Assembly: GCA_001914785.1 (NCBI GenBank)
Contig: MNDE01000157.1
Coordinates: forward strand, 1 to 55,316
Length of the DNA: 55,316 bases
Origin: Acidobacteria bacterium 13_2_20CM_57_17
GTDB lineage: Bacteria > Acidobacteriota > Terriglobia > Acidiferrales > UBA7541
Reading direction: 5' to 3'
Below, piece by piece: positions 1-55,316 of this stretch. Position 1 is the first letter of the stretch; the number at the start of each line of letters is the position of its first letter. Both the position numbers and the translations under genes were made by a program. The notes under the pieces are model-generated. The model made no database searches. It was not told where the DNA came from and saw only the letters and a list, made by a program, of their open reading frames with translations.

Positions 1-1
1 A

Positions 2-217
2 AGCCGGCAATTAGGTACGGCACCCAGCATAGACCTAGTTGAGAAGCTGCGGAAATTGGAACGATTCAAGTTGCTGGATTCGAGTACTGCGAGAGAAGCC
101 CATGAGGTCAGGAAAGCGGGTGGGAGCGTACTGCACCGGTCTCCAGCTCCGGAAAAACTGGCGTTTGAAATTCTTCTAAAGGCTCGTCATGTTCTTATGA
201 AGCTTTACGCGCCTTGA
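2..217 (+). CDS. C-terminal fragment of an unidentified protein (possibly DUF4145-like)
   Basis: The frame is open from the left edge of the window to a TGA at 215-217, giving about 71 residues of the end of a protein whose start lies outside. The fragment is helical and charged, with a run like IDLVEKLRKLERFKLL followed by an AREAHEVRKAGGSVLH-type stretch and a hydrophobic last helix. This order (helix, residues around a conserved Arg/His, final helix) recalls DUF4145-type C-termini, which occur in restriction and mobile-element proteins. That link is only a resemblance. It sits just upstream of the incomplete tRNA-Asn and so may belong to an integrated element. Confidence 0.4.
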   Translation, partial: SRQLGTAPSIDLVEKLRKLERFKLLDSSTAREAHEVRKAGGSVLHRSPAPEKLAFEILLKARHVLMKLYAP

Positions 218-660
218 ACGCGCTCTAACGTTGCTCTGAGTTCTAGGAGCAATGGGAACTAGGGTGAAGACCTAAGTGGTGCGTGAGTGAGTTAATTTGA
301 TATTGACCAGAAATCATTGTTGTACTGTTTGGAACTTTGGGTAACCCCATTCGGGAGCCCTCATCGTATTCTGCACAGGATAAGCTGCTGATCATTGTCA
401 AAGGCTGTCCCCTGAAGTCGCGCCAGTTCGGATACTCAGGAAAGGCTTAGCCGATCGATGAGTGTGTTGCAACAACCCATAGCCGGGCTTGCGCTCCCGC
501 AAATTGCGCCGTCATAAAAACGTAATACTAATGGTGGTGAACGGTGGTTAAATGCGAACGAAAGGTGAATAAAGAAGGAGAAAGTGATTCGTCCCGTTTC
601 ATCGCAACTTGCTGATTCCCCTGGATTATGCCTAACTCCGGCAAGTTCTGATTAAATTGG
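218..660. other. Gene-free stretch, nothing recognised
   Basis: About 440 bases separate the partial gene at the left edge from the tRNA-Asn remnant. I see no open frame with a plausible start and ribosome binding site, no strong hairpin followed by a T run, and no repeat shared with the rest of the window. The stretch looks less GC-rich than the genes to its right, which would fit the end of an integrated element, but there is no direct proof. Confidence 0.5.
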
Positions 661-663
661 TCG

Positions 664-713
664 TTCGGCTGTTAACCGAAGGGTTGCTAGTTCGAATCTA
701 GCCCGGGGAGCCA
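664..713 (+). tRNA. tRNA-Asn(GUU), 3' part only; 5' half absent or degenerate
   Basis: An intact anticodon arm (stem TTCGG/CCGAA, loop CTGTTAA, anticodon GTT) is followed by a variable loop, a perfect T arm (GCTAG/CTAGC around TTCGAAT), the 3' acceptor strand CCGGGGA, a G discriminator and an encoded CCA at 711-713. The 5' half does not fit. The D-arm consensus is missing, and the only candidate acceptor strand (TCCCCTG at 617-623, six of seven pairs) lies about 21 bases too far upstream. A 3'-only tRNA is the usual relic at the distal end of a tRNA-integrated element; a decayed tRNA gene is the alternative. It is not a functional tRNA as it stands. Confidence 0.6.
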
Positions 714-786
714 TTTCCTTAACTGTCAGCCAATGCAAAACTTTCATTTCCGCATCAGCACCCCACGGGGAACAGAAGGGTTCGCC

Positions 787-3441
787 CTAGTCCTGGCGCA
801 GGGCGGTGACCGGATCAACGCGGCTGGCACGGAGGGCTGGTCCAAAACTGGCTAAGAGCGCGGCGAGCACCAGCACGGGAATTGTAAGGATTAGAGTGGA
901 TGGTTCGGTGGATTGCATTCCGTCTACCGTGTGCATCAATAAGCGCCCTGCCGCAAGAGCCGTAACAATACCCACGGCAATGCCGCCGAAAACCATTCCC
1001 AGGCTCTGCCGTAGCACAAGCCGAATGACGTCGCGAGCGGTCGCGCCGAGCGCCATGCGCACGCCGATTTCCGGCACACGCTGTCCGGTCAAGTAAGCCA
1101 GCACGCCATAAATGCCGATGCACGCCAGCAGCAGAGCCAAGCCAGCGAAGATGCCGAAGAGCAGCGAGAGGAAGCGTTGCTCCGCGAGCGACTCACTCGC
1201 CAGCTGTTCCATTGTGCGGACTTCGTAGAGAACTTGATCGCCCGCAACACCTTTCAGTGCGCTCCGCAAAGATGCAAGAGCACTCAATGGAGGAATTTCG
1301 GTCCGCACGGCGATCGACATCAGTTCCGACCAGCGGTGCATGAAACCGTCGGGAAGCTGGGCAAAGGGATAGTAAATCTGCGCGCGGACCTTGGCTTGAT
1401 CGTCGCCGGCAAGCCCCCAGTGCCGGACGTGGCCCACGACACCCACTATTTCGAACACGTTGCCGCCGTAGCCCATGTCAGGAATCCAGAGCCGTTTTCC
1501 GACCGGATCCTGAGCGCCAAACGCGTTCCGCGCCAGGACGTCATCAATCACGATAACGGGCGTGCTTTCGACCGTATCGTGATCATCGAAGAATCGTCCC
1601 CGGCGCAAGGGGATTCGCATGACGTTCAGATAATCTGGAGAGACGCTCGTCAATAGAGCAAACGGCAACTTGTTCGCGGGCGGCACATCCGCGCTGGTCC
1701 AATAGCCCTCTTCATTATCGCCCGCGCGCATGGGAAACGTATCGACCGTGGCGACCGATTGCACGCCGGGCACATTCCGGGCCCGAGCGAGCACATCCTT
1801 CCAAGCAGCACGCGTTTTTGCCGGATCCGCAAGCGTCGCGGGCGAAAGCGCCATCCGAGTGACCAGCACGTTGCGGACGTCAACCCCAGCATCGAGAGAG
1901 GAGAGATGAAGCAGTGTTCTCCCAAGCATTCCAGCGGAAACCAAAAGGATAATCGCCAAGGCGATTTCGGAAATCACAAAGATGCCGTGGAGACGTCGCG
2001 AGCTCCCGGCGATACTGCGCGCCCCAGTGCGCAGCTTCTGTTCCAGATTGCTAAATGGCGCGCGCAGGGCCGGCGCGAGTCCAAACAGAAGCCCGCTCAA
2101 CATGGAAACGCCAAAGGCAAACAAAAGCACGTGCCAATCGACGCGAACTTCTTCCGCACGCGGCAGAGCACCCGGCCAGACTTGTACAAATGGACGGATG
2201 CCGTCCGCCGCGATAAGCACGCCCAGCAATCCTCCCGCGAGTCCCAGCATTGCGCTTTCGGTCAGGCACTGGCGGACTAGCCGGCCGCGGCTGGCTCCGA
2301 GGGCCGCGCGCATGGCAAGCTCGCGCTCCCGCGAAACGGCACGGGCGAGTAACAGGCTGGCGACATTTACGCACGCGACCAACAGCACGAGGCCCACCGC
2401 TCCAAGCAAAAGCCACAGCTTCGATCCAACATTTCCGACATTCGGACGCAGTGACCGCACTTGAAAAGTGCGTCCGGCATTTGTGTCCGGGAATTGCTCG
2501 GCCAAATGATGACCGAGCAACGCCAGTTCGTTTTGCGCCTGCGAAAGCGTTGTGCCTGACTGTAGCCGGCCGACGACATGCATCGGATGGGCTGCTCGAT
2601 TCCGCAGATATCGGGCCGTATCTTGCCCCACCGGCGTGTATATGTCCGCCTCGTCGCCGAACAACTTGAAGCCTGCCGGAGCGATACCGACAATGGTAAA
2701 GCGCTTGCCGTCCAGGACAACTGAGGAACCGACAGCGTCCGTCCTTCCGGCGAAGTGACGCTGCCAAAAACCACTGCCCAGGATTGCTACCGGCGCTGCA
2801 CCCTGGCGATCTTCTTCGGGCAGAAAGCTGCGTCCTTGCACAATGGGCACACGCAACACGGAAAACAAGCCCGACGAAATCTCGCGCAGATCGACATATT
2901 CGGGCTCTCCGGGCTCGCTGACTGTGCCTCCGTTGTACAGCGCCGCGGCAATTGTCAACGAACGGCTCTCGCGAGCGCAGTCGAGGAAATCCAGGTAGGC
3001 AACATTTTGTTCGCCAAAAATCTCTGCATTCCACCGGTCTGACTGTCCATTCACGGAGACGAGCTTGTCGGGGTCCGAATAAGGTAGTGGCTTCAGCAGA
3101 ACGCCATTGATCAACGTGAACATGACGGTGGTCGCTCCGATGCCGAGGGCAAGCGTCAACAAAGCGACAACCGCAAAGCTGGGTTGCTTCTGAAGCATAC
3201 GAATGGCGTAGCGGAAGTCCCGCAGCAAGTCCTCCAGCCATCGCGTGCCGCGAGCGTCGCGGCAGTTTTCTTTCGCTTGTTCAGGACCGCCAAGAGCGAG
3301 TCTCGACTGTCTCCGCGCTTCGTCAGGGGAAAGGCCATGCGCGATTAGATCGCTCGCATGCTGGTCAAGATGGAAGCGGAGCTCTTTTTCGAGCTGATTT
3401 TCCATCTTCGTTCGGCGGAACAGACGCTGCCACCAGTTCAT
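787..3441 (-). CDS. MacB/FtsX-type ABC transporter permease of the acidobacterial duplicated orphan family
   Basis: This 884-residue membrane protein starts with a soluble prefix (about residues 1-75, with an LEKELRFHLDQHASD run and a DEARRQSRLALGG helix typical of these permeases). Then come two repeats of a transmembrane segment, an extracytoplasmic MacB-type domain and an FtsX three-helix core, with the cores near residues 350-460 and 755-880. The C-terminal RASRVDPVTALRQD is the family ending. There is no ATPase beside it, hence 'orphan'; such permeases may borrow an ATPase or act in export or envelope stress. Its ATG overlaps the padR stop by four bases (ATGA), so translation is coupled and PadR probably controls it. 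Confidence 0.9.
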   Translation of the reverse strand: MNWWQRLFRRTKMENQLEKELRFHLDQHASDLIAHGLSPDEARRQSRLALGGPEQAKENCRDARGTRWLEDLLRDFRYAIRMLQKQPSFAVVALLTLALGIGATTVMFTLINGVLLKPLPYSDPDKLVSVNGQSDRWNAEIFGEQNVAYLDFLDCARESRSLTIAAALYNGGTVSEPGEPEYVDLREISSGLFSVLRVPIVQGRSFLPEEDRQGAAPVAILGSGFWQRHFAGRTDAVGSSVVLDGKRFTIVGIAPAGFKLFGDEADIYTPVGQDTARYLRNRAAHPMHVVGRLQSGTTLSQAQNELALLGHHLAEQFPDTNAGRTFQVRSLRPNVGNVGSKLWLLLGAVGLVLLVACVNVASLLLARAVSRERELAMRAALGASRGRLVRQCLTESAMLGLAGGLLGVLIAADGIRPFVQVWPGALPRAEEVRVDWHVLLFAFGVSMLSGLLFGLAPALRAPFSNLEQKLRTGARSIAGSSRRLHGIFVISEIALAIILLVSAGMLGRTLLHLSSLDAGVDVRNVLVTRMALSPATLADPAKTRAAWKDVLARARNVPGVQSVATVDTFPMRAGDNEEGYWTSADVPPANKLPFALLTSVSPDYLNVMRIPLRRGRFFDDHDTVESTPVIVIDDVLARNAFGAQDPVGKRLWIPDMGYGGNVFEIVGVVGHVRHWGLAGDDQAKVRAQIYYPFAQLPDGFMHRWSELMSIAVRTEIPPLSALASLRSALKGVAGDQVLYEVRTMEQLASESLAEQRFLSLLFGIFAGLALLLACIGIYGVLAYLTGQRVPEIGVRMALGATARDVIRLVLRQSLGMVFGGIAVGIVTALAAGRLLMHTVDGMQSTEPSTLILTIPVLVLAALLASFGPALRASRVDPVTALRQD

Positions 3442-3782
3442 TCCGCACCTCCCTCGGACAGCTTGAGGACCAGACCGACGGCGTCAATCAAGCGCTGCCA
3501 GGTCGCAGCTTCCGTTTCCAGCTGCGTACGTCCTTTCCGCGTCAGACGATAGAATTTTGCCTCGCGCCCGCTTTCTGTCTCCTCCCAATCGGCGGCGAGA
3601 AGGCCGCGGTTTTCGAGCCTGTGCAATGCCGGATAGAGAGACCCCTGCGGAACCTGCACCACTCCGCGCGAGACCTGTTCCAGGCGTTGCGCGATGGCGT
3701 ACCCATGCACCGGGCCGAGTGCGACCACTTTCAGAATCAATAAGTCCAGTGTTCCTTGCGGGAGATCGGATTTCTCTGCCAT
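3438..3782 (-). CDS. PadR-family transcriptional regulator
   Basis: This is a 114-residue winged-helix repressor. It opens with LPQGTLDLLILKVV and continues through GPVHGYAIAQRLEQ, then VPQGSLYPALHRLENRGLL (recognition helix and wing) and FYRLTRKGRTQLE, all diagnostic for PadR. I chose the ATG at 3780-3782 because a GGAGG lies seven bases upstream; a longer open frame to 4115 would run through the promoter and the neighbouring gene. The short C-terminal helix (about residues 85-110) is the dimerisation helix of the small PadR subclass. It is the first gene of a two-gene operon with the orphan permease. An ATGT-N8-ACAT site lies just upstream, so autoregulation is likely. Confidence 0.92.
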   Translation of the reverse strand: MAEKSDLPQGTLDLLILKVVALGPVHGYAIAQRLEQVSRGVVQVPQGSLYPALHRLENRGLLAADWEETESGREAKFYRLTRKGRTQLETEAATWQRLIDAVGLVLKLSEGGAE

Positions 3783-3804
3783 GGCATGCCTCCGCCTTCT
3801 ACCT

Positions 3805-3820
3805 ATGTAGCATAGGACAT
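3805..3820 (-). promoter_or_regulatory. PadR-type operator (ATGT-N8-ACAT)
   Basis: A half site ATGT at 3805-3808 and its mirror ACAT at 3817-3820 are separated by exactly eight bases. This is the spacing known for PadR-family operators. The site lies 22 bases upstream of the padR start, where it would overlap the promoter or the start of the transcript. Seen directly: the sequence and its position. Inferred: binding by the adjacent PadR protein. Confidence 0.65.
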
Positions 3821-3868
3821 GTAGAAGCGCAAGGTATATGTCATTCTGTTGCGGCTGGTGGGCGACCG

Positions 3869-4957
3869 TTATTTCGTAAAAGGAACGGGGCGATCGTAGC
3901 CCGTCATTTCCAGATAGCCTACTCCACTCAGCGATTGCGGACCGCGCTGGACGCTGAGAACTATGGCTCCTTCCCAATAGTTTGGAGCGAATCCCGTTTT
4001 GCCGGTCAGCTCCTGCGATTCGAGCTGAGTCTTCGCCTCCAATTCGATGTTGAATTTTCGGATGGCAACTCTCCAATGCATTGGATAGCGCGCGCCCGTC
4101 TTCGGGCTTGCCCAAATTTCGCCAGCCGGCTGCAGGACGAAGTCAGCCGAACGCAAATGCGTAGTCTTTCCGTTCACGTCCACGTACGTGCCCGCGGAGT
4201 AGGGATCAATCGAACCATCCTTGCGTCGAATGCGAAAGAGCATCAACTCCGTATTGTCCGCAAGTTGCAGACTCAGCCAGTCCCAACCAGTCTGTTCGGA
4301 GTCAAGTTGGTGCGTGAAGAACTCATGATCCATCCAACTGGTGCCGCGCACCTCAAATCTCTTATTACCCAGTTCGATCGCACCGGAGGTCGCGAGCCTT
4401 GTAAAAGAAATATAGTGTGAGGCGCGCCCCGGCCCTTCCGCCTTTTGACTGATGCCGTTTTCACCATGAATGACAGGCGGTTTTTCCGGGTGCAGCGTCA
4501 AATGCAGTTGAAAGCGCTCGTCGATCGCTCGTAGCTCCTGGTCTTCGCCGTGCCATTGAATCTGCCAATTGCCGTTCCAAATGCGACCCAGGGATTCATT
4601 CACTGCGGCGATGCCTGGGCCGGATCGATTCGTTCGTTCGGAGTGATAAAACTTCCCGCCGTCGAGATCGCTCAAAGCGAGATGGGCGAGATAGAGATCC
4701 CGCAGTTCCCAGGCAGCCGTCCTCGCAGGATCGCGGCTAACTCCCTGCCGGAAGAAAGTCAGCTCAAATCCAAACCGGTGGCTATCCGGCGATTTCAGAT
4801 TTCCAGTGTAGTACCACCATTCGGTTTGGTAGTCCGGATGATTGAAGTGATCGCGCGGGAATTCGTGGCGGTATCCCGGCAAGGCGGTTCGGTATTGAGC
4901 GGCAAGAGGCTGCAGCAACAGAAGCGCGACTCCGATACAAGCGAACTTACTCCTCAT
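3869..4957 (-). CDS. AttH-like lipocalin-fold exported protein (CrtC/AttH, COG5621 family)
   Basis: The 362-residue product has a signal peptide (about residues 1-20, ending LLLLQPLAAQ) and the family hallmark HPDYQTEWWYYTGNL near residues 41-55. Later come a WMDHEFFTHQL block and a C-terminal GVGYLEMTGY, as in AttH and hydroxyneurosporene synthase-like proteins. These fold as two lipocalin barrels. Their biochemical role in ABC-linked settings is not settled; hydrolase or lipid binding have been proposed. The start overlaps the end of the permease gene by 11 bases, so it is the third gene of an AttEFGH-like operon and is probably exported to the periplasm or outer membrane. No TldD or peptidase motif is present. 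Confidence 0.88.
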   Translation of the reverse strand: MRSKFACIGVALLLLQPLAAQYRTALPGYRHEFPRDHFNHPDYQTEWWYYTGNLKSPDSHRFGFELTFFRQGVSRDPARTAAWELRDLYLAHLALSDLDGGKFYHSERTNRSGPGIAAVNESLGRIWNGNWQIQWHGEDQELRAIDERFQLHLTLHPEKPPVIHGENGISQKAEGPGRASHYISFTRLATSGAIELGNKRFEVRGTSWMDHEFFTHQLDSEQTGWDWLSLQLADNTELMLFRIRRKDGSIDPYSAGTYVDVNGKTTHLRSADFVLQPAGEIWASPKTGARYPMHWRVAIRKFNIELEAKTQLESQELTGKTGFAPNYWEGAIVLSVQRGPQSLSGVGYLEMTGYDRPVPFTK

Positions 4958-7502
4958 GTACGACCTCGACGGGATTCAAACGCACCGCGACTTGCGCTGG
5001 GTAAAGTCCCGCAAGCACAGTCGCTAAGTACACTACCGTCAGCGCGCCAAAAAGAATCTCAACCGGCCAGTGAAATCGAATCGTCCAGCCGAAGGACTGT
5101 TTGTTGATCACATAAATCAAGATGAGCGACAACGCAAAGCCCAGAGCTAAGCCGGCAAGATTGGCGAGAAGTCCGAGCAGACCGGCTTCGACGAGAATCA
5201 GCTTGCGAACCTGCCGCGTAGCTGCGCCAAGAAATTGCAGAAGGCCAAGCTCGCGTCGGCGGTCAATCACCAGAGCAAGAAGCGCTCCGGCAATTCCCAT
5301 CACTGCGACAATGACCGCGACAGCCTCCAAAGCGTAAGTGATGGCAAAGGTGCGGTCGAAGATGCGGATCGCTTCCGCGCGCAGGTCTCGATTCGAAAAC
5401 ATCAGCACTCGGTGCCCAGCGGTGGCCTTCTCGATTTCAGTTCGAACCACGTCCAGTTGCGCGCCCGGAGAAACATAAATGGCAAGATTTGAAGGCGCAG
5501 GGTCGGGCAAATACCGCAGCATAGTATTGCGGTCCATAAAAATGCCGCCGCGCTCGCTGGAGTAGTCATAATAAACATCGGCAATGCGGAAGGTTGCGCG
5601 CGTTTCGCCAAGCGAAAGCGTAAGCGAGTCACCAGCCTTCAGATGGTGTTTGTAGGTAAAAGGCTCGCTCACAATCACGGTATTCGAATCGCGGAGCTCG
5701 GCGAGGACTTGCTCCTTAGGGCGTCCGGAAAACAAATCTGAATTGTGATAGACGCGCGGGACGTTCAGATCCGCGGAAGCAAGAGTCGCCGGCATGTTTT
5801 CAAAGTTGATCTCGTAGGCTCGCAGGCGATCAACGACCGCCACGCCTGGCAATTTCGCAATCTCTTCCTCCAGATAGGAAGAAAGAGTTGGATGACGATC
5901 TGCGGCTGCGGAACCAGCCGGACGCAGATACAGATCGGCGGGCAACTGATCCCCCATCCAAACCACGACAGTCTGGCGGAAGCTCCCGACCATGATGCCG
6001 ACCGCGGTCATCATCGCTATGGCGGTTGAAAGCGCGCCGACGAGAACGGAAGTACGGCGCAAGGAGGCCGCTAGGCTTCGCGAGGCGAGCAGCGCTTCTA
6101 TACCGAGGAGCTTGCCTAGAAGTTTGGAAGAAACAGAAGTCAGGGCTTCAACGAATGCCGGAATGGCCAGCGCCGATGCTACGACGAGAAGGATCGCGGC
6201 GAGATAGCCCAGCAACGGCTTGCCGGCGATCGCGGGGGCGCAAGAAGCGGCACCTGCCGCCAGCCCGAGCGCCAGAGCAATCCAGAAGTCTCGCGCTTTT
6301 TGAACGTGCACATCATATTCCCGCCGGCCTCGCGCCATTGCTTCTACGGGTGAAACCTGCGAAGCCTCATCCGCCGGTGAATAGGCCGACGCCACCGCAA
6401 CTCCCACGCCAATTGCGAACGCGAGAAAAACAGACCCCGCATTCAGCTCAATAATTCCTGGACGGCTGCTGACGTAGAGCGATTCCACTGTGGCGGACAT
6501 CAATCGAACCGCGCCAGTGGCCATAAAGCGGCCAAGAGGAAGCCCGACCAACGCTCCTGCAATGCCGAAGCAGGCCGCTTCGCCGACGAATGCGGCGAGA
6601 ATGACACGCTTGCTGGCGCCGAGGGCGCGCACGATTCCAATCTCTGGACGGCGCCGAACGACCGAAACGGAAATCGTGTTGTAGATAAGGAAAGCGCCAA
6701 CAACGAGAGAAATGTAGCTCAGGAGCCGCAAGTTCCAACGGAAGGCCGCCAGCATACGGCGATTCTCATTGGTGCCCGTGCCCTGTGGACGAACTTCGAC
6801 TCCAGCCGGAAGCGCGGCCTGCAAACGCTGTTGCCATTCTTCCGGGCTGGGAGTCTCCGGCACTTTCAAGAGGATGCGATCGACGCGGCCGTAGCGCGCC
6901 AGAGCATGCTGAGCGGCTGCGAGATCCATCACAATAGCGGATTCGTTGCCGTTCGAATCAGGGTAGATGCCTCGCACCATGTAACTGTGAACTTTATCGT
7001 TGATAAGCAGCTCGACTCGGTCGCCGGCTCTGTACCCCAGGCTCGAACCCACCCAAATGCTGTCGGTATCTCCCAGATACTCAAACGCATGTTCCGAAAC
7101 ATCCTGCGTCTGAAACGCAACAGTCTTTTGCGATTCACTTTGCGCGAAAGCGCTGCCTTCGGCGACGAGATCCAGCCCAATGAGAGGTAGTGACTTTTTT
7201 GTATTGGCTATCAGCGCGTAGTCCTCGATGCGCGGTGAAACGCGGACCGGATAAGGCAACGTTGCGAGTATGCCAACCATGTTTTCAGACAGGCCTCCGG
7301 AAGTGACGACTTCCAGATCGTTGTCGCCAGCCAGCGTTTCCATTGAACTGCGGAACGAGCCTGCAGCTGCGCCGCCCGCAAGATCGATAGCCAGCACAAC
7401 CGCAACGCCCAAAGCGATGGCCAAAATTGTCAGCGAGGACCGGACCGGCTCCCGAAAGAGCGGGCGTACCATCAACCGGTAAAAGAGCACAAGGAGAGGC
7501 AT
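4947..7502 (-). CDS. AttF/AttG-like fused ABC transporter permease (FtsX family)
   Basis: The 851-residue protein begins MPLLVLFYRLMVRPL, with the first membrane helix at about residues 20-42. It contains two FtsX cores: one near residues 260-400, another near residues 720-845 ending YPAQVAVRLNPVEVVHEE. Between them lie more helices and a large extracytoplasmic domain. The open frame continues 46 residues further upstream, but that part overlaps the ATPase gene and lacks homology-like features, so I use the ATG at 7500-7502, one base after the ATPase stop. AttF and AttG are separate proteins in Agrobacterium; here they are one polypeptide. Likely role: moving a lipid or lipoprotein-like substrate toward AttH. 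Confidence 0.88.
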   Translation of the reverse strand: MPLLVLFYRLMVRPLFREPVRSSLTILAIALGVAVVLAIDLAGGAAAGSFRSSMETLAGDNDLEVVTSGGLSENMVGILATLPYPVRVSPRIEDYALIANTKKSLPLIGLDLVAEGSAFAQSESQKTVAFQTQDVSEHAFEYLGDTDSIWVGSSLGYRAGDRVELLINDKVHSYMVRGIYPDSNGNESAIVMDLAAAQHALARYGRVDRILLKVPETPSPEEWQQRLQAALPAGVEVRPQGTGTNENRRMLAAFRWNLRLLSYISLVVGAFLIYNTISVSVVRRRPEIGIVRALGASKRVILAAFVGEAACFGIAGALVGLPLGRFMATGAVRLMSATVESLYVSSRPGIIELNAGSVFLAFAIGVGVAVASAYSPADEASQVSPVEAMARGRREYDVHVQKARDFWIALALGLAAGAASCAPAIAGKPLLGYLAAILLVVASALAIPAFVEALTSVSSKLLGKLLGIEALLASRSLAASLRRTSVLVGALSTAIAMMTAVGIMVGSFRQTVVVWMGDQLPADLYLRPAGSAAADRHPTLSSYLEEEIAKLPGVAVVDRLRAYEINFENMPATLASADLNVPRVYHNSDLFSGRPKEQVLAELRDSNTVIVSEPFTYKHHLKAGDSLTLSLGETRATFRIADVYYDYSSERGGIFMDRNTMLRYLPDPAPSNLAIYVSPGAQLDVVRTEIEKATAGHRVLMFSNRDLRAEAIRIFDRTFAITYALEAVAVIVAVMGIAGALLALVIDRRRELGLLQFLGAATRQVRKLILVEAGLLGLLANLAGLALGFALSLILIYVINKQSFGWTIRFHWPVEILFGALTVVYLATVLAGLYPAQVAVRLNPVEVVHEE

Positions 7503-7503
7503 T

Positions 7504-8181
7504 TCAGCGCCGCGTGATTTCCTGAATTTTTCCGTCGCGCAACCGGACGAGCGTATTCGCAAGCGATGCAGCCTCCGGACTGTGCGTCGCCATAATGGTC
7601 GCCGTGTTTTGCTCTCGGGTGAGTCGCCGGAGCAATTCAAGAATCAAGCTACCCGTCGTGGTGTCGAGATTGCCGGTGGGCTCATCCGCCAGCAGAATGC
7701 TCGGCGAATGAATGAGCGCGCGCGCAATCGCGACCCGCTGCATCTGGCCACCGGAAAGCTGGTGAGGATAGCGATCCCCGAGACCATCGAGTTCCACCCA
7801 GGCAAGCCGTTCTCGCGGCGCTTCGCGCGGATTAGACTTTCCGGCAAGGAGCAGCGGCAGTTCGACGTTTTCGAACACCGTCAGCGTGTGAAGCAGTTGG
7901 AACGATTGAAAAATGAAACCAATTTTCTCGCGACGCAACCGTGTCAAGCCTCTATCTTTCAATGACGATGTCGTAACTCCGTCCAGGAGCACCTTGCCCG
8001 ACGTGGGAAAATCCATCGCGCCTGCCAGATTGAGCAGCGTGGATTTTCCGCAGCCGCTGCGACCTATCAATGCCACGAACTCGCCGCGTTCAACATTCAG
8101 AGAAACACCGGTGAGCGCGTGAACTGGCTGGCCATCCGTTAAATAATCTTTTGAGACGTCTTGTAGCGAAAGAATCTGCAT
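7504..8181 (-). CDS. AttE-like ABC transporter ATP-binding protein (LolD/MacB type)
   Basis: The 225-residue ATPase shows Walker A (GRSGCGKST, about residues 39-47), Q loop, ABC signature LSGGQMQR near residue 142, Walker B ILLADEPTGNLD and the H loop ATHSPEA. The LADEPTGNLD form is typical of the LolD/MacB/FtsE branch that pairs with FtsX-like permeases. It is the first gene of the att-like operon and is followed after one base by the permease. A TATAAT sits upstream at 8229-8234 on the same strand, placing a transcript start about 40 bases before the ATG, but I see no good -35. Confidence 0.92.
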   Translation of the reverse strand: MQILSLQDVSKDYLTDGQPVHALTGVSLNVERGEFVALIGRSGCGKSTLLNLAGAMDFPTSGKVLLDGVTTSSLKDRGLTRLRREKIGFIFQSFQLLHTLTVFENVELPLLLAGKSNPREAPRERLAWVELDGLGDRYPHQLSGGQMQRVAIARALIHSPSILLADEPTGNLDTTTGSLILELLRRLTREQNTATIMATHSPEAASLANTLVRLRDGKIQEITRR

Positions 8182-8499
8182 ATGCTTCGCGAGCGGACAA
8201 AGCTCTCACTATTGATCGTAGCCCACCGATTATACGGTGCACCTGAAGGGCGCTGAGCGGGAATGTGCCTGCCGCTCAGACAGGCCGCGCCCAGGAAACT
8301 AACATTGAGCCTGAGGTACTCCTGTTATAGACTTCGCAGTCATCAATTTTCACGCGCTTTCTTCAGGGGTCTGGCTGGCAAGAGACGGGAATAACGTTCT
8401 TATAGGGGACGGTCGCGCCCGGTTCGCAAGAGTCGTTGGAGTCTCATTGAGGCGGTACGCCGGGGCCGGTTTTGCGGCCGCGGCGCCAAGGAGGCATGG
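8182..8499. other. Divergent intergenic region between att-like ATPase and symporter genes
   Basis: About 318 bases separate two divergent genes. On the minus strand there is a TATAAT at 8229-8234 that could serve the ATPase gene. On the plus side an AGGAGG about five bases before the ATG at 8500 supports that start. I see no clear -35 elements, no palindromic operator and no small gene. Confidence 0.45.
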
Positions 8500-10176
8500 A
8501 TGCTGTTTGCATCTTCTGTCGCGGTAACCCATCGAGCGCTCGCAACCGTCGATTTCGTGATTATCGGTGTCTACTTTGCCATCGTCTTTGGCATTGGCAT
8601 GTACTTTGCTAGGAAGGAACGCACTTCCGAGGATTACTTCCTGGCAGGCCGCGACGTTGGATGGTTCTTCATTGGCGCATCGTTGTTCGTCTCGAATATC
8701 TCCACGGAACACTTCATAGGATTGTCCGGCACCGGAGCCTCGTCCGGACTGGCGGTCGGCCACTTCGAATGGCTGGCGTGCCTGATCCTGTTGATTCTCG
8801 GCTGGGTGTTCGTTCCCTTCTACTTGCGCAGCAACGTATTTACCATGCCCGAGTTCCTGGAACGCCGCTTCAACCGGCAGTGCGCAGTCTATTTGGCGGC
8901 AATTTCCATCATCGCTTACATCTTCACGAAGATTTCTGTGCAGCTCTACGCCGCGAGCGTGGTGCTCGAGCGAGTCGCTGGCTGGAAGCTGTGGGAGACG
9001 GCCGTCGTTTTGGTCATTGCCACCGGCATTTACACTGTCGCGGGCGGATTAGCAGCGGTCATTTACACGGACACAGTGCAGACTCTGATCCTGATCACCG
9101 GCGCGGTCGCCCTTACAATCATTGGTCTGGGACGCGTTGGTGGACTGGAACACCTCCGCACAATGGTCCCCCCGGACTATTTCCACATGATAAAGCCTGC
9201 GTCAGATTCAAATTTCCCATGGACGGGCATTTTTTTCGGCGCGCCGATTCTCGGCATCTGGTATTGGTGCACCGACCAGGTGATTGTGCAGCGCGTGCTA
9301 TCGGCGCGTGATGAGGGACACGCAAAAGCGGGAACGATTTTCGCGGGCTTCCTGAAAATCCTGCCTGTATTCATGCTCGTCCTTCCTGGCATCATTGCCT
9401 TTGCGCTGTTTCCGGAACAGGTGAAAAAGCCCGACTTCGCCTATCCCACTCTCGTCCTCAACTTGTTGCCGGTCGGCCTCGTTGGCTTGGTCATGGCCGC
9501 GCTGCTTGCCGCAGTCATGGGCGCGATGAGTTCGGTGTTCAATTCGGCTTCCACGCTCGTCACTCTTGATTTTTACAAGAAGCTCCGTCCGCAAGCCTCC
9601 GAGAGTCAGCTCGTGAATTTTGGCCGCGTGGCAACAGGCGTGATGGTGCTGTTGGGTTTGCTGTGGGTGCCCTTCATTCACTACATCAGCAGCCAGCTCT
9701 ACATCTACTTGCAGAGTGTCCAGGCCTATATCAGTCCTCCAATCTCTGCCTGTTTCATCCTTGGAATCCTGTGGCCACGTCTTAACGGCTCGGGCGCCAT
9801 TTCCTCACTGCTAACCGGCTTCGTCCTGGGCGCCACGCGCTTTATCATGGAGCTTGCCGATCGTGCCAGCGGCGGCCGCTTTGAATCCCCGGTTGCCCGC
9901 TGGCTCATCGACATGAACTTCCTGCATTACGCTATTTTCATGTTCGTGGTCTGTGCCGTGGTCCTGATCGGGATCAGCCTTATGACTCCAGCTCCAGATC
10001 GCAAGCGCCTCGCTGGCCTTACCTTCGCGACCGTGGACGACAAAATGGAAACTGTCGCTGTCGGCATACCCCAGCGCAAACCCGCCCAGGAGACGGCGAC
10101 GGAACATGCCATCAACGTCGTTTTCAGCCTGATGTTGCTGGCCACGGTCGTGGGGCTTTGGATTTATTTCCGATAG
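8500..10176 (+). CDS. Sodium:solute symporter family transporter (SSS, sugar-type)
   Basis: The 558-residue integral membrane protein has about 14 hydrophobic segments and the SSS signatures: a periplasmic N-terminus, then IGVYFAIVFGIGMYFARKERTSEDYFLAGR (residues about 21-50), GASLFVSNISTEHFIGLSG (sodium site region) and the GAMSSVFNSASTLVTLDFYKK segment near residue 345. The SEDYFLAGR and FNSASTL motifs match the SGLT-like branch for sugars or similar solutes. The gene is followed after 21 bases by an unknown protein and then the exported GH31 glucosidase, so uptake of glucose or a related sugar released outside the cell is a fair guess. The ATG has a strong AGGAGG. Confidence 0.9.
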   Translation: MLFASSVAVTHRALATVDFVIIGVYFAIVFGIGMYFARKERTSEDYFLAGRDVGWFFIGASLFVSNISTEHFIGLSGTGASSGLAVGHFEWLACLILLILGWVFVPFYLRSNVFTMPEFLERRFNRQCAVYLAAISIIAYIFTKISVQLYAASVVLERVAGWKLWETAVVLVIATGIYTVAGGLAAVIYTDTVQTLILITGAVALTIIGLGRVGGLEHLRTMVPPDYFHMIKPASDSNFPWTGIFFGAPILGIWYWCTDQVIVQRVLSARDEGHAKAGTIFAGFLKILPVFMLVLPGIIAFALFPEQVKKPDFAYPTLVLNLLPVGLVGLVMAALLAAVMGAMSSVFNSASTLVTLDFYKKLRPQASESQLVNFGRVATGVMVLLGLLWVPFIHYISSQLYIYLQSVQAYISPPISACFILGILWPRLNGSGAISSLLTGFVLGATRFIMELADRASGGRFESPVARWLIDMNFLHYAIFMFVVCAVVLIGISLMTPAPDRKRLAGLTFATVDDKMETVAVGIPQRKPAQETATEHAINVVFSLMLLATVVGLWIYFR

Positions 10177-10197
10177 TAGCGGACGGAGAACGATTCG

Positions 10198-10743
10198 ATG
10201 AGTGCAAATGCCATCCGCGCCTTGAAACCGAACGTGACACAGGAAGAGGCCGTGCGCGCATTTTCCGGCAGCGGCGTTTCCGCTCTTTATTGGCGAATGC
10301 GCAGCGGCCCTCTGCGGCGAATCGCCGGCGCCTACGTTCCCTATTTTTTGTACCGTGTGAAATGCGCGGGCGCACCGGCGCGGCTTTTCGCCATCGATGC
10401 TGTGGACGGATCCCTCGACTTGTTCGAATTTCCGCGCATCCCCGTGGGACAGGAGTTGCTGCCATTGGAAGGACGCAACCGGCTGCAGGCCACCCTTACC
10501 GAAGAGCGTGCTGCGGAACTGTTGCGCGACAAAGTGTTGCGCGTCATTTTCCAGCAGGGGTTTTTCAAGATTCGCGACGCTCGCCTTGAGATCACTCCCG
10601 TGGACTGCGCGTTGCACTTGCCGTATTGGCTTGGTTTCCACGAGCGTGATGGATCGGTGCGTTGTCGCGTGATGGATGCGATTAGACGCCGAATCGAAGG
10701 CGCAAAAGCGTCGGCATTTTTCGAACAGTGGCTCGCAGCTTGA
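10198..10743 (+). CDS. Unrecognised 181-residue protein downstream of symporter
   Basis: I do not recognise this family. The product is soluble in appearance, with no signal peptide or membrane helix. It starts MSANAIRALKPNVTQEEA and contains an Arg-rich stretch (YWRMRSGPLRRIAG), a beta-rich middle (PYFLYRVKCAG, FAIDAVDGSLDLFEF) and a C-terminal LPYWLGFHERDGSVRCRVMDAIRRR. A YW-x-GF-type block followed by a basic helix suggests one conserved domain across the whole length. It follows the symporter by 21 bases behind a GGAGA, so it is probably cotranscribed. Function unknown; a regulatory or accessory role in transport is only a guess from position. Confidence 0.72.
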   Translation: MSANAIRALKPNVTQEEAVRAFSGSGVSALYWRMRSGPLRRIAGAYVPYFLYRVKCAGAPARLFAIDAVDGSLDLFEFPRIPVGQELLPLEGRNRLQATLTEERAAELLRDKVLRVIFQQGFFKIRDARLEITPVDCALHLPYWLGFHERDGSVRCRVMDAIRRRIEGAKASAFFEQWLAA

Positions 10744-10830
10744 TGTGAAGGGTCGGGTCCGGATCATTCTGCGCAATTAGGAAACTCACCTGATCGTTCT
10801 TCACTTTCTTCGCTTCCCCGGAGGACTGCC

Positions 10831-13281
10831 GTGACAGGTTTTGCTCGAAGCATCGCAATTGGGCTGTTTGGCTTCACTCTCGGAAGTGGACTTGTCTTCG
10901 CGCAAGGCTGGCAGCACCTTGGTAACGTTCAACGCGTCGAAAGTCTGAAAGACGGCGTCGAGCTTACTGCCGACACAGCGAAAGTGCGTGTCACGGCATT
11001 CCACGACGGGGTGTTCCGAGTGCGTGTCGCTCCAAACGGTACTTTTCCCAAGGACTTTTCCTGGGCGGTGATCCAATCACCCGAACCACCGGCAGTCAAA
11101 GTCGAGGAAAACCAAAAGGAAATCAGAATCGCGGCGGGAAATATAGTCGCCATCGTTCAGCGATCGCCTCTCCTAATCGATTTCTCTGATGCTGCCGGAA
11201 CCGTCCTCCTCGCCGACGAACCGAGCCTGCCAATGGCCTGGAATGGGAGGCGAATTCACACCTGGAAGAAAATGCCTGCAGATGAAAATTATTTTGGGTT
11301 GGGCGACAAAGCCGGACCCATGAACCGCCGGAACCGCTCCTTTACAAACTGGAACACCGATGAATTTGGCTGGCAAGAGTCCTCAGACCCTTTATATAAG
11401 ACCATTCCTTTCTTCATCGGGCTGCGCAATGGCATCGCTTATGGCCTTTTCTTCGATAACACCTATCGAAGCATTTTTGATTTTGGCAAAGAATCGCAAG
11501 GTTATTTTTCCTTCGGCGCCGAAGGCGGAGAGCTGAATTACTACTTCTTTGCCGGACCCGAGACCAAAAAAATCATCGAAGAATACACCGCCATGACGGG
11601 ACGCTCTCCGCTACCGCCTCTGTGGACGCTCGGCTATCAGCAGTGCCGCTATTCCTACTATCCCGAATCGCGAGCGCGCGAGATTGTCAGGACGCTTCGC
11701 GAGAAAAAAATCCCCGCGGATGCCATTTACTTCGACATCGATTATCAGCAGGGCAACGCGCCCTTCACCATCAACCGGGAATACTTCCCGACTTTCGAGA
11801 GAATGATCGGGGATTTTCGCGCTCAGGGAATGCACACCATTTTGATCACCGACCTTCATATCAAGAAGGATCCCAATCATGGCTATGCGCCGTACGATTC
11901 GGGAATGAAGAACGATGTGTTCGTGAAGAATCCCAATGAATCCGTTTTCGTCGGTACGGTTTGGCCCGGCGAGAGTGTGTTTCCGGATTTTACTTTGACG
12001 CGTGTGCGGGACTGGTGGGGCGGACTCTACAAAGACTTCGTCGGCATGGGGGCGGCGGGCTTCTGGAATGACATGAATGAACCAGCGTTGTTCCTTCGCG
12101 CCGACAAAACCATGCCGCTTGACACCAGGCACCGCCTCGACGATGGAACCACGCTCGATCATCGTGCCATTCACAATGTCTACGGCATGCAGAACGTGCG
12201 TGCCACCTATGATGGGTTGCGCAAATTGCAAGCGAACGAACGGCCATTCGTGCTCACGCGCGCCGCGTATTCCGGCGCCCAGCGGTATGCCGCCACTTGG
12301 ACGGGCGACAACAGCAGCACCTGGAATCATCTGAAGATGAGCACGCCGATGCTCTTGAACATGGGGATTTCGGGTTACCCGCTCGTCGGTGACGACATTG
12401 GAGGTTTTGCCGGTTCGCCGACGGCTGATTTGCTAACTCGCTGGTTCGAGGTCGGAGCGTTGAATCCCATTTATCGCGATCACACCGCAAAGGGTACGGC
12501 GGACCAGGAGCCGTGGGTGCATGGCCCGGAGCACGAGGCCATTCGCCGGAAATACATCGAGCTGCGTTATGTGCTGATGCCGTATCTGTACACCGGCATC
12601 GAAGAAGCCTCGCGCACGGGATTGCCATTGATGCGCCCCGTGTTTCTCGAATATCCGCAGGCATCGGATTTCTACGGCGACAATCGGGACTTTCTTTTTG
12701 GACGGGATTTCTTTGTCGCGCCGGTAACCACGGAAATGGTGGATGCCGAAGAAATCTCATTGCCTCCGGGCGACTGGTACGACTTCTGGACAAATACGAA
12801 GCTGTCAAGCAAGGAGAAGTTTTCGCTGCACCCGCGTCTCGACGAAATGCCGCTCTACGTGCGCGCAGGAGCCATTGTGCCAATGCAGCCTCTGGTGCAA
12901 TCCACGGAGGAAAAACCGAACGGGCCGCTTGAGCTGCGCGTCTACCTGCCCAACGGTGCATCAAACACTGATTGCAGAGGTACACTCTATCAGGACGACG
13001 GGCATACGTTCGCCTACCAGAAAGGCGAGATTCTGCGCGTCAACTATTCCTGCCAGGTTTCGATTGGCTCTGTGACCGTGACAAGCAAAGTCGAACAAAA
13101 TGCATATCAGCCTTGGTGGAAGAGCGCGGAAGTAAAGTTGTTCGGCGCCACCGCCCAGCCAAAAGAAGTTCGCATTGGCGAACAAATTACCAGCGAATGG
13201 CGCTATGACAGCCGCGCCCACACCGTTACGCTCACCGTGCCCGACGCCGTGAAAAATTGGAGCGTTCGCCTGGCGTTCTAG
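10831..13281 (+). CDS. Exported alpha-glucosidase, glycoside hydrolase family 31
   Basis: The 816-residue protein starts at GTG behind GGAGGA and has a signal peptide (about residues 1-25). An N-terminal beta domain precedes the TIM barrel. The catalytic nucleophile Asp414 lies in GFWNDMNEPALF, and the likely acid/base Asp493 in WTGDNSSTW. The GDDIGGF and RDHTAKGT segments also match GH31. A C-terminal beta domain (from about residue 650, PVTTEMVDAEE onward) ends the protein. It should release alpha-D-glucose or xylose from non-reducing ends outside the cytoplasm. It ends 17 bases from the convergent GH13 gene; together with the symporter this forms an alpha-glucan use locus. Confidence 0.93.
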   Translation: MTGFARSIAIGLFGFTLGSGLVFAQGWQHLGNVQRVESLKDGVELTADTAKVRVTAFHDGVFRVRVAPNGTFPKDFSWAVIQSPEPPAVKVEENQKEIRIAAGNIVAIVQRSPLLIDFSDAAGTVLLADEPSLPMAWNGRRIHTWKKMPADENYFGLGDKAGPMNRRNRSFTNWNTDEFGWQESSDPLYKTIPFFIGLRNGIAYGLFFDNTYRSIFDFGKESQGYFSFGAEGGELNYYFFAGPETKKIIEEYTAMTGRSPLPPLWTLGYQQCRYSYYPESRAREIVRTLREKKIPADAIYFDIDYQQGNAPFTINREYFPTFERMIGDFRAQGMHTILITDLHIKKDPNHGYAPYDSGMKNDVFVKNPNESVFVGTVWPGESVFPDFTLTRVRDWWGGLYKDFVGMGAAGFWNDMNEPALFLRADKTMPLDTRHRLDDGTTLDHRAIHNVYGMQNVRATYDGLRKLQANERPFVLTRAAYSGAQRYAATWTGDNSSTWNHLKMSTPMLLNMGISGYPLVGDDIGGFAGSPTADLLTRWFEVGALNPIYRDHTAKGTADQEPWVHGPEHEAIRRKYIELRYVLMPYLYTGIEEASRTGLPLMRPVFLEYPQASDFYGDNRDFLFGRDFFVAPVTTEMVDAEEISLPPGDWYDFWTNTKLSSKEKFSLHPRLDEMPLYVRAGAIVPMQPLVQSTEEKPNGPLELRVYLPNGASNTDCRGTLYQDDGHTFAYQKGEILRVNYSCQVSIGSVTVTSKVEQNAYQPWWKSAEVKLFGATAQPKEVRIGEQITSEWRYDSRAHTVTLTVPDAVKNWSVRLAF

Positions 13282-13298
13282 GCCGCACCCATTTCCGC

Positions 13299-15260
13299 TC
13301 AATTCAGAGAAAAAATTGAAAGAGATTGTGGTGGCAAGGCAAGGTGAACTTCTTTTGCCGCCAGTTCGCCCTTCGCCTCGCCGAAGAGAATTGCAATCGC
13401 CGATGCCTTCTCCGCAGGCGTGTCCGCCAACGGAATGCGAAGCTCCCTCGACTGTTCGGCGTTGTTAAACGCGACCACTAGCCGTTCTTCCTCTGATTCG
13501 CGGGCAAAAACGTAGGAAAATTCATCGGAAGCCAAATGCCATAACTGGCCGCTGCGCAGAGCGGCGTGTTCGCGTCGAAGCTTCAATAGCGCCCGCACGT
13601 AAGAGAAAATCTCCTGTTGATCGCTCGCTCGTCCCGCTTGCGTGAACGCGTCGTTCTTGTCGCCAATCCACCCGCCTGGAAAGTCGCGCCGGTTGTCCGG
13701 ATCGCCGCCTCCCTGCATCCCGATTTCGTCCCCATAGTAAATCTCGGGAATGCCCCGCAGCGTGAGCGTGAGCCCGAAAGCCAGCCTCAGCTTCGCAGGA
13801 GAACTGCCTTCGGCGCTGGCGAACCGTGGCACGTCATGATTCGCAAAGAACGAAACGAGCATTTCGGGATGCAAGTACAAGAAATCATGACGCAGCACGT
13901 CCGCGATGCGGCCTGTCGGCGTTTTTTTCAGCAAAACGTCCCGCAGCGTGAAGAACATTGGAAAGTCGAAAACAGTCGAGAGCCCGCTATCAATACCGTC
14001 GTAGCGCCTCACCCCGCCCACAAAAAACGATGTCACGCTCGGATCGGGATGAAACACTTCGCCGACGGTCGTTAGGTCTGGATACAGCCTGCGCAATCCC
14101 GCATGCCAGCTTGCCCAGAACTTCCGGCTAACGTAGGGAAACGTATCGACGCGGTACCCGTCCAACCCGGAGGTTTCCGCCCACCAGACGCTGTTCTGCA
14201 GAAGGTATTGCTCGACCAAGCGATTCTCGGTATTCATGTCTGGCAGAATTCCGAAGAACCAGCCTTCTGTTAGATTTCGTTTCATGCGCACCGGGGCATG
14301 AGGATCGATCAGCGATTCGAACGGATCGTTTCCATTAGTTTGACCGTCCGGCTTGCCGTAAAAACTGCCTTTCATCGGCGAAAAGGAATTGATGTGGTGC
14401 TGCAGCGTGCCGTGAAACCAATCGGACATCGGCGGATTCGTAACCCAGGGATGTTTCGGTCCAACATGATTTGGCACGGCATCAAAAAAAATCTTCATCC
14501 CCTGTTTGTGCGCGGCCGCGACGAGTCCCACGTAATCCTTCAGCACTCCTAAATGCGCATCCACGGCATAGAGATCCACAGCGCCGTACCCGTGATAATC
14601 CTGCGCAGCCCCATTCTTAACGATGGGTGTGAGCCAGAGCGTGGTCACGCCAAGATCCTTCAAATAAGACAGGTGATTCTGAATCCCGCGCAGATCGCCG
14701 CCGTGGTACGCACGCGGTTTCGAGCGATCGTGCGACCCCGGCGCTTCGGCGGGCTCATCATTCGTTGGATCGCCGTTCGCGAAGCGGTCCGGCATGATGA
14801 GGTACATCACGTCGTCTTGCGATAGCCCTTGAAACTTTCCCACAGTCGGAGCGCGGGCAGCGATCGGCAGCTCGAACGACGTCGTTCCCTTCGGCGCAGT
14901 AATCCGGCAGACGGCCGTTCCAGACTTCGTCTCCGCCCCAATCTTCAACCAAATAAAGAGATAGCTCCCGCCCGCCGTAGCCTGCGTGCGCGAGACGTGG
15001 AGAGTCGGCAGATTGCATGCAACATGCGTTGCTTCCAGATCGCGCCCGGAGAGCAACAGCATCACTTCGGGCGTTAATCCGACCCACCAGTTCGGAGGTT
15101 CAACTTTTGTGACGGCAGGACCGGTTTCCTTGCCCGGTTGCTGCGGGTGCGCGACACCGGTCGGGACGAAGTAAGAAAAAGCGACGAAAAGTATCGAGAA
15201 AAGGGTGTCGCGGCATACCTTGGCCACAGAACGCCGAAAATGGAGTGGGTTCTTTTTCAC
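13299..15260 (-). CDS. Exported alpha-amylase family protein, GH13 (cyclomaltodextrinase/neopullulanase-like)
   Basis: An N-terminal Ig-like domain (about residues 40-140, VEPPNWWVGLTPEVMLLLSG) precedes the GH13 barrel that begins DDVMYLIMPDRFANGDP. The GH13 regions are present: DAVPNHVG (region I), GYRVDTFPYV with the nucleophile Asp (II), TVGEVFHPDP with the acid/base Glu (III) and SFFANHDVPRF with the third Asp (IV). A C-terminal beta domain follows. The start is uncertain. A TTG at 15311 gives a longer N-terminus, but the GTG at 15258-15260 gives a clean signal peptide, so I use that; neither has a good ribosome binding site. It likely cuts maltodextrins or cyclodextrins in the periplasm. 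Confidence 0.88.
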   Translation of the reverse strand: MKKNPLHFRRSVAKVCRDTLFSILFVAFSYFVPTGVAHPQQPGKETGPAVTKVEPPNWWVGLTPEVMLLLSGRDLEATHVACNLPTLHVSRTQATAGGSYLFIWLKIGAETKSGTAVCRITAPKGTTSFELPIAARAPTVGKFQGLSQDDVMYLIMPDRFANGDPTNDEPAEAPGSHDRSKPRAYHGGDLRGIQNHLSYLKDLGVTTLWLTPIVKNGAAQDYHGYGAVDLYAVDAHLGVLKDYVGLVAAAHKQGMKIFFDAVPNHVGPKHPWVTNPPMSDWFHGTLQHHINSFSPMKGSFYGKPDGQTNGNDPFESLIDPHAPVRMKRNLTEGWFFGILPDMNTENRLVEQYLLQNSVWWAETSGLDGYRVDTFPYVSRKFWASWHAGLRRLYPDLTTVGEVFHPDPSVTSFFVGGVRRYDGIDSGLSTVFDFPMFFTLRDVLLKKTPTGRIADVLRHDFLYLHPEMLVSFFANHDVPRFASAEGSSPAKLRLAFGLTLTLRGIPEIYYGDEIGMQGGGDPDNRRDFPGGWIGDKNDAFTQAGRASDQQEIFSYVRALLKLRREHAALRSGQLWHLASDEFSYVFARESEEERLVVAFNNAEQSRELRIPLADTPAEKASAIAILFGEAKGELAAKEVHLALPPQSLSIFSLN

Positions 15261-15327
15261 GCGCAGAGCATAGAGAAAAACGAACAGGGATGCCAGTCTG
15301 AAATTCCACAACGGTGAGACAAGTCCG

Positions 15328-16122
15328 CTACTTTCGCGGCAGTGGATGCTGCGCGAACGTCAATTCTCCGAACGCTTCCGGAACGTGGAAATTGGGAGCT
15401 GATGTTCTCGTAGGCTGCCACGCTGAATAAAACCGCGGTTCGGCGCTTCCTTCGACGCGGTAAAAATTCACTCTCCAGGTAGCTCCAGCATCGAAGCGCG
15501 CAACGAGGCTTTTCATAGGCAGCGCGAGTTCCGCAACCCAGGTCTTGGTCGCTTCGTTCAAGGTAACGCGCCGCCGCAGACCGCTCTTCAAATCGTGCTT
15601 TTCCCCCGGTGCGATGTCCAAATCGATCCAAAATCCGTTCGGACTCACTTCGAATTCCTTATACAGCCGGAGCCGAGACGGGTCGGGCTGCAGAAAAACT
15701 TCCGCGACGTCGCGGTCCCAAAGTTGATCGCGGCGCCCGTTGGGTTTCGCATCGGGGAACACTGTGATGACTCGGTACTTCGCCTGGAATCGCACAAAGA
15801 GGGTCTCTGGAGTCCACAGTAGCCGTACTTCCGTCTCTCGTTCCGGATCAGCATTCTTACCTTGCCAGTCCGCGTTGAAGCGCAGAGGCGCGGGAGCCTC
15901 CCAGGACAACCAAGATGGAAATCCATCCGAATCAGGCGGTTCGAGCATTCGAACGGCCACAGCGGTTCGTTCCTGGGACGTAGCGTCGAATGCAGACATA
16001 CTTGCGAATTGCCCTTCCTGCTCTTCAGTACTGCCGATTTGGGGCAGCCCACAGAATAACCATAGTCCGGCGACGCACAACAAAAAACTGGCTGTCATCG
16101 CAAAAGGTTTTTCTGCCGTCAT
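15328..16122 (-). CDS. Exported carbohydrate-binding family 9-like protein
   Basis: This 264-residue protein has a signal peptide or anchor (about residues 5-28) followed by one beta-sandwich domain. WLSWEAPAPLRFNADWQGK, TEVRLLWTPETLFVRFQAKY, RDQLWDRDVAEVFLQPD and YKEFEVSPNGFWIDL are the typical steps of CBM9-like (DOMON-related) domains. The GAEPRFYSAWQPTRTSAPNFHVPEAFGELTF ending is also family-like. These domains bind sugars or appear in secreted redox and carbohydrate proteins. It lies upstream of the GH13 gene on the same strand with a gap of about 70 bases, so the two may be cotranscribed. No catalytic residues are seen. Confidence 0.85.
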   Translation of the reverse strand: MTAEKPFAMTASFLLCVAGLWLFCGLPQIGSTEEQEGQFASMSAFDATSQERTAVAVRMLEPPDSDGFPSWLSWEAPAPLRFNADWQGKNADPERETEVRLLWTPETLFVRFQAKYRVITVFPDAKPNGRRDQLWDRDVAEVFLQPDPSRLRLYKEFEVSPNGFWIDLDIAPGEKHDLKSGLRRRVTLNEATKTWVAELALPMKSLVARFDAGATWRVNFYRVEGSAEPRFYSAWQPTRTSAPNFHVPEAFGELTFAQHPLPRK

Positions 16123-16291
16123 GGCTTCTGTGCTTTCTTAGCGGACCCTGTCCGACCGGCCCGCAAACTGTTTGCGCACTACCCTTTCAGCCTGATCCCG
16201 GAAACGACGAACCACAGTGCTAACATCAATTTTGGCCGCTTTCTTCGATTTCTTAGTTTAGCGCCACCATAAAAGCTCAGGAGCATGGGAA

Positions 16292-17116
16292 ATGATTGAA
16301 CCAGTCGACACTCAAGACTTCACTGCGCAACCGGAGCGCCGCAAGCCAGAGCAATTTGAGCATGTGAAGTTCCGCATCGAGGCTGGCGTCGCCAAAATGA
16401 CCCTCAACCGTCCGGAGCATAACCTCCTGAACGAAGCCATGCTCCGTGAAATCGCCGGGGGAGTCTCTCATGCCGGTGAACGCGATGACGTCAAGCTGAT
16501 CGTTCTCGATTCCGCCTGTAAAGTATTCTGCGGCGGAATCGACATCGGGGAATATACCTCGCAACGCGTGTTTCAAATGCTCGACGCATTTCACGCGGCC
16601 TTCGCCGGAATGTTGGAAGTCGGCAAGCCTGTCGTGTGCGTAGTGAACGGGCCCGCGATCGGCGGCGGCGCGGAGCTGGCCGCCTTCGGGGACCTCGTGA
16701 TCGCCACGCCAAAGGCGCGATTTGCTCAGCCGGAAATCAGCATCGGTGTCTTCCCGCCACTCGCATCTACTATTCTCCCGTTTCTCGTCGGGCCCAAAAT
16801 CGCGCTCGAGCTTGTTCTGACCGGTGAGCCCGTGACCGCCGAACGCGCTTTGGAACTCGGCATGGTGAATCGTCTCGTGCCGGAGGCCCAGCTCGAAAAA
16901 ACCGTAAACGATCTCGTTGGCCGTATTAACGGCCACTCCGGCCCGGTGCTCACGATGGCGAAAAAAGCCATTCTCGGCGGCATGGGCCTGTCCCTGCGCG
17001 AAGGCCTCAAGCATTCGATGAACATTTTCTTGAACGAGCTCTACCGCCTCGAGGATTCGCAGGAAGGTCTGCGCGCCCTCGTGGAAAAGCGCAAGCCCAA
17101 CTGGAAAAACAGGTAA
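16292..17116 (+). CDS. Enoyl-CoA hydratase/isomerase (crotonase) family protein
   Basis: The 274-residue crotonase shows the oxyanion-hole segments (CKVFCGGIDIGEY near residues 73-85 and VNGPAIGGGAELAAFGDL near 112-130) and both usual glutamates, one in GGGAELA and one in RFAQPEISIGVFPPLAS. An N-terminal extension of about 20 residues precedes the fold. The PEISIGVFPPLAST segment recalls cyclohexadienoyl-CoA hydratase-like members, but the substrate cannot be assigned from sequence. The ATG at 16292 follows GGAGCATGGGA. The gene is divergent from the CBM9-like gene and stands apart from other fatty-acid or aromatic genes. Confidence 0.87.
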   Translation: MIEPVDTQDFTAQPERRKPEQFEHVKFRIEAGVAKMTLNRPEHNLLNEAMLREIAGGVSHAGERDDVKLIVLDSACKVFCGGIDIGEYTSQRVFQMLDAFHAAFAGMLEVGKPVVCVVNGPAIGGGAELAAFGDLVIATPKARFAQPEISIGVFPPLASTILPFLVGPKIALELVLTGEPVTAERALELGMVNRLVPEAQLEKTVNDLVGRINGHSGPVLTMAKKAILGGMGLSLREGLKHSMNIFLNELYRLEDSQEGLRALVEKRKPNWKNR

Positions 17117-17158
17117 CTCGTTCCTGTGGCGCCTGTGCCAAGTGTCCCTCCGGAAGTC

Positions 17159-17338
17159 ATGATGGCGCGAATCTTCAAAATCGCCGGTTGGACCGTTGGA
17201 ATGGCGATAGCAACCTCGCTCATTTTTGACGGCAAAACCCACTCGGCGAACTGGCGAGAACACTTTCTGTGGGGCGCAAGTATCGGTCTGTTTCTGGGCT
17301 ATCTCTTTTCGAGGAATCTAAAAAAGGCATCAAGTTGA
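17159..17338 (+). CDS. Small membrane protein, function unknown
   Basis: A 59-residue protein starting at ATG 17159 (MMARIFKIAGWTVG), or 70 residues from a GTG at 17126. It has two hydrophobic stretches, IAGWTVGMAIATSLIF and HFLWGASIGLFLGYLF, separated by a short polar loop, and a basic C-terminus (SRNLKKASS), so the tail is probably cytoplasmic. It follows the crotonase gene closely on the same strand. Coding potential is supported only by the two clean helices and the spacing; no family is recognised. Confidence 0.55.
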   Translation: MMARIFKIAGWTVGMAIATSLIFDGKTHSANWREHFLWGASIGLFLGYLFSRNLKKASS

Positions 17339-17364
17339 GATTTGACGCTGAAGCGCCGCTTCCA

Positions 17365-17394
17365 TTGACACCTCCGAACTTCACGGATTACACT
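17365..17394 (+). promoter_or_regulatory. Sigma70-type promoter of the btuFCD operon
   Basis: A perfect -35 TTGACA (17365-17370) is followed after 18 bases by TACACT (17389-17394), four of six matches to the -10 consensus. The expected transcript start near 17401 is right at the 5' edge of the cobalamin riboswitch, which supports this assignment. Confidence 0.6.
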
Positions 17395-17397
17395 CGT

Positions 17398-17575
17398 GTT
17401 TCAATTTGCAGGCAAGGGTAGCGGGGAAGGCCGTGTGAATCGGCCGCGGTCCCGCCACTGTAATCGGCTCAAAAGCCGTAAGCCAGGCCACCCTCCCGTG
17501 CCGCAGAGGGCCGCGCTCTTCGCGAGAAAGAGCCATGCCATCCGCCCCAAGCTGTCTCGTGGGGCTTTTTTGTTG
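17398..17575 (+). promoter_or_regulatory. Cobalamin (B12) riboswitch upstream of btuF
   Basis: The leader carries the conserved GCGGTCCCGCCACTGTAA core (17445-17463), the hairpin CGGCTcaaaaGCCG and a B12-box-like AAGCCAGGCCACC (17480-17492). It is preceded by GGGGAAGGCCGTGTGAATCGGCC, the usual GGGAA/GGTG-AA-TCC region. The box has GCC where GGAGACC is usual, a mild deviation. The aptamer is followed by a terminator hairpin with six T's, so control is most likely by transcription attenuation. The genes downstream are vitamin B12 uptake genes, as expected. Confidence 0.88.
17544..17571 (+). terminator. Riboswitch-controlled intrinsic terminator before btuF
   Basis: GCCCCA at 17544-17549 pairs with TGGGGC at 17560-17565 across a ten-base loop and is followed by TTTTTT. 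It lies between the B12 aptamer and the btuF start, the position expected for an expression platform. Confidence 0.8.
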
Positions 17576-17607
17576 GACAATGGAACTTTCCTCGGTGTGG
17601 GAGATTC

Positions 17608-18729
17608 GTGAAGTTAGCCAACCAACTCTTGCAAACGGTGATCCTTTCAGTGGCTGCTTTGCTGCTCGGGACGGCGCCCTCCCGTGCTCAGAGTGCTTCC
17701 CTTAGCTCTTCCAGCTCCCCGGTCTACCGCGAAGTCACCGATGAAACTGGCCGGTCTGTCCGCGTTCCTCAACCCGTTCGTCGCATCGTGTCCCTGGCTC
17801 CTAGCCTTACCGAAACTGTCTATGCTCTCGGTTTGCAGGACCGCCTGGTCGGCGACACGGAGTTCTGCGACTATCCGCCCGATGCCCAGAAAAAAACCAA
17901 GGTCGGCGGCGCCGTCAACCCCAGCCTTGAACAAATTGCCGCTCTCCATCCGGATCTCGTCCTCGTGACTAAAGGTCTGAACCGCCTTGAAACCGTCCAC
18001 GCTCTGGATAACCTGGGAATTTCTTCCTACGCCACCGACCCTCACACCGTGAATGACATTATCGCTTCAACGAAAAAGCTCGCCGATCTTTTGGGCGTTC
18101 CAGAGGCCGGCGCTTCCGTGGCTGCCGAAATGGAGCGTCAGCTTGCGGCCTTGCAGCGACGCCTTGCGTCTAGTCCGGCCAAGCGTGTTCTCTTCGTTGT
18201 TTGGCACCAGCCGCTCATCTCTGTTGGCAAGCACACTTTCATCGCCGATGCTCTCCGCTACGCTGGCGCTGTCTCCATAGTGGATGCTGAGCAGGACTGG
18301 CCGCAGGTCAGTCTCGAAGAAGCCGCTCGCTTGCAACCTGACTACCTCGCCTTTGCGGCCTCGCATTCTGAAGCGTCTCCTCCCGGTCTTGAGGCTCTTT
18401 CCACTCTTCCCGGCTGGCGCATCATGGAGGCCGTCGCCAACCGCCGTTACGCTGTGATTAGTGACGCCGTGAACCGTCCAGCTCCGCGGATTGTCTCCGC
18501 CATTGAAGAACTTGCCCGTCAGCTTCATCCTGAGCTCTTAGCTGAAAAACCGGAGAACCTCAACGAGAATTCCGTCAAGGAAAAAATGGAGAAAGAAAAA
18601 ACCGGAAAGGACAAGGACGAAAAGACGCCTCCGCCGCCGATTCAGCCGCCCCATTTGGCATTTTCTCTTCCTTCCGGTGGACTGCGCGGCAGCGACGCCG
18701 TTCCCGGAGGCCGCGCATGCGCCCGCTGA
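17608..18729 (+). CDS. btuF: Vitamin B12-binding periplasmic protein BtuF
   Basis: The 373-residue protein has a signal peptide (about residues 1-27), then the helical-backbone metal-receptor fold: RRIVSLAPSLTETVYALGLQDRLVGDTEFCDYPPDAQKKTKVGG (residues about 58-102), a long backbone helix, VLFVVWHQPLISVGKHTFI and a final WRIMEAVANRRYAVIS. It should bind corrinoids and deliver them to BtuCD. The start is GTG at 17608 behind GGGAG. The last 60 residues are an unusual tail of Lys/Glu runs followed by Pro-rich sequence. This tail overlaps the start of btuC by 13 bases, so part of it may simply reflect the overlap. It is under the B12 riboswitch. Confidence 0.9.
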   Translation: MKLANQLLQTVILSVAALLLGTAPSRAQSASLSSSSSPVYREVTDETGRSVRVPQPVRRIVSLAPSLTETVYALGLQDRLVGDTEFCDYPPDAQKKTKVGGAVNPSLEQIAALHPDLVLVTKGLNRLETVHALDNLGISSYATDPHTVNDIIASTKKLADLLGVPEAGASVAAEMERQLAALQRRLASSPAKRVLFVVWHQPLISVGKHTFIADALRYAGAVSIVDAEQDWPQVSLEEAARLQPDYLAFAASHSEASPPGLEALSTLPGWRIMEAVANRRYAVISDAVNRPAPRIVSAIEELARQLHPELLAEKPENLNENSVKEKMEKEKTGKDKDEKTPPPPIQPPHLAFSLPSGGLRGSDAVPGGRACAR

Positions 18730-19754
18730 CGCTCCGGCGCCTCCTCCTGCAATGCTTCGCATTACTTGTGATTTTGTTCGTCGTTGTGGTCATCGCCATC
18801 AAGTTTGGCGCCGTCCCCGTTTCCCTCTACGCCCTTGGCCGCGATCTATGGAACGTCTTATTGCACCAGCGCACCAACATCTCCAGCGATTACGTCTTGA
18901 TCATCCAAAATATCCGCCTTCCCCGCATTCTCCTTGGAATCATGGTGGGCGCTTCCCTCTCCGTTGCCGGCACGAGCTTTCAGGCCCTACTTCGTAATCC
19001 TCTCGCTGACCCCTACGTCCTCGGCGTATCCAGCGGCGCAGGCCTCGGAGCCATCCTTGCGCTTATCGTCGAACCCCACGTCACGCTTTCTCCAGTGTTC
19101 GCCGCACTGTTGACTCCTCTCGGCGCCTTTCTCGGGGCCGCCGCTACTGTCACTGTCGTCTATCTTCTCGGCCGGCGCGAAGGCCAGATTGACAGCACTA
19201 CGCTCCTTCTCGGCGGTGTCATCACTGCTTCTTTCATCTCCGCCATCATCATGTTCCTCATGAGCACGCTCACTGGGAATCTCCGTGGCCTCTCCTTCTG
19301 GTTGATGGGCGATCTTTCCACTCCTCTCCAAAGGAGTGTCTATTGGTTCTTGGGCATTGGTTTCCTCGTTGCCTCCGGCGCGATATACACCACCGCTTCC
19401 GATCTGAACCTGCTCCTGGCGGGGGAAAAAGAGGCCATGCACCTTGGCGTCGACGTCCCCCGCGTCCGTCTCGTCGTCTACATCGCCGCGTCTTTGCTCA
19501 CCGGTTTGGCTGTCTCAGTCAGCGGCGCCATCGGTTACGTCGGCCTGATCGTGCCGCATGTCATGCGCCTCATCTTCGGCTCGGACCATCGTACCTTGCT
19601 GCCGACAGCCGCGATTGGCGGTGCCATTGCCGTCGTATTCGCGGACACGCTGGCGCGTACCGTTGTTGCGCCTAATGAACTCGCCGTCGGCGCTGTAACT
19701 GCCGTAGTGGGCGCGCCCCTGTTCATCTACCTCCTGCGCAGGAGACTCGCATGA
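18717..19754 (+). CDS. btuC: Vitamin B12 ABC transporter permease BtuC (FecCD family)
   Basis: The 345-residue membrane protein has about ten helices. Family motifs are RLPRILLGIMVGASLSVAGTSFQALLRNPLADPYVLGVSSGAGLGA (residues about 63-108), the cytoplasmic LGVDVPRVRL loop that contacts the ATPase, and VSGAIGYVGLIVPHVMRLIFGSDHR. The fit to BtuC/FecCD is complete. It overlaps btuF upstream and btuD downstream (ATGA), so the three are translated together. Substrate is inferred from the riboswitch and from btuB nearby, since FecCD permeases alone do not distinguish B12 from siderophores. Confidence 0.92.
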   Translation: MRPLTLRRLLLQCFALLVILFVVVVIAIKFGAVPVSLYALGRDLWNVLLHQRTNISSDYVLIIQNIRLPRILLGIMVGASLSVAGTSFQALLRNPLADPYVLGVSSGAGLGAILALIVEPHVTLSPVFAALLTPLGAFLGAAATVTVVYLLGRREGQIDSTTLLLGGVITASFISAIIMFLMSTLTGNLRGLSFWLMGDLSTPLQRSVYWFLGIGFLVASGAIYTTASDLNLLLAGEKEAMHLGVDVPRVRLVVYIAASLLTGLAVSVSGAIGYVGLIVPHVMRLIFGSDHRTLLPTAAIGGAIAVVFADTLARTVVAPNELAVGAVTAVVGAPLFIYLLRRRLA

Positions 19755-20611
19755 GCCCCGGCTCGTCTCACGCGCGGCATCTTGCCGAGGCTGGCCGCTT
19801 GGCCAACGAGATACGCTTGAGTGTCGAACAAATCAGTTACGCCTATTCCGCGAATCCGGCGCAGGCCCCCCTCTTTACCCTAGAAGCCACCAGCTTTCAG
19901 GCCAGGCCTGGCGAAATTGTGGCCATTCTTGGGCCCAACGCCAGCGGAAAATCCACTTTGCTCAAATTGATCGCCGGTGCACTCGCGCCACTCTCCGGCC
20001 GCATTTTGCTCAACGGCTTCGTCACGCACTCGCTCACGCCGCGCACTCGCGCGCAGCGCATCGCCGTCGTCCAGCAGGAGAGCCGTTTGCTCTTCCCCGC
20101 CCGCGCCTGGGAATTCGTCCTTCAGGGCCGCCATGCCCACGGCCGCTCGCTGCGTTTTGAATCCGAAGACGACATCATCATCGCCAAAAACGCTCTAGCC
20201 CAGGTGGGCGCCGCTGATCTCAGCGATCGCTGGATGGATCAAATCTCCGGCGGCGAAAAGCAGAGGGTCATTCTCGCCCGAGCTTTGGCTCAGCAGCCGC
20301 TGCTTCTGCTGCTTGATGAGCCCACTCTCCATCTCGATATCGCCGCGCAGATCGGTTTGCTCGACGCTCTTCGCCGCCTTGCTGCGGCGAATCGTTACAC
20401 CGTCGTCGTCGTGACGCACGAGCTGAATCTCGCCGCCGAGTATGCCGATCAAGTCGTCTTGATGCAGCGTGGCCGCTGCCTGCGCGTGGGTCCGCCCATA
20501 AACATTTATCAGCGCGAATTGCTGGAACAGGTTTTCCAGACGCCGCTTACCGTGGAGCTTGGCTCCTCCGGCCGGCCGCGTGTCACCGTTTTAGCTGGAA
20601 CTGAAGCGTAG
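19751..20611 (+). CDS. btuD: Vitamin B12 ABC transporter ATPase BtuD
   Basis: The 286-residue ATPase has Walker A GPNASGKST (about residues 62-70), signature ISGGEKQRV, Walker B LLLLDEPTLHLD and the H loop VVTHELNLAAEYAD, all as in FecE/BtuD-type ATPases. It carries an N-terminal extension of about 23 residues before the ABC core begins at LSVEQISYAY. Whether this is real depends on the start; the ATG at 19751 overlaps the btuC stop by four bases and is the natural choice. A strong terminator follows directly after the stop. Confidence 0.92.
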   Translation: MSPGSSHARHLAEAGRLANEIRLSVEQISYAYSANPAQAPLFTLEATSFQARPGEIVAILGPNASGKSTLLKLIAGALAPLSGRILLNGFVTHSLTPRTRAQRIAVVQQESRLLFPARAWEFVLQGRHAHGRSLRFESEDDIIIAKNALAQVGAADLSDRWMDQISGGEKQRVILARALAQQPLLLLLDEPTLHLDIAAQIGLLDALRRLAAANRYTVVVVTHELNLAAEYADQVVLMQRGRCLRVGPPINIYQRELLEQVFQTPLTVELGSSGRPRVTVLAGTEA

Positions 20612-20617
20612 CGCAGG

Positions 20618-20646
20618 GGCGTCCGCCGCGGCGGGCGCCTCTTTTC
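20618..20646 (+). terminator. Intrinsic terminator after btuD
   Basis: GGCGTCCGCC (20618-20627) pairs with GGCGGGCGCC (20630-20639), with one G-U pair, and is followed by TCTTTT. It lies seven bases after the btuD stop and separates btuFCD from the second riboswitch and btuB. Confidence 0.8.
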
Positions 20647-20819
20647 TCGTTAACCCCAACCCTGCGGCCTTGTGCCGCAGACCACAATCACCGCGAACTT
20701 CGTGCTCGGGAAGACGGGCAACCGCTTAGCGGTTGCACTTGAATTGTTGATTCCAGTTCCTTCGGAATCGTCAGCCAAGTAGAAAACCGTCGCCGCCGCG
20801 CGACTGTAGGGCGGATTCA

Positions 20820-20945
20820 GTGTATGCGCGGGCCACTGCGGGCCAGTCGCTCCATCGCTGGGCGACACCGCGGGAAGGCCCCGCAACGGTCCTCATTCGA
20901 AAGGGCCGGAGCTACCGCCAAGCCAGGAGACCGGCGAAGTTCGCA
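20820..20945 (+). promoter_or_regulatory. Cobalamin riboswitch (variant core) upstream of btuB
   Basis: A perfect B12 box, AAGCCAGGAGACCGGC, lies at 20920-20935. It is preceded by CGCGGGAAGGCCCCGCAACGGTCC (20869-20892 region), which resembles the GGGAA...CCGCAAC core of proteobacterial-type B12 riboswitches but lacks a clear ACTGT and P-stem order as in the first copy. A 7-bp hairpin (GTGCGAT/ATCGCAC, 20949-20970) sits between the box and the btuB ribosome binding site and may be the expression platform. The following gene is a TonB receptor, the most common target of this riboswitch. Confidence 0.75.
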
Positions 20946-21013
20946 GCCGTGCGATTCATTTTGATCGCACAGGTCAACCTTCAACTCCCGCGCGAGAGGG
21001 AGCGGAGGATAAA

Positions 21014-23203
21014 ATGAATAAGACTCTTCTTCGAACTGCCTTTTTCCTCTTCGCAGTTTCTGTAGTCAGCTTTTCCTTGCAAGCCCAAAGCAATTCATCC
21101 GAGGCCCGCCTTTCCGGCCGTGTTACCGATGCTTCCGGCTACACCATCGCGAGCGTAAAAATCACCGCTCAACCTGAAAATGCCGCCTTCCCTGCGGCTG
21201 CGGCTTCGGCTTCGACTTCCACGGTCGCAGACGGCGCCTTTTCTCTAATCTTGCCTCCCGGCCGCTATCGAATTCGTTTCGAACGCGCCGCTTTCGTCCC
21301 TCGCGAATTTTCTCTTTCGCTGGCCGCTTCAGATTCTCGTACTCTCGACATCAAGCTCGAAATCGCGCAAGTCTCCGAAAATGTCGTCGTCACCGCCAAC
21401 TCCCAGCCTCTCGAAATCAGCCAGACTCCTGCTCCCGTCGATGTCCTCACGCCCGACGAAATCCGCCAGCGTCAGCTTGTCTCGGTCGCCGATGCTCTCG
21501 GCACTCTTTCCGGCGGCGCTATCGCTCGCACCGGCCGCGAAGGAGGTCTCACCACCTTTTTCCTCGATGGCGGCAACTCCAATTTCACAAAATTCTTCGT
21601 TGACGGCACGCCACTCAACGAACCCGGCGGCTTCCTCAATCTTTCCAACCAAACCCTCGACAACATCGACAAGCTCGAAGTCGTCCACGGCGCCGAAAGC
21701 GCTCTCTACGGCACGGATGCGGTTTCTGGCGTCGTCCAACTCTTCAGCCATCGCGGCGCCACGCGCGTTCCCGAACTCAATCTCTTCGCCGAAGGCGGCA
21801 GCTATTCCTCCGCGCGCGGCGGTGGTCTGGTCGCTGGCCTCCTCGGCGGATTCGATTACTCCCTCGCGGGCTCCTATTTCCAGACCGACGGCCAAGGATC
21901 CAACGACGCTTTCCTCAATCGCAGTTTCTCCGGCAACCTCGGCTACAGCTTCAGCGACTCCAATCATTTGCGCCTTACGGCCAGAAGCAACTCCAGTTTC
22001 GCCGGCCTTCCAGGGCCTATCCTTTTCCTCCCGCCCAGTCTCTCTCAATTCGAACGTCTCAAGCTTCTCCTCCTGCATCTCAGCTGGGATTTCCGCAACG
22101 GCCCGCACTGGATCCATCGCTTCAGTGGCCATGAAAACCGTACGCTGGACACCAACGCCAATCCTCCATCCTTCACTTTCGTCGACCAATTCAATCGCGC
22201 CGGTCTTCAAGAGCAATCCACCTATACGTTCCGCACCGGTGCTATCGCTGCTGGCTACGAATACGAAGTCGAGAACGCTTATCCGAGCCTCATCACCGGA
22301 TTCCACGCGCGCCGTAACAACCAGGCTGGCTTTCTCGACGCCCGCTGGCAACCGATTGCGCGCCTCACCCTCAGCGCCGGAGCACGCGCCGAGGCCAACA
22401 CGACTTTCGGCACCCGCGTTGTGCCCCGGGCCGGCGTTGTCTACGCTCTTCACAATGGCCGTGGCTTCTGGGGCGACATGCGCGCACGTTTTTCCTACGG
22501 TCAGGGTTTCAAGGAGCCCGCTCTTGAGCAATCTTTCGGCAGCGATCCTTGTTTCCCAGGCAATTCCTCCCTTCGCCCCGAGCGCAGCCAAACGTATGAC
22601 GCCGGTCTCGACCAGTTTCTCGCTGGTCAGCGCCTTCGTCTTTCCACCACCTACTTCAATAATCGCTTCCGCGACATCGTCAGTTTCACTTTCGATCCCA
22701 CAACGACTACCGCCTGCCAACAAGGCACCGGCACGTATTTCAACACCGATCTGGCCCGTGCCCGCGGCGTCAATCTTTCTGGCGAATTGCGCCTTCGCCG
22801 TTGGCTCAGCCTTGATGGCAACTACTCCCATGACGACACGCGCGTCTTGAAATCCCCCAACGCCTTCGATCCCGTTCAGATGGCCGGAAATCATCTTCTT
22901 CGCCGTCCCGTCAACTCGGGAAGCATCATCCTCAATACTTCCTATCGCCAATGGAATCTGAATCTTACCGGCTATTTCTCTGGCCTTCGCACCGATAGCG
23001 ATTTCCTCGGCTTCGGCCTGACTCACAATCCGGGCTATGCGCGCTTCGACATCGCCACTACGTATCTCATCGCTCGCGGTATTTCCTTCACCGGCCGCGT
23101 CACCAATCTTTTCGACAAGCAATACCAGGACGCCCTTGGCTTCCCGGCGCTTCGCCGCGATTTCCGTCTCGGTCTCAACTACCGCTTCACCGGCAGGAAC
23201 TGA
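21014..23203 (+). CDS. btuB: TonB-dependent vitamin B12 receptor, BtuB-like, with carboxypeptidase-regulatory N-domain
   Basis: The 729-residue outer-membrane protein has a signal peptide (about residues 1-24, ending SLQAQ), an Ig-like carboxypeptidase regulatory domain (about 30-105, GRVTDASGYTIASVKI), a plug (about 115-225, with the IDKLEVVHGAESALYGTDAVSGVV motif) and a beta-barrel ending FRLGLNYRFTGRN. The C-terminal LFDKQYQDALGFPALRRDFRLG is typical. Acidobacterial TonB receptors often carry such an N-domain. The ATG has GGAGG six bases upstream. Corrinoid as substrate is inferred from the riboswitch and from btuFCD; sequence alone would allow a siderophore. Confidence 0.88.
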   Translation: MNKTLLRTAFFLFAVSVVSFSLQAQSNSSEARLSGRVTDASGYTIASVKITAQPENAAFPAAAASASTSTVADGAFSLILPPGRYRIRFERAAFVPREFSLSLAASDSRTLDIKLEIAQVSENVVVTANSQPLEISQTPAPVDVLTPDEIRQRQLVSVADALGTLSGGAIARTGREGGLTTFFLDGGNSNFTKFFVDGTPLNEPGGFLNLSNQTLDNIDKLEVVHGAESALYGTDAVSGVVQLFSHRGATRVPELNLFAEGGSYSSARGGGLVAGLLGGFDYSLAGSYFQTDGQGSNDAFLNRSFSGNLGYSFSDSNHLRLTARSNSSFAGLPGPILFLPPSLSQFERLKLLLLHLSWDFRNGPHWIHRFSGHENRTLDTNANPPSFTFVDQFNRAGLQEQSTYTFRTGAIAAGYEYEVENAYPSLITGFHARRNNQAGFLDARWQPIARLTLSAGARAEANTTFGTRVVPRAGVVYALHNGRGFWGDMRARFSYGQGFKEPALEQSFGSDPCFPGNSSLRPERSQTYDAGLDQFLAGQRLRLSTTYFNNRFRDIVSFTFDPTTTTACQQGTGTYFNTDLARARGVNLSGELRLRRWLSLDGNYSHDDTRVLKSPNAFDPVQMAGNHLLRRPVNSGSIILNTSYRQWNLNLTGYFSGLRTDSDFLGFGLTHNPGYARFDIATTYLIARGISFTGRVTNLFDKQYQDALGFPALRRDFRLGLNYRFTGRN

Positions 23204-23247
23204 TGCCCATTGCAAAGCCCATTTTGCCCGATCCCATCTTCTCTAGA

Positions 23248-23269
23248 GGGGTGCAGCATGCTGCGCCCC
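23248..23269. repeat. Intergenic palindrome (GC-rich hairpin)
   Basis: GGGG-T-GCAGC and GCTGC-G-CCCC form a hairpin with a two-base tip in the 100-base gap between btuB and the DUF71 gene. It resembles the REP-like palindromes seen elsewhere in the window; no T run follows, so it is not a classic terminator. Confidence 0.5.
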
Positions 23270-23303
23270 ATCTCGGCAAAACTCGTTACTTTAGGAGATT
23301 CTC

Positions 23304-23999
23304 TTGACAGCACTCGAACCCATTCTTTTCTGCTGGAGCGGCGGCAAAGACAGCGCTATGGCGCTGCACACCCTGCTCCAACAGAAGACTTTTCAGGTCG
23401 CAGCCCTACTCACCACCGTCACCGAGACCTACGACCGCATCGCCATGCACGGTGTTCGCCGCGAACTTCTTCAGCGCCAGGCCGAATCCATCGGTCTCCC
23501 TCTCCACGAAGTCCTCATTCCTCCACAATGCGTAAATCCCATCTACGAAGCGCGCATGGAGGAAGCCCTGCGCATTCACCTCGCCCAGGGCGTCCGCACG
23601 GTCGCTTTCGGCGATATCTTCCTGGAAGACCTCCGCGCCTACCGCGAGAAAAATCTCGCCCGCGTGGGCATGACCGCGCTCTTCCCCATCTGGAAGCGCG
23701 ACACGCGCGAACTAATCCGCCACTTTCACGAACAGCGTTTCCGCGCCATCGCCGCTTGCATTGACACCAAAATTCTCGACCCAAGCTTTGCCGGCCGCGA
23801 ACTCGACGAGTCTTTCTTCCGCGACCTTCCGCCCCAAGTCGACCCTTGCGGCGAAAACGGCGAATTTCACACCTTCGTCTTCGATGGCCCGATTTTTCAA
23901 TCACCCATTCCCATTCGAACGGGAGAAGTCGTCAACCGCGATGGCTTTGTCTTTTGCGATCTCTTGCCTCAACCCTGTAGCTCACCCCTTCAGGGGTGA
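23304..23999 (+). CDS. DUF71/COG2102 ATP-pyrophosphatase, predicted B12 salvage (Dph6-related)
   Basis: The 231-residue protein has the PP-loop motif FCWSGGKDSAMALH (residues about 8-21), then TVTETYDRIAMHGVRRELLQRQAESIGLPLHEVLIP, EEALRIHLAQGVRTVAFGDIFLEDLRAYRE and the late GENGEFHTFVFDGPIF, all typical of DUF71. Eukaryotic and archaeal relatives are diphthine-ammonia ligases. Bacteria have no diphthamide, and published genome-context work predicted a B12-salvage role for a bacterial subgroup; the position beside btuB and btuFCD fits that. The start is TTG at 23304, chosen because AGGAG lies six bases upstream. The last residues and the stop codon are encoded by a REP-like palindrome (23981-24000). 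Confidence 0.85.
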   Translation: MTALEPILFCWSGGKDSAMALHTLLQQKTFQVAALLTTVTETYDRIAMHGVRRELLQRQAESIGLPLHEVLIPPQCVNPIYEARMEEALRIHLAQGVRTVAFGDIFLEDLRAYREKNLARVGMTALFPIWKRDTRELIRHFHEQRFRAIAACIDTKILDPSFAGRELDESFFRDLPPQVDPCGENGEFHTFVFDGPIFQSPIPIRTGEVVNRDGFVFCDLLPQPCSSPLQG

Positions 24000-24000
24000 G
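23981..24000. repeat. REP-like palindrome, TGTAGCTCA...TGAGGCTTT type
   Basis: CTCACCCC and GGGGTGAG form a perfect 8-bp hairpin with the loop TTCA, flanked by TGTAG on the left and GCTTT on the right. The same flanks surround a different palindrome at 26270-26289, so this is a family with conserved edges and a compensating stem. It overlaps the last codons of the DUF71 gene, and the T-rich sequence after it (to about 24020) may let it act as a terminator. Confidence 0.7.
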
Positions 24001-24053
24001 GCTTTACTCTGTCTTTTTTTTCAAGTATTGCCCCAAATGGAGGAGACACCAAA

Positions 24054-24602
24054 ATGAACGCCGAACTCTCTCAAAAAGAAAATCTGCTTTATAGCACCGT
24101 GCTCGTGCTCGCCCTGATACTTCTCGCCGCCGGATTGCGCATCGCTCCGCATCCCTGGAACTTCACTCCCGTCGGCGCCATGGCCCTTTTCTCCGGCGCG
24201 CTGCTCAAGGACCGCCGCCTCGCTTTCGTATTCCCGCTTGTTGCGCTCTTTGTGGGTGACATTTTCATCGGCTTCCACAAGCTACTCCTCATCGTCTACG
24301 CCAGTTTCCTCATCAACGTAGCCATCGGTCTCTGGCTCCGCGACCGCCGCACCGTCGCCCGCATCTCTATTGCCACGCTCCTCGGCGCCATCCAGTTCTT
24401 CCTGGTCACGAATTTTGCCGTCTGGTGGCTTCTGAACTCCTATCCCAAAACCGCTTCCGGCCTTGCCGCCTGCTATCTCGCCGGCATTCCCTTCTTCTGG
24501 AATACCCTCGCGGGCGACACCTTCTACGCCGCGCTGCTCTTCGGCGCCTACGCGCTCGCCGAGCGTCGTTTTCCGGCTCTGCAACAAGCGTCCCAACCGT
24601 AG
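24054..24602 (+). CDS. DUF6580-like membrane protein, putative transporter component
   Basis: The 182-residue membrane protein has about five helices. Near residues 21-45 there is GLRIAPHPWNFTPVGAMALFSGALL, a hallmark of the DUF6580 'putative transport protein' family, followed by PLVALFVGDIFIGFHK and a late GIPFFWNTLAGDTFYAALLFGAYALAERRF. These proteins resemble substrate-binding (S) components of ECF transporters in size and layout. It follows the DUF71 gene by 54 bases in the same direction, behind GGAGG. Its place at the end of a btuBCDF-DUF71 group suggests a link with corrinoids, but that is inference. Confidence 0.8.
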   Translation: MNAELSQKENLLYSTVLVLALILLAAGLRIAPHPWNFTPVGAMALFSGALLKDRRLAFVFPLVALFVGDIFIGFHKLLLIVYASFLINVAIGLWLRDRRTVARISIATLLGAIQFFLVTNFAVWWLLNSYPKTASGLAACYLAGIPFFWNTLAGDTFYAALLFGAYALAERRFPALQQASQP

Positions 24603-24611
24603 GTTTTGGTG

Positions 24612-24633
24612 GCACAGCCACTCTTGGCTGTGC
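24612..24633. repeat. Intergenic palindrome (GCACAGCCA hairpin)
   Basis: GCACAGCCA and TGGCTGTGC form a perfect 9-bp stem with a four-base loop directly after the DUF6580-like gene. No T run follows. It resembles in shape the palindrome at 39730-39749 and is probably one of this genome's scattered intergenic hairpins. Confidence 0.55.
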
Positions 24634-24699
24634 TCCGACGATGCAGAACCTGCGTGGCGCCCCGATCGATGACGGACGGTCCGTCTCTCCGTGTGCTAA

Positions 24700-24708
24700 T
24701 GCTATAAT
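24700..24708 (+). promoter_or_regulatory. Extended -10 promoter of gatB
   Basis: TGC followed by a perfect TATAAT (24703-24708) forms an extended -10. No TTGACA-like -35 is visible at the right distance, which extended -10 promoters tolerate. The ATG of gatB begins only 13 bases downstream, so the transcript would have a leader of about six bases and no ribosome binding site. Confidence 0.6.
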
Positions 24709-24720
24709 CTTTGTCTCTTC

Positions 24721-26214
24721 ATGCCGAAATCCGCTCCAGAGGCCGCCTCCATCGCACCTGACGTGCTCGCCAAATACGAGCCCGTCATCGGCCTCGAGGT
24801 CCACGTGCAGCTCCTCACGCGCACAAAAATCTTCTGCGGCTGCTCGACGCGTTTTGGTGATCCGCCCAACACCAATGTCTGTCCCGTCTGCCTCGGCCTC
24901 CCCGGCACTCTGCCCGTGCTCAACAAGCGCGCCGTCGAGATGGCCATGCGCGCCTCGCTCGCCCTGAACTGCACGGTCCACGACCATTCCCGCTTCGCTC
25001 GCAAAAACTATTTCTACCCCGACCTCCCCAAGGGCTACCAAATTTCCCAATACGAATTGCCGCTCGCCACCGGTGGCTGGCTGGAGATCGAAGCCAACGG
25101 CGCAAGAAAACGCATCGGCATCACGCGCCTCCATCTCGAAGAAGACGCTGCCAAAAATCTCCACGAAGGTTTCTCGCAATCCGCCACCAAGGCCTACATT
25201 GACTACAACCGCTGCGGCACACCGCTCAGCGAAATCGTCTCCGAGCCGGACATGCGCACGCCCGAGGAGGCCTACGCCTACCTCACCACGCTCCGCCAAA
25301 TCATGCTTTATACCGGCGTCAGCGATTGCAATATGGAAGAAGGCTCGCTCCGCTGCGACGCCAACGTCAGCGTGCGCCTGCGCGGCTCAAAAGAATTCGG
25401 CACCAAGGTCGAAGTAAAAAACCTAAATTCTTTCCGCTTTCTGCAAAAAGCGCTCGAATACGAAATCGAGCGCCACATCGGCGTCCTGGAATCCGGGGGC
25501 CGTCTCTTCCAGGAAACGCGCCTGTGGAATCAAGCCGAAGGCCACACCGTCTCCATGCGTTCCAAGGAAAAAGCTCACGACTACCGCTATTTCCCAGAGC
25601 CTGACCTTCTCCCCGTCCACATCAGCTCGGCTTGGCGCGAAGAAGTCCGCCGCGCACTTCCCGAACTCCCCGAAGCCAAGCGCGCCCGCTTCGTCGCCGC
25701 CTACGGCATCACGCCCTACGACTCCGAAGTTCTCACCAACACCCCAGCTCTCGCCGATTATTTCGAAGCCGTCGTCAAAGCCGGCGCTCTCGGCAAAGCT
25801 GCCGCCAACTGGATGCAAACCGAACTTCTTCGCGGCCTGAAAGATTCCGGCAAGGAGATCAGCGCGAGCCCCGTTTCGCCTGCGGCACTCGCAGAGTTGG
25901 TGACGCTCGTCGAATCCGCCAAAATCACTGGCGCCGTCGCCAAGAAAGTTTTTGCCGCCATGTTCGAATCCGGCCGCACTGCCTCCGAGATCGTCGCCGC
26001 CGAAGGCCTCGCCGCCCAAGTCAGTGACGCGGCCATCGAGCAAGCCGTCCGGGAAGTCATCGCGAAAAATTCGGACAACGTCGCCAAGTTCAAATCCGGC
26101 AACGAAGGCGTCTTCAAGTTTTTCGTTGGCCAGGTCATGAAGGCCACGCGCGGCCAAGCCAACCCGCAAGCCGTCAACGACATCCTCCGCAAGCTCCTTT
26201 CGCAGGCAAAGTGA
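24721..26214 (+). CDS. gatB: Aspartyl/glutamyl-tRNA(Asn/Gln) amidotransferase subunit B
   Basis: The 497-residue protein matches GatB along its length: YEPVIGLEVHVQLLTRTKIFCGC, the zinc-binding Cys pairs (CGCSTRF and NVCPVCLGLPG), FYPDLPKGYQISQYELPLA, CNMEEGSLRCDANVSVR, a hinge and the C-terminal YqeY-like domain (about residues 345-495). GatB moves ammonia from GatA to the phosphorylated side chain of misacylated Glu-tRNA(Gln) or Asp-tRNA(Asn). gatA and gatC are not in the window, so the complex is encoded at separate loci, as is common. The ATG has no ribosome binding site and lies next to a -10, so the mRNA may be nearly leaderless. Confidence 0.96.
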   Translation: MPKSAPEAASIAPDVLAKYEPVIGLEVHVQLLTRTKIFCGCSTRFGDPPNTNVCPVCLGLPGTLPVLNKRAVEMAMRASLALNCTVHDHSRFARKNYFYPDLPKGYQISQYELPLATGGWLEIEANGARKRIGITRLHLEEDAAKNLHEGFSQSATKAYIDYNRCGTPLSEIVSEPDMRTPEEAYAYLTTLRQIMLYTGVSDCNMEEGSLRCDANVSVRLRGSKEFGTKVEVKNLNSFRFLQKALEYEIERHIGVLESGGRLFQETRLWNQAEGHTVSMRSKEKAHDYRYFPEPDLLPVHISSAWREEVRRALPELPEAKRARFVAAYGITPYDSEVLTNTPALADYFEAVVKAGALGKAAANWMQTELLRGLKDSGKEISASPVSPAALAELVTLVESAKITGAVAKKVFAAMFESGRTASEIVAAEGLAAQVSDAAIEQAVREVIAKNSDNVAKFKSGNEGVFKFFVGQVMKATRGQANPQAVNDILRKLLSQAK

Positions 26215-26269
26215 AGTTTGTCGTTGTTTGTTTTCGTAGAACAAGTTGTAGCTCAGGCCGGCGCTGTAG

Positions 26270-26289
26270 CTCAGGCCTTTAGGCCTGAG
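26270..26289. repeat. REP-like palindrome, TGTAGCTCA...TGAGGCTTT type (second copy)
   Basis: CTCAGGCC and GGCCTGAG form an 8-bp stem with loop TTTA, with the same TGTAG and GCTTT flanks as the copy at 23981-24000. A partial left half (TGTAGCTCAGGCC) is repeated just upstream at about 26247-26259. It lies between gatB and the peroxiredoxin gene. Confidence 0.7.
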
Positions 26290-26390
26290 GCTTTTGCGAG
26301 CGCGGCGGCTGACCGTCGCTTTTCGGGTCTTCCCAGCCCATCCGCTCCGATTCCTGTTATGCTTCCAACAACTGACCCGAGGAATGTCCC

Positions 26391-26852
26391 ATGCTCAAAG
26401 TAGGCGCCAAAGCCCCCGCCTTCCGCCTGCAATCCGACGAGGGCAAAGAACTCGCCCTCAACGACTTCGCTGGCCAGCGCGTTCTCCTTTTTTTCTTCCC
26501 CAAAGCCAGCACTCCCGGTTGAACCATCGAAGCGTCCGAGTTTCGTGACGCAAAGAGGAAATTCGACAAGCTCGGCGTGGCCATCCTCGGGATGAGCGCT
26601 GATCCCGTCAAGGCTCTTGCTTCCTTCAAGGAAAAGCACCGACTCAATTTCCCTTTGCTCAGCGACCCAGGGCGCAAAACCATCCAGAAGTTCGGCGTCT
26701 GGCAGAGAAAACAATTCATGGGCCGCGCCTTCATGGGTATCGTCCGCAGCTCTTTCCTCATCGGCAAAACCGGAAAAATCGAGGAACTCTGGCCCCTCGT
26801 CAGAGCCAAAGGCCACGCCTCCGAAGTCCTAGGCGTCATCTCGAAAAAATAG
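26391..26852 (+). CDS. bcp: Selenocysteine-containing peroxiredoxin, PrxQ/Bcp type (in-frame TGA at codon 44)
   Basis: Reading through one TGA (26520-26522) gives a complete 153-residue PrxQ/Bcp protein: VGAKAPAFRLQSDEGKE, then VLLFFFPKASTPG-U-TIEASEFRD, LGVAILGMSADP, HRLNFPLLSDPG and a C-terminal RSSFLIGKTGKI. In this family the residue after TPG is the peroxidatic Cys, so the TGA falls exactly on the catalytic position and selenocysteine is expected. A SECIS-like hairpin lies 9 bases downstream of the TGA. The protein has no cysteine at all; the usual resolving Cys five residues on is Ser, so it would be a 1-Sec enzyme needing an external thiol. ATG 26391 has GAGGA seven bases upstream. It reduces peroxides in the cytoplasm. 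Gene callers will split or truncate it at codon 44. Confidence 0.85.
26532..26551 (+). promoter_or_regulatory. SECIS element (selenocysteine insertion hairpin)
   Basis: GCGTC-CGA pairs with TCG-T-GACGC, giving an 8-bp stem with a single bulged T and the apical loop GTT. The loop G is 18 bases after the TGA. Bacterial SECIS hairpins lie directly downstream of the UGA, carry a G (often GU) in the apical loop and, as in E. coli fdhF, a bulged U. All three features are present. Confidence 0.75.
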
Positions 26853-26985
26853 CCCGTAGACTCTGCCCTCAAATACTGAACATTATGAAGGGAATCCCGC
26901 CACGCTCTCAAGGGCCAAAGGCTGAAGTGGAGCCCGGCCTGAGCGCGCGATGACCTGGGCGAACTTCACTGCCCCCAACTCTTCC

Positions 26986-27013
26986 TTGACTTTTCTTAAC
27001 GTTCTGGTATACT
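26986..27013 (+). promoter_or_regulatory. Strong sigma70-type promoter facing a gene-free region
   Basis: TTGACT (26986-26991), a 16-base spacer and TATACT (27008-27013) match the consensus well. No gene follows on this strand; the next gene (27349-27927) is on the opposite strand. The same arrangement, including flanking CCTTGACTTTTC, occurs on the minus strand at 52097-52124. Confidence 0.65.
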
Positions 27014-27094
27014 ACTTTGCAGTTAAAACTTCGTAACTTTTCAGGCGCAGTCAGTCGTTGTCAAGGCAGTAGGGCCCTATCCCTCGCCAAGTCA

Positions 27095-27253
27095 TTTAGA
27101 ATCAACACTTGAAGAAAAAACAGAAAATAGCGTCTCTAACTCTCTTTAAAATCAACACTTACAGAGCCCGCCCGCAAGTGTTGATTCTAAACTACTTATA
27201 GAAATACTAAATCCTTTAGATGCAACACTTACGTGAAACCCCGGGGGAGGGGG
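27095..27253 (+). repeat. Repeat element with TTTAGAATCAACACTT motifs and a G-run (copy 1; possible small RNA)
   Basis: The region downstream of the promoter at 26986 holds three direct copies of a TTTAgAaTCAACACTT motif (27095-27110, 27145-27160, 27215-27230) and one inverted copy (27176-27191). The second copy and the inverted one form an 11-bp hairpin with a 15-base loop. It ends with a GGGGGAGGGGG run (27243-27253). No open frame with a start and ribosome binding site is present. Related motifs and a mirror-image G-run occur at 51907-51990, so this is a dispersed element. It fills most of the 496-base gap between the peroxiredoxin and glycine-zipper genes. Confidence 0.6.
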
Positions 27254-27348
27254 TCCTGTTATTGTTAACCAGAAATTGCCACTCTTCAGTTCGCCGCCTT
27301 TATTAGGTTCGTGGCTGCGGCTTCGCCCAGCCCCGCGCTGCGAATCCC

Positions 27349-27927
27349 CTAATTGATCGTCACGGCCGCCCGCACGGTGAACGCCAGCTTCGTCTCGGCG
27401 GGAAACTCGATGTCTTTCTTCCCTGTCGCCGCCGCGCCGGCCGTTCCGGCTCCCGCTCCGGCCGCTGCTCCGATCGCTGCACCCTTGCCGCCGCCCGCGA
27501 GCGCTCCGATGACCGCGCCGCCCGCTGCCCCGCCGCCGATGAACCCGGCATCTCGTTTGCCCTTGCCGCCCAGCGTTCTTCCCGCGGAACTCGTTGCAAT
27601 CGTGTACGTTTTGCCGCCCACGGTCACCGTGCGCAGCCGCAGGTAAAGTTTTGCCGGCGTGGACAAGCGCCCCGAAGCCTGCACGCCGCTCACCGTTAGC
27701 TTGACCGGCGCTCCCTTGGGAATCACTACTTTACCGCCCGAAATTACATCGTGCGCGACCGAGCCCGTGACTGACTGTCCCGCCTTGGCGCTCTTCGAGC
27801 TCACGGACTGGTCGGTCACCACCGTAATCTTTGTTCCCTCTGGAACCGTGCCTGCTGCCTGGACCAGGGCGGGCAATACCAGCACCAGTGCAAGAAAGAT
27901 CGAAGCAAATCGAATTCGAGATTTCAT
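27349..27927 (-). CDS. Exported glycine-zipper protein
   Basis: The 192-residue protein starts at ATG 27925-27927 behind GAGGTG and has a signal peptide (residues about 1-25, ending PALVQAA). A beta-rich part (about 26-110, with GTKITVVTDQSVSSKSAKAGQSVTG and IPKGAPVKLTVSGV) is followed by a glycine-zipper run (about 118-165, GGGAAGGAVIGALAGGGKGAAIGAAAGAG). A final EFPAETKLAFTVRAAVTIN strand ends it. Such proteins sit in or at the outer membrane or periplasm; no enzymatic role is known. The open frame reaches further upstream to 27975, but the signal peptide and ribosome binding site decide for the inner start. Confidence 0.82.
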   Translation of the reverse strand: MKSRIRFASIFLALVLVLPALVQAAGTVPEGTKITVVTDQSVSSKSAKAGQSVTGSVAHDVISGGKVVIPKGAPVKLTVSGVQASGRLSTPAKLYLRLRTVTVGGKTYTIATSSAGRTLGGKGKRDAGFIGGGAAGGAVIGALAGGGKGAAIGAAAGAGAGTAGAAATGKKDIEFPAETKLAFTVRAAVTIN

Positions 27928-28014
27928 CTCCGTCACCTCAAGAAGAAATTTAGGACCGTAAGAAAAGTCTAGCAAAAAGAAGAGCGAACGCAGGAACGCC
28001 GCGCCACCACGGCG

Positions 28015-28896
28015 CTAGAAGTGAAACACCAGTTCTTCGGAGTCCGATAATTTCGGTTCAATGTACAAATTATCGATCAACCGCGTCTTCCCGACAAAAA
28101 CCGCAAGCAGCACGTAGCAGGGTTTGCGAACGCGCACGACCGGCTCAAGTGTTTCCGCGTCAACAACTTCCGCGTAGTCCACTCGCGCGAGACGTTCCGA
28201 ATCTAGTTTGCGCCGCACACTGGATTGCAGTTGCAGCGCGTCGCGAACTCCGGTGGCAAGTTCGTCCCTTGCTGCTTCCAGCGCGCGATGCAAAACCGTG
28301 GCGGCTTTGCGTTCGTCCGCGTTCAAGTAAACATTTCGCGAGGAAAGCGCCAGGCCGTCCGGCTCGCGCACCGGCGGGCAAACCACGATTTCCGTATCCA
28401 GGTTCAAATCGCGCGACATTTGCGTGATCAGCCGCGACTGCTGCGCGTCCTTGCGCCCGAAGTACGCAAAGTTTGGCTGTACGATTTGCAACAACTTCAT
28501 TACGACGGTGGTCACGCCGCGAAAATGCCCGGGCCGCGAGCGCCCTTCCAGCCGGTCGCTCAATCCGTCCACGTTAACGTAGGTCGAAAATCCATTCGGG
28601 TAAATTTCAGCGGGTTCCGGCGCAAAGAGCGCATCCACGCCCGCGCGCTGAAGTTTTTCGCTGTCGCTTTCAAAAGTGCGCGGATATTTTGAGAAATCTT
28701 CGTTCGGGCCAAACTGTTTCGGGTTGACGAAAATCGAAGCAATCACCGGCGAGCACTCCTTGCGCGCTCGCTCGATCAGCGACAAATGTCCCGCGTGCAG
28801 CGCGCCCATCGTCGGCACCAGCCCGATGATGCGGCTCTCCGCGCGCGCTTGCCGCGCGTACTCTTTCATCCAGGCGACAGTTCGGATGGTTTCCAC
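28015..28896 (-). CDS. panC: Pantothenate synthetase (pantoate-beta-alanine ligase)
   Basis: The 293-residue enzyme shows GLVPTMGALHAGHLSLIERARKE (residues about 26-48, HxGH nucleotide site), ASIFVNPKQFGPNEDFSKYPRT, GRKDAQQSRLITQMSRDLN and GLALSSRNVYLNADER, the complete PanC signature set. It joins pantoate and beta-alanine using ATP. The start is GTG at 28896. It is the last gene of panB-dinB-panC on the minus strand, with 22 bases after the dinB-like gene, so both pantothenate enzymes are likely made from one transcript. Confidence 0.95.
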   Translation of the reverse strand: METIRTVAWMKEYARQARAESRIIGLVPTMGALHAGHLSLIERARKECSPVIASIFVNPKQFGPNEDFSKYPRTFESDSEKLQRAGVDALFAPEPAEIYPNGFSTYVNVDGLSDRLEGRSRPGHFRGVTTVVMKLLQIVQPNFAYFGRKDAQQSRLITQMSRDLNLDTEIVVCPPVREPDGLALSSRNVYLNADERKAATVLHRALEAARDELATGVRDALQLQSSVRRKLDSERLARVDYAEVVDAETLEPVVRVRKPCYVLLAVFVGKTRLIDNLYIEPKLSDSEELVFHF

Positions 28897-28918
28897 GGTG
28901 GGAAGAGAAAAATCGAAA

Positions 28919-29428
28919 CTACGCGCCCGCCGCAGTGGCGCGTTCGCGATAAAAATGCATCAGGTCGGTCAGGATCGGCTGCGCGCCGAGTTGCCGCAAA
29001 AGCGTTGTGACCTGCCCGCGATGATAGCTTCCGTGATTCACGACATGCTGCATCGATTGCCAGAGAGGGTTGCTGTAAACGCCGAACTTCAGGGTCTTGT
29101 ACTCCATCACGCGATCCAGGTCCGATTGCGTCAGCCCGCGGACAAAACTGAGAAGCCGCGCCTCGTGCTCGTCCCAGCGTTCTTTCAGACTCGCGATGTC
29201 TTTGAACTGCGCCGTATCCGGCAGCGATGCCGGCGAGCGCCCCTGGAACCGCTCCAGCCAGATCCATTCGGCACCGAAAATGTGCGCGAGCGTATCGCGC
29301 ACGGAGCCGAAGCTGGAACCCATCGGTTGAACGAACTGTTCCGCCGTGAGCTTGGACGCCGCCTCCAGCGCCCGATGATTCGCCCAAGCGTTGTAGTCGT
29401 ACAGCCCGCGCATCTCTTGTGGCGTCAT
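28919..29428 (-). CDS. DinB family protein (four-helix metal-binding fold)
   Basis: The 169-residue protein shows YDYNAWANHRALEAA near the start, SVRDTLAHIFGAEWIWLERF (first metal His) and QHVVNHGSYHRGQVTTLLRQLG (the other two His), the usual DinB triad. Members bind a divalent metal, and some act as bacillithiol or mycothiol transferases, but most are uncharacterised. I start at ATG 29428 (GGAG six bases upstream) rather than a TTG six codons earlier. It lies between panB and panC; the reason is not evident. Confidence 0.87.
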   Translation of the reverse strand: MTPQEMRGLYDYNAWANHRALEAASKLTAEQFVQPMGSSFGSVRDTLAHIFGAEWIWLERFQGRSPASLPDTAQFKDIASLKERWDEHEARLLSFVRGLTQSDLDRVMEYKTLKFGVYSNPLWQSMQHVVNHGSYHRGQVTTLLRQLGAQPILTDLMHFYRERATAAGA

Positions 29429-29459
29429 CTTCCTCTCCACTTGCAATGCTAAATTTCGG

Positions 29460-29496
29460 TTGTCATTCCGAGCCCGCCGCGGCGGGAGGAGTCCAC
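29460..29496. repeat. Dispersed intergenic repeat beginning TGTCATTCCGAGC
   Basis: TGTCATTCCGAGC followed by CCGCCGCGGCGGG and AGGAGTCC lies between panB and the DinB gene. The first 13 bases also start the minus-strand repeat at 50819-50852 (GTCATTCCGAGCGAAGCGAGGAAT). The two share edges but differ in the stem, as in REP-like families. Confidence 0.55.
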
Positions 29497-29525
29497 TTTT
29501 TGACTTTTACTTCGTGATGCGCTTT

Positions 29526-30428
29526 CTACCAGTCACCGTCACTATTAACCGGCGCCTCTTTCTGCTCCATCGCCATCCGCGCCGCATGATAGGACTCTTC
29601 ATCAGAAGGAAACTCGCCCCCGCGCACATCGTCGCAGTATTCGCGCACGGCTTTGGAAATCATCTCCCCGACGTTGGCATACTGGCGTGCAAATTTTGGC
29701 GTCTGGCCAAACGTAAGCCCCAGAAGATCGTGCACCACAAGAATCTGCCCGTCGCAGTCCGGGCCCGCGCCGATACCGATCGTGGGAATGCGCAGTTCGC
29801 GCGTAATCTGCGCCGCCAGCTCGCGCGGCACCGCCTCCAGCACAACCGCGAAAGCGCCCGCCGCTTCCACCGCGCGCGCATCGCGAATCAACTGTTCCGC
29901 GGCGTCCGCCGTTTTTCCCTGTACGCGGTATCCGCCCAGCGCGTTCACCGATTGCGGCGTCAATCCCACGTGCCCCATCACCGGAATTTCCGCTTCCGTC
30001 AGTCGCGAAATCAATTCCAGTCGGCGCTCTCCGCCCTCCACTTTCACGGCCTCTGCGCCTGCTTCCTTCACGAAGCGCATCGCATTGTGCAACGAATCCG
30101 CCAAGTCCGTGTGATAGCTGCCATAAGGCATATCCGCAACGACAAGCGCGCGGCGCGTTCCGCGGCGCACGGCGCGCGTATGGTGCAGCATTTCGTCGAT
30201 GGTGACGGACAGGGTGTTCTCATGCCCCAGCACCACCATGCCAAGCGAATCGCCGACAAGTATCAAGTCCACCCCGGCTTCATCGAGTAACCGAGCTATC
30301 GGATAGTCATACGCCGTCAGACAAGTGATTTTCTGGAAGTTGGAGGGGGAGCCCGCTGCCTGAGTCTTGCGCTGCAGGAGATCGGGCACGGTGATTTTTC
30401 CGTTCCCGGAATTAGGGACAACGCTCAT
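29526..30428 (-). CDS. panB: 3-methyl-2-oxobutanoate hydroxymethyltransferase (ketopantoate hydroxymethyltransferase)
   Basis: The 300-residue enzyme shows ITCLTAYDYPIARLLDEAGVDLILVGDSLGMVVLGHENTLSVTIDEMLHHTRAV (residues about 33-86), ALVVADMPYGSYHTD, VKVEGGERR, PVMGHVGLTPQSVNALGGYRVQGK and TIGIGAGPDCDGQILVVHDLLGL, all PanB signatures with the metal-binding Asp residues. It makes ketopantoate from alpha-ketoisovalerate and methylene-THF. About 30 residues precede the usual start. ATG 30428 has GGAGG five bases upstream. First gene of the pantothenate group. Confidence 0.95.
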   Translation of the reverse strand: MSVVPNSGNGKITVPDLLQRKTQAAGSPSNFQKITCLTAYDYPIARLLDEAGVDLILVGDSLGMVVLGHENTLSVTIDEMLHHTRAVRRGTRRALVVADMPYGSYHTDLADSLHNAMRFVKEAGAEAVKVEGGERRLELISRLTEAEIPVMGHVGLTPQSVNALGGYRVQGKTADAAEQLIRDARAVEAAGAFAVVLEAVPRELAAQITRELRIPTIGIGAGPDCDGQILVVHDLLGLTFGQTPKFARQYANVGEMISKAVREYCDDVRGGEFPSDEESYHAARMAMEQKEAPVNSDGDW

Positions 30429-30521
30429 GGTGGCCTCCGGTGCCGTTCCCTTCCTGTTTTAATAGGTGGCCGCTCGGCGGCCAACGGGATACAGCCCTGT
30501 ACTTCACCTTTGCGCAGGATA

Positions 30522-30558
30522 ACAAATTTCGATGCGCAAGACTACAAATTTGGATGCG
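30522..30558. repeat. Two direct 15-base repeats upstream of panB
   Basis: ACAAATTTCGATGCG (30522-30536) and ACAAATTTGGATGCG (30544-30558) lie one after the other with a 22-base period, about two helical turns, in the 142-base gap upstream of panB. This is the region where the panB promoter should be, so a pair of regulator sites is possible; a chance duplication is equally possible. Confidence 0.35.
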
Positions 30559-30570
30559 TCGCCATCCGGA

Positions 30571-31725
30571 TTAGTTTCGGCGCGCCGCTTGGGCGCGGCC
30601 CTTCCATTGCCCGCCGCGGCCAAGCCAGTAGCGCGCTGCGGATACACACGTTGCGTAACCGTAGAAAATTGCCGCGACCGGCAACGTCAGAACCCAGGCC
30701 GCCGACAAGTTGTAAAAGCGCACTGTGACGAGGAAGCACGCAGCCATTAGAGCAATGGCGCTGTCCACAAGAAGCCAAGCTTCACCCGGATAAGCGAAAA
30801 AAAGAACCCAGGCCAGCAGAAAGGTTGCAAAGAGCCCGGCCAGCGCGACGATCAACAGGACCAACGAATAGCGAAGCTGCGTAAACGCCGTGCGCGCGAT
30901 CATGTCGCGAATTTCCGCAAAGCTGCCGTAGCTCCGCAAGCTCACGCTCGCTCGCGTCAGGCCCATCCAGATTCTTCCGTCGCGGCTCTTCACGGCGCGC
31001 GCCAGCGCACAATCGTCAATCACCTCGCCGCGAATCGAGGCAAACCCGCCGATGGGCGCGAGCACGTTCCGCCGCAGCAAAATGCAGCCTCCCGCGGCTG
31101 CGGCTGTGCTTGCATTCGGATCGGCGATCCAGCGCGGAGGGTAGAGCAACAGGAAAAAATAAAGAAATGGGGGAATCAGCAGCCGTTCAGGAAATGTCTT
31201 CGCTTGCAGAAGCACCATCAATGAGGCGAGATCAAGCGAATCTTTTTCCGCGCGAAAGACCAACCGCTTCAACGCGTCCGGCGCGTGCACCACATCCGCG
31301 TCGGTGAACCAAAAGAAATCAGGCTTGCCTTCGGACGCGGCCTGCGCGCCTTCATTCAGCGCCCAGAGTTTTCCCGTCCAGCCCGGAGGAATGTCTGCCG
31401 CTGAATGAATCGCGATTCGTTCTGCGGCGCGGGATTCCGCTGCTGCCTTGCGTGCAAGGGCGACCGTGCCGTCTTCGCTGTGATCGTCAACAACGACAAT
31501 CGAGAATTCTCCGGGATAGTCCTGTCCTGCTAGAGAGCTGACGGTTCGCGCGATGGTTCCAGCTTCGTTGCGCGCGGGAACGACGGCGGCGACGCGAGGC
31601 CAGTTTGGCAAAGGCTCCGGCTGAGTCTCCTCTTCACGCACTTGCCAGAAATTTCCGCGCGCGAGCAAGAGGTATATCCAGATCGCCAGCGGAATGGCGG
31701 CGAGAAGAGTCGGTGATAAAGGCAC
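30571..31725 (-). CDS. hpnB: Hopene-associated glycosyltransferase HpnB-like (GT2)
   Basis: The 384-residue protein has an N-terminal helix, a GT2 domain (VAAVVPARNEAGTIARTVSSLAGQDYPG near residues 44-71, VVVDDHSEDGT, then FFWFTDADVVHAPDALKRLV with the DXD motif) and several C-terminal helices. The blocks IPPGWTGKLWALNEG, RWIADPNASTAAAAGGCILLRR and EVIDDCALARAVK are close to what I know of HpnB. The natural acceptor of HpnB is not firmly known. No other hopanoid genes are in the window. The start is GTG at 31725. Confidence 0.83.
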   Translation of the reverse strand: MPLSPTLLAAIPLAIWIYLLLARGNFWQVREEETQPEPLPNWPRVAAVVPARNEAGTIARTVSSLAGQDYPGEFSIVVVDDHSEDGTVALARKAAAESRAAERIAIHSAADIPPGWTGKLWALNEGAQAASEGKPDFFWFTDADVVHAPDALKRLVFRAEKDSLDLASLMVLLQAKTFPERLLIPPFLYFFLLLYPPRWIADPNASTAAAAGGCILLRRNVLAPIGGFASIRGEVIDDCALARAVKSRDGRIWMGLTRASVSLRSYGSFAEIRDMIARTAFTQLRYSLVLLIVALAGLFATFLLAWVLFFAYPGEAWLLVDSAIALMAACFLVTVRFYNLSAAWVLTLPVAAIFYGYATCVSAARYWLGRGGQWKGRAQAARRN

Positions 31726-31757
31726 GCGCTATTCTGCAATAACGCGCGCAGGAAACG

Positions 31758-33974
31758 CTATGCCAGATCTCCTGCGCGAATGGGAAGCCGCCGGATGCGC
31801 TTCCCGGTTGCCGCGAAAATGGCGTTGCACATGGCCGGAGTGACCACCGGCAATCCGGGCTCGCCGATGCCGGTCGGCTCTTCCTTGCTCATGATTACGT
31901 GGACTTCTGTTTTGGGAGTCGCGCTGATGCGCGGCATCTGGTAATCGTTGAAATTCGATTGCTCGACGCGGCCATCCTTGATGGTGATGGCATCGTGCAG
32001 GGCGGCGGAAAGCCCGTAGATCGCGGCGCTTTCCACTTGCGCGCGGATGCCGTCCGGATTAATGGGACGGCCACAATCCACGGCGTAAACGAGACGGTGC
32101 AGCTTCACGGCCCCATCTTTGACGCTGGCTTCCGCGACGGCGGCGGTGTAGGAATTGAACGAAAAAAATGCGGCGATGCCTCGGCCCATACCTTTGGGCA
32201 GAGGTTTCCCCCAGCCCGCCTTCTCGGCGGCGAGTTTCAAAACGCCCTTGAGCCTCGCCGTGTCGAGCGGCGTTGCTTTCTCTTCGCCGAACCGCGGAAT
32301 TTTGCGGTCCTCGCCGATGAGTTTCAGGCGAAACGCCAGAGGATCCTGGCCGGCGGCAGCGGCAATCTCATCAATAAAACTTTCCACGACGAAGCCGCTG
32401 CTGGAGTGTTCAACGGAGCGCCACCACGCGCGCGGCACGCTCGATTCCGCCAAGGTGTATTCGAGGCGGAGGTTCGGCGTTATGTAAGGAATGGTAGCTC
32501 CCGTGCCGAATTCACCGAGCCCCGGATCATTCGCGCCCTCCTGGCTCCACTTGGCGGCGATAGAGGTCGAAGTTTGAAAATGTTTCCACGCCGCGAGATT
32601 TCCATTGGCGTCCAAGGCGCCCTGCATTTTGTGATAGGACGCCGGGCGGTAAAAACCGTGGTGCATGTCGTCTTCGCGGGTCCAAAGAACCATGACAGGC
32701 CTGCCCGCGCTCTTTGTGGCTACTTGCGCCGCTTCCATGACAAAATCCGCCTGATAGCGGCGACCAAAGCCGCCGCCCATCAGCGTGGTGTGCACGATCA
32801 CTTTTTCCGGCGGCAGCTTGGAAGCTTCGGCGATGACGCCTTGCGCCCATTGCGGCGCCTGCGTTGGAATCCACGCTTCCGCACCGTCAGGCCGGATCTG
32901 CACGGTGCAATTCATCGGCTCCATGCAAGCGTGCGGTGCGAAGGGCAGCTCGTAGACGGCTTCGATTTTTTTCGCGCTGGAACCCAGAGCGGAGTCCGCA
33001 TCGCCTTCGTTGCGAAGAACTCTTCCGGGCTTGGCGGCGTTCGCGAGAAACTGCTTTTGAAGCTCGGCTGTTGATTCCTTTGCCGCCGGGCCTTCCTCCC
33101 ATTTCACTTCGAGAGTATTGCGGCCCTGGATGGCGGCCCAGGAATTGTCTGCGAGAACAGCGACTCCGCCGGTGGTCGAAGCGCCGCGTCCGCTGGTTTC
33201 AAATGGAATGACGTCGCGAACGCCGGGCACGGCTTTCGCTGTCGCGGCGTCAAACGAGGCGAGCTTCCCGCCAAAAACCGGACAACGCGCGACGACGGCA
33301 AAAAGCATACCGGGAACACGCGAATCGATACCAAACTTGGCGGAACCGGTGGCTTTGTCGCGGCCTTCAAAGCGCCGCGTGTCATGGCCAACGACGGTGA
33401 AGTCGTCGGAGTTCTTGAGCGGAACGGTGTTGAGATTGGGAATCGGAAGTTTGGAAGCGGCCTCGACCAGTTCACCGTAAGATAGAGAGCGCTGGGGATG
33501 ACCGTGAACCACTTGTCCGTCCTGGGCTTTGCACGTGTCTGGACCGACTTCCCATTGTTTGGCCGCCGCAGCGACGAGCATTTCACGCGCGGCTGCCCCC
33601 GCCCGGCGCAACGGCAGCCAGGAGCCGGCGACGCTGCCGCTTCCACCGGTACCGAGGTCATACATTTTCGGATTGGTGGGCGCTTGCTGGACCTTCACCT
33701 GCTTCCAGTCCACGCACAGTTCTTCCGCGAGGATCATGGGAAGCGCGGTCATGATGCCCTGGCCCATTTCCGATTTACCGAGAATGAGGGTGACGCGATT
33801 GTCCGGAGTGATGCGCACCCAGGCATCGAAGGGATTGGGAGTTTTCTTTTCCTGGTCCTGGGCTTGATCGGCGAGAGCGGCCGGAGAGAGATGGAAGCCA
33901 ACGACGAGCGCGACACCTCCGGCGGCACCGGTCTTAAGAAAATCACGGCGATTTACGACTGGAGCGATTGCCAT
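31758..33974 (-). CDS. Molybdenum hydroxylase large subunit (xanthine dehydrogenase/isoquinoline oxidoreductase beta type)
   Basis: The 738-residue subunit begins with a Tat signal (NRRDFLKTGAAGGVALVVG, residues about 8-26), so the enzyme is exported folded. Molybdopterin-binding segments follow: GKSEMGQGIMTALPMILAEEL (about 64-84), MGGGFGRRYQADFVMEAA and, at the end, GIGEPGLPVVTPAMCNAIFAATGKRIRRLP with the catalytic Glu. This is the layout of isoquinoline 1-oxidoreductase or periplasmic aldehyde oxidase large subunits. The substrate cannot be read from sequence. The small iron-sulfur subunit gene lies just upstream; no FAD subunit is present, which matches the IorAB type. Confidence 0.9.
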   Translation of the reverse strand: MAIAPVVNRRDFLKTGAAGGVALVVGFHLSPAALADQAQDQEKKTPNPFDAWVRITPDNRVTLILGKSEMGQGIMTALPMILAEELCVDWKQVKVQQAPTNPKMYDLGTGGSGSVAGSWLPLRRAGAAAREMLVAAAAKQWEVGPDTCKAQDGQVVHGHPQRSLSYGELVEAASKLPIPNLNTVPLKNSDDFTVVGHDTRRFEGRDKATGSAKFGIDSRVPGMLFAVVARCPVFGGKLASFDAATAKAVPGVRDVIPFETSGRGASTTGGVAVLADNSWAAIQGRNTLEVKWEEGPAAKESTAELQKQFLANAAKPGRVLRNEGDADSALGSSAKKIEAVYELPFAPHACMEPMNCTVQIRPDGAEAWIPTQAPQWAQGVIAEASKLPPEKVIVHTTLMGGGFGRRYQADFVMEAAQVATKSAGRPVMVLWTREDDMHHGFYRPASYHKMQGALDANGNLAAWKHFQTSTSIAAKWSQEGANDPGLGEFGTGATIPYITPNLRLEYTLAESSVPRAWWRSVEHSSSGFVVESFIDEIAAAAGQDPLAFRLKLIGEDRKIPRFGEEKATPLDTARLKGVLKLAAEKAGWGKPLPKGMGRGIAAFFSFNSYTAAVAEASVKDGAVKLHRLVYAVDCGRPINPDGIRAQVESAAIYGLSAALHDAITIKDGRVEQSNFNDYQMPRISATPKTEVHVIMSKEEPTGIGEPGLPVVTPAMCNAIFAATGKRIRRLPIRAGDLA

Positions 33975-34029
33975 GGAACACCTCTGAATTTGTAATTACA
34001 ACTACCGTTGAAGACAGCGTAAGCCGGGA

Positions 34030-34497
34030 CTAGGCCTTGCCCGCTTGCATGGACGCGGCGCGGTGAATGGCTTTACGAATGCGCTGGTACGTGCCGCAAC
34101 GGCAGATGTTGCCGCTCATGGCATCGTCGATGTCGGTGTCGGTAGGGTTGGGTTTCTTCGAAAGCAGGGCGACGGCGGACATGATTTGTCCGGACTGGCA
34201 ATAGCCGCACTGCGGAACGTCTTCTTCCATCCAGGCTTTCTGGACGGGATGGCTGCCGTCCACGGAAAGGCCTTCGATCGTGGTGACTTTCTTGCCCGCG
34301 ACGCTGGAGATCGCGGTGATGCAGGAACGCGTGGCCTCGCCGTTGATGTGTACGGTACAGGCTCCGCAGAGCGCCATGCCGCAGCCGAACTTAGTGCCGG
34401 TCATGTTCAGCGTGTCACGGAGCACCCAGAGCAGAGGCATGTCCGGGCTGACATCGACGGATTGAGGTTTGCCGTTCAAGGTAAAACTGATGGCCAT
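34030..34497 (-). CDS. Molybdenum hydroxylase small (2Fe-2S) subunit
   Basis: The 155-residue protein starts [16 protein letters not shown] at ATG 34497 behind GGAGGA; the open frame continues 14 residues further, but without support. The N-terminal plant-type cluster is [26 protein letters not shown] (Cys at about residues 39, 44, 47 and 59), the C-terminal cluster QCGYCQSGQ...[12 protein letters not shown]. It carries electrons between the large subunit and an outside acceptor, probably a cytochrome. It is cotranscribed with the large-subunit gene, with a 55-base gap, and has no signal of its own, so it travels with the Tat-bearing partner. Confidence 0.93.
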
Positions 34498-34676
34498 GGA
34501 GTCCTCCCAACTTGCAGGCGAATATCCTACAACAACCACAGGGTGGTTGAAAATCCATAGAATTCCCTACAGGGAAAGCTCAATAAAGTAAGATGGCGGA
34601 ACGGCGAGCGACTCCCGGCGGTCCACGCGTTGTCCCCCACGGATCAGACGCACCGTTAGGCCGGGCGTGAGCAAAT

Positions 34677-37600
34677 TCAGTTGCCTTCGACGGGGGCGGT
34701 GGCGGGCTTGGGCGGAGCTTTGGAGGTTCGCGGCGGTGCTTCCGGTTCGACGCCGCGCCAGCCCACGGGACGGCCACTGACCGCTTCCTTCACGGAGCGG
34801 AACAGAACCACGTACATCAACTGGCGATAGTAGAAGCGCTGCAACAATACGGGAATGAGCAGGGTCCAATCTTCCTTGCGTTCCAGCACGAATGCGACCA
34901 TGCACGTCAGTATGTCAATGAGCAAGAATCCAAGAAAGAACAGAAGCGATTTTTCGACGTCCGCGGCGGTCCAAAGTTGCGGCAGACGCGTGACGCGGAA
35001 CTGCGCGAGTCCCCAAAGCAACAGCGAGCCAAAGAACATCAGGTCGATAACCGGCGAAATCAGCGGCAGAACAAGCTGGAATAAAAAGATGTTGGGCAGC
35101 GCGATCCAGCCGAGCGTTCCGTATTTTGGCCGCAGCAGCGTGTCGCCGTGCTTCCAGAAGGATTGCAGGGTGCCAAAGGTCCAGCGGAAACGCTGGCGGA
35201 TCAGTTGGCCGGCCGTTTCCGGAGCTTCGGTCCAGGCAATGGCTTCTTCATCGTAGCTGATGTGCCAGCCAAGGCGGCGGATGGCGATGGTCAAATCGGC
35301 GTCTTCGGCGACGGTGTCCGCGGTGATGCCGCCCGCGGCTTCGATGGCTCTTTTGCGCCAGGCGCCGAGCGCACCCGGCACGACCGTAATGCAATTCAGC
35401 AAGTCGAAAGCGCGTTTCTCCATGTTCTGGCTGGTGATGTACTCGAGCGCTTGCCAGCGCGTGAGCCACCGCGAACGGTTGCCAACCTTGACGTTGCCGG
35501 CGACGGCGCCAACCTTGGGATCGGAGAAATGTCGAACGAGTTTGCTGATGGCGTCCGGTTCGATTTCCGTGTCCGCGTCGATGGTCACCACAATGTCGGT
35601 ATTCGCCAAGGACATGGCAACGTTCAGCGCCGCCGCTTTCCCGCGATTCACCTGATGAATTATGCGCACGCGAGGCTCACGCGAGAAGTTCTCGTCCAGC
35701 AGATCGCGCGTTCGATCCGTGGAGCCGTCATTCACGACGATGATGTGCAACCCCTTCAGATCGGACAGAAGGACGGACTCGACGGTTTGCACGATTACGC
35801 TCTGCTCATTGTGCGCGGGAATCAGCACGGTCACGCTTGGAGGAGGGTTGGGCATCACAGCGTGGTCGGGGCGAAGCTTTTCGATCAGCGCAAGCAATCC
35901 GATAATCACGGCGCGCCCGCTGACCATCACAATGCCAAGAAAGAAGATAATGCCGATGAAGAACCGCGACCATTGAAACAGGGTGAAGATAAATCCGTCG
36001 GCGCGAGCTTCGAAGCGCTCTTCGGGAGAGAGCAGGGGCATCACTTCGGCCCGCGTTTTTCCAATCAGATCTGAAACGGAAACAAGCTGGTACCCCTTCT
36101 TGCGCAGGGCGTCGATAATCCGCGGAAGCGCCGCAACCGTCTGGGTGCGGTCGCCGCCTCCGTCGTGCAGCAAGATGATATTGCCGTTGCCAGCCTGCCT
36201 CAGAACGCTGTCGACTATCTCTTTCGCTGGGATGGGCTTGCCGTTGCGCAAGCTCCAGTCATCCGGATCGATACGCTGGCCCACGATTAAATAGCCCATC
36301 TCCTGAGCAACGGGAAGTTGCGCCACCTCCTCCGAATACTCCGGCTGATGATCGATGCCGTAGGGAGGACGGAAAAGAATGGTTTTGACGTCGAGGGTGC
36401 TTTCGATCAGCCGCTGCGTCAGGTTCAATTCCCAGCGGAGCTGGGTGTGCGAGATCTCGTCGAATTTCGGGTGAGTGAATGTGTGATTGCCGATCTCGTG
36501 GCCCTCGGCGAATTCTCGCTTTAGGATATCCGGCCTCTTATTTGCCTGGTCACCGATGATAAAGAAAACTCCAGGCGCTTTCTTTTCCTTCAGGATGTCG
36601 AGAATCTTGGGCGTCCACTGCGGGTCGGGACCATCGTCGAAGGAGATGGCAATTTTCTTGTTCGCTCCGCCGAGGCGATCGATGTTGTAGGAAAGCGGGA
36701 TGGCGTCGTAGGACTCTTCGGTGAAAAGATCGCTGCCCGCGTCGTACTCGAAGGAGCGCTTGCCGTGCTTCGGTATATCGGTAAAGTGCCAGATGTCGCC
36801 ATCGCCTTCGAGGATCAAGTCCGGACCCGGCGGCAGATCGGCAAGTTTTTGCCGGGCCGCATCGTCGGCGTGAGTCGCATCCCAGATTGGCCACATGGAA
36901 GTGTCTGAAGAACCGAGCCGCCACAGCGCCGTGCCTTGCACGCCCAATCGCTCGCTGGTCCGAAGCTCGTTGTACGCCGTAACGGCGTCCAGCATCCATA
37001 CCTGGTGCAGGTGGTTGTGCTCGTCATAGTAGGAATAGTGCGGGTTCAGCGAATCGCTGTCGAATTCGACGTCGGTATCCGACTCCTCGGCGTGCAGCAA
37101 AGCTTCCTGGACGCTCCATTCCTCCGCTGTTTGGTAGCCTTTTTTCGGCGCCGAGGCCCAGTCGTAGGCATAATTCGCTATCCCCACAATGATTTTTTGC
37201 GCGGGAACGACTTCCAAGACTTGCCGCAGGTTTTCCATGAACCAGTCTTGAGCCGCGATGGGACCAGGCGGCGAATACGGCCAGTGCTGGTCGAAATTCA
37301 TGAGATCGATGGCGTCACACTGTTGGCCAAAGTATTCGTAGTCGTAGGAGTCGTCGCGCGCCGGCAGAGCGATCATGAGTTTCAGTCCGGCAGAGTGGAG
37401 CGCGGGCGCCAACGCGCCGATGAGTTCGCGAAAGTGCGCCTGGCTGGCATCGGGAACCTCTTCAAAATCGACGACGATGCCTGCCTCGTGCGACTCCACC
37501 GTGTATTCAACAACGTCCCGCACCAATCTCTGCCGCGCAATGGGGTTCGCTAGCATCTGCGCCATTTCCTTGATGCGCCACTCCACGCCGTCGTAATTGT

Positions 37601-38135
37601 TCAGCATGCCCATCATCGGCAGCTCGATAGGTGGATTGAATGATTTCATCCACTGGTGCAGCTTGTCTTCTTTCAAAATTAAAATGGCTTCGGAAGGCGT
37701 AGCTTTGGCGGTGTATTGGCCGCGTTCGTAGTCCACGATGGTCAGCGCGCCATCGGCGGAGACGGCATGGAGCTGCTCGGGAATCAGCAAGTCGATATCT
37801 TTGTAATGCTTCTTGAGAGAAGCCAGGCTGTTGGGATCCCAGCTCACAAAAAATGCCGCGCGCAGCGGATCGTAACTCGCCGGGAGCTTTCCGATGTTGG
37901 CCACGCGCCGGCGGCGGCCTTCACGAGTTAGCAGCTTCTTTTTCGATTTGACGGCGTGGTACCCGGGCTTGGTGTCCGGCAGGAGACCTGCGGGCAGTTC
38001 CACGCTGACAGCGATGGTCACGAAAAAATAGGCGAGCAAAAGGGTCAGCAGGACGCCGGTGATTTCCATTACGCGCCGCGTGCGGCGCCAACGCACACGC
38101 TCCGCGTCATAAAATATGGGACCGCGTTCCTTCAT
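34677..38135 (-). CDS. Three-domain envelope polysaccharide enzyme: GH18-like, NodB deacetylase and GT2 synthase fusion
   Basis: The 1152-residue protein has a membrane helix (about residues 20-45), a GH18-like domain (about 80-420, with GIVVDFEEVPDA near 220), a polysaccharide deacetylase domain (about 490-690, IAISFDDGPDPQWT, then HEIGNHTFTHPKF and ILFRPPYG) and a GT2 domain (from about 765, VTVLIPAHNE, VTIDADTEIEPD, EDADLTIAIRR and QRFRWTFG), then C-terminal helices (about 1020-1110). Such fusions likely make and trim a beta-1,4 or beta-1,6 N-acetylglucosamine-type polymer. I use ATG 38135 (AAAGGTG just upstream) rather than a TTG at 38147. The substrate is inferred. Confidence 0.87.
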   Translation of the reverse strand: MKERGPIFYDAERVRWRRTRRVMEITGVLLTLLLAYFFVTIAVSVELPAGLLPDTKPGYHAVKSKKKLLTREGRRRRVANIGKLPASYDPLRAAFFVSWDPNSLASLKKHYKDIDLLIPEQLHAVSADGALTIVDYERGQYTAKATPSEAILILKEDKLHQWMKSFNPPIELPMMGMLNNYDGVEWRIKEMAQMLANPIARQRLVRDVVEYTVESHEAGIVVDFEEVPDASQAHFRELIGALAPALHSAGLKLMIALPARDDSYDYEYFGQQCDAIDLMNFDQHWPYSPPGPIAAQDWFMENLRQVLEVVPAQKIIVGIANYAYDWASAPKKGYQTAEEWSVQEALLHAEESDTDVEFDSDSLNPHYSYYDEHNHLHQVWMLDAVTAYNELRTSERLGVQGTALWRLGSSDTSMWPIWDATHADDAARQKLADLPPGPDLILEGDGDIWHFTDIPKHGKRSFEYDAGSDLFTEESYDAIPLSYNIDRLGGANKKIAISFDDGPDPQWTPKILDILKEKKAPGVFFIIGDQANKRPDILKREFAEGHEIGNHTFTHPKFDEISHTQLRWELNLTQRLIESTLDVKTILFRPPYGIDHQPEYSEEVAQLPVAQEMGYLIVGQRIDPDDWSLRNGKPIPAKEIVDSVLRQAGNGNIILLHDGGGDRTQTVAALPRIIDALRKKGYQLVSVSDLIGKTRAEVMPLLSPEERFEARADGFIFTLFQWSRFFIGIIFFLGIVMVSGRAVIIGLLALIEKLRPDHAVMPNPPPSVTVLIPAHNEQSVIVQTVESVLLSDLKGLHIIVVNDGSTDRTRDLLDENFSREPRVRIIHQVNRGKAAALNVAMSLANTDIVVTIDADTEIEPDAISKLVRHFSDPKVGAVAGNVKVGNRSRWLTRWQALEYITSQNMEKRAFDLLNCITVVPGALGAWRKRAIEAAGGITADTVAEDADLTIAIRRLGWHISYDEEAIAWTEAPETAGQLIRQRFRWTFGTLQSFWKHGDTLLRPKYGTLGWIALPNIFLFQLVLPLISPVIDLMFFGSLLLWGLAQFRVTRLPQLWTAADVEKSLLFFLGFLLIDILTCMVAFVLERKEDWTLLIPVLLQRFYYRQLMYVVLFRSVKEAVSGRPVGWRGVEPEAPPRTSKAPPKPATAPVEGN

Positions 38136-38236
38136 GTCACCTTTCAAACGGCTGCGCGGCAGGCAAATCTACATCAGGCCAGGGCTGAGTCCGTCTGCGC
38201 GATTCCGTCTCCTCTATTGTAAGATGCGTGGCATTG

Positions 38237-39691
38237 ATGAAGCGAGTTTTCTCGAATCCTCTTGTGGCGTTAATTGCAGGTCTTTGCCTGCGGCTCTATT
38301 TCGTGCTGAAGTTCCCCGCCAATTCCAGCGACACGGTTCTTTACGAGCAAATCGCCACCAACTGGCTAAAACACCACGTCTACGCCATGACCGTTAGCGG
38401 GGCGATCACGCCCGTTGATCTGCGCATGCCGGGTTATCCGGCGTTTCTTGCCATCCTCTACGCGCTCACGGGCCGCACGGGTGAGGCCGCCCGCCTCTGG
38501 GTCATGCTGGCGCAGATTGCTGTGGATTTGCTTTCCTGCTTGCTGATTGCCAGGCTGGCGACGCTTTTAGCCTGCGCCTCGGAAGATCCAACGCCGAACA
38601 AGCGGGTGTTTTCCGTTGCGCTGTGGCTCGCCGCGTTGTGTCCCTTTACCGCTAACTACACCGCCGTGCCCCTGACCGAAGTGTTTGCAACTTTCTGGAC
38701 CGCTCTGGCCTGCAATGCTTTCCTGGTAGCGTTGAGAAGAGTGCAGAAGCCGGATTTTCTATTGAAGGGCACCCATCTTCGCCTGGGAAAAAGCGTGGAA
38801 TACTCTGCGCTGAGTGGAGGATTGATTGTCGGTCTGGGAACGCTTTTCCGCCCTGAAACACCGCTGTTGCTCGTTGCAGTTGCCGTCAGTTTTGGCGGAT
38901 TATTTTTCCCGCGTGGAAATTTCCGCCGCTGGTTCTGGGTTTGCCTGGCCATGGCGCTCGGCTGCGTGGTGATTCTTTCCCCGTGGGCCATTCGGAACAT
39001 GATAACGCTGGGCGAACCGCAATTCCTCGCTCCCAAAAACTCGAATCTGCCGGGCGAGCTTGTCCCCTACGGCTTCATGGCCTGGGAAAAGACCTGGCTC
39101 TATCGTGTCCGGGATTGCTACCTGGTGTCGTGGAAGCTGAACGAAGAAGCCATCAACGTCGAAGAAATTTCCGCCCGCGCCTTTGATACGCCGGAAGAAA
39201 AGCAGCGCGTCGCTGCCATTCTCGAACAATACAACAATGATTTGACGCTGACCCCGGAAGAAGATGCGGAGTTCGCTCGGCTGGCGCGCGAGCGCACAGC
39301 GCGCCATCCTTTGCGAACGTACCTCTGGTTGCCTGCTGCGCGTGCTGCCGCCATATGGTTCACGCCGCGCATCGAATTGCTGCCCGTTTCAGGGCATGTT
39401 TTTCCATTGGCGCAAATGCGTGAGGATGATCCCGTCGATCAGGAAGTCACCACCCTGTTTTTTGTGCTGAATTTATTTTATGTAGGACTGGGCGTCTGGG
39501 GTGCGGCGCGGCTTTGGCGCTCGAACTCTTCAGCCCAGCCTGTGGTTGCCTTCCTGGCGCTATGCATTCTGATCCGCACGGCCTTTCTGACCACGGTGGA
39601 AGCGCCCGAGCCGCGCTATGTTCTCGTTTGTTTTCCTGCGCTGATAGCGATGGGTGCGCAAGTTTTCGCTCGCCCTTCCGAAGTGCAGTAG
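38237..39691 (+). CDS. GT39-like multi-pass membrane glycosyltransferase
   Basis: A protein of about 484 residues with ten or more hydrophobic segments. After the first helix comes LRLYFVLKFPANSSDTVLYEQIATNW and VDLRMPGYPAFLAILYALTG (residues about 18-80), the pattern of PMT/ArnT-type polyprenyl-sugar transferases, with an acidic residue in the first loop. It probably transfers a lipid-linked sugar outside the cytoplasmic membrane. The first usable start is a GTG at 38228 or ATG at 38237; neither has a good ribosome binding site. It is divergent from the three-domain polysaccharide gene, with which it may share a role in envelope glycans. Confidence 0.77.
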   Translation: MKRVFSNPLVALIAGLCLRLYFVLKFPANSSDTVLYEQIATNWLKHHVYAMTVSGAITPVDLRMPGYPAFLAILYALTGRTGEAARLWVMLAQIAVDLLSCLLIARLATLLACASEDPTPNKRVFSVALWLAALCPFTANYTAVPLTEVFATFWTALACNAFLVALRRVQKPDFLLKGTHLRLGKSVEYSALSGGLIVGLGTLFRPETPLLLVAVAVSFGGLFFPRGNFRRWFWVCLAMALGCVVILSPWAIRNMITLGEPQFLAPKNSNLPGELVPYGFMAWEKTWLYRVRDCYLVSWKLNEEAINVEEISARAFDTPEEKQRVAAILEQYNNDLTLTPEEDAEFARLARERTARHPLRTYLWLPAARAAAIWFTPRIELLPVSGHVFPLAQMREDDPVDQEVTTLFFVLNLFYVGLGVWGAARLWRSNSSAQPVVAFLALCILIRTAFLTTVEAPEPRYVLVCFPALIAMGAQVFARPSEVQ

Positions 39692-39729
39692 CGCCGCCTC
39701 CGCTTGTCTCATGATTGCTCCCAAAAACA

Positions 39730-39758
39730 GCACAGGACAAATCCTGTGCCGTTATTTT
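39730..39758. terminator. Bidirectional terminator between convergent genes
   Basis: GCACAGGA (39730-39737) pairs with TCCTGTGC (39742-39749), with loop CAAA. On the plus strand CGTTATTTTT follows, and on the minus strand TGTTTTTGGG, so the hairpin can end both the GT39-like gene and the CDF gene, whose stop lies at its edge. Confidence 0.8.
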
Positions 39759-41176
39759 TCCTCGAAAGGTTCGGGGTGAATGGTGACGCGGTAAATCTGA
39801 GGAAACTTTTCCTTCACGCGGTCTTCCAGCGCCGCGGTCACGTCGTGGATTTGCGTGATGGGCAGCTCGCTCCTCATCGTGCAATGGCACGAAACCAGGA
39901 TGTGGTGCTCCACCTGGCGCACGCGCACGTCGTGGCAATTCACGAGCTCGTCGAACTCCAGCGGCAGCTTGTTCAAAAACTCTTCGATCGCGCGCGAAAG
40001 CTGTTTCATTTCCCCGCCGCCCGCGTCCGGCGTGGCAATGTGTGTGCCCAGCGGTTCGATGTGGATATTAACTTCTACCTGCCCGTCGCGCAGCTCACGA
40101 ATTTTTTCTTCCAGGTCGGTAGCCTGGCGGTGCGCATCGCCCAGGCTCAAGTGCTCGTCGACCTCCAGGTGTAGCTCGATGAAAAGTTGACCGTCCTGTT
40201 GCACCGCGGTCAAGTCATGAACGGCAAGGCCCATCTTCTGCGCTGCCGCACGAATCGCTTCAAAAAGATGTTCGCCTTGGGGAGCGCGCGGTTCAGCGTG
40301 CACCATCACGTCCGAAGGAACAATCTCGCCGATGCGCTTTTCGATGGCGTCGCTCAGGGCATGGACTTGCTCGAGGCTCGCGGTCCTCGCGACGCTCACC
40401 GTTGCGTCCACAAAGTGGCGGTTGCCGGCCCGCCTCACTCGCACGCGATCGACGTCCAGCACCCCGTCCATGCGCGCGACAGCCTTGGCGATTTCCTGCT
40501 GCAAACCCTGAGGCGCCGCGTCCAGCAAGGCATCCAGCGTGCGTCTGCCTAGTTGCGCGCCCACCCACAAAATGACGGCTGCCACTGTCAATCCCGCGAG
40601 GGCATCCGCGTAATTCAACCAGGGCAGGTTCCACGTCTCGCCGACCCACACCAGCCCGATGCCGGCGATCACCACGATCGTGCTCCACACATCGGTCGAG
40701 AAATGCAGGGCGTCGGCTTCCAGAGCGTCACTGGAATACTTGCGAGAGACGTATCCGAGGGCCCGCGCCCGCGTCAGATCGATCGACAAAGCGATCAGCA
40801 GAATCAGGATTGCCGTGATGCTCGGCTGGATGTGGACGCTGCGGAAGAACAGCCGGTCAAACGCCTCATAAACGATGTAGAGAGCGGTCAGCGCTAGCAG
40901 CCCCGTCTCAACGAAGGCGGAAAAGTTCTCAAACTTGCCGTGCCCGTAGGGATGCTTCTCATCCGCCGGCTGATCGGACATCCTCACGGAGAGAAACGTG
41001 ATGATCGCCGCAAGCAGGTCGAGACCGGAATGTAACGCTTCCGAAAGGACTCCCAAGCTGCCCGTTCGGACTACCAAAAACGTTTTCAGCGAAACCAGCA
41101 GCAGTGCCGAGCCCACGCTCAAAAGCGCTGCCCGCTTCTTCTCCCGTCCTTCTTCCACTGAATAGGGAACAACCAT
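39752..41176 (-). CDS. Cation diffusion facilitator with three cytoplasmic domains
   Basis: The 474-residue protein has six helices in the first 210 residues, with the metal-site motifs HSGLD (TM2) and HFSTD (TM5) of zinc/cadmium exporters. Where CDF proteins usually end after one ferredoxin-like cytoplasmic domain, this one has three in a row: about residues 215-290 (GVLDVDRVRVRRAGN...HAEP), 300-375 (GLAVHDLTAVQQDGQLFIELHLEVDEHLSL...NIHIEP) and 395-472 (CHDVRVRQVEHHILVSCHC...TIHPEP). Each ends in the HxEP strand. Proton-driven efflux of Zn2+ or a similar ion is expected. The extra domains may add metal sensing or assembly contacts. Confidence 0.9.
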   Translation of the reverse strand: MVVPYSVEEGREKKRAALLSVGSALLLVSLKTFLVVRTGSLGVLSEALHSGLDLLAAIITFLSVRMSDQPADEKHPYGHGKFENFSAFVETGLLALTALYIVYEAFDRLFFRSVHIQPSITAILILLIALSIDLTRARALGYVSRKYSSDALEADALHFSTDVWSTIVVIAGIGLVWVGETWNLPWLNYADALAGLTVAAVILWVGAQLGRRTLDALLDAAPQGLQQEIAKAVARMDGVLDVDRVRVRRAGNRHFVDATVSVARTASLEQVHALSDAIEKRIGEIVPSDVMVHAEPRAPQGEHLFEAIRAAAQKMGLAVHDLTAVQQDGQLFIELHLEVDEHLSLGDAHRQATDLEEKIRELRDGQVEVNIHIEPLGTHIATPDAGGGEMKQLSRAIEEFLNKLPLEFDELVNCHDVRVRQVEHHILVSCHCTMRSELPITQIHDVTAALEDRVKEKFPQIYRVTIHPEPFEEK

Positions 41177-41339
41177 CGTCCGCCTAGACTAACTCAGATT
41201 CGCATCTTTGGCCGAAACGCGGAGGAGGGTACTTGACGCTCACCGCTCAGTGAGCAGACCAGTTTTTATTCCTTCGCGAATATGTAGAAGCTATCGCTTT
41301 GGCGGGACGAAATGCACCGCGGCAATTCCAGAAACGACC

Positions 41340-43175
41340 TTACTTTGCGGGGCTCATCGGCGGCGGCGGCAAAAGCGGCAGGCGCTTGGCTTCGCCGCGC
41401 GCTCCGCGTACCTCCAGCTCGTCAAACAGCAGCGACGGCGCCACCACGGAAGCCGGTAAGCCTACTTGCGCTGAGCCAAACGCTCCTAGCGCGGTGCCGG
41501 CAAATCCGTTGTTTTGGCTTTGCATGTAGTTGTAGACAAAATTGTCGTTCCCGATTCCGGTTAGGTTCCGCAGCGCGCGGGTGTTCAATCCGATGACGCG
41601 CGCCCCGCGAATCACCTCTTCCCGGCCGGTTTCAGGGTACACACGGTAAACAACCAGCGGCAGGCGGTCACCGTTCCCGGCGCCTCCGCCATAGCTCGCC
41701 AGAAGCTCGGAGAAATCCTCCTGGTGCAGCAGGCTGATCACGGGATTATCCATTTCGCGCACCACCAGGCAATAGTTCAGTTTTTCCGCGCGGCAGCTGT
41801 CCATAAATTTCTTCTTCAAGTCCGCCGCGGAAAGTGTTTCCGCCGAGAAAAAGAGAAGATTGCTCATCGTCGGCTTGGCATCGTTCAAGAACGCGGCGCG
41901 GCCGTGTCCGTTGGACTGATTGAAATCCGGCCCGGGCCGCCGGGACATCAGCTCGTTCTTTAAGTTGCCGCTATCCACCAGCGTGACTTTCTGGGCGCGG
42001 ACGCCTTCGTTGTCCACGGCATAACCGCCAATCAGCGCCATGCCATGGAAATCTTTTGCGCCCGGATCATCCACAAGGGAAACGCTAGCCGGCAGAACTC
42101 GCGCGCCGAGCCGACCCACCCAATCGCTCTTGCCGCCCAGGTTGCCAAGCATCTGCTCCATGACCGGACTGAAGGAAATCGGAGGACGTGCACCGTTCAC
42201 CGCCGGTCCAAGCACTTGCGCCAGCAGCGGCGCGGCGGCGCGCGCTTCGAAAAGGACCGGCCCGGTATAGTCCTGCGCAGGGGGCGCGGCTCGCAGCGTC
42301 ATGAGCTCGGTGCCGGTAACATTTAATCCTTTACGCACTGTCTCGACGCCGGGCAAGTCGGCCGGACGCGTCGCGTACGTGGTATAAAAATGATTCAGCG
42401 GCACGCCGTCGGCGGCGAACGTGCTCATGCCCGCTTCAATCGCCGCAAAATGCCGGTTCTGGCGGATTTCCGTTCCTTCGCTAGTCAGTAAATATTCCGT
42501 CGCGTACACGAGGTAATAGGTCACGCGCGATTCGTGAATCTCGGAAAACGCGCGCAGCGTGGCCGAAGTGTCGCGCGCTTCCTGATCCCAGTTGCGGCTG
42601 GTCCAATCCGGCGTTTCCCGCGGTTCGATAAGTTGTACCGGCTCCGCCTTCGCGAAATCATCGATATCCGATTGCCGCGCCAGGCTGCTGAGATACGCTT
42701 GCTTGCGCGAGTACGTTTCCACCGCTTCCTTGAACGCCTGATCGGTCGCAATCCACAAGTCCTGCCGCAGCGAATCGTAATCGCGGTCGATTCCCACCTG
42801 GCCCGTCGGCCCGATAAAGCCGCGAAAGCCTTCGTCGCTTACAAAATTCGAGCTGTCCAGCTTGTAACTGCCCACCCGCGCATCCACATCCATGAAGCGG
42901 TTCCGCGTTTGCGTGCTGGACAGTAAGGCGCCGAATTCCGCGACAACTTCGTGGACTTCCAGATCGAGCAAACGGTACTGAACGAAGTACGGCCGCACCG
43001 GCTGGTCGATGTTCGGAATTTTTAATTCCAGGCGACTCTTCGCGCGGGCCATTTCATCACGCATGGCCTGCAGCGTGTGATCGTTATCCGATGGAGCCTG
43101 TGCGCCCGCGGCTGCCCCGGAGCCTATCGCCATCAAAAATAAAATCAGTCCTGCCATTCTCTCTGCGCGTCTCAC
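41340..43175 (-). CDS. Exported TldD/PmbA-family protein without zinc site (TldE-like partner)
   Basis: The 611-residue protein has a signal peptide (about residues 1-26). It matches its upstream neighbour across the length: an N-terminal domain around YFVQYRLLDLEVHEVVAEFGALLSS, DARVGSYKLDSSN, YLLTSEGTEIRQ, and a C-terminal TldD-like half with VDNEGVRAQKVTLVDSGNLKNELMSRR and NQSNGHGR. At the site of the HExxxH it reads ARAAAPLLAQVL, and the late zinc Cys is missing, so it should be catalytically dead, as TldE is in TldD/TldE. The GTG start (GGAGG six bases upstream) overlaps the neighbour's stop by four bases, indicating equal production of a heteromer. Confidence 0.85.
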   Translation of the reverse strand: MRRAERMAGLILFLMAIGSGAAAGAQAPSDNDHTLQAMRDEMARAKSRLELKIPNIDQPVRPYFVQYRLLDLEVHEVVAEFGALLSSTQTRNRFMDVDARVGSYKLDSSNFVSDEGFRGFIGPTGQVGIDRDYDSLRQDLWIATDQAFKEAVETYSRKQAYLSSLARQSDIDDFAKAEPVQLIEPRETPDWTSRNWDQEARDTSATLRAFSEIHESRVTYYLVYATEYLLTSEGTEIRQNRHFAAIEAGMSTFAADGVPLNHFYTTYATRPADLPGVETVRKGLNVTGTELMTLRAAPPAQDYTGPVLFEARAAAPLLAQVLGPAVNGARPPISFSPVMEQMLGNLGGKSDWVGRLGARVLPASVSLVDDPGAKDFHGMALIGGYAVDNEGVRAQKVTLVDSGNLKNELMSRRPGPDFNQSNGHGRAAFLNDAKPTMSNLLFFSAETLSAADLKKKFMDSCRAEKLNYCLVVREMDNPVISLLHQEDFSELLASYGGGAGNGDRLPLVVYRVYPETGREEVIRGARVIGLNTRALRNLTGIGNDNFVYNYMQSQNNGFAGTALGAFGSAQVGLPASVVAPSLLFDELEVRGARGEAKRLPLLPPPPMSPAK

Positions 43176-44908
43176 TGCTGGCCTCCCGTCTTGACGACGT
43201 CGTGCGCGGGCGGCGGCAGGATCGGCGGCCGGTCCGTCGAACTTTCTTTTTTCTGTACTTCCAATTCCGAAGTCAGAATCGCGGGCGAGGCCGCGGCAAC
43301 GGGAACGGAGCCCGATTCCGCGCCGCAGTAACCGTTGAAAACCTCCGGCGTATCTCCCGTCGCAACAATCTTCGTCAGCGCCGCGAGCGGCGTGCCCACA
43401 ATATCCACTCCGCGCACCAATTCGTCAGGCCGTCCGTCCGGAAAAACTTTGTAGACCACCAGCGGCAACACTTGAAACGCCTGCGGCTGTCCGCGTCCGG
43501 TGAACGTAAATCCGCCGGCGATGTCGTCGATCAACAATCCAAACGGTTTGCCCTGCGCTTTGATCAATTCAATCAGCTTGGCGCGGAGTTGCGCGTTCGT
43601 TACCGTTTTGCTGCTCTGCACGATCAAGTTGCCTTGGCGCGAAACCGGCGTGGCGCCGAGCTGCCGCCTGCCATGCCCGTTCGAATGCTGAAACCCGACC
43701 AGCGGCGAGCGCGACATCTCGAAATTTTTCAGCACGCCATGCTCCACCAATGGCACGCGCTGCGCCGGCACGCCTTCATCATCAAACTGGTAGTAACCCA
43801 GCAGGTCCTGCTTGCCGAGCTTTCTCATCGTCGTGTCGTCGGTGATGCTCAGAAACTCCGGCAAAATTTGCTCGCCCACTTTTTTCGAAAACGTTTGTCC
43901 CTCGGTCACATCTTTTTGGCGATGGCCTTCGGCGCGATGCCCGAAGACTTCATGGAAAAACACCGCCGCGGCGCGTCCTGTCAGCAACGCCGGCCCCACT
44001 GTCGGATCGTTAATGGGCGCGGCGACCAGCCCTTCCAACTCCTTACGCATCGTGGCTTCGGCCGCGTACACCGCTTTGTCGTCAGGCGCGTCCTTGGCGT
44101 CCACCCAATCGAAATTGTAGTAGCGGTCGATGTCCATGCCGTCCGGCGCTTTACCCTGGATGAACAACTCGAGACGGTAGCGAATCTGCCCGAATTGCAG
44201 TTGCGTGCCCTCGCTGGTCACCTGATACGCGTTTTGCGCTTGCGCCGAGAACGTCACGATGGAATTGATAATCGCCGGCGATTCGCGAAAGGCCTTGGTG
44301 TACGCTCGGACTTTTTCCTCCCAAGGCTGGCGATCCACGGCGAGGGAAACCTGCGGTCCAATGGAGGTGTGCGGCTCTTCGCGCGAGAAATCCGGCGCGC
44401 GCCCTTCTGCCGTCTCTACTTTTACTTCCTTGCCCGTCTTGATCTTGATCAGCGCTTCGGACGCGGCCCGGTACTGTTTGTCGGTCTCCAGCCAAATCGT
44501 CCTGCGCAGCACTTCGGCGTCATCGTCGATCGGCACGGGCGCAACCCCGCCGCTCTGCTGTTGCCGTTCGCCGACCTTGTGGGTGTTGTCGAGCTTGTAG
44601 TCGTTGACGCGAACCGAAACTTCCAGCCACCGGTTGCGGGCGGCGTTGCTGTTGAGCAGCGCACCGTTCGAGCCGGACACATCCGCGCGCTGTGTCTCCG
44701 TTACCGTGTATGCCAGGTAGTAGACCGGCGGATCCAGCGTGCCCAAAGTCTTCATCGAGCGTTCCAGTTCCGCTTGCAGCGCCGCAAGCAGCGGCGAGCG
44801 CTTCGCCGGCATGTCCGGTGGCGCGGCGTGCGCCGAATGCGCCATACCGGAAAGGAGAGCAAGCGCACAAAGGAAGGGAGTCACGCAACTACGAATCGAT
44901 ATGCTCAA
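43172..44908 (-). CDS. Exported TldD/PmbA-family zinc metallopeptidase
   Basis: The 578-residue product starts at TTG 44906-44908 (GAGG five bases upstream), which yields a signal peptide MSISIRSCVTPFLCALALLSGMAHS. The frame opens 23 residues earlier, without support. The zinc motif HEVFGHRAEGHRQ lies near residue 305 (HExxxH), and the third ligand Cys is in NGYCGAESGSVPV near residue 540. TldD/PmbA peptidases are usually cytoplasmic and act as TldD/TldE pairs that degrade unfolded peptides or mature RiPPs. Here both members are exported. The gene is translationally coupled to the zinc-less paralogue downstream. Confidence 0.88.
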   Translation of the reverse strand: MSISIRSCVTPFLCALALLSGMAHSAHAAPPDMPAKRSPLLAALQAELERSMKTLGTLDPPVYYLAYTVTETQRADVSGSNGALLNSNAARNRWLEVSVRVNDYKLDNTHKVGERQQQSGGVAPVPIDDDAEVLRRTIWLETDKQYRAASEALIKIKTGKEVKVETAEGRAPDFSREEPHTSIGPQVSLAVDRQPWEEKVRAYTKAFRESPAIINSIVTFSAQAQNAYQVTSEGTQLQFGQIRYRLELFIQGKAPDGMDIDRYYNFDWVDAKDAPDDKAVYAAEATMRKELEGLVAAPINDPTVGPALLTGRAAAVFFHEVFGHRAEGHRQKDVTEGQTFSKKVGEQILPEFLSITDDTTMRKLGKQDLLGYYQFDDEGVPAQRVPLVEHGVLKNFEMSRSPLVGFQHSNGHGRRQLGATPVSRQGNLIVQSSKTVTNAQLRAKLIELIKAQGKPFGLLIDDIAGGFTFTGRGQPQAFQVLPLVVYKVFPDGRPDELVRGVDIVGTPLAALTKIVATGDTPEVFNGYCGAESGSVPVAAASPAILTSELEVQKKESSTDRPPILPPPAHDVVKTGGQQ

Positions 44909-45160
44909 GGATGCCTCACTCGGAATTAGACGGGACCGCGAAACATTCAGTGTACGCCACCGTTGCGGGTCGCACAAAGCAGGGAAAGAGAGCGCCGCTG
45001 ATCAAATGACACTCGTTGGATGGCTTCGCCGTGCTTGCGGTTGCACCCTCAAGGAAAAATCGCCCCTGCAACTCGGTGCGAGAATGAACGCCGTTGTTTC
45101 CTAAGCAACTCGTCGTGCGCTTCAGTTGAAGTGCGCCAAGGGCCGCGCCACAATTTCTTC

Positions 45161-45550
45161 ATGCGCTCTCTTGTCGGCCTTCTGGTATGTGCCGCCCTTT
45201 TCTTTGTCGTTTACCAGATCTTTTTGAAGAAAATGCCGGCGACTGACCAAGGCACGGCGTCCACGCAGGCCATCACCCTGATCGGCGTTCGAAGCGACCT
45301 CCTGCGGATTGCCGAGGCGGAACGCGCCTACATCGCCATCAACGGCCATTGCACTCCGCTCGACGAGCTCATGTCCTCCGGTTCTCTTTCCATGACCCGC
45401 TCCGAGCGCGACGGCTACTCCTACTCCGTCGAATGTTTCGGCGGCGAATTCACGGCCGCTGCGCATCATTCGCCCGCACCTGCCAGCTCGCCCATTCGCT
45501 ATCCCAATTTCGCCGTCGACGCCACCATGCAAATCCACGAAATTGACTGA
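45161..45550 (+). CDS. Small membrane-anchored protein, function unknown (pilin-like layout)
   Basis: A 129-residue protein with one N-terminal helix (RSLVGLLVCAALFFVVYQIFL, about residues 2-22) and an exported soluble part. The stretch LLRIAEAERAYIAINGHCTPLDEL (about residues 48-71) followed by RDGYSYSVECFGGEF resembles the post-helix part of pilin-like proteins, including two cysteines that could form a disulfide. There is no recognisable prepilin cleavage site. I start at ATG 45161; the frame is open further upstream, but no ribosome binding site supports either start. Family not recognised. Confidence 0.6.
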   Translation: MRSLVGLLVCAALFFVVYQIFLKKMPATDQGTASTQAITLIGVRSDLLRIAEAERAYIAINGHCTPLDELMSSGSLSMTRSERDGYSYSVECFGGEFTAAAHHSPAPASSPIRYPNFAVDATMQIHEID

Positions 45551-45721
45551 CCGCCGGTGAGGAGTGGCATCTGCCCTGAGCAGCACATGCCGAGAGACTT
45601 CACTCATAACTTCCGGGAACTTTTCCTGTTGACTCCGCGTACCTCTCATTGAAAGCGGTTCCCCCAACAAAACGCGCCCGCCGGCGGCGGGCGACCAAAC
45701 GAAGGAAAGAAGGATCACACT

Positions 45722-46078
45722 ATGGGCGGAGAATTGATTGGATTGGTGGCCGTGACGCTGGGGATGGGTGTCCCCCTCGGCGCACTGTATACGTATTACC
45801 GGGTCCGCAAGCTTCGAAGCGAAGAGCGGCTCGCGGCGATTGCCCGCGGAGTCGACATTCCGATGGAGCCTGAGTTGAACCAGGCGGCGCGGTCCCGCCG
45901 TTCCGGCATTTTGCTGGTCAGCGGAGCGCTTGGCTACCTCGCGACTTTTGGATTGATTGCCAGCATCCAAGCGGACCGCGACATCTGGACCGTTGCAGCG
46001 TTCGGCATCATTCCTCTTGCGGTTGGACTCGGCTACTTCGTGGACTGGTCCATGATCCGCCGCGACGCCCGGGCTTGA
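45722..46078 (+). CDS. DUF6249-like small membrane protein
   Basis: The 118-residue protein has an N-terminal helix (LIGLVAVTLGMGVPLGALYTYYRVRK), a charged middle (RKLRSEERLAAIARGVDIPMEP) and two more helices. This resembles the DUF6249 layout of helix, 'KxRxEExxAxIAKGxxIP' motif and membrane pair; the function is unknown. ATG 45722 has AAGGA about seven bases upstream. A bidirectional terminator lies 30 bases after the stop. Confidence 0.75.
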   Translation: MGGELIGLVAVTLGMGVPLGALYTYYRVRKLRSEERLAAIARGVDIPMEPELNQAARSRRSGILLVSGALGYLATFGLIASIQADRDIWTVAAFGIIPLAVGLGYFVDWSMIRRDARA

Positions 46079-46107
46079 GAAAAGAGGAATCAGCGTTCCA
46101 ATAAAAA

Positions 46108-46146
46108 GCGGATCGGTCTTCACATTTTTGTGAAGAGCCGGTCCGC
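46108..46146. terminator. Bidirectional terminator between convergent genes
   Basis: GCGGATCGGTCTTCAC and GTGAAGAGCCGGTCCGC form a long stem (16-17 bases with two mismatches or G-U pairs) around ATTTTT. T-rich sequence follows on the plus strand and A-rich precedes it, so it can serve both the DUF6249-like gene and the convergent GDYXXLXY gene. Confidence 0.8.
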
Positions 46147-46159
46147 ATTTCATTTTGCT

Positions 46160-46690
46160 TCATTTGATTTCGAGGGGAGTGAATTTGTCTCCGCGCTTCA
46201 CTGCCAGCCGGATTGGACGTGGCGGGCCCTTCTTAGGAACGGTTACCTCGACCCACAATTCTTCGCCTTGCTGCCGCCGCGAAGGATCGACTGCGTGTTC
46301 CGGCAAAAAATAAGCCACCGGCTCGCTGAGGGCCGCCACCATATCTCCGTTGCGCGCTCTCCATCTCGTTACGCTCAGGCCGGTCGGTTGGGGTGCGGAG
46401 CTTGCCACCAAGTGTCCATTCTCGGCGTACAAATAAACATCCCGCATGTCGCCCCAGAAATTGCCTTGAATTGATTTCGGCGGCTGGGAAGCGCCGTAGA
46501 CCCGATCCGCATCCACGCGCAATCGCACGCTCAAATACCGGCCGCGAATCGGCAGGTCAGGATCGTAAGCCACGGTCTGCGCCCAGACCCGCGGAAAGCG
46601 CGCGCGATCGATGGCATATTTCGCCGCCAGACTCCCGACAATCGCCAGTTGCAGCACCGCCAGGAGAATCCCCTTGCGTGAAAGTTTCAT
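46160..46690 (-). CDS. GDYXXLXY domain protein
   Basis: The 176-residue protein has one N-terminal helix (about residues 7-24) and a beta-rich exported domain with YDPDLPIRGRYLSVRLRV near residue 42, where the family name motif (G-D/R-Y-x-x-L-x-Y/V) lies; here it reads GRYLSVRL, so it is a divergent member. The C-terminal EELWVEVTVPKKGPPRPIRLAVKRGDKFTPL repeats the pattern. The ATG (GGAGGA upstream) overlaps the DUF2157 gene end by four bases. The pair is conserved in many bacteria; function unknown. Confidence 0.8.
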   Translation of the reverse strand: MKLSRKGILLAVLQLAIVGSLAAKYAIDRARFPRVWAQTVAYDPDLPIRGRYLSVRLRVDADRVYGASQPPKSIQGNFWGDMRDVYLYAENGHLVASSAPQPTGLSVTRWRARNGDMVAALSEPVAYFLPEHAVDPSRRQQGEELWVEVTVPKKGPPRPIRLAVKRGDKFTPLEIK

Positions 46691-47853
46691 AGCGTTCCTC
46701 CCGCGACTCGCGCCACCAGTTGCCGCCGCGTTCGCTCCAGCACCCAGCCACCGAACAGGAACAACACACCAAGGCCGATCAGGCTCGCGGAACGCCCGAG
46801 CTTATCCATAACGTTCGAGAAATAGAAAAAGATCACCGTCAAGGCAAACCCTGCGACTCCCAGGTTGATGCGCTCTCGCCTCCGGTCCACCAGTCCCCAC
46901 GCCACCATGGCGAGCGCCCCGACTCCGGCCCAAAAATACGGGCCTAGAGAATTCCACGCAAATATCGGCAGCTTGTCACTGGCATTTCCATTCCTGGCGT
47001 GAAATGTTCCAATCACCAGAACCCAGACCGCCGCCAGTGCGTTTGTCCACGCCGCTTTCTTGCGCAGCGCATAAGCCAATGCCAGAGGCCCGCAGATCGC
47101 AATGGTCCAGCCAGTGATTTGCAGAAAAGAGGAAACCGGCGGGCGATTCTGCCACCATCCCCAGTATCCCCGGCCTTCGACAAATGCCCAGAGGCTGAGA
47201 GGCAATACGGCAAGCCCGCCGATCCACGCGAGCGCGCGGCGCGTGCTGGAGTCTTCCTGGCTCGTTCTGGCGCTCAAGTAAGTGATTGCGATCAGCACCA
47301 GCGCTTCGGTGATCAACCGGTTGCTCACCGCAAATCCCTGAGTGCGCACTTCCCACTCGCCTACAAGCCATCCAGGCACGAGCAATGCCAGTAGCGCCGC
47401 TTGCGTCCAATGCCGCAGCAGAAGCCACCCGGCAAGCGCGCCGATCGCCCACATCAGAATGCCGCTTGGCCAATGCTCTTGCAGATTGAAAATTTGCGCG
47501 GTCAGAAAAGTCCCCGCGCCGACGCAAACGGTCCCGATGGCGTAGAACGTCGTTGAGAGCGCCGGGAATCGCTCCTGCGTGAATGCCCCAACAAGAGGAA
47601 ACACTGCCACCAGGATCATGACCAGCATGAAACGCCACGCCGGTGAAAGCTCATCCCAGTGGGCGGCCACGAACAGCAAGACACCCGCGCAAAGCAGCAG
47701 CCCGCCGAGTGCCACGGCCAGCAGCACAGGCCAGCGCAGACGCTCGCCAGAACTGTCCGACTCCTCAAATGTTCGAATGCGTGACGCCGTGCCTGCATCC
47801 ACCACCCCGGCTGAAACCCATCGCTCCAGCCGTTTCTTCAGTGAATCGGCCAT
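46687..47853 (-). CDS. DUF2157 membrane protein
   Basis: The 388-residue protein has a short soluble N-terminus (RLERWVSAGVVDAGTASRIRTFEE, about residues 6-29) and about ten membrane helices, beginning WPVLLAVALGGLLLCAGVLLFVAAHWDELSPAWRF, which is the DUF2157 signature. It is paired with a GDYXXLXY gene. Elsewhere a DUF4401 gene often lies with them; none is seen here. Function unknown. The ATG has GGAGGG seven bases upstream. Confidence 0.87.
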   Translation of the reverse strand: MADSLKKRLERWVSAGVVDAGTASRIRTFEESDSSGERLRWPVLLAVALGGLLLCAGVLLFVAAHWDELSPAWRFMLVMILVAVFPLVGAFTQERFPALSTTFYAIGTVCVGAGTFLTAQIFNLQEHWPSGILMWAIGALAGWLLLRHWTQAALLALLVPGWLVGEWEVRTQGFAVSNRLITEALVLIAITYLSARTSQEDSSTRRALAWIGGLAVLPLSLWAFVEGRGYWGWWQNRPPVSSFLQITGWTIAICGPLALAYALRKKAAWTNALAAVWVLVIGTFHARNGNASDKLPIFAWNSLGPYFWAGVGALAMVAWGLVDRRRERINLGVAGFALTVIFFYFSNVMDKLGRSASLIGLGVLFLFGGWVLERTRRQLVARVAGGTL

Positions 47854-47911
47854 GCGAGGCCCTCCTCTCGCCAGCTACTTTTCGCCAGCAGAACATACTG
47901 GCGCTTCTTGC

Positions 47912-48109
47912 TCACGGCGCGCGCTTTTGGTCCACCACCAGCACGCCGGCTTCGGCGTAGTTCGTTGCCGGTACATCATGAAACGATACGTGAATGTTCT
48001 CCCGCTTGGCCTTGCCATCTTCGATTAGCACGGACGTGACGCGCTCCGCGATTTTCCGTTTTTGCTCCGGCGTCCGGCCTTCTACCCAGGTAACCTGCAC
48101 GTGCGGCAT
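47912..48109 (-). CDS. 4-oxalocrotonate tautomerase family protein
   Basis: The 65-residue protein starts MPHVQVTWVEGRTPEQKRKIAERVTSVL; after removal of Met, Pro1 would be the catalytic base. The family hexamer core and a final ENIHVSFHDVPATNYAEAGVL fit tautomerases of about 62 residues. The frame continues 19 codons upstream, but only ATG 48109 puts Pro at position 2, so that start is decisive. The substrate is unknown. It stands alone between the DUF2157 gene and the divergent zinc-ribbon gene. Confidence 0.85.
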   Translation of the reverse strand: MPHVQVTWVEGRTPEQKRKIAERVTSVLIEDGKAKRENIHVSFHDVPATNYAEAGVLVVDQKRAP

Positions 48110-48227
48110 GTCTCTTTCCTCCTTAGAACGGGCAACTTCGTATTTCTTGCATGCAATCTCAGGCATTCTATCCGCCGCCGCGGTTCCCGCAAAGTCCGCC
48201 GCGACCCTGTGCTAGAATTGTTTGCTC

Positions 48228-49004
48228 ATGCATCCCGCCATTCCTCACTTGATCGAGCTGCAGCGCGTCGACCACCAGATTGCCGTGTTGCGCGCAGAGC
48301 TGGAAGCGTTTCCAAAACGCATCCGTGACGCGGAAACCAAACTCGGCGGCGCCCGCGCCGGTGTTGCTTCCGCGAAAGAGGCGTACACGCAGATCATCAC
48401 GGAACGCAAGAAGTTCGAGCTTGACGTGCAGCAGTGGAAAGACCGCGCGCGAAAATACCGCGACCAAAGCGGGGCGGTAAAAACCAACGAAGCTTTCAAG
48501 GCATTGCAACACGAAATCGCCAACGCCGAAGCCGAAGTTGCCAAAGCCGAAGACCGCCAGCTGGAAGTGATGATGGCCGCGGAAGAAACCGAGCGCCGGG
48601 TGAAGATCACGGAGTCGCGGCTGAAGGAAGCCGAGCAGGCCGTCGCGGCGGAGCGAAAAGAGATTCAGGCGCAGGGCACGGAAAAAAAGAAACAATTGGA
48701 GACCGCCACGGCCGAGCGCGAAAAAATCATCGCGCCGGTGCCGGAAGATTTGCGCGAACTGTACGCGCGCATCGCCAAACGACACAACGGCATGGCCATG
48801 GCCGAAGCCCGCGACGGCCAGTGCCGCGGCTGCGGCATGCGCGTCCTTCCGCACATTCTTCAGGAACTGGCCACGGAAACCAACGAAGAAGTTTACCGCT
48901 GCGAGAGCTGCGGACTTATCCTGTACACCCTGGAACCGATTCCTGTTGCGAATCCCGCGCCTGGTTCCGCAAATACTTCCTCGGCGGCTTCGACAAACTC
49001 CTGA
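48228..49004 (+). CDS. Coiled-coil C4 zinc-ribbon protein (COG1579/CdsZ type)
   Basis: The 258-residue protein is nearly all coiled coil from residue 8 to about 190 (LIELQRVDHQIAVLRAELEAFPKRIRDAETKL onward), followed by a zinc ribbon with CRGCGMRVLPHIL...VYRCESCGLILY (Cys about 204, 207, 228 and 231). This is the COG1579 layout; members bind nucleic acid or act in RNA-linked processes. The stop overlaps the RNase HI start by one base (TGATG), so the two proteins are made together. ATG 48228 is preferred over a TTG two codons earlier. Confidence 0.87.
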   Translation: MHPAIPHLIELQRVDHQIAVLRAELEAFPKRIRDAETKLGGARAGVASAKEAYTQIITERKKFELDVQQWKDRARKYRDQSGAVKTNEAFKALQHEIANAEAEVAKAEDRQLEVMMAAEETERRVKITESRLKEAEQAVAAERKEIQAQGTEKKKQLETATAEREKIIAPVPEDLRELYARIAKRHNGMAMAEARDGQCRGCGMRVLPHILQELATETNEEVYRCESCGLILYTLEPIPVANPAPGSANTSSAASTNS

Positions 49005-49717
49005 TGCCGCGCCGCCCGCCAACTCCCCGTGGAAAAGATTTGTTCGCCGAGGCTCACGCGGAGCCCAAGCCCGCCGCTGCTACGCACCGCGCAAACATTG
49101 ACGGCGGCTCGCGCGGCAATCCCGGGCCCGCTGCTTATGGCGTGGTGATACGCGATGGGCGCGGCGAAATCGTCGCCAAGCTGAAAAAATATATTGGCCG
49201 CATGACCAACAACGTTGCCGAATACTACGGCTTGATCGCGGCGATGGACTACGCGCAATCGCACGGCATTCGCGCGCTGCGCATTGAGAGCGATTCCGAG
49301 CTTCTCGTCAAGCAAATGCGCGGGCAGTACAAAGTGAAAAGCGAGGATCTGCGTCCGCTTTTCGAACGCGCTCAGAAAATGTCGAAAGGATTCGATTCTT
49401 TCCGCATCGAGCACGTTTACCGCGAACAGAACCGCGAAGCCGACGCGCTCGCCAACGAAGCGCTGGATGAAACCGAAGGAAAAGCTTCCGGCTCGGCAGC
49501 GGCAAAAAAAACTGAATTGGCTGGCTCCAAAACCTCGTCGGCCAGCCCGAAATCTGAACCGGCTAGATCGAAAACTGAAGCCGTTAGCTCCAAACCGGAG
49601 CCGCGAAAGATTCAAGCGCGTTTTCGCGGCGGCGTTCTTTATCTGCTGGAAGACGTCGAATTGCCGGACGGCATGGTGGTCGACGTTTCCATTCACCTGC
49701 GCCCAAAGCCTGTTTGA
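49004..49717 (+). CDS. rnhA: RNase HI with C-terminal DUF104-like domain
   Basis: The 237-residue protein has the RNase H core at about residues 28-155: ANIDGGSRGNPGPAAYG (first Asp), NNVAEYYGLIAAMDYA (Glu), RIESDSELLVKQMRGQY (Asp) and READALANEAL (last Asp). A low-complexity linker (about 160-200, repeats of Lys/Ser/Ala/Pro) leads to KIQARFRGGVLYLLEDVELPDGMVVDVSIHLRPKP. That end matches the short DUF104 (AF2212-like antitoxin) domain. The enzyme cleaves RNA in RNA/DNA hybrids. The extra domain is unusual. It is coupled to the zinc-ribbon gene upstream by a one-base overlap. Confidence 0.88.
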   Translation: MPRRPPTPRGKDLFAEAHAEPKPAAATHRANIDGGSRGNPGPAAYGVVIRDGRGEIVAKLKKYIGRMTNNVAEYYGLIAAMDYAQSHGIRALRIESDSELLVKQMRGQYKVKSEDLRPLFERAQKMSKGFDSFRIEHVYREQNREADALANEALDETEGKASGSAAAKKTELAGSKTSSASPKSEPARSKTEAVSSKPEPRKIQARFRGGVLYLLEDVELPDGMVVDVSIHLRPKPV

Positions 49718-49754
49718 TTTGTCCTCGCCGCGATTTTTTTCGCAGCGGCTGGAA

Positions 49755-50792
49755 TCATTTCAAAACATAACTTCTATAAAGAGTGTCGCGCTGCGCGGGA
49801 ATGAAGCCGGCGTCGGAGATGACGCGGCGGAGTTCGCTTTCGTTGGTACGATTTTTTACGCCGGCGGCAAAGACCACGTTTTCTTCAATTAGAATGCTGC
49901 CGACGTCGTCGGCGCCGAATTGCAAGCCAATCTGACAGACTTTGATCCCGGGCGTGAGCCAACTGGACTGGATGTGGTCGATGTTGTCGAGATATAGGCG
50001 GCTGACGGCTAGCGTTTTCAGATAATCCACGGCCGTGGTTTCCTGCACTTTTTTTCCGAGGGAGGTATTTTCAGCGGCAAACATCCAGGGAATGAACGCG
50101 GTGAAACCGCCGGTATCTTCCTGAATGCGCCGCAAGCGTTCAAGATGGTTGACGCGATGGCGGAGCTCCTCGCCGCAGCCGAACATCATGGTGGCGGTGG
50201 TGCGTAGTCCCAGCGAATGAGCGACGCGGTGCATTTCTTCCCAGTCGTCACTGGTGCACTTCAGGCGTGCAATCTTCGCCCGGACTTCATCGTCGAGAAT
50301 TTCCGCGCCGCCACCGGGAATGGATTGTAGACCCGCATCCATCAAGCGTTGAATCGTTTCGCGAATACTGATTTCGCTGACTTCCGCGATGCACAAAATT
50401 TCCGGCGCGGAAAAACAATGCAGATGGACTTGCGCGTAGCGCGCTTTTAAAGAGCGCAGAAGATTTTCGTAATAACCGATTTGCAAGTCCGGGTGCAGGC
50501 CACCCTGGAGCAAAATGCCGGTGCCGCCAAGTTCCAGCATTTCGTCGATTTTCTTGTAGATTTCCTCGAACGGCAGAATGTAGCCGTCTTTCGCGCCGAG
50601 CGGGCGGTAGAACGCGCAGAAAGAACAATACTCGGTGCAGAAATTGGTGTAGTTGATGTTGCGGTCGATCTGGTAGGTGGCGACGCGAGGATCGTTTTTC
50701 TTCAGGCGAAATTGGTGAGCTTCCATGCCGATGCCGATGAGATCGTCGGATTCGAGCATGTCCAGAGCTTGTTGTTTGGTCAGTGCCACCAT
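49755..50792 (-). CDS. mqnC: Cyclic dehypoxanthinyl futalosine synthase (radical SAM)
   Basis: The 345-residue enzyme has the radical SAM motif CTEYCSFCAFYR (residues about 52-63) and the MqnC blocks ATYQIDRNINYTNFC, GGTGILLQGGLHPDL, GLQSIPGGGAEIL, TATMMFGCGE and FGADDVGSILIEENVV. It closes the ring in the futalosine route to menaquinone. It lies 84 bases after mqnA; together they mark the alternative menaquinone pathway, used by many Acidobacteriota. mqnB and mqnD are not in the window. Confidence 0.95.
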   Translation of the reverse strand: MVALTKQQALDMLESDDLIGIGMEAHQFRLKKNDPRVATYQIDRNINYTNFCTEYCSFCAFYRPLGAKDGYILPFEEIYKKIDEMLELGGTGILLQGGLHPDLQIGYYENLLRSLKARYAQVHLHCFSAPEILCIAEVSEISIRETIQRLMDAGLQSIPGGGAEILDDEVRAKIARLKCTSDDWEEMHRVAHSLGLRTTATMMFGCGEELRHRVNHLERLRRIQEDTGGFTAFIPWMFAAENTSLGKKVQETTAVDYLKTLAVSRLYLDNIDHIQSSWLTPGIKVCQIGLQFGADDVGSILIEENVVFAAGVKNRTNESELRRVISDAGFIPAQRDTLYRSYVLK

Positions 50793-50818
50793 CTATCCTC
50801 TTCTGCCCCTTGCACTTC

Positions 50819-50852
50819 GCAAAAGCAGATTCCTCGCTTCGCTCGGAATGAC
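50819..50852 (-). repeat. Dispersed intergenic repeat GTCATTCCGAGCGAAGCGAGGAAT
   Basis: On the minus strand, GTCATTCCGAGCG-AAGCGAGGAATCTGC-TTTTGC fills most of the 84-base gap between mqnA and mqnC. It shares its first bases with the repeat at 29460-29496. CATTCC and GGAATC can pair around a CGAGCGAAGCGAG tip, so it forms a hairpin in the mqnAC transcript. Confidence 0.65.
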
Positions 50853-50876
50853 CTTCTGTCGTAGTTTTTCAATACC

Positions 50877-51773
50877 CTACAATTTCACGGCTTCCGCTTT
50901 CGTAGCGGCCCACTCGATTGGCTTGGCTTGCGGGATCAAGCCGAGGTTTGCAGCGTGCGTGAAATATAGTTCCAGGCCGCGGCGATTTTCTTCGTCAAGC
51001 GAAAAGTCAATATTATGCCACAAGTACGATTCGAGAGTTCGCTGCGGCAACTCCAGTTCGCGTGCGGCGTCGAAACAAATTTCCGTGATGCGCGACAAAC
51101 CGAAATCACGCGAGGCGAGAAAATCCGCGGCCACTTCCGTAGTGGCGACGTCCCGCTTGGCGGCCCAGACGGCGAGGACTGCGGGCAACCCGGTCAGACT
51201 TCGCCATTCGCCAACCACGTCGTAGACGTAAAGCATTTCTGCGCTGGTGATTCCGAGAGTGGCCGCCGGGCAAAAGGTTTGGCCTTCCACGCCGGGCCAA
51301 CTTTCTTTTTCCATTCCAACGCTGATGCGCAAGGCGGGATCGCCGATGATTAGCGCTGCGTCTGCTCGTTGCAACATCGCCGGCAAGTCCGGAGGCGATT
51401 CAAAGAATTGCGGCACGATCTTCCACTTTTCCGCGCACAGGATGCGCGTCAGCGTTTGCGTGCTGCGCGAACTGGCATCCAGGGCGAAGCTCTTCACGTG
51501 TTCGATAGGCTTCTTCGCAATGACCAATAGGCTGCGCACCTGTTTTTTCGAGGCGATGGCCATGTCCGGCAAAATCACCAAGCCGCTGATGCGCTGGTAT
51601 TCGATGGCGGGAATGATAGCGACATCCGCTTTGCCGGAACGCAAATCATCGGCGCACTGCGAGGGAACGGTGAAGGACAAATCGTATTTGCCGCGCAGCG
51701 GGCCGTTGGTGAAACCCCAGACGAGCGGCGCGGTGTTGAGATATTGCACGATGGAGATGCGAAGTTTGGTCAC
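50877..51773 (-). CDS. mqnA: Chorismate dehydratase
   Basis: The 298-residue enzyme begins TKLRISIVQYLNTAPLVWGF, the start of MqnA, and continues through VPSQCADDLRSGKADVAIIPAIEYQRI, ALDASSRSTQTLTRILC and ALIIGDPALRI. It fits the periplasmic-binding-like MqnA fold. It turns chorismate into 3-enolpyruvyl-benzoate, the first step of the futalosine pathway. I use the GTG at 51771-51773; the frame is open to 51809 with other GTG/TTG choices and no strong ribosome binding site. It is the first gene of mqnA-mqnC. About 100 bases upstream lies the second repeat element. Confidence 0.93.
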   Translation of the reverse strand: MTKLRISIVQYLNTAPLVWGFTNGPLRGKYDLSFTVPSQCADDLRSGKADVAIIPAIEYQRISGLVILPDMAIASKKQVRSLLVIAKKPIEHVKSFALDASSRSTQTLTRILCAEKWKIVPQFFESPPDLPAMLQRADAALIIGDPALRISVGMEKESWPGVEGQTFCPAATLGITSAEMLYVYDVVGEWRSLTGLPAVLAVWAAKRDVATTEVAADFLASRDFGLSRITEICFDAARELELPQRTLESYLWHNIDFSLDEENRRGLELYFTHAANLGLIPQAKPIEWAATKAEAVKL

Positions 51774-51906
51774 GGTTCGAGGGCTCACGTTTAAGGTCCA
51801 GTATAACAAAGAGGGTTTTTCCGAGCGGCAACCTTCTTTCGCGAGGAATTGTCCAGCAACTTTGAAATGTTGGAATCGATCGAAAACCCGGCAGAGGAGG
51901 CCGCGT

Positions 51907-51990
51907 ACCCCCCCACCCCCCCATCAATTTGCATGAACGTCAAAAGAAAGGACTTACAAAAAGAGTATTTCGTAAACGGTTGATTCTAAA
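51907..51990 (-). repeat. Repeat element related to 27095-27253 (copy 2)
   Basis: Read on the minus strand, this stretch has CCTTTAGAATCAAC (51979-51992 region), GAAATACTC and then a G-run, GGGGGGTGGGGGGG (51907-51922). The same items occur in the same order at 27095-27253. The two copies share motifs and the upstream promoter but not long identity. This piece fills the gap of more than 300 bases between the unknown membrane gene and mqnA together with the promoter and terminator listed next. Confidence 0.6.
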
Positions 51991-52046
51991 GGACGTGATT
52001 TTGGTTGTTTCGGACGAGTAAAGGGAGAAATGACTATCCTAAAAAG

Positions 52047-52068
52047 AAAAGCGGGGGCAAGCCCCCGC
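52047..52068 (-). terminator. Strong intrinsic terminator inside repeat element copy 2
   Basis: On the minus strand GCGGGGGC and GCCCCCGC form a perfect 8-bp stem (52051-52068) followed by TTTTCTTTTT. It lies about 30 bases after the expected start of the promoter at 52097-52124, so it would end a transcript of roughly 45 bases. It could also end transcription from the membrane-protein gene at 52207. Confidence 0.85.
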
Positions 52069-52096
52069 AGTCCAAATGTAGTAATATACAGGGTAA

Positions 52097-52124
52097 AGTA
52101 TACACAAAGTTAGAGAAAAGTCAA
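52097..52124 (-). promoter_or_regulatory. Sigma70-type promoter of repeat element copy 2
   Basis: On the minus strand TTGACT (52119-52124) is followed after 16 bases by TATACT (52097-52102). The flanks CCTTGACTTTTC and the spacer TAAC agree with the promoter at 26986-27013, so the two promoters are related by descent and not only by consensus. Confidence 0.65.
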
Positions 52125-52206
52125 GGAAAACTTTGGCGTGTATTGAATTTCCACCCACGCAACCTCGGGGAAGGTTGGCCTTCATTTCGTCACCGGCAAA
52201 CGGTCG

Positions 52207-52785
52207 TTAGATGAAGATGGAAGCGTTTCCTTGGCCGTCGAGGTACATCGACGGAAATGCGAAAACAATAAACGCTGCTAGCCACCACGGAATCATGCAA
52301 GCCAACGAACGGCGGGCGCCGGCACGCCACCCAAGAATCAGCGCAACGAGGCAGCAAACCGACAGGCAAGCCAAACCAACCCAGAATGGAAGCGAAAGAA
52401 CCCAGAATCTAGCCCTCGCACCTTCCGGCTGGAGGAAATAACCGTACGTAAGGCCAGTGTGTGGAACAAGGAGGGCAAAGGCCTGCCTCTGCCAAAACCA
52501 GATTGCGAGGATAACGACGACAGCAGCCAGGAACGGAAGAAATGATTTTACTTCATGGAGTAAGACCCGATTGAGCCCGATAGCGAACCCGAGTAGAACG
52601 ACACACCAACCAACCAAAACGAAAGGCAGCGCGTCAGTGCCGTACTGTTCCCCAATCATCATTGTGCCCGGAGTGGCAAGGACTACGACAATAAGAGGGG
52701 CGATAGTCGCGAGAGCGACTGCCGCCCTGTCGGTCCGGGCCTTCGTTGGAGAAATGTCCATCGGAGTCTGAACTTGAGCCACCAC
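52207..52785 (-). CDS. Unrecognised multi-pass membrane protein
   Basis: The 192-residue protein has a polar N-terminus (about residues 1-22) and about five hydrophobic segments (AAVALATIAPLIVVVLATPG, ALPFVLVGWCVVLLGFAIGL, FLPFLAAVVVILAIWFW, WVLSLPFWVGLACLSVCCLVALILGW, IPWWLAAFIVFAFPSMYL). No family is recognised. The start is GTG at 52785 or ATG at 52761, neither with a ribosome binding site. It lies between the repeat element and a truncated orphan permease. Codon use looks less biased than that of its neighbours, so it could be a newer arrival, but that is an impression. Confidence 0.65.
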   Translation of the reverse strand: MVAQVQTPMDISPTKARTDRAAVALATIAPLIVVVLATPGTMMIGEQYGTDALPFVLVGWCVVLLGFAIGLNRVLLHEVKSFLPFLAAVVVILAIWFWQRQAFALLVPHTGLTYGYFLQPEGARARFWVLSLPFWVGLACLSVCCLVALILGWRAGARRSLACMIPWWLAAFIVFAFPSMYLDGQGNASIFI

Positions 52786-52824
52786 CGTAGCAAGTCTAAT
52801 GGTCCGTGCAAAGAGTAGCCCGGT

Positions 52825-55316
52825 CTACTCAATTCTGAGGGCGTTCATGGGAGAGATGGAGGCGGCACGGTTGGCGGGAATGATGGCTGCGAAGAAGGAG
52901 CAGATGCCAAGCGCGCCGGCGGCGACGGTGAGGGCGAAGGGGTCCCACGAAGAGACGCCGTAAAGCTGGGCAGAGAGCAAGCGGCCGGCTCCGACGGCCA
53001 GCGGCAAGCCAAGGATGAGCCCGATAGCCACGCGCTTGAAGGCTCCGCCGAGGATGAGGCGAAGCACTTTCGGGCGATCGGCTCCGAGCGCCATGCGAAT
53101 GCCGATTTCGTTGGTTTTCTGGGCAACGGAATAGGCGGTGACGCCGTAGAGGCCGATGGCGGCAAGGACGAGCGCGACGATGCCAAAGAGGCCGGCAAGG
53201 CTGGCCACGGCGCGCTCCTGATCGAAGGTAAGTTCAATCTGCTGCTGCATGGTCCGGACGCTGTTAATGGTGAGGTTGGGATCCAATTCCGCCAGGATCC
53301 TGGTGAGCTGCGCTTCGAGGGTGCCAGGCGTCATGTTGGTGACGAGCAGGATTCCGCCGATAAAGTGAGAGTTCAACTCGACCATCTTCAGCAGGTTATC
53401 GGGATAATTCACAGTTTGGGCCAGCGGGACGTAGAACATGGGACGCGCGGGCCTGCGAAGGCCCCAGCCCGCAAACTTGGCATCGCGCACGACGCCGACG
53501 ATGCGGAAGGTGCCGGAATACTCGGGGACATCAAGGCCAAAGTGCTGATCGAGCGGGTCTTCCGTGCTCTTGAAAAAACGCTTGACGAAAGCTTCGTTGA
53601 CGATGGCCACGGGCGCGGTGGTTTCGTTATCGGCCGTGGTGAACGCGCGCCCGCGCAAAATCGGCATGCCAAGATTCTGAAGATAATCGGCGCTTACGCG
53701 GTCCCAAGAGGCGCCTGATTCCTCGTTGAGTTTGGCGGGAGGATGGCCGGCGACCATGATGAGTTCGCCCCAATTGTCGGTGAGCGGGTTATAGAGGGCC
53801 AGACCAGCGCCCTGAACGCCAGGGAGACGGTTGAGCTGTCCTTCGAGCTGACGATAGAGCGCGGCTACCTGCGGCAGCGTGTAGGTGGCGGGAGGCCGGT
53901 GCATGTTGACTTCCACGCGGTTTTGCACCTGGAAGCCGAAGTCCTGATGCTCGAGCTTATTGAGGCTGCGGGCGAGCATGGTGGCACCGGCAACGAGAAC
54001 AACCGACAAGGTGGCCTGAACAACCAACAGGGCTTTGCGAGCAAACGAAGAACGATCCTGCGTGCCGCGGCCTGAACCGCGAAGCGCTTCGGCGGGGTCA
54101 GTACGTGTCGCTAACCACGCAGGAGCCGCGCCGAAAATGATTCCGGTGACGAGGGCCAAGACAAAAGCAAAGGCCAGGACCATCAGCGATGGCGCGGTGC
54201 TGATGGGAAGAAAATGCGAGTTGTGGAAGGCGAGAACAAGCAGCAGACGCGCCGCAGCCATGGCCACTACAAGCCCGACGATGCCGCCGCCAATGGCGAG
54301 CAGGACGCTTTCCGTAAGGGCTTGCACGACGATTTGCCGGGGAGTGGCGCCAACGGCTAGCCGCACAGCAGTTTGGCCACGACGGGCAACGCCGCGAGCG
54401 AGCAGCAGATTCGCCACGTTGGAGCAGGCAATCAGAAGCACCAAGCCGCACACGGAGAGGAGGATCTGCAGGCTGCGGCCATATTCCTCTTTCATTACGG
54501 CAACGCCCGCTCCAGCAGGCACCACGTTGAGGACCTGCTTGGGAAGCAAGCTGACCATGTCCTGCATCCAGTTGGCGGGATAGCCCGAATCGTGCTGCAG
54601 CCACTGGCGGAGGACTGCCGTGAGGCGCGGAGACATCCCGTCAATCGAAGCTCCGGGGCGCAAACGGCCAATCATGCGAAGCCATGCCGAAACGGGCTGG
54701 CGCAACAGGCTGCCGCCGGCATTGATCATGGGTTCCTGCTGCAGGGGAACCCAGATATCAGGCGGGTCGCTCTGGAGAGTTTCGCCGAAGAATCCGGGGG
54801 GAGCGACGCCGATTACGGTCACAGGATGGCCCTCGATGATGAACGTGGAACCTACGACGGAAGGATCGGAAGCATAGGCGGTTTGCCAGACACGGTGGCT
54901 GAGGACAGCGACTGGCGGAGCGGCGGGCTTGTCGTCCTCCGGCGTGAAGACGCGGCCTCCGAAGGCGCGAACTCCCAGGGTTGAGAAATAAGTACCGGTG
55001 ACGTACTCCGAGCGGAGAGGACGGGCCACGGATTCGACACCTTGACGCCGCACGCCCATGCGCCAGCGTCCAGCCTGGAAGGCGGTAACTTCCTCGAATT
55101 CAGGAGTTTCGGTCTTAAGGCGTTCGTACAAAGGGAAGGAAACCATGCCCCAGCGGTCTTGAGGACCGCCTTCGACGCAGCACTCGTCGCCTTCGCCAAC
55201 GCGGTAGAGCCTGCCGGGGTCAGAAACAGGCAAGGAACGGAGCATTACGGCGTGAATCAGCGTGAAAATCGCGGTTGTGCCGCCGATGCCCAATGCCAAG
55301 GTCAGTACCGCAGCCG
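52825..55316 (-). CDS. MacB/FtsX-type orphan ABC permease, truncated by the window edge
   Basis: About 830 residues of a duplicated MacB-type permease are visible: LTLALGIGGTTAIFTLIHAVMLRSLP at the edge, an extracytoplasmic domain, a first FtsX core (about residues 270-420 of the visible part) and a second near the end (SLAGLFGIVALVLAAIGLYGVTAYSVAQKTNEIGIRMALGA), finishing ANRAASISPMNALRIE. The family is the same as at 787-3441, but similarity between the two is moderate, so they are not recent copies. The start and any PadR partner lie outside the window. No ATPase is visible. Confidence 0.9.
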   Translation of the reverse strand, partial: AAVLTLALGIGGTTAIFTLIHAVMLRSLPVSDPGRLYRVGEGDECCVEGGPQDRWGMVSFPLYERLKTETPEFEEVTAFQAGRWRMGVRRQGVESVARPLRSEYVTGTYFSTLGVRAFGGRVFTPEDDKPAAPPVAVLSHRVWQTAYASDPSVVGSTFIIEGHPVTVIGVAPPGFFGETLQSDPPDIWVPLQQEPMINAGGSLLRQPVSAWLRMIGRLRPGASIDGMSPRLTAVLRQWLQHDSGYPANWMQDMVSLLPKQVLNVVPAGAGVAVMKEEYGRSLQILLSVCGLVLLIACSNVANLLLARGVARRGQTAVRLAVGATPRQIVVQALTESVLLAIGGGIVGLVVAMAAARLLLVLAFHNSHFLPISTAPSLMVLAFAFVLALVTGIIFGAAPAWLATRTDPAEALRGSGRGTQDRSSFARKALLVVQATLSVVLVAGATMLARSLNKLEHQDFGFQVQNRVEVNMHRPPATYTLPQVAALYRQLEGQLNRLPGVQGAGLALYNPLTDNWGELIMVAGHPPAKLNEESGASWDRVSADYLQNLGMPILRGRAFTTADNETTAPVAIVNEAFVKRFFKSTEDPLDQHFGLDVPEYSGTFRIVGVVRDAKFAGWGLRRPARPMFYVPLAQTVNYPDNLLKMVELNSHFIGGILLVTNMTPGTLEAQLTRILAELDPNLTINSVRTMQQQIELTFDQERAVASLAGLFGIVALVLAAIGLYGVTAYSVAQKTNEIGIRMALGADRPKVLRLILGGAFKRVAIGLILGLPLAVGAGRLLSAQLYGVSSWDPFALTVAAGALGICSFFAAIIPANRAASISPMNALRIE

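Follow-up and report, generated by a model that had tools for sequence, protein, structure and literature searches.

A gene for a peroxiredoxin of the Bcp/PrxQ type at positions 26391..26852 (+) in Acidobacteria bacterium 13_2_20CM_57_17 can, with high confidence, be assigned as a selenoprotein gene; a hairpin just downstream of an in-frame UGA (codon 44) would direct SelB-dependent decoding, and the product would act by a one-selenocysteine (Sec) peroxidase mechanism. Judged from its sequence and that of its relatives, codon 44 is almost certainly read as Sec. The gene lies in a stretch of 55,316 nucleotides (the window), which is contig 155 of a 4.58-Mb genome assembly that is 77.6% complete. 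Selenoprotein status, as proposed in the original prediction, is supported by the presence of the Sec machinery, Sec/Cys pairs among homologs, a hairpin specific to the TGA forms, and purifying selection downstream of the TGA.

The reading frame and its relatives

When the TGA is read as Sec, the gene comprises 153 codons followed by a TAG stop (26850-26852), and contains a single TGA (26520..26522, +), directly 3' of the residues STPG within the segment PKASTPG-U. The TGA thus supplies the U of the peroxidatic motif PxxxTxxU. A single AhpC-TSA domain (Pfam PF00578, residues 4-132; 124.3 bits against a cut-off of 26, 3.5e-36) spans the codon, and the protein passes the NCBIfam Bcp model NF006960 (168.7 bits, cut-off 140). 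Residues P37, T41, U44, and R119 are invariant in a 12-row alignment. Among solved structures, the best matches are Bcp/PrxQ proteins (5enu, 5iph, 5iox, 5iiz), with which the fold, the active-site motif, and the Arg of RS(S/T)FLI align; their peroxidatic Cys aligns with the TGA, bearing out the original prediction that a frame complete on both sides is interrupted once, after TPG, exactly at the PrxQ peroxidatic site. Whereas those proteins carry Cys at this site, the protein studied here would have Sec and, as had been predicted, contains no Cys elsewhere. The position five residues downstream (+5), at which two-Cys members of the Bcp/PrxQ subgroup have their resolving Cys, is Ser49, encoded by TCC at 26535..26537 (+), within the hairpin described below. 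On its sequence, we file the protein as a putative one-Sec form rather than a two-Cys PrxQ.

Standard gene calling divides the gene into a 43-codon stub, as anticipated, and a separate downstream open reading frame of 91 codons. In comparisons with ten relatives, dN/dS 3' of the TGA was 0.10-0.31, a range similar to that on the 5' side, which points to purifying selection on the downstream sequence.

A search covering 399 genomes of the class recovered many homologs with exactly one TGA. Across 101 loci, codon 44 was TGA in 67, TGC in 28, and TGT in six, and no other codon was found; with duplicates removed, the 97 remaining homologs comprised 63 TGA and 34 TGC/TGT forms. The in-frame UGA is therefore paired with a Cys codon in homologs, and the argument that a chance nonsense change at this codon is unlikely has held up, as has the expectation that an alignment of relatives would be informative there: TGA, TGC, and TGT alternate. 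The same TGA recurs in independent assemblies that are 97, 88, 81, and 79% identical, which excludes a sequencing error. The nearest named relatives are soil metagenome-assembled genomes (MAGs) that bear the title Acidobacteria and in some cases gp2. In another family, one Cys form with TGT (L085, genome G108) has a hairpin-region sequence that is nearly that of TGA relatives such as L093 (G079), and its genome retains selA; the retained sequence suggests a recent change from Sec to Cys.

The peroxiredoxin gene is flanked by gatB (24721..26214, +; NCBIfam GatB, 694.9 bits), which terminates with TGA about 180 bases 5' of it, and by panC (28015..28896, -; TIGR00018, 337 bits). Both neighbors are conserved by synteny and serve here as context only. 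A btuB-like gene in the window also terminates with TGA; as TGA is thus an ordinary stop of neighboring genes, the genome-wide code is not altered. The placement between gatB and panC is shared by the window and most relatives of its family, including five Cys forms of the same genus (L042, L044, L045, L063, and L069, the last two seen as L134 and L135), so that the Sec and Cys forms are orthologs in place, exchanging at one locus. These Cys orthologs, 58-66% identical to the window protein, have TGC or TGT at codon 44 and Cys at +5, and show none of the hairpin sequence that is nearly fixed in the Sec forms.

Elsewhere in the window, two cobalamin riboswitches (Rfam RF00174) were found at 17399-17513 (+) and 20683-20953 (+), with scores of 47 and 60 bits; the second lies directly 5' of a gene for a BtuB-like TonB-dependent receptor (21014-23203). 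Between the peroxiredoxin gene and the next open reading frame, at 27100-27235, a short motif, AAGTGTTGATT/AATCAACACTT, occurs in several copies and in both orientations.

A SECIS-like hairpin and the selenocysteine machinery

The core of a SECIS-like hairpin, GCGUCCGAGUUUCGUGACGC, occupies 26532..26551 (+), and was characterized by folding, synonymous entropy, and stem-pair retention. Its stem begins 9 nt after the UGA and, numbered from that codon, pairs nucleotides 10-14 with 25-29 and 15-17 with 21-23, leaving U24 as a bulge and GUU (18-20) as the apical loop. Published constraints on bacterial SECIS elements call for a loop of 3-9 nt, a stem of 4-16 bp, a distance of 16-37 nt from the UGA, a G among the first two loop positions, and a minimum free energy of at most -7.5 (PMC13188914). 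The window element has a GUU loop, 8 bp, a spacing of 17 nt, and an energy of -12.9 kcal/mol, all within these limits. So do 62 of 67 TGA forms, 53 of which have the identical loop and spacing, and 10 of 34 Cys forms; however, of 200 control positions taken from these genes, 63 (about 31%) also pass. The published constraints are thus poorly specific, and the decisive point is synonymous constraint.

Among the 31 genus-level TGA homologs, codons +4 to +9 (GCG TCC GAG TTT CGY GAC) are nearly fixed, synonymous sites included, and synonymous entropy is near zero at most of these codons in TGA homologs only. Over codons +3 to +11, mean synonymous entropy in the 31 TGA forms was 0.36 bits versus 0.91 bits elsewhere in the gene, and the nine-codon windows around the hairpin were the lowest of the gene; the Cys forms showed no such dip (0.98 versus 1.06). 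Individual stem pairs were retained in 79-98% of TGA forms: pair 12-27 in 95%, versus 26% of Cys forms, and pair 14-25 in 79%, versus 24%. Relative to synonymous shuffles, the hairpin was more stable in TGA forms than in Cys forms (p 1.5e-5). Two-sided changes were seen at two pairs (G12-C27 to A12-U27, and A17-U21 to G17-C21), and RNAalifold returned almost no consensus structure for the whole TGA set (-0.26 kcal/mol). Covariation support for the hairpin is modest; by our reading, shifted pairings among lineages explain the weak consensus. Five TGA forms of one family, f6 (L078, L089, L092, L093, and L107), have a different downstream sequence (GCG AAC CAG TTC CGT GAC GCC) and fail the standard bacterial SECIS constraints; this sequence is possibly a variant SECIS.

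The search for selA, selB, selC, and selD that the original prediction proposed as a check found all four in the same genome. The tRNA-Sec has a UCA anticodon and scores 67.7 bits, over the Rfam cut-off; selB (362 bits), selA (574 bits), and selD (L017:1486-2565, contig 50; 348 bits) complete the set, so SelA, SelB, SelD, and tRNA-Sec are all encoded. The active-site Cys codon of selD is itself TGA (KAAGUAAKLSPG, motif AAGU), making its product a Sec-type selenophosphate synthetase. Two AhpC-TSA proteins encoded on other contigs of this genome (L123, contig 43; L126, contig 20) each have one in-frame TGA, in an FTGGU motif, and apparently an N-terminal signal-like segment, these features lying around locus position 1500-1900; both are likely additional selenoproteins.

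The TGA form is almost confined to genomes that have selA. Of 47 genomes with TGA forms checked, 46 have selA, and the sole one without a full selA match, G327, is fragmented and 85% complete; among 30 genomes with Cys forms, selA is present in 22 and eight lack a full match (Fisher p 0.0018, a value not corrected for relatedness of the genomes).

Given these elements, the hairpin would recruit SelB with Sec-tRNA-Sec at UGA 44, so that Sec would be inserted instead of termination taking place. By analogy with the family, the Sec selenolate, within PxxxTxxU and with the conserved Arg119, would then attack H2O2 or organic peroxides and form a selenenic acid, which an outside thiol (thioredoxin, glutaredoxin, or a small thiol) would reduce. 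As the chain contains no other Cys or Sec, no internal selenylsulfide can form and an outside thiol would be needed; the enzyme is probably a one-selenol peroxidase regenerated in this way.

Other readings of the in-frame UGA

That gene calling returns a stub and a second open reading frame is what a dead bcp gene would give, with the TGA as a nonsense mutation or a sequencing error. We consider this exceedingly improbable, given that (i) the TGA is kept in 63 non-duplicate homologs, independent assemblies included, (ii) the frame beyond it is open throughout the family, (iii) the downstream dN/dS is as low as given above, and (iv) the genome has a complete Sec machinery. The conservation of the TGA, together with the downstream purifying selection, rules this explanation out. 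An open frame on both sides of the codon would also be accounted for if UGA were a sense codon, read as Trp or Cys by a near-cognate tRNA or under a changed code. General reassignment is ruled out by the TGA stops of gatB and the btuB-like gene, and decoding as Trp or Cys at this one codon has very little probability: Trp is absent from the site in all homologs, the genome encodes a UCA tRNA-Sec, SelA, and SelB, and the downstream hairpin shows a synonymous constraint peculiar to the TGA forms.

Sec insertion in bacteria competes with termination, and the 43-residue stub could on that account be the main product, with Sec read-through a minor, selenium-responsive event. However, the C-terminal 109 codons are under purifying selection about as strong as that on the first 43, and the stub would lack the catalytic residue; we regard regulated termination as highly unlikely. 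Full-length decoding with Sec at codon 44 is the reading that we retain.

Sec/Cys exchange and place among known selenoproteins

A tree that omits positions 44 and 49 requires at least 15 changes of the Sec/Cys state. In the genus-level set, the residue at +5 follows this state completely: Ser in 31 of 31 Sec forms and Cys in five of five Cys forms. The replacement of the resolving Cys by Ser, part of the original prediction, therefore holds for all Sec forms of the genus but does not extend to every Sec homolog, as two of 63 keep Cys at +5 (versus 20 of 34 Cys forms in the whole set). Few independent Sec/Cys events underlie the perfect split in the genus, and a sign test on independent pairs gives a one-sided trend that is not significant (p about 0.125). 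Several separate switches to Cys within the genus are likewise not supported, since a single clade of the genus Cys forms is not rejected (p-AU 0.196).

We tentatively raise a further idea, which we think rather doubtful: that one locus switches between Sec44/Ser49, a one-Sec enzyme with an outside reductant, and Cys44/Cys49, a two-Cys enzyme, since the +5 codon lies within the SECIS and there would be mutual constraint between the RNA element and the resolving residue. In its strict form, in which a Cys codon at +5 is incompatible with the SECIS stem, this idea is weakened by the Sec homolog L100, which has TGC at +5 and yet forms a good hairpin through shifted pairing, so that any RNA constraint on +5 is not absolute.

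Sec-containing peroxiredoxins were already known in other bacteria, as the original prediction noted, and the Bcp type (COG1225, TxxU motif) is an established bacterial selenoprotein family (PMC9312934), represented by 43 genes in the data set from the Sargasso Sea (PMC1088965) and 91 proteins in 78 organisms in another survey (PMC5029168). In PMC1794560, 12 Sec peroxiredoxins are counted, and Sec use in Acidobacteriota amounts to four selenoproteins in three families; PMC12013277 gives three selenoprotein genes for Occallatibacter riparius. Our literature search found no paper dedicated to an Acidobacteriota Sec-PrxQ. The present gene shares with the known Sec Bcp-type proteins the Bcp/AhpC-TSA domain, the TxxU motif, Sec/Cys pairs among relatives, and a downstream SECIS. 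It differs in its source, as the named examples in the papers cited here come mostly from anaerobes and marine samples whereas this gene belongs to soil Acidobacteriota (gp2-type MAGs), and in having no other Cys and a near-invariant SECIS core. With PrxU of Eubacterium acidaminophilum, in which Sec is the peroxidatic residue (Sohling 2001, as cited in PMC13188914), it shares the peroxiredoxin fold and, as predicted here, Sec at the peroxidatic site, but it fails the PrxU model (NF040737 peroxi_PrxU, NCBIfam; 42.5 bits, cut-off 270).

The arrangement is thus of a kind already known, and the gene is a well-supported further Sec peroxiredoxin; its notable points are the near invariance of the SECIS core and the alternation of Sec/Ser and Cys/Cys at one locus. 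With this finding, soil Acidobacteriota gain such a protein, at a gene that routine annotation would probably reduce to a stub or a pseudogene. The alternation of Sec and Cys orthologs among near relatives offers a natural series for examining what is gained and lost when Sec replaces Cys, and the same series could address whether a SECIS inside a gene constrains neighboring residues, such as the resolving Cys.
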